Assembly: GCA_005883075.1 (NCBI GenBank)
Contig: VBAX01000052.1
Coordinates: forward strand, 1-49,354
Direction: 5' to 3'
Source of the DNA: Candidatus Bathyarchaeota archaeon
GTDB lineage: Archaea > Thermoproteota > Bathyarchaeia > 40CM-2-53-6
Length of the DNA stretch: 49,354 nucleotides
Shown here: piece by piece, positions 1 to 49,354 of the stretch
Layout: every line of letters starts with the position of its first letter
Numbering within the stretch: the first letter of the stretch is position 1
Translations under genes and position numbers: made by a program
The notes under the pieces: generated by a model
Told to the model about the DNA's origin: nothing
What the model saw: only the letters and a program-made list of their open reading frames with translations
The model's database searches: none

Positions 1-153
1 TGCTGCTCTGCTTATGCCTTGCAGGTCGAACGTGAAGCTGCCATGACGTAGCATGTTGTCTTGGCTCATCTTCACCCCGGCCCCTTCCAAGTTCGCGTTG
101 AGCTCGGGATAATTGGTGTAGCTGAACAGAATTGCTTTGCTTGCCATTCTCAT
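1..153 (-). CDS. thyX: FAD-dependent thymidylate synthase (ThyX) domain, 5' part only (runs off window start)
   Basis: Minus strand from the ATG at 153 reads MRMASKAILFSYTNYPELNANLEGAGVKMSQDNMLRHGSFTFDLQGISRAA..., matching the ThyX pattern 'EHxSFTFxIEGISRAxSHQLVRHR'. It starts 1 nt after the stop of the upstream ORF. Confidence 0.75.
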   Translation of the reverse strand, partial: MRMASKAILFSYTNYPELNANLEGAGVKMSQDNMLRHGSFTFDLQGISRAA

Positions 154-154
154 C

Positions 155-655
155 CTAGCTTCTCGCTGTCGGTATTGACAATGCTGAAGCGATTATCGGG
201 GCCGCCTTGTTCAAGGTCGCGACGAGTTCTCTCGTCAACGATAAGTCGTTGGTTCCCCGCGCTAGTTCGACTAGTACGCGTAGGTTTGTTGTGATGAGCC
301 ATCGCTGTTCGTCGATCTGGCTTGTCTCGAAGAACTTGGATGATTCCATGAGGAAGAGGATCTCTTTTTCGTCAGCCTCCACCAGCCAGGTGATGCTATT
401 GTGCTCAAGGATATCGTAGTGCCCCAGCTCAAGGGCACGCTTCAACAATCCGCCTATTCGCTCGGCATCGAAGATTTTTTCCCCATCCAACACCTTGTCT
501 TGCGAGGTGTGTGTGAACAGCTCATACCCTGGGTGGGGAGAGTAGCATGATCGCATTGCGGCGGCGCATACCCTTTCGAGGTCGGGCTCGTAGCCAACAA
601 GGCGAACACGCATGACGAGAAATCCTTCTCGAGAAGGGTAGATGTTCAGCTCCAA
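155..655 (-). CDS. ThyX-like protein lacking the RHRxxS motif (first of a tandem pair)
   Basis: VRLVGYEPDLERVCAAAMRSCYS...LGHYDILEHNSITWLVEADEKEILFLMESSKFFETSQIDEQRWLITTNLRVLVEL resembles the ThyX fold (SVLEHxxFTF..., SQQSQRYVxxN-R), but no RHR triad precedes the SQxxxQR segment. Confidence 0.65.
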   Translation of the reverse strand: MELNIYPSREGFLVMRVRLVGYEPDLERVCAAAMRSCYSPHPGYELFTHTSQDKVLDGEKIFDAERIGGLLKRALELGHYDILEHNSITWLVEADEKEILFLMESSKFFETSQIDEQRWLITTNLRVLVELARGTNDLSLTRELVATLNKAAPIIASALSIPTARS

Positions 656-776
656 TAAAAGAGCTACCGCCTCATTCTTGTAATCCGGATTCTTCTACGG
701 AGCTGAAATGTGAGTTGACGCGTGTCTTGTGACTGAATGATGGTTTTGGAGGAGACAGCATCCTTAGCTACGCGGT

Positions 777-1196
777 TTGTCTATAGCGAGAACGGACGAG
801 TCAGGAGACTGTTGTTCGGTGTCCGAAGATGAGGGATCCGACGGCGAAGCAAGACACGAACGTGAACAGGATCCTCCAGATGATGCGAGGATAGAGCCCT
901 TCCTTGACATGCGAGACCCTACCTTTCGCCGAATCCTTCGGTCCGCCACGAGCAAGTTCAACCAGATGATATGCCCCTTGATGGCATCTGTTTGCGTGCG
1001 GGACTTGTGCATGTTCTGGAACGACCACTCGAAGTCCTGCTACATCGTCGACACGTTGAAAATGAACATCTACCATACTGTCTGCCCGAAGTGCGGGTCC
1101 ACGAATATCGAATTATCAGCGAGGGAGCAGCGTTCCGGGAAGGCGAAGCTGTACCGCTGCGACACCTGCGGCAACGAATGGGGACAAGTACACTAG
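777..1196 (+). CDS. zinc-ribbon protein (TFS/TFIIS-like C-terminal ribbon); true start may be ATG at 909
   Basis: C-terminal CPKCGSTNIELSAREQRSGKAKLYRCDTCGNEW is a C2-C2 ribbon. A second Cys-containing segment (CPLMASVCVRDLCMFWNDHSKSC) lies upstream. Confidence 0.5.
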   Translation: MSIARTDESGDCCSVSEDEGSDGEARHEREQDPPDDARIEPFLDMRDPTFRRILRSATSKFNQMICPLMASVCVRDLCMFWNDHSKSCYIVDTLKMNIYHTVCPKCGSTNIELSAREQRSGKAKLYRCDTCGNEWGQVH

Positions 1197-1394
1197 GCTA
1201 CATGTTCTTCCTTGCGGTCCTGCCTTGTTTCAGAGGCTAAAGGCGGCTTGTGAGGATCGTAGACACTTCCTCGTGAATTTGAAGCAACTGTCTGGTTAGT
1301 TCTGTATCCTTCCATAAATTTGGCAAACAGAGACCCTTCCTGTAACCATTCGCGATGATTCTGAAGTGACAGCACGCTTTGGTACTGACAATCC

Positions 1395-3284
1395 TTGTCC
1401 GTAAGTACCTGTTTTCCCTTCGGGATGGAAGTTACCACGAGAACCACCGCTCGCCTATTCTATCTTTTCATTATTGCCAGCCTTGTTCTCATCCCAGCCC
1501 TGTCAATCAGGGTTCACGGGTCTTCACCGGCCCAGACTTCAATATTCTACTTTCACAAGCAGACATCCAAGACAATCAATGCCGTCACCACAAGCCTGTG
1601 GTCCAACACAACTAGCCTATGGTCGCCATCGACCCAGAGCGAACAGCGAGACTTGAGCGGCGGCCCTGCGGTCTTCAACTTTTACAGCCAGCCAGTAATA
1701 GCCGGAAACGTGACCGTCCAAGGCTACGTCAACTTCACACTCTATCTCCAGGCTTCGTCAAGCACTGGCGGCGGGACGGTTATCACAGCCTCGTTGGGCG
1801 AGGTTAACGTAACCGGTGCGAATGTCCTTGTGGCTAGCGCCACCCTCAACGGCCCAGTCCACACAGTCTTGCAATCCTACTTTTTGTCCTCATCCACTGG
1901 TCCATTACAAGTTCAGGCAGGGTCCATCCTGAATTTCACTATAACAGTGACCGCTCCAAGTTCTACAGCGCAGCTATTCATGTACTATGATAGCCCATCC
2001 TCACCGAGTAGCAACTCGGTAGACTTTCAGTCCAGACTAGGCTTCTCCACTAGTGCAACCTACGATTCGACGGGAGTGCAACGCAGTACCTTCAACAAGA
2101 ATGTAACATCCACAAGCCGGGAGATTATACTTCAAGCGTGGGCATTCGATGCTCTCGGACTGTACGATGTTATCTCCGTGAAAACCAATATCACCTCTCC
2201 AACAGGATCATCCTACGCAACCAACGCTCCACTAGTGCGGATCAAGGGGTCGGACACGTCGAACGCAGGAACTTGGGAATTGAACGTCACGTATTCGAAC
2301 ACCGATCCAAGCGGCGTCTACCAAGGTACCATCGTAGCGATAGACAACAGTGGAATAGTCGCGACAAGCCAGCTATCCTACTCTCTCTACGCCACATGGC
2401 TGCTGACGATTCGGGCTGTCCAGTCTGACTCGTCACAGACGCCTGTTCCCGGTGTCCAAGTAGCCGTGTTCACGTCAGGGAACCCGGTATACTTCGGCAT
2501 CTCCAATTCCACTGGATACGTCGTCCCGCTAGCGATCCTTCCGGACAATTCCACTTACACCGTTGACTCATACTGGAACGGAATACTGGTCAATCAAACG
2601 AACCTGTTCCGCCCGAGTTCGATCTACCTATCAATAGCAATTCCTCTCTACCAAGTGGACTTCAGCAAAGCCTTCACTGACGGAAACGGAAACACTCTTC
2701 CAACGGTTCCCTCGAAGTTTCACCTGGTCAACCCTGACGCGTCCTACACGGAAGCAGACCCGTCAGGAATCTACTCTCTTCCTGCAGGAACGTACACGGT
2801 GTCAGACGTGACCTGGATGGGTGTGGATGTTTCTCCTTCGACCGCGTCCTTCGACCCGAAATATGGCACCCCCACAATCAGGCTACGGATCTACGATCTT
2901 GCGGTTCAAGTCGTTGACCAGACCGGCCACGCCGTGGGAAGCTCACAGGTGATCGCGTTCCTCAACGGGCAAATACTCTCCCAAGGAACAACGGACGGCA
3001 ACGGGGCCCTTAGTATACATGACCTTCCGGTGGGTCAACTGATCGTCATCGCGAAGAGCAGTGGACAGTCGGCTTACGGCCGAACAGAGGTCACGTTGGG
3101 CTCGAATACAAGCGTCCAAGTCCAGCTACCCCTGGCCAATGGTGGATACTCAGTCGTGAGTGCGAATGCCGGATGGATTATCCTTGCAATCGTTTTGGCG
3201 GCAGGAGTATCTTCGGGAATCTTCGTTTACAAGCGTGTCTACAAGGCGAGAAAAACGGAAAACATGAAACAAACCGCCCGATAG
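1395..3284 (+). CDS. secreted, membrane-anchored beta-rich protein (signal peptide, carboxypeptidase-regulatory-like repeats, C-terminal TM)
   Basis: Hydrophobic N-terminus LFYLFIIASLVLIPALSI, Ser/Thr-rich beta body, C-terminal TM WIILAIVLAAGVSSGIFVYKRVYKAR. Confidence 0.65.
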   Translation: MSVSTCFPFGMEVTTRTTARLFYLFIIASLVLIPALSIRVHGSSPAQTSIFYFHKQTSKTINAVTTSLWSNTTSLWSPSTQSEQRDLSGGPAVFNFYSQPVIAGNVTVQGYVNFTLYLQASSSTGGGTVITASLGEVNVTGANVLVASATLNGPVHTVLQSYFLSSSTGPLQVQAGSILNFTITVTAPSSTAQLFMYYDSPSSPSSNSVDFQSRLGFSTSATYDSTGVQRSTFNKNVTSTSREIILQAWAFDALGLYDVISVKTNITSPTGSSYATNAPLVRIKGSDTSNAGTWELNVTYSNTDPSGVYQGTIVAIDNSGIVATSQLSYSLYATWLLTIRAVQSDSSQTPVPGVQVAVFTSGNPVYFGISNSTGYVVPLAILPDNSTYTVDSYWNGILVNQTNLFRPSSIYLSIAIPLYQVDFSKAFTDGNGNTLPTVPSKFHLVNPDASYTEADPSGIYSLPAGTYTVSDVTWMGVDVSPSTASFDPKYGTPTIRLRIYDLAVQVVDQTGHAVGSSQVIAFLNGQILSQGTTDGNGALSIHDLPVGQLIVIAKSSGQSAYGRTEVTLGSNTSVQVQLPLANGGYSVVSANAGWIILAIVLAAGVSSGIFVYKRVYKARKTENMKQTAR

Positions 3285-3315
3285 ACTGAGATGGACTGTT
3301 CCCGACAGCTCTGGC

Positions 3316-6300
3316 CTAGATTTCTTTCGCCTCGCGGTCAAAGGTGGCCTGGGGTTGGGTCAGCAGAGGATTTCGAGCTGGGACGCGTCTAAAGATCCTT
3401 GGGGCCCACCAGTTGAGTCTCTTCATGTAGCGCATGATCGATGGGACGAGGTATATCCTGACGAGACCAGCGTCGAGCATGACGACTATGAAAATGCCCA
3501 TGCCGAGCTGCTGTAAGAGCGGAATACGAGATAGCATCATAGTAGCAAATGCTCCTGCTGTTACTAGCCCGCTCGTAGTGATTATCGGGCCGGTGTGCTC
3601 CACCGCGTTCTCGATGGCGGCGTCATCGGAGGACCCCTCTGTGAAATATTCTCTTATCCGTGTGACTAGGAAGATGTCGTAGTCGAGACCGAGCCCTATC
3701 ATTATCACTAGGAGCATGATGGGAAGCATCCAGATAATTGAAGATCCGAAGAACAGTTGCGAGATGTAGACAACGGCTGCTAGCGCCCAGGAAACGCTGA
3801 GAAGAATTGTGAAGATAAGACGGATCGGGGTCAGCACCGACCTTAAGGCGACTAAGAGGATGATGAAGACACCGACTAGGACCAGAGTTGCCATTTCAAG
3901 ATAGTCGCTAGCGCTTGATACGGAAAGGTCTGCAATTGACGCTGTTTCTCCGCCCACAAGGACCGTTGAGGTAGAAAGAAATGGGTTCTGACTCTGAAGG
4001 ATGTTAACAACACCTCTAATCTTTGAGATCGTTTCGATGGAGTTGTCGGAATATGGTTCGCTGGACAGAACTGCGAAGACTATTGCTGATTTTCCGCTCG
4101 AGCCTAGGAAAGGCTTCATGCTGTCGAACATTTGTTGCTGCTCGGCAGTGTTAAGCTTCGGGAAAGAGGAGTAGGGAATTGCTTCCCCGGAAGGATGAGT
4201 TGCTCCGTAAACCCTGGAAACGCCAGGAACGGCCAAGGTCGAATTTTCGAGAGCTGAAATGTTGCGGAGCGCTGTTACGTTGATCGTGGAACCTGAGATT
4301 AGTTGCACAGGGGTTTCGACTACTGTGAACGTCGGAGTGATGGTCCCAGCACCGAAGCCATTCGTCATCTCGATGTAGCCCTGTTTGCTTCCCAAGTCGT
4401 CGGGGATCTGGCTGATGAGGTCATGACTTGTCTTCGAATACAACACCGCACCCGTCGCCGGAAGCGACGCCGCTAAGGCGACAAGGAGCACCATCTTGGA
4501 GTGTTTCGCTGTGAACTTAGCAGCTCGATGGTAGTAGCTCTTCGACCCAGATCTCGGAGGTTTTACCCTCAATCCTCTCGGCCAGAAGAGCTTGTCTCCG
4601 AGAAGTGAAAGGGTGGCCGGGACCAGAGTCAGGCAGACTATCAGCGCAATGGATATGCCAAGCATGACCGCAAGCCCTATCGACCGTAACATGCCGAACC
4701 CTGCCACCGCGAGGCTCCCGAATGCGATCACGACAGTAGCCCCGCTTGTAGCGATGCTTTCTCCTGCCCGGACAACCGCCCGCTCTACCGAGTCATTCTT
4801 TCCTCTACCCGCTTTGCGTTCTTCCGCGTATCGACTTACTAGGAAGATGCAATAGTCCGAGCCCGCCCCGAACATTGAGACTGGAAGCAGCGTGAGAACG
4901 AGGAAATGCACGCTCGTGATGAGAGTGCCGATTACGTAGACCAGTCCAAAGGCGACTCCAACGGACAGGCCTATTGCTGAGACCGGCAGCATAGGCACGA
5001 ACAGAGAGCTGAAGAACAGGCCCACGATGATCAGTATCAGCGCGACCGTCACCGGGTCTATTCTCTCAACGTCGGCGGCAGATTGTATCTCTACATCATA
5101 GTTGAACGCTGGAGCACCTGTGACGTAAGCTGAGAGGGTTTGTCCGCTGATCTTGGCCGCTACTATCACGTCATCTCTGACTTGCTGTGTTGAGCTGCTT
5201 GGGTCACCCCCTTGAGGCTTGAAATCGATGATGACAAGCATCGTTCTGCTGTCGCGTGATATGAACTGGTCAGAGACTGCCCGGCTAGGCTGCACTGGAT
5301 AGGAATGTATGTTGCCAGCGTGAAGAAGCTGGGTCGCTAGGCTTGAAAATTCTGGCTGAGAAGATGAGGGTCCTAGGTCGTAGATTGGGCCTATGAGGTT
5401 TTGTTGGGTCGTTGTGAGATTCGCCTGGCTCTCGAACGTGCTGATTGAGAAATTGCGGACCGCTGGTAGGCTGTTCCAGTTGTTGCAGGTGGAGCAGATG
5501 GGGTACATGTTGAAGACTTGGATGGTGCTCAGAAACAATCCCTTAGTTTGAGGGTCGAAGGGTAGCGATTCGAAATAGCTGTAAGTGACGTTGTAGTATG
5601 GAGGCTGCCCTGTCATACCCGGATAACCTTTGGTGACGTTCTGGGCCCTTTGGAGGGGCGAGTAATTTGAAAGGAGTTGAAACGTGTTATAATTCTCAGC
5701 AGGGCTAAAGGTGGAGTTCCAGGACTTGTAGAACAGATTTTGGTAGTCTATGGCGACTTGGGCGTAGGTTGGTGGGATGAGTGGGGACACTATGGCCCAG
5801 CTTGTCGCGTTGGCGATACGATTGTATGCAATTACCTGACTGCCGGTAACGTTGAATCCTGCATTATTGACGATGCTGGTCCAGCTTGTTAGGTAGGTGT
5901 TGGGGATGCCGAACTCCAGGAGGTTGGCTAGGTTGGTGGCGTTCTGTATCTGGTAGAGTTGGAAGTGGGCGACGCTGGTGAACCCTAGGAGTAGCTGGTA
6001 GTAGATGTCGTAGATGGTCGTGATATTACCTATGTTGGTGAGTGTGGGGTCGTTTCTCAGGGTCCAGTTCAGCGCGAGAGTGAAATCCCTGGTTTCGTTG
6101 CCGCGAACGTCGTTGTGGCTGATTACGACGACGCCACTTGAACCCTCTTGGATGTTGAATTCGCGGTTTACTATCTGTTGGGCGATGCTGGATTCGGAGT
6201 CTTTGGAGTTGAAGGCGGTCTCGGAGTAGACTATTACTTTCTGAACTTGCAAGATGGCTGGGACGCTAACGGCCAGGGCGATTATCCAGATGGCAAGAAC

Positions 6301-6348
6301 TGCGCGGTTGTGCCTAATCGTGGCTCTTGCAAGGGTTCTGAAGAACAA
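3316..6348 (-). CDS. MMPL/RND superfamily transporter
   Basis: 1010 aa with two TM blocks. Signature segments GAGSDYCIFLVSRYAEER and GLGLDYDIFLVTRIREYF are typical of MmpL/RND permeases. Confidence 0.9.
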   Translation of the reverse strand: MFFRTLARATIRHNRAVLAIWIIALAVSVPAILQVQKVIVYSETAFNSKDSESSIAQQIVNREFNIQEGSSGVVVISHNDVRGNETRDFTLALNWTLRNDPTLTNIGNITTIYDIYYQLLLGFTSVAHFQLYQIQNATNLANLLEFGIPNTYLTSWTSIVNNAGFNVTGSQVIAYNRIANATSWAIVSPLIPPTYAQVAIDYQNLFYKSWNSTFSPAENYNTFQLLSNYSPLQRAQNVTKGYPGMTGQPPYYNVTYSYFESLPFDPQTKGLFLSTIQVFNMYPICSTCNNWNSLPAVRNFSISTFESQANLTTTQQNLIGPIYDLGPSSSQPEFSSLATQLLHAGNIHSYPVQPSRAVSDQFISRDSRTMLVIIDFKPQGGDPSSSTQQVRDDVIVAAKISGQTLSAYVTGAPAFNYDVEIQSAADVERIDPVTVALILIIVGLFFSSLFVPMLPVSAIGLSVGVAFGLVYVIGTLITSVHFLVLTLLPVSMFGAGSDYCIFLVSRYAEERKAGRGKNDSVERAVVRAGESIATSGATVVIAFGSLAVAGFGMLRSIGLAVMLGISIALIVCLTLVPATLSLLGDKLFWPRGLRVKPPRSGSKSYYHRAAKFTAKHSKMVLLVALAASLPATGAVLYSKTSHDLISQIPDDLGSKQGYIEMTNGFGAGTITPTFTVVETPVQLISGSTINVTALRNISALENSTLAVPGVSRVYGATHPSGEAIPYSSFPKLNTAEQQQMFDSMKPFLGSSGKSAIVFAVLSSEPYSDNSIETISKIRGVVNILQSQNPFLSTSTVLVGGETASIADLSVSSASDYLEMATLVLVGVFIILLVALRSVLTPIRLIFTILLSVSWALAAVVYISQLFFGSSIIWMLPIMLLVIMIGLGLDYDIFLVTRIREYFTEGSSDDAAIENAVEHTGPIITTSGLVTAGAFATMMLSRIPLLQQLGMGIFIVVMLDAGLVRIYLVPSIMRYMKRLNWWAPRIFRRVPARNPLLTQPQATFDREAKEI

Positions 6349-6448
6349 GCTCTGACCTCGTTTCGCGTGAGCTTGAATCCTTGCCTCGGCGGCGATAAAG
6401 CCGTGGTGTAACCGAGAAATTGATTGACCGAACGATCGGTTTTCTGCT

Positions 6449-6952
6449 GTGGCTCATTCGGTGCTTAGACTGCCAGTTCTTCGCATTGAAGCCGAACCTT
6501 CAGTTCTTATACAAATGAAGAATACCGAAACCCTAGCAAAATCGAAGGCACTGAGGAACGCGCGAAGCATGACTGATATGCTAAAGGGGAGTCAGGTCCT
6601 CCAGAAGACCTACACCTATATTGAGAACGTGACGAAGGAATCCCGCAAGGCTCTGATGGAAGATTTCAGCCAGAACCACAAAGGCATCGCGATTAACTCG
6701 GCATCTGATATTCTCCGCCAGACAGTCCTAGACTGGTTTCCTCGTCGTGATCCCATGCTGAAGCTAGTCCATGAGAAGACAAACCAGGGAAAGCCGGGAG
6801 ATGTTCGAATGGATTTTCGTGGAGAAACCAAGGCTGTACGTTTCAAAGTTCATCTCCATGCAGTTTTCGCGGTGAACGGCCAATCCCCGGATTCGCCTTC
6901 CTTTCTGAAAGAAGTCAACCTCTCAGTCGACCCTAGAGAATTCTCGATGTAG
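6449..6952 (+). CDS. hypothetical protein (start may be ATG at 6512-6514, MKNTETLAKSK...)
   Basis: Open 167-aa frame with charged, non-repetitive composition, directly upstream of the antiporter gene in the same direction. Confidence 0.55.
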   Translation: MAHSVLRLPVLRIEAEPSVLIQMKNTETLAKSKALRNARSMTDMLKGSQVLQKTYTYIENVTKESRKALMEDFSQNHKGIAINSASDILRQTVLDWFPRRDPMLKLVHEKTNQGKPGDVRMDFRGETKAVRFKVHLHAVFAVNGQSPDSPSFLKEVNLSVDPREFSM

Positions 6953-6964
6953 AGCCGAGGCTCA

Positions 6965-8230
6965 ATGAGTCTCGTCAGCACATTCACACTCTCCAGTCTA
7001 GAGCTGACCCGGTTTTTCTTCGCAATGGTCTTACTATTGTTCACGGCGCATTCTTTCGGTTTCTTGTTCTATGAGACCAAGCTTCCACGGGTGATCGGAG
7101 AGATCTTCGGCGGGCTAGTTCTCGGCCCGACCTTCCTTGGATATGTTGCTCCTGACACAGAGAACTGGGTGTTCGGGGCTTTTCCATCGGAAGGTCAGTT
7201 GATCTCTGTAATTTCCTACATCGGGCTCGTTCTTCTCATGTTCATATCAGGGTTCGAGATCCAGAGGGCCTTCTCGAAAGAAGACCGTAAGATCGCTACC
7301 TCGTTCTTGGTTGGCGCTACTTTTGTTCCATTCATTATTGGAATGGCTGTTCCCTTCGTCTACAATTTCTCGCCGTTCTCGGGGCCAAACGGAAACATGC
7401 TCTCACTCGCCATCATCGTGGGCATTGGGGTCTCGGTCACATCGATCCCGGTAATCTCGAAGATCTTCATCGACCTGAAGATCATGGACACGCGATTCGC
7501 CAAGATCGTTCTGGCGATCGCCACGGTCGAGGATGTCATCCAGTTCGGGGCCTTGGCCATCGCAACGGGGGTTGGGGCTTCGGCATCTGCATCATTTTCA
7601 TTGATCGGCTACACGGCGTTTGTGACTGTCGCGTTTTTCGGTGCAGCTCTGCTGGGTCTGCCGAGGTTGATACGCTATACGATAAGATCGAGGTTTGACG
7701 TTCTGATCAAGTTTCACCCTTCGAGGTACGCTCTCTTTCTCTGCTTTTCGATGGTAGCGTTGGCAAGCCTTCTCAACGTGAACATCGTCTTCGGTGCGTT
7801 TCTAGCTGGCATTGCGGTCGGAATGATGCCGGAAGAAGTCTTTGCTCTTGCGAAGTCGCAGGTCAAGTCGATATCGTTGGCAGTGTTCACGCCGGTTTAT
7901 TTTGCCGTCGTCGGATTGAAACTGGATCTGCTCCACTCCTTTGACATTCTCTTCTTTCTCGGGTTCCTGGTCTTCTCAACCGCGCTCAAAGGCGGAGGTG
8001 CCTTAGTGGTGGGAAGGTTGATCAAGCAGAGGAGACTACCGAGTCTCAACCTTGCAATAGCTCTAAACGCTAGAGGTGGCCCGGGCATCGTGCTCGCTAC
8101 CGTCGCCTTTGACCTCGGACTGATATCGGAAACATTCTTTGTGGCGCTCGTGCTTACCGCGATCGTTACCTCGCTGATCGCGGGATTCTGGCTGAGATAT
8201 GTGAAGAAGAAGGGCTGGCCGCTACTCTAA
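6965..8230 (+). CDS. cation:proton antiporter (CPA2/KefB-like)
   Basis: 421 aa, ~12 TM. LPRVIGEIFGGLVLGPTFLG, VTSIPVISKIFIDL, ATVEDVIQFG and GAFLAGIAVG are typical Na+/H+ exchanger motifs. Confidence 0.88.
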   Translation: MSLVSTFTLSSLELTRFFFAMVLLLFTAHSFGFLFYETKLPRVIGEIFGGLVLGPTFLGYVAPDTENWVFGAFPSEGQLISVISYIGLVLLMFISGFEIQRAFSKEDRKIATSFLVGATFVPFIIGMAVPFVYNFSPFSGPNGNMLSLAIIVGIGVSVTSIPVISKIFIDLKIMDTRFAKIVLAIATVEDVIQFGALAIATGVGASASASFSLIGYTAFVTVAFFGAALLGLPRLIRYTIRSRFDVLIKFHPSRYALFLCFSMVALASLLNVNIVFGAFLAGIAVGMMPEEVFALAKSQVKSISLAVFTPVYFAVVGLKLDLLHSFDILFFLGFLVFSTALKGGGALVVGRLIKQRRLPSLNLAIALNARGGPGIVLATVAFDLGLISETFFVALVLTAIVTSLIAGFWLRYVKKKGWPLL

Positions 8231-8287
8231 CGTCCAACGGCTCAAGGGTGAGAGAGAGCTTCCTTTAGGGTTCACAACAACAATTTC

Positions 8288-8746
8288 TCATGTAGTGACG
8301 TTCGTTTCAAGAGGTTCTAAGTCGGGATCCCAGATGCGCCTATCTTGTTGTCGCGACCCTCTTCCTTTAAGCGACAAATATCCTGCATAGAACAACAAGG
8401 CTATCCAGCCGTAGTAGACGAGCGCGTAGGTTGAAAGAACTAGTCCAAGTTCAGCATTTCCGACGAAGTGGAGAAAAATGAAGATTGTCGCGGGGACGGC
8501 TGTCGCGCCCGTCGCAATCAAAATCACACCTCCCAGTCTTGCCCTGGAATTCGATATTATGGACCCGACGAAGGCTACACCGGGCACCAGAAAAGAGTAG
8601 TAGTGTATGGCAAGGTCCGGCCGAGAGAGGTCGCAACTAAAGAAACCCGTGCAATCATACCCCAATGTGAAAACTCCAAACAGACCAATGGTAAGAAACG
8701 CTCCCGCCGAGCCCAGAACCCCAGCTAGCATTGACCAGCCGCTCAA
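8288..8746 (-). CDS. multi-pass membrane protein (DUF998-like)
   Basis: About four hydrophobic helices across 152 aa. Family assignment is tentative. Confidence 0.5.
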   Translation of the reverse strand: MSGWSMLAGVLGSAGAFLTIGLFGVFTLGYDCTGFFSCDLSRPDLAIHYYSFLVPGVAFVGSIISNSRARLGGVILIATGATAVPATIFIFLHFVGNAELGLVLSTYALVYYGWIALLFYAGYLSLKGRGSRQQDRRIWDPDLEPLETNVTT

Positions 8747-8929
8747 GGAGCAGACACCATAGTTCAGTCGAAATCCGTGATTTAAGGGGCCAAGTCTTTC
8801 CGGGCAGTCCGCGAAGTCTTACCTCATCTCGCGTTCGAAGGCCCAACGCTCACTTCGCACAGCAATAGCCATGAGGAGACCGTGCGAAACACTCTTCAAC
8901 ATGGGTGTCCTCAATAGTGATGGGTCAAG

Positions 8930-9367
8930 ATGAAGGAGGTCTCCGCGGAGGTCGTTATTCAGGCCTCTGCCGAACGGGTTTGGGAAGTACTGACCGATTT
9001 CGCGAAATTCCCCGAATGGAACCCTTTCATCAAAAAGATGACCGGCGAGCCGAGGACAGGGGCGAAGCTTGAGGTCCGGTTTGAGTCCCCCGGAGGAAGA
9101 GCGATGACCTTCAAGCCCAAAATGCTCAATGTGGAGACGAATCGTGAGATGTGCTGGCTCGGAAAACTCTGGATACCGGGCCTGTTTAACGGCGAACACT
9201 GCTTTACGATCGAAGCATTCGACGAAAAGGGCGTCCGTTTCGTTCAACACGAGAAGTTTACAGGGTTACTTGTTCCGTTCATGGCTAAGAGCCTGGATAG
9301 GGATACGAAGCGGGGCTTTGAGGACATGAATCGCGCTCTGAAGGAGCGGGCCGAGCGAGCTTACTAG
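8930..9367 (+). CDS. SRPBCC (START-like/polyketide cyclase) family protein
   Basis: MKEVSAEVVIQASAERVWEVLTDFAKFPEWNPFIKKMTGEPRTGAKLEVRF is the classic SRPBCC N-terminus. Confidence 0.88.
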   Translation: MKEVSAEVVIQASAERVWEVLTDFAKFPEWNPFIKKMTGEPRTGAKLEVRFESPGGRAMTFKPKMLNVETNREMCWLGKLWIPGLFNGEHCFTIEAFDEKGVRFVQHEKFTGLLVPFMAKSLDRDTKRGFEDMNRALKERAERAY

Positions 9368-9461
9368 GGTCCGTGCTCTCGCCATCGATAAGAAGTTAAG
9401 CCTGGCTAGAGAAAATACGATGAGGCTGGGAGAGATCCTGGTTTCTGGAGCTTGCTGACAC

Positions 9462-9797
9462 GTGCACTTCGCGAGATCCGGAATCGACACGCCGTTGGAG
9501 GTCTTCTCGATATTCGGGGTGATTAGTGGGATGTTGCTCATTTCTAGCCTGGCTTGTCTGGCCGTTACTGTGAATCTGGGTTCGGTAAACTACAGCTCTC
9601 AATTTGCTTTCTTGTTTTTCACTATGGTAGGCATGGCATACGGACTCCTCGTTATCTTCGGCGGACTAGTAGTACTCTCAGCTTCTATGAACATTGAACC
9701 AAGGGGAGTGCTTGCCTTCTTTGTATTCACATCGTCACTCTTTGCAATAATTGGGTCGTTTTTCCTGTTCAGTTCCGTTATCCTAGGGCCACAGTAG
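9462..9797 (+). CDS. small membrane protein
   Basis: 111 aa with three or more hydrophobic segments. Confidence 0.5.
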   Translation: MHFARSGIDTPLEVFSIFGVISGMLLISSLACLAVTVNLGSVNYSSQFAFLFFTMVGMAYGLLVIFGGLVVLSASMNIEPRGVLAFFVFTSSLFAIIGSFFLFSSVILGPQ

Positions 9798-9836
9798 GCT
9801 TACGCCGGAAAGTTCTCAACATGGCAATCTAGGGTC

Positions 9837-10505
9837 TTAGCCTGAGATCTGCGGGACCTTGACGGTCTCCTCTTCTTCCTCTTCCAGACGTGTTTTGATC
9901 CGTTTCAACCGGAAGAAATCTTCCCTCGATCTCTCCTGTAAACTCATCTCGATGTACCGAATTGTGTTCTCGATTCTCGGGACGACAATGTTTTCTAGGC
10001 TGTTGACTCGTCTCTTGGTTGCGGAGATTGCTTCAGCTAATCTGCGGATAGCGGCTTCGGCTGCGGACAGCTCGACTACATTCTTGACTGCTTCAGTCAT
10101 TAGCGCGACGGCCTCGTCGAGCTTAGCGCTACTGCCGATCATCGAGTACGGAAATCCCTCTAGAGGTTTCAATTTCACGGAGACGTAGGGTATGGATACG
10201 CCGATGACGTTCCTAGTCGACGCGTCCACGTCAAACCGGTCCTGGACTGTTAGCGATGTTTCCTCGACCCTCGTGAAGCCCATGAGCATCTGGGCCTCGG
10301 TGAACTTCTCGTAAGCCTGGAACAACAAGTCTTGGGTCTTCTGTCTCAATGAGGTGATCTCTCGGGCGAACTGGAAGAACTCGATCATCAACGCGTCCAG
10401 TTTCTCCCGTAACAGATCTCCTCCCCGTTGTGCAATACGTCGTCGTCGCCGGAGGGCGATAAGCTCCATCCGGGTTGGACGAGCGCCCGCGACGATCTCT
10501 GACAC
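9837..10505 (-). CDS. atpD: A-type ATP synthase subunit D
   Basis: PTRMELIALRRRRRIAQRGGDLLREKLDALM matches the subunit D N-terminus. It overlaps the end of the subunit B gene by 1 nt. Confidence 0.92.
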   Translation of the reverse strand: MSEIVAGARPTRMELIALRRRRRIAQRGGDLLREKLDALMIEFFQFAREITSLRQKTQDLLFQAYEKFTEAQMLMGFTRVEETSLTVQDRFDVDASTRNVIGVSIPYVSVKLKPLEGFPYSMIGSSAKLDEAVALMTEAVKNVVELSAAEAAIRRLAEAISATKRRVNSLENIVVPRIENTIRYIEMSLQERSREDFFRLKRIKTRLEEEEEETVKVPQISG

Positions 10506-11905
10506 TACGATGTCTTCCCGCGATATTTCGGATGATACTTCTTGATCGTGGCTGGGTCGATACGCTTCAGCTCGCTTTCAGGGAGGACGCTGAGGAGGTT
10601 CCAGCCGAGGTCAAGGGTCGCGTCGATGTCACGATTCTCGTATAGTCCTTGGTTGATGAACTTCTTCTCGAAATTGTCCGCGAAACCCAGGTAGAGCTTG
10701 TCCCGGGCGGAGAGAGCTTCTTCACCGATGACGGCGACAAGGTCACGGAAGCTTCGTCCCTCCGCATATGCGTAGTAGAGCTGGTCTGAGACTTCCCGAT
10801 GATCCTCTCTTGTCCGTCCTTTGCCAATTCCTTCTTTCATCAGACGTGAAAGAGAGGGTGCGGGGTCGATGGGAGGATAGATTCCTTTCCGGTGTAATCC
10901 TCGATCGATGTAGATCTGTCCCTCAGTAATGTAACCGGTGAGATCGGGGATGGGATGAGTGACGTCATCTCCTGGCATTGTCAGAATTGGCATCTGGGTG
11001 ATCGAGCCTTTGCTACCGTGAAGTCTTCCAGCTCGTTCGTAGATCGTACTCAGATCGGTATACATGTATCCCGGATATCCTCGGCGCCCAGGAACTTCTT
11101 CTCGGGCTGCAGAAATTTCTCTGAGAGCTTCCGCATAGTTCGTCATGTCGGTTAGAATAACGAGAACGTGGGTTCCGAGTTTGATTGCGAAATACTCGGC
11201 GGCTGTCAGTGCGAGTCGTGGCGTCAGGATTCGTTCAATCGCTGGATCGTCAGCGAGGTTGACGAACATTGTTACATGATCGAAAGCTCCTTGCTTCTCG
11301 AAATCGTCTCTGAAGAAGCGGGCTTCATCGGCCGTGATGCCCATGGCGGCGAAGACTGTTGTGAACGGCTCGTCTGTGCCTCGGACTTTAGCCTGACGAG
11401 CGATCTGGGCTGCAATCTGGTTGTGGGGAAGCCCCGATGCGGAGAAAAGAGGGAGTTTCTGTCCCCGAACGAGAGTGTTCATCCCGTCGATGGCGGAGAC
11501 GCCTGTTTGGATGAACTCGCGGGGGTATTCGCGGGCGAAAGGGTTGATAGGACTGCCGTTTACATCGAGGTAATCATCAGGGATGATTCTTGGGCCACCG
11601 TCAGTTGGTCGGCCGCTTCCGTCGAAGATTCTCCCGAGCATGTCTTGGGAAACAGGAAGCTTGACCGTTTCCCCGGTGAAACGGATGCTAGTTGACGCTA
11701 TATCCAGTCCGCTTGTGCCTTCGAAGACTTGGACAACCGCTACTCCGCCACCTACTTCCAGAACTTGGCCTCTCCGTTCATCGCCACTTGGAGTCTTGAT
11801 CTTCGCCAGTTCGCCGTATCCTACTCCCCGGACTGATTCGACGAAGATTAGTGGTCCGGATATTTCTCGGACGGTTCTGTATTCGAGGCCGGCTAGTGAG
11901 ACCAT
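10505..11905 (-). CDS. atpB: A-type ATP synthase subunit B
   Basis: [17 protein letters not shown]..., [52 protein letters not shown]. Confidence 0.97.
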
Positions 11906-11906
11906 T

Positions 11907-13691
11907 CTATTTCGCCTTGACAGCGGGCGCTTTCAGCATCTGGAATTCTTGATCGAGACGCTCGTTCAAGGACTGGGAGTGGTCGGTGAACTTGTCAGCA
12001 GGGATGAGTCTCATGCGGCTAATGTCGTTCTTTACGGGCAGCTCGAGAACTTTCTGGAGCGGTATGTTTTCGTCGACTGCTTTCTGCATGAGGTTGTAGT
12101 AGTGGAGGATTGTGCGGATCATATTGTAGGTTTTCGTCTTGTCGCAATAGCTGTCGGCTGGGTTGTAGGATTGCTGCATGAGGAAGTCTTCCTTGATCAT
12201 CTTCGCAGCTTCCAAGATAACCCGTTGTCCCTCGGAGAGGGCATCGGGACCCACAAGCATGACGATCTCGCGAAGTTCCTCGTCGCGCTGGAGAAGATAC
12301 ATCGCTACTTTTCGCAGGTCAACCCATTCGCTTCCAACTTCTTTTGGATACCAGGTTTCGAGGGTGTCGAGGTAGAGAGAGTAGCTTGTCAGCCAGTTGA
12401 TAGCTGGGAAGTGGCGTCTCTTGGCAAGTTCGGAATCGAGGGCCCAGAAGACCTTGACGATACGGAGTGTGTTCTGAGTAATCGGTTCGGAAAAATCCCC
12501 GCCAGGAGGGGAGACCGCGCCGATGACGCTGATGGAGCCTTGTTTGGATTCAGAGCCGAGAACTTCTAGTCGTCCTGATCGCTCGTAGAAATCGGCGAGA
12601 CGAGATGCAAGGTAGGCTGGGTAGCCTTCCTCCCCTGGCATCTCTTCCAAACGTCCGGAGATTTCTCTGAGTGCTTCTGCCCATCTGCTTGTGGAATCCG
12701 CCATTAGCGCGGTATCGTATCCCATATCTCGGAAATATTCAGCGATTGTGATGCCCGTGTAGACGCTGGCTTCCCGCGCAGCTATTGGCATGTTTGAAGT
12801 GTTTGCGACCAATGTTGTCCGGTTCATCAGCGGTTGTCCTGTGCGAGGATCGAGGAGAGTTGGGAAGGTTTCAAGAACTTCCGCCATCTCATTTCCTCGT
12901 TCTCCACAACCGACGTAGACGATGACTTGGGCATCGGCGAATTTTGCAAGTGCCTGTTGCAAAACGGTTTTTCCGGATCCGAACGGACCAGGAACAGCCG
13001 CTGTTCCTCCTTTGGCGACGGGGAAGAAGAAGTCGATGATGCGTTGGCCGGTTATGAGTGGGATTTCGGATGGGAGTTTGCGTTTGAAGGGCCTGGCGAT
13101 TCGTACGGGCCAGGTGTGCATCATGAACAATGAGACGGGTCCGGTCTTGGTCTCTAGCTCGCCGATGGGCTCGGTGATCGTATAATCGCCCTCCGGAACG
13201 ATTGAGATGATTTTTCCGGTTTGGTTTGGCGGGACCATTATCCTTTGGGTGATTAGGGTTGTCTCTTTGACAGTTCCTAGGACGTCGCCGCCGGAAACAA
13301 TTGGTCCAGAATCTGCGGTAGGCACGAAGTGCCATTTCTTGGATCGGTCGATAGCTGCCGGGGAGAGGCCTCTCTTGATGAAGGGGCCCGTCTTTTCGAA
13401 GAGAACTGTTAGTGGGCGCTGGATGCCGTCGTAGATCTGGCCGAGGATTCCGGGTCCAAGTTCTACAGACAACGGTTTGCCGGTTCTTTCGACCTTCTCG
13501 CCGGGCCGGAGGCCAGCGGTTTCCTCGTAGACTTGGACCGTGGCGTTTTCCCCGTCTATCTTGATGATCTCGCCGATGAGGCCTTGGTCGCCGACGCGGA
13601 CGACTTCGTACATTTGGGCGCCGACCATTCCCTCGGCAACGATGACGGGGCCTGCGACCCGGGCGACCTTTCCAGGCTTGAAGTCAGGCAT
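11907..13691 (-). CDS. atpA: A-type ATP synthase catalytic subunit A
   Basis: Walker [54 protein letters not shown]. No intein (594 aa). Confidence 0.97.
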
Positions 13692-13840
13692 GAAACGTGA
13701 CCTTGTGAAGTGATGGAGGGTCGAGTTTCTGGCCGGTTGTCATTAAAACCTTCCTTGTTAGAGCATTGGTTACGCCAACCTCATAGCCAGCCGGTGGGTT
13801 GGACGCGTGTTGTCGCATCCTTTCCTTTCAAAAAGAGTGA

Positions 13841-14443
13841 ATGATGAAATTGTTTAGAGGAGTAGCATCGAGAACCCCACTGTCCAGCTTCAAACGATTG
13901 ATACAGATTCTCGTGATAGGGTCCGACGGAGACCACTGCCCCGAGAGTACCTACGCGGCTGCAAAAGAGGTCGGCGCAGAGATAGCATCCCGAGGAGCGG
14001 TTCTAGTGACAGGTGGCCTTGGGGGAGTGATGGAGGCTGCATGCAGGGGAGCGAAGGAGAAGGGGGGAATGGTTGTCGGGATTCTGCCACACGAAGATAT
14101 GAGCTACGCGAACCCTTACTGCGATATCATCATTCCGACGGGAATGGGTTTCTCGCGGAATTACGTGACCGCGTATTCTGCTGATTCGGCAATCGTGGTG
14201 GGTGGGGGAGCAGGAACCTACGTTGAGGCATTGGTCGCCTATCAGAAAGGAAAACCAATAGTTGCATTGAAAGGGACAGGTGGAACGGCCGACAAGATCG
14301 CCGACACCTACCTGGATGATCGGAAGACAGTGAAAGTCATGGCCGCCCCAACACCCAAAGATGCTGTAGATCAAGCACTGGACCGCGCCCTCAACGGCAA
14401 AAGAGGAATACGATACTTCCAAAGCGTCGCAAAAATGCTCTAA
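13841..14443 (+). CDS. TIGR00725/SLOG (LOG-like) family nucleotide-binding protein
   Basis: GAVLVTGGLGGVMEAACRGAKEKGGMVVGILP and VVGGGAGTYVEALVAYQKGKPIVAL are typical of TIGR00725/SLOG proteins. Confidence 0.85.
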   Translation: MMKLFRGVASRTPLSSFKRLIQILVIGSDGDHCPESTYAAAKEVGAEIASRGAVLVTGGLGGVMEAACRGAKEKGGMVVGILPHEDMSYANPYCDIIIPTGMGFSRNYVTAYSADSAIVVGGGAGTYVEALVAYQKGKPIVALKGTGGTADKIADTYLDDRKTVKVMAAPTPKDAVDQALDRALNGKRGIRYFQSVAKML

Positions 14444-14693
14444 CACTTTCCGCAAGAATTGGAAATGTGTTTTCCCAGAAAGTAGACATTCAATATTTGC
14501 GTTTGGCTGGGTTGACCGCTCCTTTCTTTGTGGGACCACGTTGTAGTAGGTCTCTGCGCTCGGAGGATTCTGATTCGCTACGATGCGTCGACAAAGATCA
14601 AGAGTTTAGTAGGCTGGAGTCGTTACCGATTCCGTTGTAGCCAAGATAACGGCTGGCTTGAGCGATATTCCGAGCCTACGCGACGCCTAATCT

Positions 14694-15386
14694 TCATGCA
14701 TCACGGCTTTCGGGTTCTACCCGCTGTCCTTTGCGAAGCTTCGGAATTGGTCTGCTTGTTGCACTCGTCGGGTATTTCAGGTCGGCTGCTCCCTCGTAGG
14801 ACCTGTTGAGCGGATGGGCGGGATCAGGGGGACTTATTGCAATGACTTGGTCATCGGTGACGAATATATCTGTTCCAAGTCCTAGGTGGGAGAATGCTGC
14901 TTTTACGGCTTCGGCGTAGAATACGCTTGCCTTTAGTCCCATGTCGTGTTTGACGATGAGGGTGTGGCTTCTGCCGTCGAATGCGTAGTCGGAGGTGAAT
15001 GCTCGGCCGTATTGTGCGCCGAGGAATTCCAGCGCTTTTAGGACGCTGTCGAAGTCGAATTTCTTGAACCAGAAGGTTATGATTCCTGGAGCCTGGTTTT
15101 CACCCCACCAGCTTCCCATCTCCTTTGCCTGCTCGATGGTCAGATAGTCGAAGAACTTTCTGATAGTACTGGCTGAGGTGGTGACTGTTCCGAATTTCTC
15201 GGCGTTAACCTCCCACTCAACATACCTTCTAAGTGCCTTATTCGCCATTTGGTTCATGCTGACTCTTCCTTCTGAAGAGAGCCCTTCCATCTTCCTGTCA
15301 ACGTCACGGTCTATGCGAAATGTTCTCGTTACTGTGTCAGGAGACCTGCGGACTTCGGGTTTCAGAGCGTCTTCAAGTTGTGTCAT
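14694..15386 (-). CDS. ribbon-helix-helix protein with ~150-aa C-terminal domain (paralogue 1)
   Basis: N-terminus VTRTFRIDRDVDRKMEGLSSEGRVSMNQMANKALRRYVEWE is RHH-like. The C-terminal half aligns throughout with ORF 15611-16309. Confidence 0.7.
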   Translation of the reverse strand: MTQLEDALKPEVRRSPDTVTRTFRIDRDVDRKMEGLSSEGRVSMNQMANKALRRYVEWEVNAEKFGTVTTSASTIRKFFDYLTIEQAKEMGSWWGENQAPGIITFWFKKFDFDSVLKALEFLGAQYGRAFTSDYAFDGRSHTLIVKHDMGLKASVFYAEAVKAAFSHLGLGTDIFVTDDQVIAISPPDPAHPLNRSYEGAADLKYPTSATSRPIPKLRKGQRVEPESRDA

Positions 15387-15610
15387 TACGAACTATCACA
15401 TTCTATAGCATATGCAATCGAGTGCAAACAAGAAGATAAACTTGGCCCTACTCTATGGCACCACGAGTCATTCTCGCCAAATACAGGAGAAAGAGGTATT
15501 CCGCTCGCAATACATTGCAAACGGTCTGTCTGAATACACGGCGCAAAACTATGCCGTGCATACAGGCGAGGTGATTGCCGGATGCACGCGTAGAGAGACG
15601 TACCGCTTAA

Positions 15611-16309
15611 GTGCTTGCAACGACCCAAAGGGGTTTCGAGGACAAAAAAATGACCTTAGCACCTACACGATCCATGCTCGAACTCAAACCAGCACCGGTT
15701 TCGAGTTCGAGAAGCGTGACCAGGACCCTTAGACTAGACGAGGATGTTGAAGCAGGCATTGTCGAGATGGCCGAAAGAGAACAGTTCTCGTTCAACCTTC
15801 TCGCCAACAGAGCACTCAGGAAACTAGTGGAGTGGGAGGACAAAGCCAGCAAGTTCGGCTTCATCCAAGTTCCCACTTCCCTCGTGGAAAAAGTCTTCAG
15901 CATCCTCAGCGATGAGGAAGCTCGTGAACTGGGCAGAGAGGCAGGCACGAATACTCTTCCCGAGATGGTACTCTTCTGGTTCAAGAAATTCAACCCCGAG
16001 AACGCGCTGAAAGCGATGGAGATGATTGGCAGCTACGGAAACGCGTTCAGACTCCAATACACCCTCGATGGAGAAACTGATACTGTGGTGTTGAAGCATG
16101 ATCGAGGACCCAGAGTATCCGCGTTCTACGGCGAGATGTTTCAATCTCTCTTCAAACCCATGGGTGCAAAAGTTGAGACACTCGAAACAGACGGACAAGT
16201 AGTCGCGACTATCATTCGCCCTCTGACGGGTCTTGCCGGCGAGCACAAAGATGCGCCGCTGATCCCAAGCTTTGCAGGGGCTAAGAATGGAAGAGGCTAC
16301 AAGAGATAA
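15611..16309 (+). CDS. ribbon-helix-helix protein with ~150-aa C-terminal domain (paralogue 2); start may be ATG near 15650
   Basis: VTRTLRLDEDVEAGIVEMAEREQFSFNLLANRALRKLVEWEDKASKFG...FWFKKFNPENALKAMEMIGSYGNAF...LKHDRGPRVSAFYGEM parallels the divergent neighbour. Confidence 0.7.
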   Translation: MLATTQRGFEDKKMTLAPTRSMLELKPAPVSSSRSVTRTLRLDEDVEAGIVEMAEREQFSFNLLANRALRKLVEWEDKASKFGFIQVPTSLVEKVFSILSDEEARELGREAGTNTLPEMVLFWFKKFNPENALKAMEMIGSYGNAFRLQYTLDGETDTVVLKHDRGPRVSAFYGEMFQSLFKPMGAKVETLETDGQVVATIIRPLTGLAGEHKDAPLIPSFAGAKNGRGYKR

Positions 16310-16833
16310 GCAAAGCTCAACAAGTGAGCCCAGGCGAGACAAGCAGAAGACATCGGGGTGGATTCGGATGCACTCCGATGCGAAACCGAAGCCCCCTCCG
16401 GCCGATGAACAGTTGGACGACGAGTCCAAACCACCCGACCGAAAGAGTCGAAAAGCACTAGAGAACCCGTAGAAGAAATCAGGGCCGCTAAGAGTATTCG
16501 ACGACGGTGCACTCGATCCAATCAGGAATGACAATCGCTCGGAGGAGTTCCTGAAAAGCTGCGTCTCGGCTACATGTTGAGGGTCAAAGAACACTCCATC
16601 ATCCAAAGTCACAACGAATTTCCTGCAAGAGTTTTTTTTTCGTGATTCCGAACCGAGTCGTTTGTTTTACCAGTCGGAAGCTCAGTCGGACCGGATTCCC
16701 GGTCTACACTTTGCTAGGTATCATCTGTGATTTTCCCGATAAGAGCCGAGTGTCTACAGTGTGTTAAGAGAGATTACTTTGTAAACGTCGCGGTTATATG
16801 GAAAAAATAGCGAAGGGTAGCGATAGATAGAAG

Positions 16834-17088
16834 ATGAATGCAATGCTTTCCAGCAATGAAAAGCGGGAAGGGCTTCCGCACTCGGAAGGTCGCGAACCCG
16901 AGACCATTGGTCGTCTGAAAGACCTCCTAGTCGACCTCATAGATTCTTCAAAATCGTTAGACGCAAGAGTCTGGCTCGACGGAGTGTACACTGACATCAG
17001 TGACGAACAAGTCCGGGGAGATTGGATGAACGATCGGGACGTGTACTTCAAAGTCGAAGGAAGAGTAGACAAGAGGAATGGCTCATGA
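16834..17088 (+). CDS. small protein of unknown function (micro-operon gene 1)
   Basis: 84 aa. Its TGA overlaps the next ATG (ATGA at 17085-17088). Confidence 0.5.
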   Translation: MNAMLSSNEKREGLPHSEGREPETIGRLKDLLVDLIDSSKSLDARVWLDGVYTDISDEQVRGDWMNDRDVYFKVEGRVDKRNGS

Positions 17089-17237
17089 CAATGATGTTCG
17101 ATCAAGACTCAGACCCTAACAACTGCCCTTCATGTCTCGAAACCACGGGTCTAACATGTGATACTTGCCAGCTCTGCTTCGAACACTGCTGCGCATGCTC
17201 AGTGGACGTCGATCCGACCGACACGATGGCGGGATAA
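17085..17237 (+). CDS. Cys-rich ~50-aa protein (micro-operon gene 2)
   Basis: MTMMFDQDSDPNNCPSCLETTGLTCDTCQLCFEHCCACSVDVDPTDTMAG. Eight Cys in CxxC/CCxC arrangements; start overlaps the preceding stop. Confidence 0.5.
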   Translation: MTMMFDQDSDPNNCPSCLETTGLTCDTCQLCFEHCCACSVDVDPTDTMAG

Positions 17238-17240
17238 TTG

Positions 17241-17495
17241 ATGAGCGACATAAAAAACAGAATCCAGGAGAACTACCAATGGACGGCCTACATGAAACTG
17301 AAGGGACAGACATGGGCCCGAAGAGAAGATGAGATACTGGACGAGTTTGACAGCTTCGTCCAGTCCCTTAGAGGCGTAGGTGTAGACTACAATATTATTG
17401 TCATGGTTAAGGGAAGAGTTCCTCGACAAGCGTACTCTGAATCAAAGACGAGAGAGGCAAAGGCCGAGGTCGCTCGAGAGGGGTCTGGTGCATAG
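17241..17495 (+). CDS. small protein of unknown function (micro-operon gene 3)
   Basis: MSDIKNRIQENYQWTAYMKLKGQTWARREDEILDEF... begins 3 nt after the preceding TAA. Confidence 0.5.
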   Translation: MSDIKNRIQENYQWTAYMKLKGQTWARREDEILDEFDSFVQSLRGVGVDYNIIVMVKGRVPRQAYSESKTREAKAEVAREGSGA

Positions 17496-17497
17496 CA

Positions 17498-17773
17498 TTG
17501 GCCAAGTTCATATTATCCGTGGGAGACGGCACGTTCAAGCTGCTAGCGTCAGAGGCAAAGAGAAGAGATGTCACTGTGCAACAACTTCTTCGAGCGGTCA
17601 TCGTTCCTGAGTGGGTAAGAGAGAATCTCGAAGTCAGTCCATCTTCGATGGAAGCAAGGTTGAATTCGTCTTCGATGGCGCAGAGAGAGATCGCACCGCA
17701 TTTGATGCACCAGTCAATTTACCGTGGTCAACGAGATCAATTGGTGCAAGCACCGGTTAACCGGCTTAGATGA
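17498..17773 (+). CDS. ribbon-helix-helix-like small protein (micro-operon gene 4)
   Basis: MAKFILSVGDGTFKLLASEAKRRDVTVQQLLRAVIVPEWV resembles the beta-strand plus two helices of RHH proteins. TTG start 2 nt after the preceding stop. Confidence 0.45.
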   Translation: MAKFILSVGDGTFKLLASEAKRRDVTVQQLLRAVIVPEWVRENLEVSPSSMEARLNSSSMAQREIAPHLMHQSIYRGQRDQLVQAPVNRLR

Positions 17774-17802
17774 CTAATTGACTGGAGCAGATAGGACAGT
17801 CA

Positions 17803-19115
17803 TGTCTCGCCCACAGCAAACAAGATTTGTAACCAGAGCGTTGGTGCTAGTTGTTATCATGGGTCTGGGAGCTTTGTTCGCGGTGCACCCGTACATCGCC
17901 CAAGGTACAACAGTCCCTCCCGGCCAGCTCCCATCCTGGAACCCGGCCGTCCCTTGTACTGCAGTTCTGACAAGTATAGAAGGGATAATCGGCAGCCAGC
18001 CGAACGCAAACGGTGGGGCGACATATGGAGGAGGCGGCTTCATACCGGGCATTCCCAACAAGAGATCTACCTCCCCGCCGTGCACGGTGAATGGAAACAC
18101 AACGTTTGTGGAAGTCCATGGAGTCCAAATGCTCACGCTAACCAACGTCGTTGAAGACTGTGCCCAGTATCCCAATGGGAACTTCTGCGACACAACATCC
18201 AACTTCAAAGATCCAAAGTGCGCAAGCTCGGACGTCAATCTTTGTCAAATGCACATGGAGATAGACCAGGCATGGAAATCGGCCGGTATCGCACCACAAA
18301 ACCCACCGGTCACCACCCAGCTCTTCGACATCCAAGGCTTCGTCTACTGGGACGACGGACATCTCAACGATTCATGGCATAGTTACACCGGCTGGGAGAT
18401 TCATCCCATCTCAGCCTGGAGATACTCCAGTAGCTCAACGCCAGACTTCGGCCTAACAATGAACCTCAACAAGCTAAGTGTACAACAAGGCTCATCCTCA
18501 ACAGCAACCCTTGTCGTAACCGGTCTCGATGGTTTCAATGGTACCGTGACCCTCTCAGCCTTTGTGACGTCCAAAATCGCGAATACCACTACGGTGACAC
18601 TCAACCCTCCAAGCGTTTCGATAACCCCAGGCGGGTCAGCGACGTCAATACTAACAATCCAAGCGTCACCATCCGCTCTTGTGTATAACTACTGGACAGT
18701 CACCCTCAAAGGGACGAACGGAGGCCTGACCCACACCCTACTTGTGACGCTCGCCATTACGAGGCCGCCTCCCGACTTCAACATCTCTGCCAGTCCAGCG
18801 AGTGCAACTCTTACCCCTGGCTCATCACGATCAGTCACCATAACTCTCCAGAGTATGTACAACTTCACGGGAACGGTGAACCTCGCGGCATCAGTCGCTC
18901 CGGCAGACACAACCGCATCTCTCTCCCCCGTCGGACCGAGCGCCTCCCTCAGCCCTACCAGCGTAACCATTGCTGGAAACGGATCCGCTACTTCGACCCT
19001 ATCAGTTTCCACATCTCTCCTCACGACACCTGGCACCTATACGGTCACCATCAAAGCCGACAGCGGGACATTGTCCCACTCGACCACAGTAACCATCACA
19101 GTCTCCTTAACGTGA
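17803..19115 (+). CDS. secreted protein: Cys-containing N-terminal domain with 'WEIHPISAW' motif plus two Ig-like repeats
   Basis: Signal/TM ALVLVVIMGLGALFAV; IQGFVYWDDGHLNDSWHSYTGWEIHPISAWRYS; two repeats beginning PDFGLTMNL... and PDFNISASP.... ORF opens at 17778 (TTG); ATG at 17803. Confidence 0.65.
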
Positions 19116-19294
19116 GGATAGGATGGATCGGGGAAGACGGCAATCCCTCGAGTATCAGCCGCCGGAACTATACCCCCATTTTCGTTCCAGAGCAATCTCC
19201 AGCGTGGTCGCCTGTGTTACATTGTGTGCGGATTGTGTTACCTTCTAGGCTCTTGTAGACAGACTGGACAAATACTTCACCCGCCTCTCTTCAG

Positions 19295-20428
19295 TTGGAA
19301 ATACAGGTGGTAAGGACACTGCAAACCACAACTCAAACCCATCGCAAGCGAACCAGGACATTACCGGTTACCGCGACCCTGCTTTTGGCTGCCTTAGCAG
19401 TCTCCGCAGGCCTGTTCGCCGCACATTCAGTCAGCGGGACGACGATTGCTCCAGGCAATTTCCCAGCCTGGAACCCCAATGTAACTTGTAAAGCGACATT
19501 GGCAACTGTCCACCAGGTGATAGGTAACCAATTCAACTCGTCAACACAAGGCGCGCTTGAAACTGGTGGACCGTTCGGAGTCCTCAACGGGACAGACGAA
19601 TCCTCCCTCCATCCACCCTGCATGGCCCCTAATGTCAACGGCACAATGGCTCCTACGTTCGTAGAGATCCATGGAATCTCACTGACAACAGGCTCGATAG
19701 TCCAGGACGGAGCCCTAGGCGGGAAATGTGGAACAAAGTATACACCTACGAACGGTGGAGGTCCCTATCCTGGTGGGCAAACCTTCTGCAATGCTTACGG
19801 GGTCTTCCAGGACACAGCAGAGTACACGGGCAACTGTGAGACTCTACAGGATCCTAATCCGAAGATTTGCATAAGGCTCGAGATCGATAGAGACTGGATG
19901 GCTGCAGGCTACTGTGGTGCAGGAACCGCCTGTGATAACTCAACATTCGACAAGCTCAGCTCAAGCCAGAAGATAGATGTTCAGGGATTCGTAACATGGC
20001 ACCCGCCCTCAAGCTCGGGACACGGATACTCATCATGGGAACTGCACCCGCTCACAGCATGGAGAATTTCGACCGGCGCACCCCCAGATTTCAGCATGTC
20101 CGCCAGCCCAACGACTATGACAGTCTCAGTCGGATCTTCAGGAACAGCAACAATAGCTCTCATCAGCCTCAATGACTTCGTTGGAACTGTTGACCTCTCG
20201 GCCTCAATCGCCCCATCGGATACAACCGCATCACTTTCCCCCGTAAAGCCAACGGTGTCCTTCAGCCCAGCCAGTGTGGTTCTCGCCGCAAACGGAACAG
20301 GCGCGTCAACAATGACCGTCTCATCCTCTCTACTGACAACACCTGGAACCTACACGATAACTGTCACAGCGAACAGTGGAACAATATCGCACTCGGCAAC
20401 AGTTACAGTTACGGTCAGCCTGCTGTGA
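19295..20428 (+). CDS. secreted paralogue of the preceding gene, with one Ig-like repeat
   Basis: Shared features: GTTIAPGNFPAWNPNVTCKATLATVHQVIG, VDVQGFVTWH...SSWELHPLTAWRIS and one PDFSMSASP... repeat. Start uncertain. Confidence 0.65.
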   Translation: MEIQVVRTLQTTTQTHRKRTRTLPVTATLLLAALAVSAGLFAAHSVSGTTIAPGNFPAWNPNVTCKATLATVHQVIGNQFNSSTQGALETGGPFGVLNGTDESSLHPPCMAPNVNGTMAPTFVEIHGISLTTGSIVQDGALGGKCGTKYTPTNGGGPYPGGQTFCNAYGVFQDTAEYTGNCETLQDPNPKICIRLEIDRDWMAAGYCGAGTACDNSTFDKLSSSQKIDVQGFVTWHPPSSSGHGYSSWELHPLTAWRISTGAPPDFSMSASPTTMTVSVGSSGTATIALISLNDFVGTVDLSASIAPSDTTASLSPVKPTVSFSPASVVLAANGTGASTMTVSSSLLTTPGTYTITVTANSGTISHSATVTVTVSLL

Positions 20429-20643
20429 CCAAAGTCGACCATCAAACCACCCGCTTTCTTTGATCTTTCAGATCGCTCTCTAACGTAAAGAAGGGACTAT
20501 TCTCAGGACCAAAAGTCCAGGTGCATCTTTTTCAATACAAAGTAACTTCCTGCAAAGGACCTTGGTTGTAACCCAATGTGGTAGCTTGTGTTCTTTCATA
20601 GACGCGCCCATTATATCGAAAGAACATCAATTACCTGTCAGAC

Positions 20644-21690
20644 ATGATGCCAGTGAATATGTCCGTGATCGGCGCGGGCTATTGGGGGAAGAAGGTAATA
20701 CGAGAGATCATGGACGTATCTCGTACTACTGGCCAGGTTAATCTATGCTCCATTGTTGACAACTCCCCCTCGATGCTTGAACAGTGCAGAAAGGAATTTG
20801 GTCCCTTGGACTATCGTTTGAGCTATCAGGGATTACTGTCCGATTCTGCAACCTCCGCGGTTCATATCTGCTCACCAAATGGCACGCATTTCGAAGTCGC
20901 ATCACGTTTTCTCAGATCGAAAAAACACGTTCTCGTTGAGAAGCCTCTGGCCTTGCGGTCAAGGGAAGCCGACGAGCTAGTAAGACTCGCAGAGACAAAC
21001 CGCAAAGTTCTCGCCGTGGGACACGTTCATAGGTTCAATAATGGAGTCAAAGAGCTGAAACGCGTAGTAGATAGCGGACTTTTAGGGGACATCTACTACC
21101 TTCGCCTCCAATGGACTGGGTTCCTACCGCCCCAAAGAGATCGAGATGTGATAACAGATCTGGGCCCGCATCCCTTTGACATCTGTAACAATATTCTCGG
21201 CACCTGGCCGACCAAGATATCATGCAGGGGTAGAGGTTACAGAGGTGGATCGGGCGACGAAGTCGCTTTCATCACGGCTGAACACATTGACGGTGTTAAC
21301 GCAAGCATTGAGCTAAGCTGGTTGGATTCTGAGAAACATAGAGATGTGACAGTGGTAGGAAGCGATGCGGTGGCCCGGCTAGACTGTCTCGATCAGAAAC
21401 TGGTTCTTCAACGATCTGACAAGACGGAGACAATATTGACTGTTCCAAGCAATACGCTCCATGAGGAGATCATTCACTTCGCCGAATGTGTCGAGAACAA
21501 CTCGACATCTGAGCCTTACTCAAATCTATCTGACGGAGCCATCGGAGCCGGTGTAGTGAGACTTCTTGAAGCATCGAAAAGGTCCGTGAGCGAAGAGCGC
21601 ACCATACAGGTTTCAATACCGGAATCCGAAGAACTAATTGCAAGCGAACCAGCTCAAACAGGGTTCCGAAAGCTTTCAGCCTACCACTGA
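20644..21690 (+). CDS. Gfo/Idh/MocA family oxidoreductase
   Basis: VIGAGYWGKKVIREIMD...SAVHICSPNGTHFEVASRFLRSKKHVLVEKPLALRSREADELV...DLGPHPFDICNNILG. Confidence 0.92.
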   Translation: MMPVNMSVIGAGYWGKKVIREIMDVSRTTGQVNLCSIVDNSPSMLEQCRKEFGPLDYRLSYQGLLSDSATSAVHICSPNGTHFEVASRFLRSKKHVLVEKPLALRSREADELVRLAETNRKVLAVGHVHRFNNGVKELKRVVDSGLLGDIYYLRLQWTGFLPPQRDRDVITDLGPHPFDICNNILGTWPTKISCRGRGYRGGSGDEVAFITAEHIDGVNASIELSWLDSEKHRDVTVVGSDAVARLDCLDQKLVLQRSDKTETILTVPSNTLHEEIIHFAECVENNSTSEPYSNLSDGAIGAGVVRLLEASKRSVSEERTIQVSIPESEELIASEPAQTGFRKLSAYH

Positions 21691-21755
21691 CAACTGGTCA
21701 ACTCAGGTTTGTGGTTGATTCGCAAGCGCTTGGACTAGGGATCTAGCGAGAGTAT

Positions 21756-22022
21756 GTGACGCAGAAACAAGCGTCCGAAACTCACAAACACCCTCATAAG
21801 CTATCCCGCGCAAATCTTCAGGTCTGCAGTACCTGCGGAAAGTTCATAGCGACAACGTATAGAGAGACAGCGAAGGGAGAACTAGCGATCGAAGAGCTGG
21901 AGCTGGACGTGAAGATTCTGTCCTCACGAATCGGCCGACTACGAACAGCCAAGTCTCAGAACTCCGGCCATCGAGAACAATCTTCAGACTCGGTTATGAG
22001 AGTTGAGGACACCTGCTGGTAA
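21756..22022 (+). CDS. small hypothetical protein with a CxxC motif and charged helix
   Basis: 88-aa ORF with GTG start; VCSTCGKF followed by a charged helical region. Confidence 0.35.
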   Translation: MTQKQASETHKHPHKLSRANLQVCSTCGKFIATTYRETAKGELAIEELELDVKILSSRIGRLRTAKSQNSGHREQSSDSVMRVEDTCW

Positions 22023-22094
22023 ACGATGAATATCGGCCAAAGGACGTGTTTACATTCTAGATTGAAGCTTTCTCAATTCGGTGTTTCATTCCTA

Positions 22095-23138
22095 TCAGAT
22101 TCTGGTTCTTCCTGAGGCCTTGAGAGTTCGTAGAGCGTTTAGCGTTATCATCTTGTTGGGGCCTTTTCGTCCCCAGTCAACGACTTCAACGTTCGACACC
22201 GACAGTTTCGTTCTTGTTAATGCTGTCCGTCTCACATTCCAGTAATAGTTGTCCGCGTGCCATAGTCCGTCGGGACCCCTTTTCTTCTCCACAATATCTA
22301 GCGCCTCCTTGGTCCGTGGGTCGTCTAGCTCTCCTGCCCGCGAGAGGATCATGAGCTCTTGTAGAATGTCGCAGTGCCAGTACAGTGGATAGTGAAGCTC
22401 GACCATGGTCGGGTGGATGATCTCTCCCGTATGGTCAGAACGAAACAAATAGTGTTGGAGAAAGAACTCTGATGCTCTCTCAATCGGCTTCAAATATTCT
22501 CGATCTCCTGTCGCCCTTTGGTATTCGACAAGGCCCCAGAGAGTCGACAGAGATTCGTTGACTGATGAATGGTCTGCCTCCGGTCTCCTGTCGCAGTTCC
22601 ATCCTCCATCAGGCCACTGCCATTCGACCAGTGACTCGGCAAGCTTCACTACCCGCGGATCCTCTGCGAGACCCAGCCGGCTACACACAGCCAACGCGTT
22701 ACCCTCTTGAGACGCACATCTCCGATATCGTCCACTGATCTGAGGAACATTGCGAAGATGAGCCTCACCAAGCAGCCATTTCAGAACAAGATCCGTTGCC
22801 TTCACCGCTGGCCGAAATCCTGAGGGTATGCCGAGTTCAACAATAGAAACGAGGCGCCAGTGTGCGCCTGTCCATTTCTGGTAGGGATGGACTCCGAAAC
22901 CACCGTCGGCACGCTGACCGGACAGAAGAGTCTGCACAATAGGCCCGCTAGGAATTTGTCTTTTTGCTGCAAGAACTTCTTTCGAATCTGACGGTTTGTC
23001 CAGAATCTCTGTGAGAGTGAGATAACAGATCGAGGGGTCCCCGGATTCCAAAAGCCAATTGACTACAGGGTCTTCAGTGATCATGGGCCGGGATCGTCCG
23101 ATCCATGACTTTTCGTCGGTCCAAAATAACGGTTTCAA
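22095..23138 (-). CDS. terpenoid cyclase/prenyltransferase-like (alpha/alpha toroid) protein
   Basis: VQTLLSGQRADGGFGVHPYQKWTGAHW, LVEWQWPDGGWNCDRRPEADHSSVNESLSTLWGL and KKRGPDGLWHADNYYW are DGG(W/F) repeats typical of the superfamily. Confidence 0.75.
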   Translation of the reverse strand: MKPLFWTDEKSWIGRSRPMITEDPVVNWLLESGDPSICYLTLTEILDKPSDSKEVLAAKRQIPSGPIVQTLLSGQRADGGFGVHPYQKWTGAHWRLVSIVELGIPSGFRPAVKATDLVLKWLLGEAHLRNVPQISGRYRRCASQEGNALAVCSRLGLAEDPRVVKLAESLVEWQWPDGGWNCDRRPEADHSSVNESLSTLWGLVEYQRATGDREYLKPIERASEFFLQHYLFRSDHTGEIIHPTMVELHYPLYWHCDILQELMILSRAGELDDPRTKEALDIVEKKRGPDGLWHADNYYWNVRRTALTRTKLSVSNVEVVDWGRKGPNKMITLNALRTLKASGRTRI

Positions 23139-23172
23139 CCATCTTTAATACGCATCAGATTCATCCGAACTT

Positions 23173-23655
23173 ATGCAGCCAATCACCTACTCGATACCCA
23201 AAGGACTGAGAACTGGAGCGATTGGTGGTTTCATCGGGGCAATAGTCTTGGGCATTTTTGGAGAGATTGGCGCCATGGCAATGAATCAGGAACTCTTCTA
23301 CACGACGATCGCGAAGAAGCTAGGGTTCGGCGACTCCTATGCCGTCATAGGGGGATGGGCTCTGCACCTGTTGGTAGGAATAATTGCAGGCTCACTCTTC
23401 GTCGGAGCTACGGCGGCAATCCGAAGGTTCGCCCTGACCACGACTAAGAAGGCTGTCTGGGTCGGTATACTGGGAGGCATCGTAATTTGGATGGTCGTCT
23501 ACGCCCCCGTTACAGGTATCCTTGTCCCTGATGACCTAACCAACACAACGTTCGCAGGGGGATCGTTCGTCCTCCACTTGCTCTACGGGGTTGTCACTTC
23601 GATTGTATCCTTGTCGTTGCTCCGGCGCAAGGTCCCAACAAAGGTCGCGGCCTAA
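23173..23655 (+). CDS. multi-pass membrane protein, unknown function
   Basis: About four TM segments. Its 3' end overlaps the convergent CDS by 4 nt. Confidence 0.6.
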   Translation: MQPITYSIPKGLRTGAIGGFIGAIVLGIFGEIGAMAMNQELFYTTIAKKLGFGDSYAVIGGWALHLLVGIIAGSLFVGATAAIRRFALTTTKKAVWVGILGGIVIWMVVYAPVTGILVPDDLTNTTFAGGSFVLHLLYGVVTSIVSLSLLRRKVPTKVAA

Positions 23656-24464
23656 CAGCTCGGCAGGTTTGTGCCGCCGGACGCGAGGAATCCGTTTCCG
23701 GACTGGGTTGAGCTGTCGTAGTTTGACTGTTGAGTGAGAAGGTAAGTTGCGTACGACCCTGTGACCATGTATGTTCCATTCAGGGTTACGGTGAAAGTGG
23801 TAAGGTTCGGGTTTGGAGGTAGATTGTTCAACTGCGAGCCGGAGACCCTGTAGCTAAAGATCGGATGAGCAGCTCCATTTGCTGACAGATGAAATGATTC
23901 TGAGTCAGCCAAAACCCAGCCTACCGAGGGATAGTTCAGGGTCAGAGCCCATGTTGCATCCATCGCAAACCTGGTGGGATTGCTGATGCCGAGGGTTTCG
24001 TAGACTGTCCGATAGCCTGAGTAGCTTCCAGGTGATCCGTAAAGCGTTGAAGAATCCGTGCGAACCGAGATGCAAGTTGGTTGAAGCTGATTGATGGACT
24101 GGTTCGCCGCGTTTCGATCAGAAGTCTTGGCAGCCTGCAAGATTTGCTGTTGAGCATTGTTATACAACACGAATCCGCCGACCCCGACAAGGAGAAGGAC
24201 AATGAGAACTATTCCAACGATTAGTTTCACAGGTCTCTTCGAGGGCGGCGCGGTGGCAGGAATCGGGGCCCACGTTGGCGGAGGAATCGCGCTTCCACAC
24301 TGCGGACAAAACTGAGTCCCCAAGGGAACGGTTGTGAAACATGTTGGACAGATTACCTGCTGAGCTTGCGGTTGAACCTCGTAAGTGGATGGAGGGGCAG
24401 CAGGTGGCGGTGGAGCCGTTGCCTGATTCTGGCTATCCGCTTTGATATTACTCTCCTCTGTCAC
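23652..24464 (-). CDS. zinc-ribbon domain membrane protein with extracellular C-terminal domain
   Basis: ICPTCFTTVPLGTQFCPQCGSAIPPP ribbon, then TM LIVGIVLIVLLLVGVGGFVLY. Confidence 0.75.
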   Translation of the reverse strand: MTEESNIKADSQNQATAPPPPAAPPSTYEVQPQAQQVICPTCFTTVPLGTQFCPQCGSAIPPPTWAPIPATAPPSKRPVKLIVGIVLIVLLLVGVGGFVLYNNAQQQILQAAKTSDRNAANQSINQLQPTCISVRTDSSTLYGSPGSYSGYRTVYETLGISNPTRFAMDATWALTLNYPSVGWVLADSESFHLSANGAAHPIFSYRVSGSQLNNLPPNPNLTTFTVTLNGTYMVTGSYATYLLTQQSNYDSSTQSGNGFLASGGTNLPSC

Positions 24465-24506
24465 AAACAGACTCCGTCCAGCATTTCTATTGGCCGGTCT
24501 CGCTTA

Positions 24507-24973
24507 TTAGAGCGTCGGATTCCTGCTCGTAGTTTGTTCTAGTTTCTGTCGGAACAGAAAGCGGTCTGTTGGTTTGAAGCCTATCGACCGTCCAGAAGAG
24601 GCAGCGGTCTTGTTATTTTGGAAGACTTCGAGTCCGATCTCATCTATATTCACCCGTTTGCACTCTTCCACCAGTCGTATCGCCAGTTCTCTTCCCACTC
24701 CCTTCCACCGGTTTCCCGGTTTTACGAAGAAATCGTTTACAGTCATGACTCGTCCAAGTTCTGCGGAAGGCGTGTAAGCTGCCAAGACCACGCCAACTAT
24801 TATCTTGTCCCGAGCGACAACGAGCAGGCCAGGCGATTCCCCGCGGTAGTTGCTGGTTGACAGTCCACAATATTCTCTGCCTGATTGGAGCTATTCCTTC
24901 TACGCGTGGTATTCCGTGATGAGCTTCACGATCTCGTCGCGTCTGACACTTCCGCCTGGTCGATGGTTACCAT
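24507..24973 (-). pseudogene. GNAT N-acetyltransferase pseudogene (one frameshift and two in-frame TAGs)
   Basis: From ATG 24973: MVTIDQAEVSDA, then after a frame change DEIVKLITEYHA*KE*LQSGREYCGLSTSNYRGESPGLLVVARDKIIVGVVLAAYTPSAELGRVMTVNDFFVKPGNRWKGVGRELAIRLVEECKRV..., a recognisable GNAT interrupted near its N-terminus. Confidence 0.65.
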
Positions 24974-25026
24974 TCTTGGACCCAGGCTACTAGCGTTAGG
25001 GAAATAAGCCGAGACCAGCGATTAAG

Positions 25027-25788
25027 ATGCAAGTCTTTCCTTTGACCCTTGGCACTTATTCGTCTTCCGCATGCCGGACCTGTGGTTGCTCCGAAGAATC
25101 CTGCGAGACTTGCCAGACGGTCGCGGATTGTTCTAACTGTGCCTCTTGCTGCTGCACAACCACCCATCAATCATGGAGACATGGGAGGATCGGAAGCGGA
25201 ATCAGAATCGAATATCTTAGCTCGGCGTGGATGACAATCGAGGTCTTGGGGTCTATCGGAGTCGGACTAATCGCAGGAAGTTTTGCCCTACTTGCTTTTG
25301 GGGGGGACAGTCTGATAGAATTGATCTCCGGGCTCGCGGTCTTGGGCGGTCTGCGCAGGGACTCTTCGAGAATCGGTGGTGTGATTGACAGCAAGAGAAC
25401 GGAACAATTCACGAGTCTACTCCTATTCGCCCTAATTCCCGTCATAGGACTAGGCACCGTCTACTCGTATGTTTCAGGGCTGAAGCCTGAGGGATCGCCA
25501 CTAGGAATCGCCATTGCCACTGGAGCGGTGATAGTGATGCCCTATCTCTACATCCAGAAGAAACGGATAGGCCGGGAAACCCGGTCACTCGCTCTCTCGA
25601 TGGACGCGATAGAGTCCGTAACATGTCTCTTCATGGCCACGGCCCTCCTCGGCGGACTCCTCGCAGAATATTTTCTAGGACTGTGGTGGGCTGATTATCT
25701 TGCGACCGGAATTATTCTGGCGTTCGTCGCGAGAGAAGCTGTCGAATCATACCATGAACTCCAACAGGAAAAAGCACCTGACGCATAG
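25027..25788 (+). CDS. CDF-like cation transporter with Cys-rich N-terminal extension
   Basis: Six hydrophobic segments with FGGDSLIELISG and SMDAIESVTCL. N-terminus has ten Cys in ~30 residues: CRTCGCSEESCETCQTVADCSNCASCCC. Confidence 0.6.
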   Translation: MQVFPLTLGTYSSSACRTCGCSEESCETCQTVADCSNCASCCCTTTHQSWRHGRIGSGIRIEYLSSAWMTIEVLGSIGVGLIAGSFALLAFGGDSLIELISGLAVLGGLRRDSSRIGGVIDSKRTEQFTSLLLFALIPVIGLGTVYSYVSGLKPEGSPLGIAIATGAVIVMPYLYIQKKRIGRETRSLALSMDAIESVTCLFMATALLGGLLAEYFLGLWWADYLATGIILAFVAREAVESYHELQQEKAPDA

Positions 25789-25840
25789 TGCCGGACGTTC
25801 TCTCTCCTGACTAACTATCAGAAATGACGATACGAATGCA

Positions 25841-27367
25841 CTAGGTGCCGGAAAGCGTGGGGCTCGCACCTGCGAGTGGTTCCGGTTGTGGGACGGGCGC
25901 TCGCATTCTTCCACGTCTTCGAAGCAGCCAGCCAAGCGTCACCGCCACACCAGCTCCTACCATTCCGATGCCAGCGTAGATCCAGAAGGATGTTACTGGA
26001 GGCAGTGTTGTGGTTCCGGAAGTCCCGCCTGGGCCGCCCGTAGAGGTCTGCCCGTGTCCGATTGATCCTGCGGCGGTTCTCCTAGACAGGTCCAGGTTTG
26101 TAGATGTTAGCCGAAGTGTGACTGGGACGCTTGCGCTCATGTGATGGCTCACTGTTACGGGGTCGGAGACGGGAAAGCAGCCTGAGGGACCGCAGAGATA
26201 GTCGCCCGGCTTGTAATTCTGGGTTTGAGAGGATGCAACGGATATTGTTGCGCTCGAACGGACGAGCAGGTCACTCGCTTGGTCGTAGTCGAATTTCAGG
26301 TCGAGCTTGAAACTTTGGTCGCTCGATCCGCCAGATGTAATTACAGGCGGACTGGAAGTTGAAACCGACTGTGAAAATGTCGATTCGACAATCCAGGCGG
26401 CGCGATTATTGCCGGCTCCTAAATTGACAGTCTCGCTCCCTGTGATACTAGCATATCCTGTGAGGATCTCAACGGGTTGACCGTTTGTCAGGGGCCCGTT
26501 TACCCACCAGAATGTATAGACCTCTTTCTGCGAGGATAGCAATTGGCCTATCCCGGGAGAATAACCATAACCGTAGTACCCATAATATCCCGGATAGTAG
26601 GCGAGCATCTTTTGGATTATGCCCAGGATCACCGACGTGGCCGTCCCGGAGGATTGCACGCGAGTTGAGAGATCAATTGACTGCGAGAAACTTCCGGATT
26701 CAGTCACCGGGGTAAAGCTGAGAGGCCCGACAGATGCAACGATACTTACTTGGTGGCTGACGTTGAGGACGGCCACACTGTTGTCAAGTCCGTTAACAGT
26801 CCAGTCTATGGAACCGTCGAGACTGATCGTGGGATTGAAGGGAGGCGAGGGAGGTGTCGGTGGAGAGCCCGACACGACTAGGTTCCCGCGTAGCGACGGA
26901 TGAAGCGAATCATAATAGCTGTAATTGCCCGGAGTCGTGAATGTTAGGGAGAATGAACCGTAGTGGGCTAAGGGACCTGAGTCGAAGGTTTGAAGGCCCG
27001 CCGTGTTTGTCGAGGAAGAGGTTACCGTGTGCGTTAGGCTGCCATAGTTGAACCACATGACCGTTGTCCCGATTTGTAGAGGGTAGTAGTAGAAGGAGGG
27101 ACTGTAGGAGCACGAGTATCCTGTTGGAACGCAGCTTCCGTTGTCGTATATGTTGACGAGTGTCCGTGGTTGATAGGGGCCGCACGCAGTCTGATTGTAG
27201 CCAGGCGGAGTTGCATTGCAACTATGAGTCGATTGCATAGACGCGTTCAACTGATAATTCGCATTGCTACCTACGCTGAGAATCGGGACCGCGCCAGCGG
27301 AACTCACCATCAACACGACTAGAAAGAGAGAGGAGATGCTACCCGTGGAAACTTGTAGAATCTTCAA
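25841..27367 (-). CDS. secreted protein with N-terminal cupredoxin-like domain and C-terminal TM
   Basis: Signal peptide; LQIGTTVMWFNYGSLTHTVTSSS...FTTPGNYSYYDSLHPSLRGNLVVSG (plastocyanin-like); C-terminal TM WIYAGIGMVGAGVAVTLGWLLRRRGR. Confidence 0.7.
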   Translation of the reverse strand: MKILQVSTGSISSLFLVVLMVSSAGAVPILSVGSNANYQLNASMQSTHSCNATPPGYNQTACGPYQPRTLVNIYDNGSCVPTGYSCSYSPSFYYYPLQIGTTVMWFNYGSLTHTVTSSSTNTAGLQTFDSGPLAHYGSFSLTFTTPGNYSYYDSLHPSLRGNLVVSGSPPTPPSPPFNPTISLDGSIDWTVNGLDNSVAVLNVSHQVSIVASVGPLSFTPVTESGSFSQSIDLSTRVQSSGTATSVILGIIQKMLAYYPGYYGYYGYGYSPGIGQLLSSQKEVYTFWWVNGPLTNGQPVEILTGYASITGSETVNLGAGNNRAAWIVESTFSQSVSTSSPPVITSGGSSDQSFKLDLKFDYDQASDLLVRSSATISVASSQTQNYKPGDYLCGPSGCFPVSDPVTVSHHMSASVPVTLRLTSTNLDLSRRTAAGSIGHGQTSTGGPGGTSGTTTLPPVTSFWIYAGIGMVGAGVAVTLGWLLRRRGRMRAPVPQPEPLAGASPTLSGT

Positions 27368-27402
27368 GATAGTAGCGGCCTAGGAGTAAACCGATAAAAG
27401 CA

Positions 27403-27723
27403 TTGCTGAAAGTCCCACCGCTGATGCGTTTCGCCAGTATATTCAGCCATCGGAAAACAATTGGCCTAGTTCTTCTCGCCATCTCCGTCGTAGCCGCCGT
27501 GACCTATGGCGTTGTTACCTATCAGACCCCCTACGGTTGCGGCCCCGACGGCGTCGCTACCGGACCCGGGATCTACTGGCAAGTCCTAGCCAAACCATGC
27601 ATCTACATTTACTTCACTGGGATCGTTGGAGGAAGCGTCCTGCTGATTCTTCTTGTACCTGTGCCGGGGAAAAAATCGAGTCTCTCTGCCTTACTAACAG
27701 AGCTCGAGCATATTCATCGATGA
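27403..27723 (+). CDS. small membrane protein (two TM)
   Basis: 106 aa, hydrophobic segments TIGLVLLAISVVAAVTYGVV and YFTGIVGGSVLLILLVPV. Confidence 0.45.
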   Translation: MLKVPPLMRFASIFSHRKTIGLVLLAISVVAAVTYGVVTYQTPYGCGPDGVATGPGIYWQVLAKPCIYIYFTGIVGGSVLLILLVPVPGKKSSLSALLTELEHIHR

Positions 27724-27839
27724 CAATGTCTGTCTGCTGCGAGATTTCTCCGGCATGACGTGTTGACTCTGCATCAAAAGGGAATCTTCCCGGGAAAACC
27801 TATAAGGTCACGATTATCGAAAGCAACGAGGAAAATAGT

Positions 27840-29177
27840 ATGAAACGAGCAATCACAACGATCACGATGGCCTTGATCCTAACCCTTGCTGTACCTGTCG
27901 CAGCCCACGGCACAAAAACAACCAGTCTAAACTTCACGAACATTCCATTGCTCCGGCCTGACGGTAACAGCGAACCCGAACTCTCCATCGGACCAGATGG
28001 GACCACGATATACGTCGGGCTGTCTTGGACCCAGTTCTTCACCAACACATGGAAAGGAGGTTTCGGACAAGTCCCAGTGTTCCAGGGAACGATAGATGCC
28101 AACCTCGCTAACAACGTCGGCGGGGGCGGCGATGCGGACGTAGACATCGGCTCAACCGGCACACTACACGTCTCCACTCTCATTTTCTTCTTCAACCCAC
28201 AAACCCGCATCACCCAGCTAGGCGTCTCGGCGATCACCTGCCCGAACGCTGACACATCAAACAACTTCTCACACTGCACCAGCCAGATAATCGATTCGAC
28301 ACAGTCCGACCGTCAATGGATAACCTCGGACGGACCGCATGTTTACATTTCCTACCATGACTCGGGATCGAGCACTCTGATTCACGTGCAGCGTTCTGAC
28401 GATGACGGCTTTACCTTCCATCGCGTAACAGACCCGATCACGGGACAGGGTGGTGCTACTGGAAACTCTACTTTCAACAACGACCAGGGCAAGCTCATCG
28501 CAGACTCATTCAGCCACAATGTCTACACGGTATGGGCGGGTGGCGTCTCGGGCTTGCAGAAGGGAACGACCGCGAACTTCAACAACATCTACGTGACCGT
28601 CAGCCCTGACATGGGCAAGACCTGGACTCCACACCTCGTCTTCTCAGGACCTATCAATGTGGCTTTGAACAACGTCTTCCCGGCTTTGGCCGTGGACCCG
28701 CTCAGCGGGACTCTCTACGCCGGCTGGTCAGACGCGCACCATGTGTTCATCTCGAAATCAACAGACCAAGGTAATACTTGGACCAGTCCACTAGCGGTAA
28801 ACACGTCTCCAGCAAACACAGCGGTCTTTCCATGGATCGTCGCACGGGGCAGCACAGTTGACTACGTCTACTATGGCACGAATACTTCGAGCAAAGATGA
28901 CCCGCGAGCCGTATGGAATGTGTACATGGCACAGAGCTCGGACAGCGGGTCCCACTTCGCACAGAGCACCGTCACAGCCCGTCCAAACCATGTGGGCGTC
29001 ATATGCACCAACGGAACCGGTTGCGCACGCGGGACACGGAACCTTCTCGACCTCTTCCAGGACGCGATCGACCCGCTCAATGGACTTGCCGCTATAATCT
29101 ACACTGATGACACTTCGACAACCCAGGCGGACGGTTCCCCGCTACCTCAGGTCTCAGTTGCATTCCAAACCGCCTAG
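27840..29177 (+). CDS. secreted sialidase/BNR (Asp-box) beta-propeller protein
   Basis: Signal peptide AITTITMALILTLAVPVAAHG; Asp-box-like repeats SDDDGFTFH, SPDMGKTWTP, STDQGNTWTS, SSDSGSHFAQ. Confidence 0.75.
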   Translation: MKRAITTITMALILTLAVPVAAHGTKTTSLNFTNIPLLRPDGNSEPELSIGPDGTTIYVGLSWTQFFTNTWKGGFGQVPVFQGTIDANLANNVGGGGDADVDIGSTGTLHVSTLIFFFNPQTRITQLGVSAITCPNADTSNNFSHCTSQIIDSTQSDRQWITSDGPHVYISYHDSGSSTLIHVQRSDDDGFTFHRVTDPITGQGGATGNSTFNNDQGKLIADSFSHNVYTVWAGGVSGLQKGTTANFNNIYVTVSPDMGKTWTPHLVFSGPINVALNNVFPALAVDPLSGTLYAGWSDAHHVFISKSTDQGNTWTSPLAVNTSPANTAVFPWIVARGSTVDYVYYGTNTSSKDDPRAVWNVYMAQSSDSGSHFAQSTVTARPNHVGVICTNGTGCARGTRNLLDLFQDAIDPLNGLAAIIYTDDTSTTQADGSPLPQVSVAFQTA

Positions 29178-29204
29178 ACTCGAACAAAGCCTGTCATTAA
29201 ACTC

Positions 29205-29226
29205 CCCGTTTTTCATTTTTTTTCTC
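29205..29226 (+). terminator. T-rich transcription terminator downstream of the BNR protein
   Basis: cgtttttcattttttttctc starts ~28 nt after the stop at 29177; archaeal terminators are typically oligo-T. Confidence 0.5.
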
Positions 29227-29797
29227 AGCCTAGATCCATAGGCTTTGGCGTAGCCGAAGCAAGAGGGTCGATCAGTCTACTTTTTCTAGTCACAATCAGA
29301 TGACAAAAATCGCCCGTAGCCGCTCTCCTGTTCAAATTCGTTGTGTCAAATACGCAGCGGTCGGCCATCGTGGCGAGGGAAAATACGGCCATGAAGGAAA
29401 ACACTAATGCGAGAGTCCTGGTCAGAGAAAGCTCTACTCGCCTCATAACGAGGTGGGCAAGAACCCACGAATCCTTCATGACCGTGCGCTTCAAAGAGAA
29501 GAAGCGCACGGCAGCAGCATATGGAACCTTCTGGTACTTGACGTCCAGAAGATTCTGCTAAGAGAGCCCCGTTCAAGCAAGGCTCTCATTCAACCACTGC
29601 CTACGAAACCAGACGACCAGGACCAACCCCCGTTTTCAAACCAACCTCCAATTTCCCATATTCACGTGGCGCCCGAGTGGAAGGGCGCGTGTTACTTAGT
29701 CTCACAAGATCTTCCACTTGTACGCGCTATGCCCAAATATCCGTGGAGCCCTTTCCCATAAGGGGGAAGCAAACCGAACGCTTCACCGGAAAAAAAA

Positions 29798-29881
29798 ATG
29801 ATTGCCACATATGTTGGCTATGTAACACTTGGCATACTGCTTGTCATATCTCTTATCGGAGCCTACTACTTGGGCAAGTAA
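29798..29881 (+). CDS. 27-aa single-TM microprotein candidate
   Basis: ATG...TAA encodes MIATYVGYVTLGILLVISLIGAYYLGK, one TM helix with a terminal Lys. Confidence 0.35.
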   Translation: MIATYVGYVTLGILLVISLIGAYYLGK

Positions 29882-29892
29882 CTCAAGGATCC

Positions 29893-30402
29893 TCATTTTG
29901 CTTTCTGAAGAATTTCGTCCGCGAAAACTGTCCACTTCCCGTTCTCACCTTTCTGCCTAATCTGAATTGACCAAATCCTATTCTTCGAGTTCCACGTGAA
30001 CGTATTATGAAGAGGACCCGTAGGGTACTCGAATACAAACCTGATCGAATCTTGACCTTGCAAGGTTCCGTAGCCAAGTGTCTCGGAGAAGCGGCCGCCG
30101 AATATGTCGATCCAGTGAACAACGTATCGCTCACTCATGTTATCATAGCCGATGAATACCATTGCCTCATACTCAGCATTACTAGGCGTTCCCATGCTCC
30201 CCCGATTTCTGGCAGCTGAGTCTATGAAATGGACTCGGAGGAATTGATGATTGAGAACCCAGTCAGCGTCGCAATATTGCTCGAACTGCTGCCCCGCAAT
30301 TCGCCCGGTCACCTTCCAATTTCCAACGAGTCCCTCCAACAATTTATCTTGGAAGATGTGATGCTCACCATCAACCTCCAATTTGGGGTGATCAGTCGAC
30401 AT
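29893..30402 (-). CDS. DUF1579-like (heme-binding/lipocalin-like) protein
   Basis: LLEGLVGNWKVTGRIAGQQFEQYCDADWVLNHQFLRVHF...YEAMVFIGYDNMSERYVVHWIDIFGGRFSETLGYGTLQGQDSIRFVFEYP. Confidence 0.65.
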   Translation of the reverse strand: MSTDHPKLEVDGEHHIFQDKLLEGLVGNWKVTGRIAGQQFEQYCDADWVLNHQFLRVHFIDSAARNRGSMGTPSNAEYEAMVFIGYDNMSERYVVHWIDIFGGRFSETLGYGTLQGQDSIRFVFEYPTGPLHNTFTWNSKNRIWSIQIRQKGENGKWTVFADEILQKAK

Positions 30403-30616
30403 GTTCCATGTGACATTGTCTGCCGACTACATTTGTATTGGCTTTCTCGATCTGATCTATCTAGCTTGACACGACTTTTCTAGTTGGGACTAATTCGGAA
30501 CCAGTGAGGGAGATTTTGCATATGCACCATGTCTGCCAATTATTGCCAATGAGGATCTCCCTCTTCGAGCCTTTATCGGCTCGCGCAGGAGTCTCGGGGG
30601 CGCTTGCCGCAGGAGT

Positions 30617-31033
30617 TCAGTGCCGTTGATCTGGTAAGGTGTTGAAGAACCACTGGTGCCCGAAGGGGTCTTGTAGTTTGCAGATTCTTCCGTATGGCTC
30701 ATTTTTGACGGGTTGGAGCGCAGTCGCCCCGGCCGCCAATGCCCGTTCAAAGAACAAGTCAACATCCTTCACGTCGACGTGGATGATGACAGGTGTTCCG
30801 CCGAGGGTTCTAGGACTTCTGTTGTGAGTCGGGAATTCGTCGGCAAGCATCACGCGTGCGCCTTCGATCTCGATCTCCGCGTGCCCGATCTTTCCTTCCC
30901 ACGGTATCCGCTCAGAAACCTCCTTTGCTCCAAACGCCTTCGCATAGAAAGCAAGCGCATGTTCCGCATCACGAACAGCTAAGGCTGGCACCGCCCGATT
31001 CTTGATCTTACCAGCTACCATTTTGCTCGGCAT
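30617..31033 (-). CDS. VOC (glyoxalase/PhnB-like) family protein
   Basis: AVRDAEHALAFYAKAFGAKEVSERIP...GARVMLADEFP...VDVKDVDLFFERALAAGATALQPVKNEPYGRICKLQDPFGHQWFFNT. Confidence 0.92.
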   Translation of the reverse strand: MPSKMVAGKIKNRAVPALAVRDAEHALAFYAKAFGAKEVSERIPWEGKIGHAEIEIEGARVMLADEFPTHNRSPRTLGGTPVIIHVDVKDVDLFFERALAAGATALQPVKNEPYGRICKLQDPFGHQWFFNTLPDQRH

Positions 31034-31156
31034 AGAAGATGAAATTCGGTGGATGGGTCATAAGCGTTTCGTGAATCGGCTAAGGAAGAGATTGGAGTAT
31101 CGAGGCTTTGCTGGTCGCTTCATGGTGGGTGCACAGCAGAGAGAGAGGAGGTATGG

Positions 31157-31285
31157 TGGGGCTGGCAGGATTTGAACCTGCGATTTCGTGGGTTCTTGGC
31201 GTGGCGATTCGCTCCCAAGCCACGCGGATTGTCCGGACGCATCGAGGATGTTGTTGTCCTCTAGACCTGGCTATCCGACAGCCCC
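31157..31285 (-). tRNA. tRNA-Pro(TGG) with two introns; CCA at 31154-31156
   Basis: Mature 76 nt: GGGGCTG TC GGAT AGCCAGGTCTA GTCC G CGTGG CTTGGGC CCACG AAATC GCAGG TTCAAAT CCTGC CAGCCCC A. Intron 1 31229-31260 (22/23, 32 nt). Intron 2 31193-31213 (37/38, 21 nt). 76+32+21=129 nt, matching the span. Confidence 0.9.
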
Positions 31286-31541
31286 TCGTTCGCCTCCAAA
31301 GTGCGATGTTGCTTTAGCTCTTACCCTTCTCAATCCACGCTTCGACTCTTTTCTTTCTGACAAAAAGGTGAACCGGAGCTATCTATGCGACCATGATTTT
31401 TGCGTAGTACTAGGTAGGGTCGATCAATCATCTGTGCTGGCCGTGACTCGTGAGAGGCATGCCAGTTTTATACCGGGACCTCTCTACCATATATCTAACA
31501 AACGAAGGGATACAGGACCAAAGACACTCGGTTACAATAAC

Positions 31542-31934
31542 ATGGCTGTCGACAAGAAAGTCCTCAAGACATGCGTCGTCTGCAAACGCAAATTCCTAGG
31601 CTGGTTCTCCGAGAAATACTGCAGCGACGACTGCCGAATAGAAGGAACACGACTAAAGAACAGAAACCGCCAACGGAAAGGGAGGAAAGTTCTCGACCTC
31701 CGCGAAGGAGCCATCAGCCAACAACTAGGCGAACTAGGCCTTGGCGACACACAATACCCAATGTACAACCACGAACTAGTCACCACAATGTACGCTAATG
31801 TTAGTCTCTACCATGGTCGCGACGGAAAGCGACACGTCAGATCCTACTACGATCTTCTGCGAGAGATCGCCAAGCTCAACGGTGGAGACACGAGCAAGAT
31901 TCTCGCCAGGCTCGCACCCCGCGAACAGAACTAG
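31542..31934 (+). CDS. zinc-ribbon protein with basic linker, unknown function
   Basis: MAVDKKVLKTCVVCKRKFLGWFSEKYCSDDCRIEGTRLKNRNRQRKGRKVLD... Listed ORF start (31188) lies within the tRNA; ATG at 31542 is more plausible. Confidence 0.6.
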   Translation: MAVDKKVLKTCVVCKRKFLGWFSEKYCSDDCRIEGTRLKNRNRQRKGRKVLDLREGAISQQLGELGLGDTQYPMYNHELVTTMYANVSLYHGRDGKRHVRSYYDLLREIAKLNGGDTSKILARLAPREQN

Positions 31935-31946
31935 CGATCAAGATTC

Positions 31947-32846
31947 TTACTGCGCGAGACGTCGCAGATCCTGAACCTTACCGAGAAATGTTCCATCAAA
32001 CAAGTACGCCTCCCCATTCTCAAAATCCACAGCACCTGAGCGCAGGACCGGTCCCATGTACTCCTTGTACAACTCCGTCCATCCCTCCTGATAATTCCGG
32101 TTGATCGGCTGTCCCCCGAGGTAATCGTTGAATGATGGCATGATGATACAGTCCGCGTCTGCAACCGAGACCCCGAATTTCTTCTTCACCTCCACCGCCG
32201 CGTCACCTTCAAACCTCGCATCCTCACGTCTCAAGACTCCTGCCGCGAGCTTCTCTCCATCGCTCTTCGCTCTAACCCAGGCCTGGCGGGTGATCCTGAA
32301 CCCTAACGGGTCTTTGAAGACAACGACGGGATGCAAGTGGCCCATGACGAGGAATCTGCATCCGAGGAGTGGTGGCGCCGGCCAAGCATGACCATGGAAT
32401 AATCCAACAGAATCCCAGAGAACCATTCCATTGGACTTGTTGATCTTAACGGACGACGGTGTCAACGGCTCAAGGTTACCATCATGGTTTCCCGGAACCA
32501 CCTCTACATCAGGTATGATCTCGACTAGGCTGTCGAAGAATTCTGGAACGTATTTCCACTCTTCCAGTTCGACCTTGGAAACAGCATGTTTCACATCCCC
32601 TAATAATACTAGGAGCTTGGGATGGGTTTCGGCCAAGATCTTTCGAAGCTTGTCCAGCAGCCTGGGCACTTGAGAGGGCACATGTATTCCCTGGTGCGCC
32701 AAAGTCACTTCCCAGCCGAGATGCAAGTCAGCGATTACAAGGACCCGCTCTCCCTTGTGTTGTAGCAGAAGAGCTGGTTGGTCTGCCACTGGTTTTACGG
32801 TAACCTCGTCAGCCACTAGTATGCCCGCTAGTTCGAAATCGACCAT
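31947..32846 (-). CDS. metallophosphoesterase, COG1407/PdeM-like
   Basis: From ATG 32846: MVDFELAGILVADEVTVKPVADQPALLLQHKGERVLVIADLHLGWEVTLA...LLVLLGDVKHAV...VEVVPGNHDGNLE...GLFHGHAWP...VMGHLHPVV. Confidence 0.85.
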   Translation of the reverse strand: MVDFELAGILVADEVTVKPVADQPALLLQHKGERVLVIADLHLGWEVTLAHQGIHVPSQVPRLLDKLRKILAETHPKLLVLLGDVKHAVSKVELEEWKYVPEFFDSLVEIIPDVEVVPGNHDGNLEPLTPSSVKINKSNGMVLWDSVGLFHGHAWPAPPLLGCRFLVMGHLHPVVVFKDPLGFRITRQAWVRAKSDGEKLAAGVLRREDARFEGDAAVEVKKKFGVSVADADCIIMPSFNDYLGGQPINRNYQEGWTELYKEYMGPVLRSGAVDFENGEAYLFDGTFLGKVQDLRRLAQ

Positions 32847-33321
32847 GTCCAATGAAAAGGTATTCTTATCACGTGACAGCCATCCAGGTAGGGAACTAGT
32901 CTCGCCACCCATCGTAAACGAAAACAGGATACTCAAAGAGGCATGCCAGGAAATAGGCCGGACTAGAACCTTCTCCGAAGAACAGAAGCAGACCTTGACC
33001 AATGTATTCCAGAAAAGGTTCCAGCAAGCACTCGGCCTAGTGGAAGCCGGAAAAGTTCGAAAATACCATTTCTCTCCAAGCGGCAGAACGATCTGGGTGG
33101 TAGCTGGTCGGGGTCGAGACTATCAGGTTCTCCCGGACAGTTTGTTCTGTACATGTGACGACTATTATTTTCGGGTAATGGAGCACAAGAAACAATTGTG
33201 CTACCACATCATCGCTCAACAACTCTCTGAGGCGATGAGCAAGCATGACGCGATTGGTATGACTGACTCACGCTACCCAGAGATTACTTCCAAACTTACT
33301 ATGATCGGTTCACGTGAGTAA
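32845..33321 (+). CDS. SWIM zinc-finger-like protein
   Basis: YQVLPDSLFCTCDDYYFRVMEHKKQLCYHIIAQQLSEA matches CxCx(n)CxH (SWIM). ATG at 32845. Confidence 0.75.
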   Translation: MSNEKVFLSRDSHPGRELVSPPIVNENRILKEACQEIGRTRTFSEEQKQTLTNVFQKRFQQALGLVEAGKVRKYHFSPSGRTIWVVAGRGRDYQVLPDSLFCTCDDYYFRVMEHKKQLCYHIIAQQLSEAMSKHDAIGMTDSRYPEITSKLTMIGSRE

Positions 33322-33380
33322 TCTCAAGGTTTTAGTAGCCGTTTCCGAGGTTGTGCGAGAACGAAGCCGAGTGAGCCGAC

Positions 33381-33530
33381 ATGTCTTACAGCCTTCAACC
33401 GGACCAGGAGTTCGCCTTGCTCCAGCTCCTGCTCTACATCTTCAGCTTCGTCACACTAATCCTGATCTTCCTCTATATCGCAGCTGAACGTCCAGGGGAA
33501 GGAAAGAAGAAGGTCGAAGAGGAAGAATAA
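33381..33530 (+). CDS. 49-aa single-TM protein
   Basis: MSYSLQPDQEFALLQLLLYIFSFVTLILIFLYIAAERPGEGKKKVEEEE; ATG to TAA; below the ORF-track length cutoff. Confidence 0.5.
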   Translation: MSYSLQPDQEFALLQLLLYIFSFVTLILIFLYIAAERPGEGKKKVEEEE

Positions 33531-33561
33531 ATCGTCCCTTTGATGATTACTAGTGCAATAG

Positions 33562-36384
33562 ATGTGGACCTCGGCCTTCTCAACCCTCAAACCCCAAGTC
33601 CTACAAAGGCTTGAGAAAGAAGGCTTCCTGAAAGCCAGCCCGATCCAGGAACTAGCTATCCCCACTATTCTCAGCGGCGAAAACGTTCTACTGATTGCTC
33701 CAACCGGGACTGGTAAGACTCTCGCCGCCATCCTCCCTGTACTCGATAGACTAATCGAAGCTCGAGCAGAGAGAAAGCCTCGGGGAATCTCAGTTCTATA
33801 CGTAACCCCGCTTCGAGCTCTCAACAGGGATCTTCTCCGTCGTCTTGAGGAGATGGGAAAGGATCTCGATATCAAAATTCAGGTCCGACACGGTGACACT
33901 CCGATCAGCGCGAGATCTCGACAGGCAAAGAGCCCTCCAGACGTGATGATTACAACTCCCGAGACACTGCAAGCAATCCTGATCGGAAGGAGAATGAAGG
34001 AACATCTTCGCTCGGTTAGGTGGGTCGTCGTAGACGAAGTCCATGAACTAGCGACAGATGAGAGAGGCGTCCAACTGTCCTTTGCACTAGAACGACTCAC
34101 AGAACTAACCGGCGTCGAGTTTCAGAGAATCGGACTCTCCGCCACCATAGGGGAACCAGAGCGCGTCGGCCAGTTCCTGGTCGGGACCGGACGAAGAGTC
34201 GCAGTATTACGTTCGGACGAGACTAGGGGACTTCAGATTGACGTCCGATCCGTCCATCCTAGCTCGGGAGACAAGAAGGAATCTGTCAACCTTGGCCTAC
34301 CCGCTTCGACCGTGTCCCGTGCTCGGATGATACTCGGCATTATCCAGTCCCACAAGTCAACCTTGGTGTTCACCAATACGCGGGAACATGCTGAAGCGTT
34401 AGCGGCCCAGATTCAGGCAATCGGCGCCAGTGTTCCTGTCCGAGTACACCACGGATCTTTGTCGAGAGAGTTGCGGGAAGAAGCAGAGAAAGAATTCCAA
34501 GAAGGCAAACTCAAAGCACTCATCTGCACAAGCTCCCTTGAGCTAGGAATCGACATCGGCAGCGTCGACTTCATCATCCAATATACCTCTCCGCGAGAAA
34601 CGACAAGGCTGGTCCAGCGCGTCGGTCGCAGCGGACACACATTGGGTGGAACTTCTCGCGGAGTCATTCTGACCATAAACACAGACGACATTCTAGAATC
34701 TGCGGTTTTGATCCAGCGAGCCAGAGAAGGAAGGCTCGAACGGCCGATAATCCATGAGAAAGCTTACGATGTCCTCGCCCATCAGATAATCGGTCTCCTG
34801 CTCCAAAAGGGTCGAATGACGGTTGAGGAAATTGGCGATGTCGTTCATCGCTCCTACCCGTTCCGCGAGATAGATCCGGTGGAACTCGGCCGGGTTATCA
34901 CGCAGCTCGATGAGCTGAGACTGTTGAGAAAGTTCGACCAGTTCCTTACCGCTCGCAATCCCAAAGCGATTCAGTACTATTTCACAAACCTCTCTGTCAT
35001 ACCTGATGTTCAGAAGTATACTGTGTTCGACTTCTTCCGGAAAAGGCGGATCGGAAGCCTCGACCAAGACTTTGTCGCCCGCAGATGCGCAAGCGGAACA
35101 GAATTCATCCTCCATGGTCAGACATGGAAGGTGCTCTCAGTCGACGAGGAACAATATCATGTCGAGGTGGAAGCCGCTCCTCCATCTCTGACCGCCATTC
35201 CTGGCTGGGAAGGGGATATGATTCCTGTCCAGATCGACGTCGCCGAAGAAGTTGGACGTGCCCGCAGAATCATGTCCGATGGAATCGTACCCGACGGCTT
35301 TCTTGAGAAGGGTGAAGTTGACCGGGTAGAGTCCACTCTCTCCGCTCAGAAGCGTCAGGCTCCGATTCCATCTGACAGACTTGTCCTGATCGAAAGCTTC
35401 GAGAACAGTGTGGTAGTCCATTCCTGTTTCGGAAACCTAGTCAACGAGACCCTCGCCACCGCCATGGCCGCCTTATTCGGGTCCCGCCTCGGATCGAACA
35501 TCGGCACACAAGTCGACCAATATCGATTCGCCCTAATTTTCCCACGTCCAGTTAGCGCGTTGTTGGTTGCAGAGGAATTCGGAAAACTCTCGGCTGACGA
35601 TATGGAGAAGATTGTCGGGGATACAATTGACGCCTCAGATCTCTTCGCTTGGAGACACTGGCACGTCCTCCGCCGCCTCGGTGCAGTGAGCCGAGAAGCA
35701 GAGTACAAAGCTCGCCAGGCAAGACTCCTGGTCGACATTTTCAAGGCCTCTATAGCTAATGATGAGACTCGGAGAGAACTCTTCACAGAAAAGCTGGATG
35801 TCAGAGGTGCCAGAACTGTTCTTGAAAGGATTGGATCAGGAGAGATCTCGATCGAAACCATCCAGGATGTGGGTCAGTGCACTCCGTTTGCCCTTCCCAT
35901 TCTTGACAGGATCGTTCCACACGGTCTGCTAAGACCCGCAGTCGAAGAAGCTTCCATTATCGAGGTGGTGAAGAGCAGATTGCTCTCCACTAACCTTCGA
36001 CTACTCTGCATGAACTGCGGAGAATGGGACAGCATACGAGGAGTCGATACCCTCCGGGAAGTCGTGCGATGTCCAAAATGCCGATCGTCTTTGGTAGCTG
36101 CGACGTATCGAAGCAACGATGCACTCGGCCCGATAATCAATAAGAAAAGGAGAGGAAGCAAGTTAAGTCCTGAAGAGGAGAAGGAGTGGATGACAGCGTG
36201 GCGGTCCGCGGGGCTGATTCAGAATTATGGGAAGAGAGCCGGCATAGTTCTAGCAGCTAGGGGAGTCGGACCCACTACCGCGACGCGGATTCTTAGAAAC
36301 CGTTTGGCGAGAGAAGATGACTTATACCTGAGCGTTCTAAGGGCGGAGCGAGAGTTCGAGCGTACCCGAATGTTCTGGGACTAG
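33562..36384 (+). CDS. lhr: Lhr-family DEAD/DEAH helicase
   Basis: LLIAPTGTGKTLAAILPVL, VVVDEVHEL, TLVFTNTREHAEALA, LICTSSLELGIDIGSVDFIIQYTSPRETTRLVQRVGRSGH, and a C-terminal CMNCGE...CPKCRSS Cys pair. Confidence 0.93.
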   Translation: MWTSAFSTLKPQVLQRLEKEGFLKASPIQELAIPTILSGENVLLIAPTGTGKTLAAILPVLDRLIEARAERKPRGISVLYVTPLRALNRDLLRRLEEMGKDLDIKIQVRHGDTPISARSRQAKSPPDVMITTPETLQAILIGRRMKEHLRSVRWVVVDEVHELATDERGVQLSFALERLTELTGVEFQRIGLSATIGEPERVGQFLVGTGRRVAVLRSDETRGLQIDVRSVHPSSGDKKESVNLGLPASTVSRARMILGIIQSHKSTLVFTNTREHAEALAAQIQAIGASVPVRVHHGSLSRELREEAEKEFQEGKLKALICTSSLELGIDIGSVDFIIQYTSPRETTRLVQRVGRSGHTLGGTSRGVILTINTDDILESAVLIQRAREGRLERPIIHEKAYDVLAHQIIGLLLQKGRMTVEEIGDVVHRSYPFREIDPVELGRVITQLDELRLLRKFDQFLTARNPKAIQYYFTNLSVIPDVQKYTVFDFFRKRRIGSLDQDFVARRCASGTEFILHGQTWKVLSVDEEQYHVEVEAAPPSLTAIPGWEGDMIPVQIDVAEEVGRARRIMSDGIVPDGFLEKGEVDRVESTLSAQKRQAPIPSDRLVLIESFENSVVVHSCFGNLVNETLATAMAALFGSRLGSNIGTQVDQYRFALIFPRPVSALLVAEEFGKLSADDMEKIVGDTIDASDLFAWRHWHVLRRLGAVSREAEYKARQARLLVDIFKASIANDETRRELFTEKLDVRGARTVLERIGSGEISIETIQDVGQCTPFALPILDRIVPHGLLRPAVEEASIIEVVKSRLLSTNLRLLCMNCGEWDSIRGVDTLREVVRCPKCRSSLVAATYRSNDALGPIINKKRRGSKLSPEEEKEWMTAWRSAGLIQNYGKRAGIVLAARGVGPTTATRILRNRLAREDDLYLSVLRAEREFERTRMFWD

Positions 36385-36391
36385 AATCTGC

Positions 36392-37528
36392 ATGACGGAG
36401 TCTTCTGAGAATCTCCTCAATCACATACTGGCAAAAAATCCCGGCATGCCCAGAGGAGAGCTCCTCACGCTTATTGAACGGAAGAAACAGGAATCGCACG
36501 GTCTACTGTCGGACGAAGGAGCAACGCGGCTCCTCGCGCAGCAACTTGCGGGTCTATCGGGAGAGGCGGTCAACATTTCAGACCAACGGATTTCAAGCGT
36601 CCAAGCAGGACTATCAGACGCGACTATCTCAGGAGAAATACTTTCCATAAGCCAGTTGCGCGAGTTTCAGCGATCCGACGGGTCTGTAGGCAAGCTCGTA
36701 AGAGTCAAGCTGACAGATGGTTCTGGACAGATCACGTGCGTCCTCTGGGACTCTACGGCGGAGATAGTTGAGAAAGAACAGCTCGGAAACGGGTCCAAGC
36801 TGCGTCTCGCGCATGGCTACACTAGGTTGGGACTTGCGGGAGAAGTCGAGTTTCATTTAGGGTCACGTAGCAATATCGAAGTCTTGAGCAGAACCCCTGC
36901 GACAGAGCTCGCATTTAGTTCCGGCGAAGTACGAGAGAGCTCGCACGTCAACATTTCTCCCGAGACTGTGCGGGTCCGGATTCGAAAGCTGCAGAAGAGC
37001 AGAGGAGAGAAGGGACCTGCGTGGGCATTGTGCGAGAACGAACAGGGTCTTACAATGGCGAAGTTCTGGGATGATAATATGGAGACCGTTCTTTCGATTG
37101 GAGAAGGAAGCGTAATCACGATCAAGAATCCGTGGATCACAGAGAGGAACGGGATGGTCTACCTGAACGCAGGCTCAAGATCCTCCATAACAAAAGAGAC
37201 ACTAGTCAACATCGAGTCTCCTCCACCTGTCACTATTGCATCGATCAAACCTGGTCCTAAACTCTACACTACGCGTGGGGTCGTCGTTGAACGAACAGAT
37301 CCCCGGGAGATCGAGACGAGGGAGGGTAGGAGAACAAGGGTCTCAAATATTAGGGTGGAAGACGGTACAGGTAAGATCAGAATCGCCCTCTGGGATAATC
37401 ATGCCCAACTTGTGGAAACCCTAAGAATGGGAGACGCGATAAGGCTGACAGGAATCAAGGCCCGAGAGTCATCCAACGGAGAACTAGAAGCGTCGACTGT
37501 ATTTCTAACCCAGATCGAGAAATCATAG
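36392..37528 (+). CDS. OB-fold ssDNA-binding protein (RPA/replication factor A-like)
   Basis: Repeated OB domains, e.g. GSVGKLVRVKLTDGSGQITCVLWDSTAEIVEKEQLGNGSKLRLAHGYTR and VSNIRVEDGTGKIRIALWDNHAQLVETLRMGDAIRLTG. Confidence 0.88.
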   Translation: MTESSENLLNHILAKNPGMPRGELLTLIERKKQESHGLLSDEGATRLLAQQLAGLSGEAVNISDQRISSVQAGLSDATISGEILSISQLREFQRSDGSVGKLVRVKLTDGSGQITCVLWDSTAEIVEKEQLGNGSKLRLAHGYTRLGLAGEVEFHLGSRSNIEVLSRTPATELAFSSGEVRESSHVNISPETVRVRIRKLQKSRGEKGPAWALCENEQGLTMAKFWDDNMETVLSIGEGSVITIKNPWITERNGMVYLNAGSRSSITKETLVNIESPPPVTIASIKPGPKLYTTRGVVVERTDPREIETREGRRTRVSNIRVEDGTGKIRIALWDNHAQLVETLRMGDAIRLTGIKARESSNGELEASTVFLTQIEKS

Positions 37529-37546
37529 AGACTCTGCTGAAAGCCC

Positions 37547-37987
37547 ATGATGGCGCTAAGAGTAGGGAAGGACCCTTTCGACTACATCAACGAGGTCAAA
37601 GTCGAGAAGTCTCGCCAGTCAATGAAACGCCGACTCCAGGAGTACCATCCCAAAGCTAGCTCGATTGACACCCTTGAAAGGGTCGACGAGAAACATCATC
37701 TGATAGTTTTCTCAGCAGACTGGTGCTCCGACTGTGTCGCGTACATTCCTGGACTCGCAAAGTCGTTGATAATGGCAAAGAACAACATGCTCCAGGCCCG
37801 CGTCGTGGACTATGACGCGTACCGGGATATGGCAGAGGAATTCAACATTCGAGCGATCCCTACAATAATCGTTTACGACAAGAACTGGAAGGAAATTGGA
37901 AGGTTCGTTGAGACGCCGAAAAGATTCGGCACAGTTGAAGAAGAGCTCTGCGCAATCTTAGGATCAAAGGACACAGCCAAGATCTAA
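37547..37987 (+). CDS. thioredoxin-fold protein (WCSDC active site)
   Basis: HHLIVFSADWCSDCVAYIPGLAKSL...ARVVDYDAYRDMAEEFNIRAIPTIIVYDKNWKEIGRFVE. Confidence 0.88.
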   Translation: MMALRVGKDPFDYINEVKVEKSRQSMKRRLQEYHPKASSIDTLERVDEKHHLIVFSADWCSDCVAYIPGLAKSLIMAKNNMLQARVVDYDAYRDMAEEFNIRAIPTIIVYDKNWKEIGRFVETPKRFGTVEEELCAILGSKDTAKI

Positions 37988-38137
37988 TCATCCCCGGGAC
38001 GTGATCTAGACTGGGTATGACTATGGCCGAGAAGATACTGGCTACTCACTCTGGATAAGAGCACGTGAGGCGTCGAGAGCTTGTCGAAGCCAATATCGAA
38101 AGGTAATGTTATATCGCCCAAAATCTGACTTTTTCAG

Positions 38138-38629
38138 ATGCGCTTTCGCTTGAGCCAGTTGCAGTTTCGGCGGCGCTATCTTGTGGTCTCGGTAGTCTTG
38201 ATGGTGGTGGCTGCATTCCTTATCGTCCGATTTAATGCCGCAAATCCATCCGATCCCCAGAAAGTAGCGTCGCCCCCGTCACCCCAATGTCGGAAGGGTA
38301 ATCCTTTGGAAGGAGTATCAAATCCTCTCCGCTTGCGAGTCATCTCGGACTGCGAGGTAGGAAGCGGAATAGTAAAATCCGTCAATCTCCAGGACGACGG
38401 CGACTGGCGAATCGATGTTAGCCTTAGTCCTCCGTACGGCAAGCTGCTCGACGCTGGAAACGTCAACCGCCAGAACGGTTGGCTAGTGTTGGAACTGATT
38501 CCCAGAGACCAAGCCACAATCTCGGTTCCTCTCGTCGGCAAGCAGATTAGCTTCGTGGGACCATTGGTCTATGACTCCGAGAACTATTGGAACGCCATAT
38601 ACCCGGTCCGGTCGATTCAAGGCGACTAG
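38138..38629 (+). CDS. membrane-anchored hypothetical protein
   Basis: N-terminal TM YLVVSVVLMVVAAFLIVRF, then a ~120-aa soluble domain. Confidence 0.55.
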   Translation: MRFRLSQLQFRRRYLVVSVVLMVVAAFLIVRFNAANPSDPQKVASPPSPQCRKGNPLEGVSNPLRLRVISDCEVGSGIVKSVNLQDDGDWRIDVSLSPPYGKLLDAGNVNRQNGWLVLELIPRDQATISVPLVGKQISFVGPLVYDSENYWNAIYPVRSIQGD

Positions 38630-38665
38630 ATGGTTCCATCAATCCTCTTCTAGCGAGACTTCATT

Positions 38666-39439
38666 CTAGACTAGTCGCGATATTAGTAGGATTAGTCCGA
38701 TCGAGTATGCTGCTGTTCTATGGATCTTTAACAGGAGCCGGGCATTCTTTGTCAGGTCGATTCCATATTCTCTCTCGTTTGTCAGCACGGCCATGTGGTG
38801 CATTTCGACCACTGTTATTCCGAGGAAGACCGCCAAGCCTAGGCCCAACAGGTCTATTCGTGTTGCCTGAATGTAGTAGGCGGCTAGGACGGGCATGAAA
38901 CCCCAGGCTATACCAAAACCAGGGTAGGTGTGGAGCCATTTGGGTTTCTCGATAGGATAGAAGAGGGCGAAGAATCCTCCGAGTATCACAAACACCAGGA
39001 ACCATATGGAGTAGAGAAGTGACATGTAGACTCCCACGGCCATGCCAGCTAGGACCGCGAGAACGCCGACAGTCCTAATCGCTCCCCGGTTCATTTTTGG
39101 GAAGTAGGGGAGGTACTTGTCTTTGCTCGCGGTTATGTCGATGTAATGTGCTCCGATCACGAGGCCGAAGAATCCTGCCAGCATCGTCAATAGATAACGG
39201 TCGAGGTGAAACGCTGGAGCCAGCGTCGAGGTGACCGTGACCCAGGAGAAGAGGACCGTGCTGAATGGCCAGCGGAGACCGAACCACCAGACATTCTTTC
39301 TCCAGACTCCAACAAGGTCAGGTTCCACAAGGGGAAGAACCACTTCGCCCATGCTCCATTCTCTTTCTCGCGGCATATTTAGGAGGTTAGCGGTGTCATC
39401 GGTGTCGGGTTCGCTGACACCAAACGGAGAGTGTCTCAT
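38666..39439 (-). CDS. polytopic membrane protein (possibly distant UbiA-like); start uncertain
   Basis: About seven TM segments, FFGLVIGAHYIDITASKDKYLPYFPKMNRGAIRTVGVLAV. Canonical UbiA NDxxDxxxD not intact. Confidence 0.5.
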   Translation of the reverse strand: MRHSPFGVSEPDTDDTANLLNMPREREWSMGEVVLPLVEPDLVGVWRKNVWWFGLRWPFSTVLFSWVTVTSTLAPAFHLDRYLLTMLAGFFGLVIGAHYIDITASKDKYLPYFPKMNRGAIRTVGVLAVLAGMAVGVYMSLLYSIWFLVFVILGGFFALFYPIEKPKWLHTYPGFGIAWGFMPVLAAYYIQATRIDLLGLGLAVFLGITVVEMHHMAVLTNEREYGIDLTKNARLLLKIHRTAAYSIGLILLISRLV

Positions 39440-39872
39440 CTGGTTAGGCCAACATAACGAGGAACTTACCCGATCAAGAGTCTCACATGAATGTCTGAGG
39501 AAGAGCCAGTCCCGCGATGTAGGGCATAGCTAGTTCGCGGGGCCCATCACCAAATTCGCCTATTTTCGGCCCCTGTTCTCGAATCTGAGAGGTCACTTCA
39601 ACCTCCCCCCAAGATTCGTTCGGAAAAATCATAATTTTTCAAGTCATCTTAGCCCAGACCGTGCCTGATCAGCCGGTCTCGCCCATTCTCACCGCCAGAC
39701 ACCAGGTGTTTTAGAAAATAGGGGGTCTTAGCGACCGACCCTCGCGTCGCAAGAGTGGCTTTCCTGGCGAGAGACCCTCAATGGGTCCCTTGTTTCCTTA
39801 ACAGGCTCGGAGCCGATACTCATCGCGGAGAAGAACTCCAACAAGATATCTACGTGATCGAAAAAACCGCGT

Positions 39873-41237
39873 CTACTTGCTAGATTTGGCTACTTCCTTT
39901 ACCGCGCCCTCTAGAATCTCAAGTCCAGAATCCACAAGATCCCTAGTTATTATCAGTGGAGGAGCGATGCGGAGAGTCGAGTGACCCGCCGTGATCATAG
40001 CAAGACCGCGCCGGAACGACTTCATCATAATCTCGTGCGCCTCGTTGTCACCTGATTCTTTCGTCTTAGGATCCTTCACGATCTCAGCCCCGACCATCAA
40101 CCCTTTCCCTCGAACATCGCCGATGATATCGTACTTCTCCTGCATCTCCTTCAATCGCTTAACCATGTAGTCCCCCTGTTTCGTGGCGTTCTCAAGAAGG
40201 TGTTCATCTCTAATCGCATTGATCACCTCTATCGCGGCGGCACACGACACTGGATTACCGCCGAAAGTGTTTGCATGCGATCCTCCCTCCCAGTCCATCA
40301 GGTCAGAGTTTGCGACAGTCGCCCCGATCGGCATGCCAGATGCCAGTGCCTTTGACGTGCAGAGGACATCCGGCTCGACGCCCCAGTGTTCGATTCCAAA
40401 CCAGCGCCCAGTCCTTCCCATTCCAGCTTGCACCTCATCATCGACCATCAGAATCCCATTCTTGTCCAACAACTTTCTTAATCGCTTGAAGTATTCCTGT
40501 GGAGGAACAACATACCCACCCTCTCCCTGGATCGGTTCGATGAAGAAGGCAGCAACATCCTCCGGTGGAAGATACTTGTCCAGGACTTGCTCTTGGATGA
40601 AGTCGACGCAATACATGTCGCATTCCGGATAGGTCATCTTGAATGGGCACCTGTAACAGTACGCGAAGGGAACGTGAGTATCCCCCGGAACCATCGGGAA
40701 GAAATGTCTCCGCTGCACAGGCTTGCTCGCGGTAAGACTCAACGCTCCCAACGTCCTTCCGTGAAACGCCCCGGTGAAGCTGAGAAAACTGTGCTTTCGC
40801 GAATGCCACTTGGCAAGTTTCATCGCGGCCTCGATAGCTTCGGTGCCGCTGTTGCTCAGGAACACTTTCTTCTGGAAGTTCCCCGGAGTTATCTTGACCA
40901 GTTCCTTCGATAGCTGAACCACCTTTTCGTAGTAAAAATCGGTCCATGAATAGTGAATCAGTTTCTCCGCCTGAGACTTGATCGCTTCGACAACCTTCGG
41001 ATGCGAATGTCCCACAGCGAGACAGACTAGGCCTGAGTTGAAATCAATGAACTCGTTTCCATCAACATCCCTTACAATACATCCTTGGCCGGAGTCGGCA
41101 GCGAGCGGGTAGAATCTAACGAGAGAGGGAGAGATCAAAGACTCATCCTCTTTCAACAACGCTCGGGCCTTTGGACCTGGAGGAGTAACCACGATCTTCG
41201 GATATTTCGCGGCTGGCATTGGTGGCGACGTGCTCAC
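39873..41237 (-). CDS. class III PLP-dependent aminotransferase (acetylornithine/4-aminobutyrate type)
   Basis: LSNSGTEAIEAAMKLAKWHSRKHSFLSFTGAFHGRTLGALSLTASK, MVDDEVQAGMGRTGRWFGIEHWGVEPDVLCTSKALASGMPIGA. Confidence 0.95.
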   Translation of the reverse strand: MSTSPPMPAAKYPKIVVTPPGPKARALLKEDESLISPSLVRFYPLAADSGQGCIVRDVDGNEFIDFNSGLVCLAVGHSHPKVVEAIKSQAEKLIHYSWTDFYYEKVVQLSKELVKITPGNFQKKVFLSNSGTEAIEAAMKLAKWHSRKHSFLSFTGAFHGRTLGALSLTASKPVQRRHFFPMVPGDTHVPFAYCYRCPFKMTYPECDMYCVDFIQEQVLDKYLPPEDVAAFFIEPIQGEGGYVVPPQEYFKRLRKLLDKNGILMVDDEVQAGMGRTGRWFGIEHWGVEPDVLCTSKALASGMPIGATVANSDLMDWEGGSHANTFGGNPVSCAAAIEVINAIRDEHLLENATKQGDYMVKRLKEMQEKYDIIGDVRGKGLMVGAEIVKDPKTKESGDNEAHEIMMKSFRRGLAMITAGHSTLRIAPPLIITRDLVDSGLEILEGAVKEVAKSSK

Positions 41238-41286
41238 CTCTCTGCCACTAATAAGATTGCGCAGAATATCCGCTTGTGTACGCGTC

Positions 41287-41610
41287 TCAGTTTCCTAGAG
41301 TTATCTCGATCGTGGAGAGGCTTGCAATCGAACCGTCTTCTCGCTCAACCTCTTCGGTCCCGATATCTACAGTATGGATCTGGACGTTTTTGAAAAAAGC
41401 TCTCCTGAGCATCTCGACTGTTTCAACAGCCTTGTTAATTGACTGGCCGCGAGCTCTCACCATGACCTCTGGGACCCCAGTATTGAACAGTGTCACGCAG
41501 GCAACCACGTAGTTCATAGTTGGTTTCTTGCCTATCCGCACGATGTTTGGAGCTGGCTCTTCATCTTCGAATCCATCGTCCAGCTCGGTCTCGGGAAGTA
41601 TCTTTGACAT
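41287..41610 (-). CDS. albA: DNA/RNA-binding protein Alba
   Basis: From ATG 41610: MSKILPETELDDGFEDEEPAPNIVRIGKKPTMNYVVACVTLFNTGVPEVMVRARGQSINKAVETVEMLRRAFFKNVQIHTVDIGTEEV...STIEITLGN. Confidence 0.92.
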   Translation of the reverse strand: MSKILPETELDDGFEDEEPAPNIVRIGKKPTMNYVVACVTLFNTGVPEVMVRARGQSINKAVETVEMLRRAFFKNVQIHTVDIGTEEVEREDGSIASLSTIEITLGN

Positions 41611-41794
41611 GGTGACCTGTGTCGATTGTTTGTAGCGAGTTCGTTCCTGCAAGATTAACCTTGCCAAACCGAGGGGATTTGACGAAGGGACTCCCTCGTA
41701 ACGCGTTCGTTCTAGTTCTCTCGGCCGTGCGCCCTGCTTTTAAGGGACTGAACAATGGAGTCACCCGTCCCTTCGGAGTTGCTACCCGCATCAC

Positions 41795-42085
41795 ATGTCC
41801 TCAGTAAATCCGACAGTTTTTCACATGTTGGAGAGGCTGGTGGGGAAGAGAGTATTGGCGGTGATTAACCGCGATTTTGGCTACGAGGGACTGCTTGCAG
41901 TCGTATCGCACGAACCACCAGGGGTCTGGTTATCTGAGTCTGAAGCGGTGATTCTGCGTTCTACAGTTGTTAGTCCTATTCCTCAGATCGTGAACCGGGA
42001 GCCGAAGGGCGACATTTTCTTGCACTTGGACGCGATTCAAAGGTTGGAGTCGGTTTCGGAGGGAAAGCCCAGCGCTCGGCGATAG
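41795..42085 (+). CDS. Lsm-like small protein
   Basis: HMLERLVGKRVLAVINRDFGYEGLLAVVSHEPPGVWLSESEAVIL resembles an Sm1 segment. Assignment tentative. Confidence 0.5.
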   Translation: MSSVNPTVFHMLERLVGKRVLAVINRDFGYEGLLAVVSHEPPGVWLSESEAVILRSTVVSPIPQIVNREPKGDIFLHLDAIQRLESVSEGKPSARR

Positions 42086-42107
42086 GGTAGCTTGGCTCGA
42101 CGGTCTG

Positions 42108-43085
42108 TTGGTCGCCGCGTCCGGCGTTACTATCGTGATGGACCCCGTCACCCTTCGGAGAGTTCCGCAGACTGCTAGGGTTCTCGTCTCTCATGCTCAC
42201 AGCGATCATACTCGCGGGTTTGGACACAAGGGGCTCAAGCAGTCAACAGTCGAGACGAGAGATATTCACACCGCTCTGAACACGCACAGGATTTCCAATT
42301 TCGCTGCGATCGACCTGGACCGCAAGATCTCGGTTGATGGCGTCGAGATCAGAGCGCTAAACGCGGGACATATGTTAGGGTCTGCCCAGTTTCTTGTCCA
42401 CACACCGGCGACCTCGATCTTGTACACTGGAGACATTAACTGCGTTGATACTTTGACGACAAAAGCGGCCGAGCCTCACAGGTGTGACGTTCTCGTTATC
42501 GAGGCGACCTACGGATCGCCGGTCTACCGTTTTCCATCTCGCGAGACGATCTACGCCGGTGTCGTTGAGTGGGCCGTGGAGATGATAAAGCAGGGTTGCG
42601 TTCCATGTCTACACGTCTACGCTGCAGGCAAGGCGCAGGAGATGGTTCGCCTCTTCAACGTCTACACTCACCTACCTGTCGTTGTTAATCCGCGTCTCGA
42701 TGGGGTGAACGAGGCTTATCGAAAGAGCGGTCATTCGTTGAATTGGCTGGCCTCGGACTCCGCGGATGGGAGAGAAGTCTTGGAGAAGGATCCTTGCGTC
42801 TACATTACCACTCCCGGTGACAGGAGGAGTATTGGTAGGAAGGCGGCGAGGGCTTTTGCCACTGGCTGGGCTCTCTCGTTGAGAGGCCGTAACGCGGCCT
42901 TCCCGTTGAGCAGCCACGCCGATTTCGAGCAGCTAGTATCGTTTATCAAAGCGTGCCAACCCGAGGAGGTGTACATTTTCACCGGGTTTGCTGAGGAGCT
43001 GGGGCGAACGGTCAAGTCTGAGCTTGGACTTAACGCGAAGGCTGTTCCTACGATGAATCAGAGAAAATTGCTCGACGACTACTAG
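42108..43085 (+). CDS. MBL-fold beta-CASP exonuclease-like protein (similar to ligase-associated exonuclease / mRNA 3'-end processing factor)
   Basis: TARVLVSHAHSDHTRGF (HxHxDH), NAGHMLGSAQFLV, ILYTGDINC, LVIEATYGSPVYRFPSRE, FPLSSHADFEQLVSFI. Confidence 0.85.
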   Translation: MVAASGVTIVMDPVTLRRVPQTARVLVSHAHSDHTRGFGHKGLKQSTVETRDIHTALNTHRISNFAAIDLDRKISVDGVEIRALNAGHMLGSAQFLVHTPATSILYTGDINCVDTLTTKAAEPHRCDVLVIEATYGSPVYRFPSRETIYAGVVEWAVEMIKQGCVPCLHVYAAGKAQEMVRLFNVYTHLPVVVNPRLDGVNEAYRKSGHSLNWLASDSADGREVLEKDPCVYITTPGDRRSIGRKAARAFATGWALSLRGRNAAFPLSSHADFEQLVSFIKACQPEEVYIFTGFAEELGRTVKSELGLNAKAVPTMNQRKLLDDY

Positions 43086-43113
43086 CCTTCTAGTCAGATT
43101 GATTGGGGCTGGG

Positions 43114-43296
43114 TCAGGTAACGGGGAGGAGGAAGTATGCGATAAGGGCGAGAGCTACGAGTCCTACTCCGGATATGACAACTAGTTGGGGGCTCAGTTT
43201 TATTCCTGGGGTATCTTCTTCGAAGAAGCGCAAGAGTCCGGCGCTTGCGGCGGGCATCGGTGCTTCGTCTCGGCGTCTCTTCTCTCGCTTGGTCAA
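43114..43296 (-). CDS. preprotein translocase subunit Sec61-beta
   Basis: MTKREKRRRDEAPMPAASAGLLRFFEEDTPGIKLSPQLVVISGVGLVALALIAYFLLPVT has the archaeal Sec61-beta signature SAGLLRFFEExTPGIKLSPxxV. Confidence 0.92.
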   Translation of the reverse strand: MTKREKRRRDEAPMPAASAGLLRFFEEDTPGIKLSPQLVVISGVGLVALALIAYFLLPVT

Positions 43297-43353
43297 CTAG
43301 TGTCTCCTGCTTCCTGCGTTTGGGGCGTATGCTCTGTAATAAGTCTGGCGTGG

Positions 43354-44673
43354 CTATCGTAGCTGTATGTACTCGTAGGCGTCTCTCGTTGATTCGAACG
43401 CATAGTGTACTCGTGTGAATCCTTTTCGGAACTCATTGACGATCCTGCCTACCTTCGCTGGATCCTCGCCCTTGACGACAACTCGATGCATCAGCTGGGC
43501 TATTTCTTTCATCTCTGACTCTTTCATTCCTAGTCGCGTGACTTCTGATACGCCGCATCTTATTCCTCCGGGAGCTTCAAAGTGTCTTCCTTCTTTGATG
43601 TCATAGGGTAGAAGGTTGCGGTTGAGGATGATATTGGCATCTTCGAGTTTTTTCTCGATGGTTTTTCCATCGCCGTACTTGGTTATGTCTGCGACCAGAA
43701 GGTGGGATTTCGTAAAACCTTTCTTCTCGCCGAGAACCTTGAACCCTAACTCGTGGAGCGCCTGCGCGAGGGCTTTACTGTTCTTGACGATCTGAGCCGC
43801 GTATTCTCTCCCATAGACCAGCATCTCAGCGAACATTATTGCTTTCCCCGCGAGATGGTGGAGGTGGTGGTTGCTAACGTTGCCAGGGAAGGTTGCTTTT
43901 TTGATCTTCTCCGCGTTTTCTGGATGGGATAGTATCAGTCCGCCTTGTGGTCCGGGCAGTGTCTTGTGTGTGCTGCAGGTCATGGCGTCGACGCCCTCGT
44001 GCATTGGATCCTGGAACTGGTGTCCCGCAACGAGGCCCGCTACATGGGCTGCGTCATAGCAGCATTTGGCTCCATGCTCTTGGAATATGGGAGCAAGTTC
44101 TTTGACAGGGTGCGGGAATGGGAGAACCGAACCACCGAGCATCGCCAACGTTGGCTTCTTACTCTCGGCCGCCAATTTCTTGATCTTCTTCTCAGTCGCG
44201 TCAACATCAATGTTCATCTCTTCCGTGTCGAACGGAAAATATTCGACGTTAAGCCCTCGTACTGAGCCTGCTGTTCCTCCGAACTCTTTCTTTCCCATGC
44301 TGATGTGACCTCCGGCAGGAATCGCCAGCGCCATGATCGTGTCTCCTGGAGTCGTGAACGTGGTGTACGCCACGAGGTTCGCGCATACTCCAGATATTGG
44401 CCGGACATCAGCAAAATCGACCCGGAACAGTTCCTTGGCGAGGTCCATGCAGATCTGTTCTACTTGGTCGATGTATCGGCAGCCGGCGTAGACTCTCTCG
44501 CCTGTCCAGCCTTCTGCGTAGCGATTGCCGAAGTCGGAGAGGATGGCTTCTTTGACTGCGGGGCTGGGAATGTTCTCGCTAGCGATAAGCGGGATGGCTC
44601 CGGAAAACCATTCGTGGTGGGCTTGTAGGAGTTGGAAGACTCGCTGGTAGGATTCCTTTGGCTGTGATAGCAT
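43354..44673 (-). CDS. glyA: serine hydroxymethyltransferase
   Basis: IPLIASENIPSPAVKEAILSDFGNRYAEG, CCYDAAHVAGLVAG, MTCSTHKTLPGPQGGLIL. Confidence 0.96.
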   Translation of the reverse strand: MLSQPKESYQRVFQLLQAHHEWFSGAIPLIASENIPSPAVKEAILSDFGNRYAEGWTGERVYAGCRYIDQVEQICMDLAKELFRVDFADVRPISGVCANLVAYTTFTTPGDTIMALAIPAGGHISMGKKEFGGTAGSVRGLNVEYFPFDTEEMNIDVDATEKKIKKLAAESKKPTLAMLGGSVLPFPHPVKELAPIFQEHGAKCCYDAAHVAGLVAGHQFQDPMHEGVDAMTCSTHKTLPGPQGGLILSHPENAEKIKKATFPGNVSNHHLHHLAGKAIMFAEMLVYGREYAAQIVKNSKALAQALHELGFKVLGEKKGFTKSHLLVADITKYGDGKTIEKKLEDANIILNRNLLPYDIKEGRHFEAPGGIRCGVSEVTRLGMKESEMKEIAQLMHRVVVKGEDPAKVGRIVNEFRKGFTRVHYAFESTRDAYEYIQLR

Positions 44674-44817
44674 GCTGGATGTCTTTTCCTCGTTCTTGTA
44701 TAACCTTTCATGGCCTCTCTTCGTTTGGGCTTCGCTTCTAATGGTCGCTACCTTCCGTGGCGAGTTCGGGCTATCTTTCTGTGAGGCTGCGGTTTTGGGG
44801 AGTAGGCTGTTTATGGG

Positions 44818-45186
44818 TTAGATGTGGATGTGCAGGTTGAGGCTGTCTCTGAGTTTCCTCAGTATCGGCTCGAGGGGGCCTGGTTCGAGGCTGATGGCGA
44901 CTATCTGGTTGTTATGCGGGAAGATGACCAGGTCGACTTTCTGGTATTGTATGGATATGTGTGCGAGTGGTCCGCACTGGTTTTCAAGCTGGGATAAGGT
45001 GTCTAGGATCATTGGTGGGACGCTTCCCATGAATTTCCGGTCGTAGGTTTCGGGGGTGAGGCTCATCACGTTGGAACGCATTCGTGATTCTAGGAGTTTG
45101 CTGTTCCGGTCCAGAAGGGCGACGTAGCGGATTCGTGAGTCTAGGGCGAACAGTTCGTCGACGAGTCGTGTTTGGGGCCTGCTCAA
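44818..45186 (-). CDS. roadblock/LC7-like or DUF6659-like protein
   Basis: LFALDSRIRYVALLDRNSKLLESRMR...YDRKFMGSVPPMILDTLSQLENQCGPLAHISIQYQKVDLVIFPHNNQIVAISLEPG. Confidence 0.5.
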   Translation of the reverse strand: MSRPQTRLVDELFALDSRIRYVALLDRNSKLLESRMRSNVMSLTPETYDRKFMGSVPPMILDTLSQLENQCGPLAHISIQYQKVDLVIFPHNNQIVAISLEPGPLEPILRKLRDSLNLHIHI

Positions 45187-45550
45187 GCTAGGATCATTCG
45201 CTTCTCCGCCATGCCCGCTAAAGAAATGCTTTCGCCTTACCTAAGACTAGCCAAACTGGAATTGGATATCGCACCGGTTTCATTGCGAGGTTTTGCCTTT
45301 TCTCGACGGGTAGTATCTTCGGAGAAGTACGAAGACGGAGGCAATCCATTGTTTTTGGGCTTGGGGGATTGCTCTCTTGCGTCGCGAGGTGCGCTCTGCA
45401 AGACCGCCCCTTTTTAGAGGAGAAAATTTTCTGTATGGCAGCGATTATGGGCGAGACAGGCGATTCAGGGCACAGTCCAGGCTTGGATCAGATGGCGTTT
45501 TTAACGAGTCGTCAAGAACGGTTTGCTATGCAATTAAGGGGACGGCTTCC

Positions 45551-45823
45551 AGATTCGAGATCAGGGCTGATAACGGGCGATTTCGCAAACCGTAAGGTTT
45601 CCCAAACCGCTTTTGTGTCGCGGGACGAAAATCACAAGAGGGTCATTTTTTTCGCGACCCGTTTGCTGTCCGAACCCGATTTGCGTTTGTTTCTTTGAGA
45701 CAGGCATGTTATCGGCATGTCCTGGCTTTTTCGATCCCCGTGTTTTCCCTTGGGATGAGCGTGGAAAGTCCCGTTCTAGAAATCGCGTGCTTAGATTCGA
45801 GATCAGGGTTGATTCTGGGCGAA
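45551..45823. repeat. ~30-bp direct repeat pair (45551-45581 and 45793-45823) in an ~820-bp apparently noncoding region
   Basis: agattcgagatcagggctgataacgggcga versus agattcgagatcagggttgattctgggcga. Confidence 0.7.
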
Positions 45824-46007
45824 TCTCACAGAGATTTTTTAGATATTGTTGGATCCTTGATCATCTCGACCAGGGGAGTGGCGAGGTCTCGCTTCGAGAG
45901 TAGCATGTTCTGGGAATCATGGCTGGAATATCCGGTTGTGAGTTCGAGATCTTCGGCCGGAGTTTATATTCCGGTTTTTCTGATCTTCCGGAAAAATACT
46001 GCTTGTT

Positions 46008-47459
46008 GTGGGTCTGTTTCTCTTGGAATACAAGTGGGTTGTTCTGACGGTCACTACCGTCGGAATTTTCATGGCGACCCTTGACTCCAGCATTGTCGTG
46101 GTTGGGCTCCCACAGGTCGTGTCTGATCTGAAAACCAACCTGGTCGTCGGCGTCTGGATTATCACAATCTACCGTCTCATGATCACAGTTCTCCTTGTCG
46201 GGATCGGTCGGTGGGCCGACATGCACGGGCGGGTCCGGCTCTACAACATGGGCTTCGCAATCTTCACCATCGGCTCCCTCCTTTCAGGTCTTTCTCCCAC
46301 GGCTGAGGCTCTTCTCGCCTTCCGGCTTGTTCAAGGCATTGGAGCAGCTCTGCTATTCGTCAATAGCGTCGCGATCGTCACGGACGCCTTCTCCGGCAAA
46401 GATCTTGGAAAAGGAATCGGGATAAACCAAGTGGCCATAAACGCCGGGACGATCACGGGGTACACTCTGAGCGGAGTCCTTATCCAGCTCTTCACCTGGC
46501 GTTCCATATTTCTAGTAAACGTTCCAATAGGGATCTTCGGAACCTACTGGTCTAGAAAGCGACTGAAGGAGATTTCGCGGCCGGCAGTCGGAGAGAGGTT
46601 TGACGCAGCAGGAGCCATTACATTCTCAATCGCCATTACTCTCTTACTCTTGGGTCTCACCCTCGGTAGCCTTACGGACTTTGCTAACCAAGCCGTGGTC
46701 ACTGCTAGCATTCTCTGCTTTGCTATTTTCATCATGATCGAGAGAAGAGCTAGGTATCCGGCACTAGACCTGTCCCTGTTCAAGATCAGACTGTTCACTG
46801 CAGGAAACATTGCCAACCTCCTTAGCGGACTGGCGTTCGCGGCACTAGCTTTCGTCATGACACTTTACTTCCAACTGGTTAGGGGGTATGATCCACTTCA
46901 CGCGGGGATATTTCTCATCCCTCTAGATGTGACGCTGATTCTTGTCGGGCCAGTTAGCGGTTGGCTCTCCGACAAATGGGGTGCGAGAGGGTTAAGCACA
47001 TTGGGGTTGCTCGTCGCCTCTGCCGGCTTCTTCTTTCTCTCCGAATTCGATCTGAACACGCCGTATCCTCAGATTGCGCTTTGGCTGGCGCTTGTCGGAT
47101 TTGGTATCGGCCTTTTCCGTAGTCCTAACGCGAGTTCGGTAATGGGGTCTGTTCCGGGTTCCAAGAGAGGAATCTCGTCAGGGGTCCGAGCCACGATCAT
47201 CAACACTAGTATCGTCGCCAGCATTCCCCTAGTCTTGGCGCTTATGACCGCGGACGTTCCATATTCCAAGCTTGTGAACTTGGCAAACGTAGGTCTAGGA
47301 GGAGTCACCCAGCTCGCCAGCGGGGAAGTGGGAACCTTCCTCGCCGGACTGCAGCACTCTCTGATTGTACTATCGTTCCTGATCCTCGGATCGGCAATAT
47401 TCTCGTTTCTTCGCGGACCGAGGACAGAATCAGAGGAATCTGCACTTCATCAAGCGTAG
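46008..47459 (+). CDS. MFS transporter, DHA2 (14-TM, EmrB/QacA-like) drug exporter
   Basis: GIFMATLDSSIVVVGLPQVVSDL, IGRWADMHGRVRLYNMGFAIFTIGSLLSGLSPTAEALLAFRLVQGIGAALLFVNSVAIVTDAF. Confidence 0.93.
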   Translation: MGLFLLEYKWVVLTVTTVGIFMATLDSSIVVVGLPQVVSDLKTNLVVGVWIITIYRLMITVLLVGIGRWADMHGRVRLYNMGFAIFTIGSLLSGLSPTAEALLAFRLVQGIGAALLFVNSVAIVTDAFSGKDLGKGIGINQVAINAGTITGYTLSGVLIQLFTWRSIFLVNVPIGIFGTYWSRKRLKEISRPAVGERFDAAGAITFSIAITLLLLGLTLGSLTDFANQAVVTASILCFAIFIMIERRARYPALDLSLFKIRLFTAGNIANLLSGLAFAALAFVMTLYFQLVRGYDPLHAGIFLIPLDVTLILVGPVSGWLSDKWGARGLSTLGLLVASAGFFFLSEFDLNTPYPQIALWLALVGFGIGLFRSPNASSVMGSVPGSKRGISSGVRATIINTSIVASIPLVLALMTADVPYSKLVNLANVGLGGVTQLASGEVGTFLAGLQHSLIVLSFLILGSAIFSFLRGPRTESEESALHQA

Positions 47460-47462
47460 TGG

Positions 47463-47545
47463 AGCCCCGGATGGGGGTTGAACCCATGACCTACGGCTTT
47501 TTTGGCTTTTACAAAGCCGTCGCTCTACCACTGAGCTACCGGGGC
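47463..47545 (-). tRNA. tRNA-Thr(TGT) with 11-nt canonical intron; CCA at 47460-47462
   Basis: GCCCCGG TA GCTC AGTGGTA GAGC G ACGGC TTTGTA [AAAGCCAAAAA] A GCCGT AGGTC ATGGG TTCAACC CCCAT CCGGGGC T. Mature 72 nt + 11-nt intron = 83 nt span. Confidence 0.88.
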
Positions 47546-47602
47546 GAGCATCGAACCGTGTCGGAATCTATCTCAGATAAAATCTCTCGGCACGCCCGCG
47601 TT

Positions 47603-48841
47603 CTAGGCGATCGGGTTTGCCATGCGCATTCTGGTGGCCGCTCGGACAAGCGCGTCTACTCCGGGGAGATTTTGACCGGACAGGAGGGAGAGCATTGCAC
47701 CGCCAGCCGTGCTGACATGGCTGAACTTTTCTTCTATGCCATGGATAGATGCAAGGCCGACCAAGTGTCCTCCTCCAATGACTGTGTAGCCGTTGCTTTC
47801 GGCCATCGATTCCAGCAGTTCCTTTGTTCCCTTGTCAAATCCGTTTCTCTCAAAGACCCCTAGTGGTCCGTTGGCAACGGTCGTGGCAGCCCCCTTCACG
47901 ATATTAGAGTATTTCTCCAGGGTCTTAGAGCCGATGTCAAGCGCCTCTTGTTCAATGCGAGTCGATGTGACTGGACGGTCGATTCTCTTCCCCTGCTTGT
48001 CCTCGTAAGCTAAGTCCAACGGGACCTCGATATGATCTCGGTACTTCTCAGTCAGGTCTTTGGCTCGGTCGAGGAATTGTTTGAAGTCGCGTATTTCTCC
48101 ATCATCGATCTTTGTCTCTACCTGCCGGGCTCGTAGAAACAGTTTTGCCGGCACTCCCCCTAACAGGACCTTGTCTGCTTTTTCTCGTGCCAGTATGTTT
48201 TCGATGACCGGGATCTTGTCTTCGACCTTTGCTCCGCCTAGAGAGTAGACGCATGGTCTCTTTGGTTCTTCGAGGAGAGTTGAGACCGCGTCTAGTTCTT
48301 TCTCCATCAGGCGGCCGGCTGCGCTCGGCAGTAATTCTGGCAGGCCTGCGATGGAGGGTTGTGATCTGTGGGCTGTTGCGAACGCGTCGTCCACATATAG
48401 GTCGAAGAGGGGTGCTAATCGTCGGACAAAATGCGTCTTGACCAGTTTCTCGCGCTTGTCGTCGATGTTTTCCTCGGCGCAGAATCTGAGGTTATCGAGG
48501 ACTAGGATCTCGCCTTGTTGGACCTTGTTGATTTTCTCGAGGGCGTGAGGTCCGATGACGTCGTCTACAAACTTGATGTTTTGGGAGCAGTATTGGGCTA
48601 GGAGGTTTGCGTGAGGTTCGAGAGATGTGAAGTCGTCTTTTCCGGGGCGGCTCTGGTGGGAGCCGAGTACTACGCGAGCCTCATCTAGCTCGGATAGAGT
48701 CTTGGAGATAGCCTTGATTCGTGTATCATCTAGGATCTGGTGTGTGGAAGGATCTAGAGGGACGTTAATGTCCACTCTGAGGAAGACCCGTTTGTCCCTC
48801 GTTTCAACATCGTCAAGAGTTAGAAAATCGTATTTTTTCAG
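47603..48841 (-). CDS. pgk: phosphoglycerate kinase (probable CTG start at 48841)
   Basis: LKKYDFLTLDDVETRDKRVFLRVDINVPLD...ARVVLGSHQSRPG...VLDNLRF...YVDDAFATAHRSQPSIAGLP...SLGGAKVEDKIPVIENIL. The ORF-track start (48775) omits the conserved N-terminal strand. Confidence 0.92.
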   Translation of the reverse strand: MKKYDFLTLDDVETRDKRVFLRVDINVPLDPSTHQILDDTRIKAISKTLSELDEARVVLGSHQSRPGKDDFTSLEPHANLLAQYCSQNIKFVDDVIGPHALEKINKVQQGEILVLDNLRFCAEENIDDKREKLVKTHFVRRLAPLFDLYVDDAFATAHRSQPSIAGLPELLPSAAGRLMEKELDAVSTLLEEPKRPCVYSLGGAKVEDKIPVIENILAREKADKVLLGGVPAKLFLRARQVETKIDDGEIRDFKQFLDRAKDLTEKYRDHIEVPLDLAYEDKQGKRIDRPVTSTRIEQEALDIGSKTLEKYSNIVKGAATTVANGPLGVFERNGFDKGTKELLESMAESNGYTVIGGGHLVGLASIHGIEEKFSHVSTAGGAMLSLLSGQNLPGVDALVRAATRMRMANPIA

Positions 48842-48969
48842 TTGAGAATCCTCTTGGCGACGTCAAGGCCGGGTTCGGGGTCTTGTTTAATGATTTGTCA
48901 GAAATTCCAAACCGTTCATATTCGGTGCTCTCACTGGCTTAGGTAGCTTAGGTCCTATGTCTCCGACTC

Positions 48970-49131
48970 GTGCCTGATCTAAAGTTAGTGAAGCAGAACT
49001 ATTCCCCATCAGAAGAAGTCTTGGAGCTTCTTGTTGCATTCCGAAAAATGGTCAATGTGTGGCTGGGAATCGGACTTGCTGAAGGAGTTTCATTACTCAA
49101 AAGGCTCTCGCTGCTCTCTAAGGTGTTGTAA
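48970..49131 (+). pseudogene. N-terminal fragment of an OrfB/TnpB-like (IS200/IS605-type) transposase
   Basis: VPDLKLVKQNYSPSEEVLELLVAFRKMVNVWLGIGLAEGVSLLKRLSLLSKVL* resembles the start of OrfB-family proteins (LLxEFRKMVNxxxxIGL). Confidence 0.45.
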
Positions 49132-49136
49132 TAACA

Positions 49137-49354
49137 GTGGGTTACTCGGCTCTATTCGCTACGGATGACCATCTGCATCCAGCACTGGACGAGAACAGGC
49201 GGACCCGCATTCTACTTTCAAGAAGAGTCAGCTCATACTACGAATTCGCCGACGTTATTCTACATCTGAAGAACACTTCGGCGGTTCGGCAAACAATGGA
49301 CTCTACTGGGATCATTGCCTCGGCGTGTTATCTTCTTGGTTGGTTTCTCGGCGA
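49137..49354 (+). CDS. partial ORF of unknown function (truncated by window end)
   Basis: GTG-initiated frame VGYSALFATDDHLHPALDENRRTRILLSRRVSSYYEFADVILHLKNTSAVRQTMDSTGIIASACYLLGWFLG stays open to the edge. Confidence 0.3.
   Translation, partial: MGYSALFATDDHLHPALDENRRTRILLSRRVSSYYEFADVILHLKNTSAVRQTMDSTGIIASACYLLGWFLG

Follow-up and report, generated by a model that had tools for sequence, protein, structure and literature searches.

Introns at non-canonical tRNA positions, including 22/23, are known in archaea with BHB splice motifs (Marck and Grosjean 2003; Sugahara et al.; reviewed in PMC4090602). They have 3-nt bulges around a 4-bp helix, are relaxed outside the anticodon loop, and often accompany a canonical 37/38 intron. 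Pyrobaculum islandicum has a three-intron tRNA-Pro(UGG) that combines canonical and non-canonical introns, the latter at 25/26 and 56/57 (PMC4090602). A tRNAscan-SE 2.0 survey of 217 archaeal genomes gave 0.21 introns per gene overall and 0.84 in Thermoproteales, with a maximum of 1.54 in P. calidifontis (71 introns in 46 genes, PMC8450103). In the intron-rich Thermoproteales sets, single genes carry as many as three introns at scattered sites (PMC8450103), and intron transposition between tRNAs has been reported for this group (PMC4033280). Caldiarchaeum subterraneum, from a TACK lineage outside Thermoproteales, has D-arm introns as well (PMC3293823). No report or survey of Bathyarchaeia tRNA introns was found in the open-access literature searched.

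Here, we analyze a tRNA-Pro(UGG) gene in a 49,354-nt stretch of DNA (the window) from a Bathyarchaeia archaeon. It resembles the P. islandicum gene in tRNA species and in pairing a canonical with a non-canonical intron, and differs in the non-canonical site, which is 22/23 here; a sister genome has both 15/16 and 22/23. Its introns share the features of known non-canonical archaeal introns, but the organism is a Bathyarchaeia archaeon from soil and does not belong to Thermoproteales. Since 22/23 introns and multi-intron tRNA-Pro(UGG) are already documented in other archaea, this gene taken alone is unremarkable among intron-rich archaea. The main finding is that the gene is typical of its Bathyarchaeia family, whose density of interruption may surprise specialists.

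Gene Structure of tRNA-Pro(UGG)

The host genome (G000) is a 1.9 Mb MAG of 147 contigs, 87.6% complete. Pattern matches put its family among MAGs labelled Candidatus Bathyarchaeota, which presumably come from soil, judging from sample names with depths. The gene and its parts are as follows.

31154..31285, minus strand: tRNA-Pro(UGG) gene with encoded CCA (ARAGORN on the spliced form, BHB search, single full-length match in its own genome)
31261..31285, minus strand: exon 1, tRNA positions 1-22, GGGGCTGTCGGATAGCCAGGTCTAG, near-invariant in 15 sequences
31229..31260, minus strand: intron 1, 32 nt, at 22/23 in the D-arm; GTCT/GGAC central helix, AGA/AAT bulges, GGAC/GTCC inner helix
31214..31228, minus strand: exon 2, positions 23-37, TCCGCGTGGCTTGGG, anticodon TGG (15-sequence alignment)
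31193..31213, minus strand: intron 2, 21 nt, at canonical 37/38, hBHBh'; CTTG/CAAG central helix, GGA/AAC bulges
31193..31213 motif, minus strand: flanking helices of intron 2; GCG/CGC inner, CGTGG/CCACG outer
31157..31192, minus strand: exon 3, positions 38-73, CCCACGAAATCGCAGGTTCAAATCCTGCCAGCCCCA, followed by CCA (15-sequence alignment)
31311..31323, minus strand: TAAGAGCTAAAGC, likely promoter (BRE/TATA-like) element, 26-38 nt upstream of the tRNA

The encoded CCA (31156-31154) lies directly 3' of the gene body (31285..31157, minus strand), whose 129-nt span equals 76 + 32 + 21, as had been predicted. Removal of both segments leaves a clean 76-nt cloverleaf with the D-stem closed by a U13-G22 wobble, and ARAGORN called tRNA-Pro(tgg) on this 76-mer. 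The unspliced gene gave no ARAGORN call even with introns allowed, a mode blind to D-arm introns, and its Rfam score was 14.9 bits.

A custom finder was used to evaluate all removals of up to three BHB-compatible segments with the acceptor stem and T-arm fixed. Its top solution placed introns at 22/23 and 37/38 with a score of 29.7. Intron 1 ran AGGAC...GGACAA between exon ends AG and TCC, and intron 2 ran AGCG...CAAGAA between GG and CCC. The original prediction of a tRNA-Pro(UGG) with introns at these two sites was thus right to the base, the independent finder having reached the same best solution. When the interior was shuffled 2000 times with dinucleotides preserved and the acceptor stem and T-arm again fixed, the maximum was 25.8 and no shuffle reached 29.7. 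Under the first scoring, the runner-up register for intron 1, 12/13, scored 27.4 against 29.6, a deficit of about 2 points. Registers 12/13 and 21/22 were both rejected by cloverleaf or BHB criteria.

The full hBHBh' motif proposed for 37/38 is present with all its helices and bulges: two 3-nt bulges and a 4-bp central helix, flanked by exonic and intronic helices, which is the BHB definition. The relaxed BHB proposed for 22/23 is likewise present, with 3-nt bulges and with central and inner helices of 4 bp each, and its outer helix is weak. The relaxed form of a BHB calls for two bulges and a central helix, plus one or more flanking helices. The 22/23 motif is rightly called relaxed because its outer (exonic) helix is essentially absent, so its cleavage would depend on relaxed specificity.

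The upstream box TAAGAGCTAAAGC is kept at about the same distance in 13/13 genus loci listed, one of which has TAAAAGCTAAAGC in its place, and the flanks diverge. This pattern suggests that the box is likely a promoter element. The host Pro-CGG gene (interrupted at 15/16 and 23/24) and Pro-GGG gene (20b/21, 30/31 and 45/46) also have interrupted D-arms.

Conservation and Evolution of the Introns

Both introns are kept in 13 congeners and one sister-genus genome (G018), the latter aligned in a form without its 15/16 intron. Exon columns are near-invariant and the introns diverge in sequence and length. Intron 1 ranges from about 20 to 32 nt, with the exon D-arm columns remaining tRNA-like. In the 15-row alignment, the mature helices are 100% paired, and pair 12-23, whose halves lie on either side of intron 1, shows a compensatory change between A12-U23 and C12-G23. 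When the partners were moved by 1-3 columns, pairing fell to 30-53%. The intron 1 inner helix passes through compensatory states (GGAC/GTCC, AGGC/GCCT and AGAC/GTCT), and the intron 2 inner helix likewise has paired changes among relatives. In total, 96% of splice-motif cells are paired, vs 24-45% when slid. The alignment rows are related, so shuffle counts are not readable as probabilities. Because one of the rows had served to propose the structure, the share of paired cells is somewhat biased in its favor, and the compensatory changes are free of this bias. On these alignments, the slide control and the multiple paired states are hard to explain other than by conserved structure.

A single mismatch occurs in the outermost pair of the intron 1 inner helix in two congeners and in the 37/38 central helix in three congeners. 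Four genus genomes (G004, G008, G010 and G014), one of them 95% complete, yielded no ortholog. One congener (G009) has two tRNA-Pro(UGG) copies with differing introns (L139 and L014), which points either to mixed strains in the MAG or to a genuine duplication of the gene. The archaeal intron-containing tRNA was also found in a record titled "bacterium isolate Centralia_MAG_577" (L047), which is probably a mislabelled Bathyarchaeia MAG.

The G018 ortholog (L023:1443-1585, G018:C51) has three introns, two of which fall in the D-arm. The 15/16 intron is 24 nt long, and those at 22/23 and 37/38 are 20 nt each (76 + 64 = 140 nt). One intron of G018 was read by hand, having escaped the finder because of a mismatch beside the bulge. 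A search of other families of the order for tRNA-Pro gave clear orthologs in only four genomes (families f2 and f5). In the order-level relatives G021, G024, G026 and G029, the D-loop is interrupted by an intron near 15/16, and no intron is evident at 22/23. The simplest reading of these few genomes is that the 22/23 intron was gained in this family and the 15/16 intron lost in this genus, with G018 retaining both. The three-intron gene is a possible intermediate in intron gain and loss.

Putative Splicing Machinery and Alternative Readings

A search of the genome for heteromeric EndA subunits, suggested in the original prediction, returned two EndA-family genes, on contigs C18 and C134. Two separate PF01974 genes are present in each of 7 genomes (the host and six relatives, low-intron ones included). 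The alpha subunit (189 aa) matches A. pernix EndA with an E value of 4e-42 and has an intact Y, H, K region. It carries K-P-K at the site of the K44-P45-R46 crenarchaea-specific loop of A. pernix (GIPKPKP vs DVEKPRG); the conserved Lys-Pro/Val-Arg/Lys of this loop and its role have been described (PMC12397907). The second subunit (about 172-176 aa) is without the Y and H and keeps one lysine, as expected for a structural subunit. Its gene (L040) lies between hisS and an eIF2B/MtnA-like gene, with the same neighbors in the class-level relative G042. An RtcB ligase gene is also present in the host genome. The gene content points to a two-gene (alpha-beta)2 endonuclease with one catalytic subunit, whose assembly and specificity are predicted. 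The A. pernix (alpha-beta)2 enzyme (PDB 3P1Z/3AJV) similarly has two genes, a Y/H/K catalytic subunit and a K-P-(R/K) loop. Heteromeric endonucleases of this type accept relaxed motifs (PMC7714728).

From the gene anatomy, conservation, covariation and enzyme genes observed here, we infer how transcription, cleavage, ligation and intron accumulation would proceed. A TATA-like box some 30 nt upstream would drive transcription of the precursor. Both the canonical anticodon-loop motif and the relaxed D-arm motif would be cut by the heteromeric (alpha-beta)2-type endonuclease, between nucleotides 2 and 3 of the bulges. RtcB would join the exons into the 76-nt tRNA plus CCA, and the 32- and 21-nt introns would be released, possibly as circles. 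Such a broad-specificity enzyme would tolerate introns nearly anywhere in a tRNA, and in this Bathyarchaeia family almost every tRNA gene found would have accumulated them. The locus is very probably a functional, single-copy archaeal tRNA-Pro(UGG) gene with two BHB introns predicted to be spliced by protein enzymes.

The absence of a standard ARAGORN call and the 14.9-bit Rfam score would also suit a tRNA pseudogene in decay, or a tRNA-like element, whose D-arm had received an insertion by chance, the UGG tRNA coming from another gene. Exactly one UGG-Pro gene was found in the 87.6% complete host MAG, however; a second intact copy, named beforehand as a refuting observation, did not turn up there. 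Near-invariant exons and fully paired mature helices in 15 sequences with diverging introns, together with the conserved CCA and upstream box, also speak against decay. Low scores are shared by most other tRNA genes of the host because those genes carry introns too. Decay is therefore exceedingly improbable. Retention of the D-arm insertion, giving an expanded D-arm in the mature tRNA and splicing only at 37/38, would agree with the full fold, in which the insertion forms its own hairpin. Yet its ends form a BHB-type motif with a conserved central helix and a compensating inner helix, and it ranges in length between about 20 and 32 nt, with exon D-arm columns that stay tRNA-like. D-stem pair 12-23 covaries across it, and the sister genome has it together with a further D-loop intron. 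Retention is very unlikely.

Intron 1 could instead be real and spliced one base to the left, at 21/22, leaving ATCC in place of GTCC. This register offers a Watson-Crick U13-A22 pair in the host, and relatives with GGCC give the same product either way. It loses the 4-bp central helix, however, as GGTC/CGGA is unpaired, and G22 occurs in all relatives, as the 22/23 reading predicts. We give the shifted register a slim chance and retain excision at 22/23.

Introns in the tRNA Gene Set of the Class

tRNA genes were collected by the T-loop motif GGTTCRANYCC, with Rfam tRNA hits added in G000 only, and the same finder, allowing up to three introns per gene, was applied to five genomes.

G000 (host): 28 unique genes, 2.00 introns per gene, 1 intronless
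G012 (same genus): 29 unique genes, 1.97 introns per gene, 2 intronless
G018 (same family): 26 unique genes, 1.92 introns per gene, 2 intronless
G029 (same order): 31 unique genes, 1.06 introns per gene, 10 intronless
G042 (same class): 30 unique genes, 0.67 introns per gene, 15 intronless

In G000, 27/28 called genes are interrupted, and about 70% of the family introns lie outside 37/38. The counts come from incomplete MAGs with about 60% of the expected tRNA set recovered, and single intron boundaries are possibly off by a base or two. By argument rather than measurement, the missing genes are likelier interrupted than intact, because intronless genes are easiest to find. Shuffled interiors of the called G000 genes exceeded the threshold in 0.5% of trials. 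Between isoacceptors shared by G000 and G012, 43/45 introns occupy the same site, with 98% exon identity and 83% intron identity; separate calls on diverged sequences therefore agree.

Among the genes recovered, the intron density of the three family genomes (1.9-2.0) exceeds the highest literature figure found (1.54). The family resembles the Thermoproteales sets in that its genes carry as many as three introns at scattered positions, and differs in density (about 2.0 vs 1.54 per gene among recovered genes) and in showing no sign of recent transposition. The best intron-intron local score in G000 was 11, within the shuffled range of 9-12; since similarity does not rise above the shuffles, there is no sign of recent copying between tRNAs in this genome. 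C. subterraneum, by comparison, has just 13/45 tRNA genes interrupted (PMC3293823). We regard as evenly balanced the broader proposal that this soil family, not one of hot springs, holds the most heavily interrupted prokaryotic tRNA set known (>90% of genes, about two introns each), which arose as unrelated introns were gained and lost step by step and not by copying between tRNA genes.

Other genes gave further observations. ARAGORN reported one tRNA in the window, apparently misassigned: its tRNA-Tyr(gta) at 47460-47545 (minus strand) reads better as tRNA-Thr(UGU) with an 11-nt 37/38 intron, AAAGCCAAAAA standing between TTTGTA and AGCC, and with U73 and an encoded CCA. This gene and its intron length recur in the congener G012. 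In four genomes, tRNA-Trp (L081, L164, L332 and L309) combines a 61-68 nt intron at 37/38 with one at 25/26 and another at either 43/44 or 45/46. By analogy with other archaea, the long 37/38 intron may be a box C/D guide intron.

Conclusions

The tRNA-Pro(UGG) gene exposes a lineage whose tRNA genes standard searches mostly miss or misread. Bathyarchaeia are abundant and uncultured, so both their tRNA sets and the completeness estimates derived from tRNAs may be wrong. Within one class, intron density runs from 0.67 to 2.0 per gene with the same endonuclease type in all genomes tested, a gradient that separates an enzyme permitting introns from the accumulation of introns. The class lends itself to studies of how introns are gained and lost, as in the sister genome with both 15/16 and 22/23 introns.
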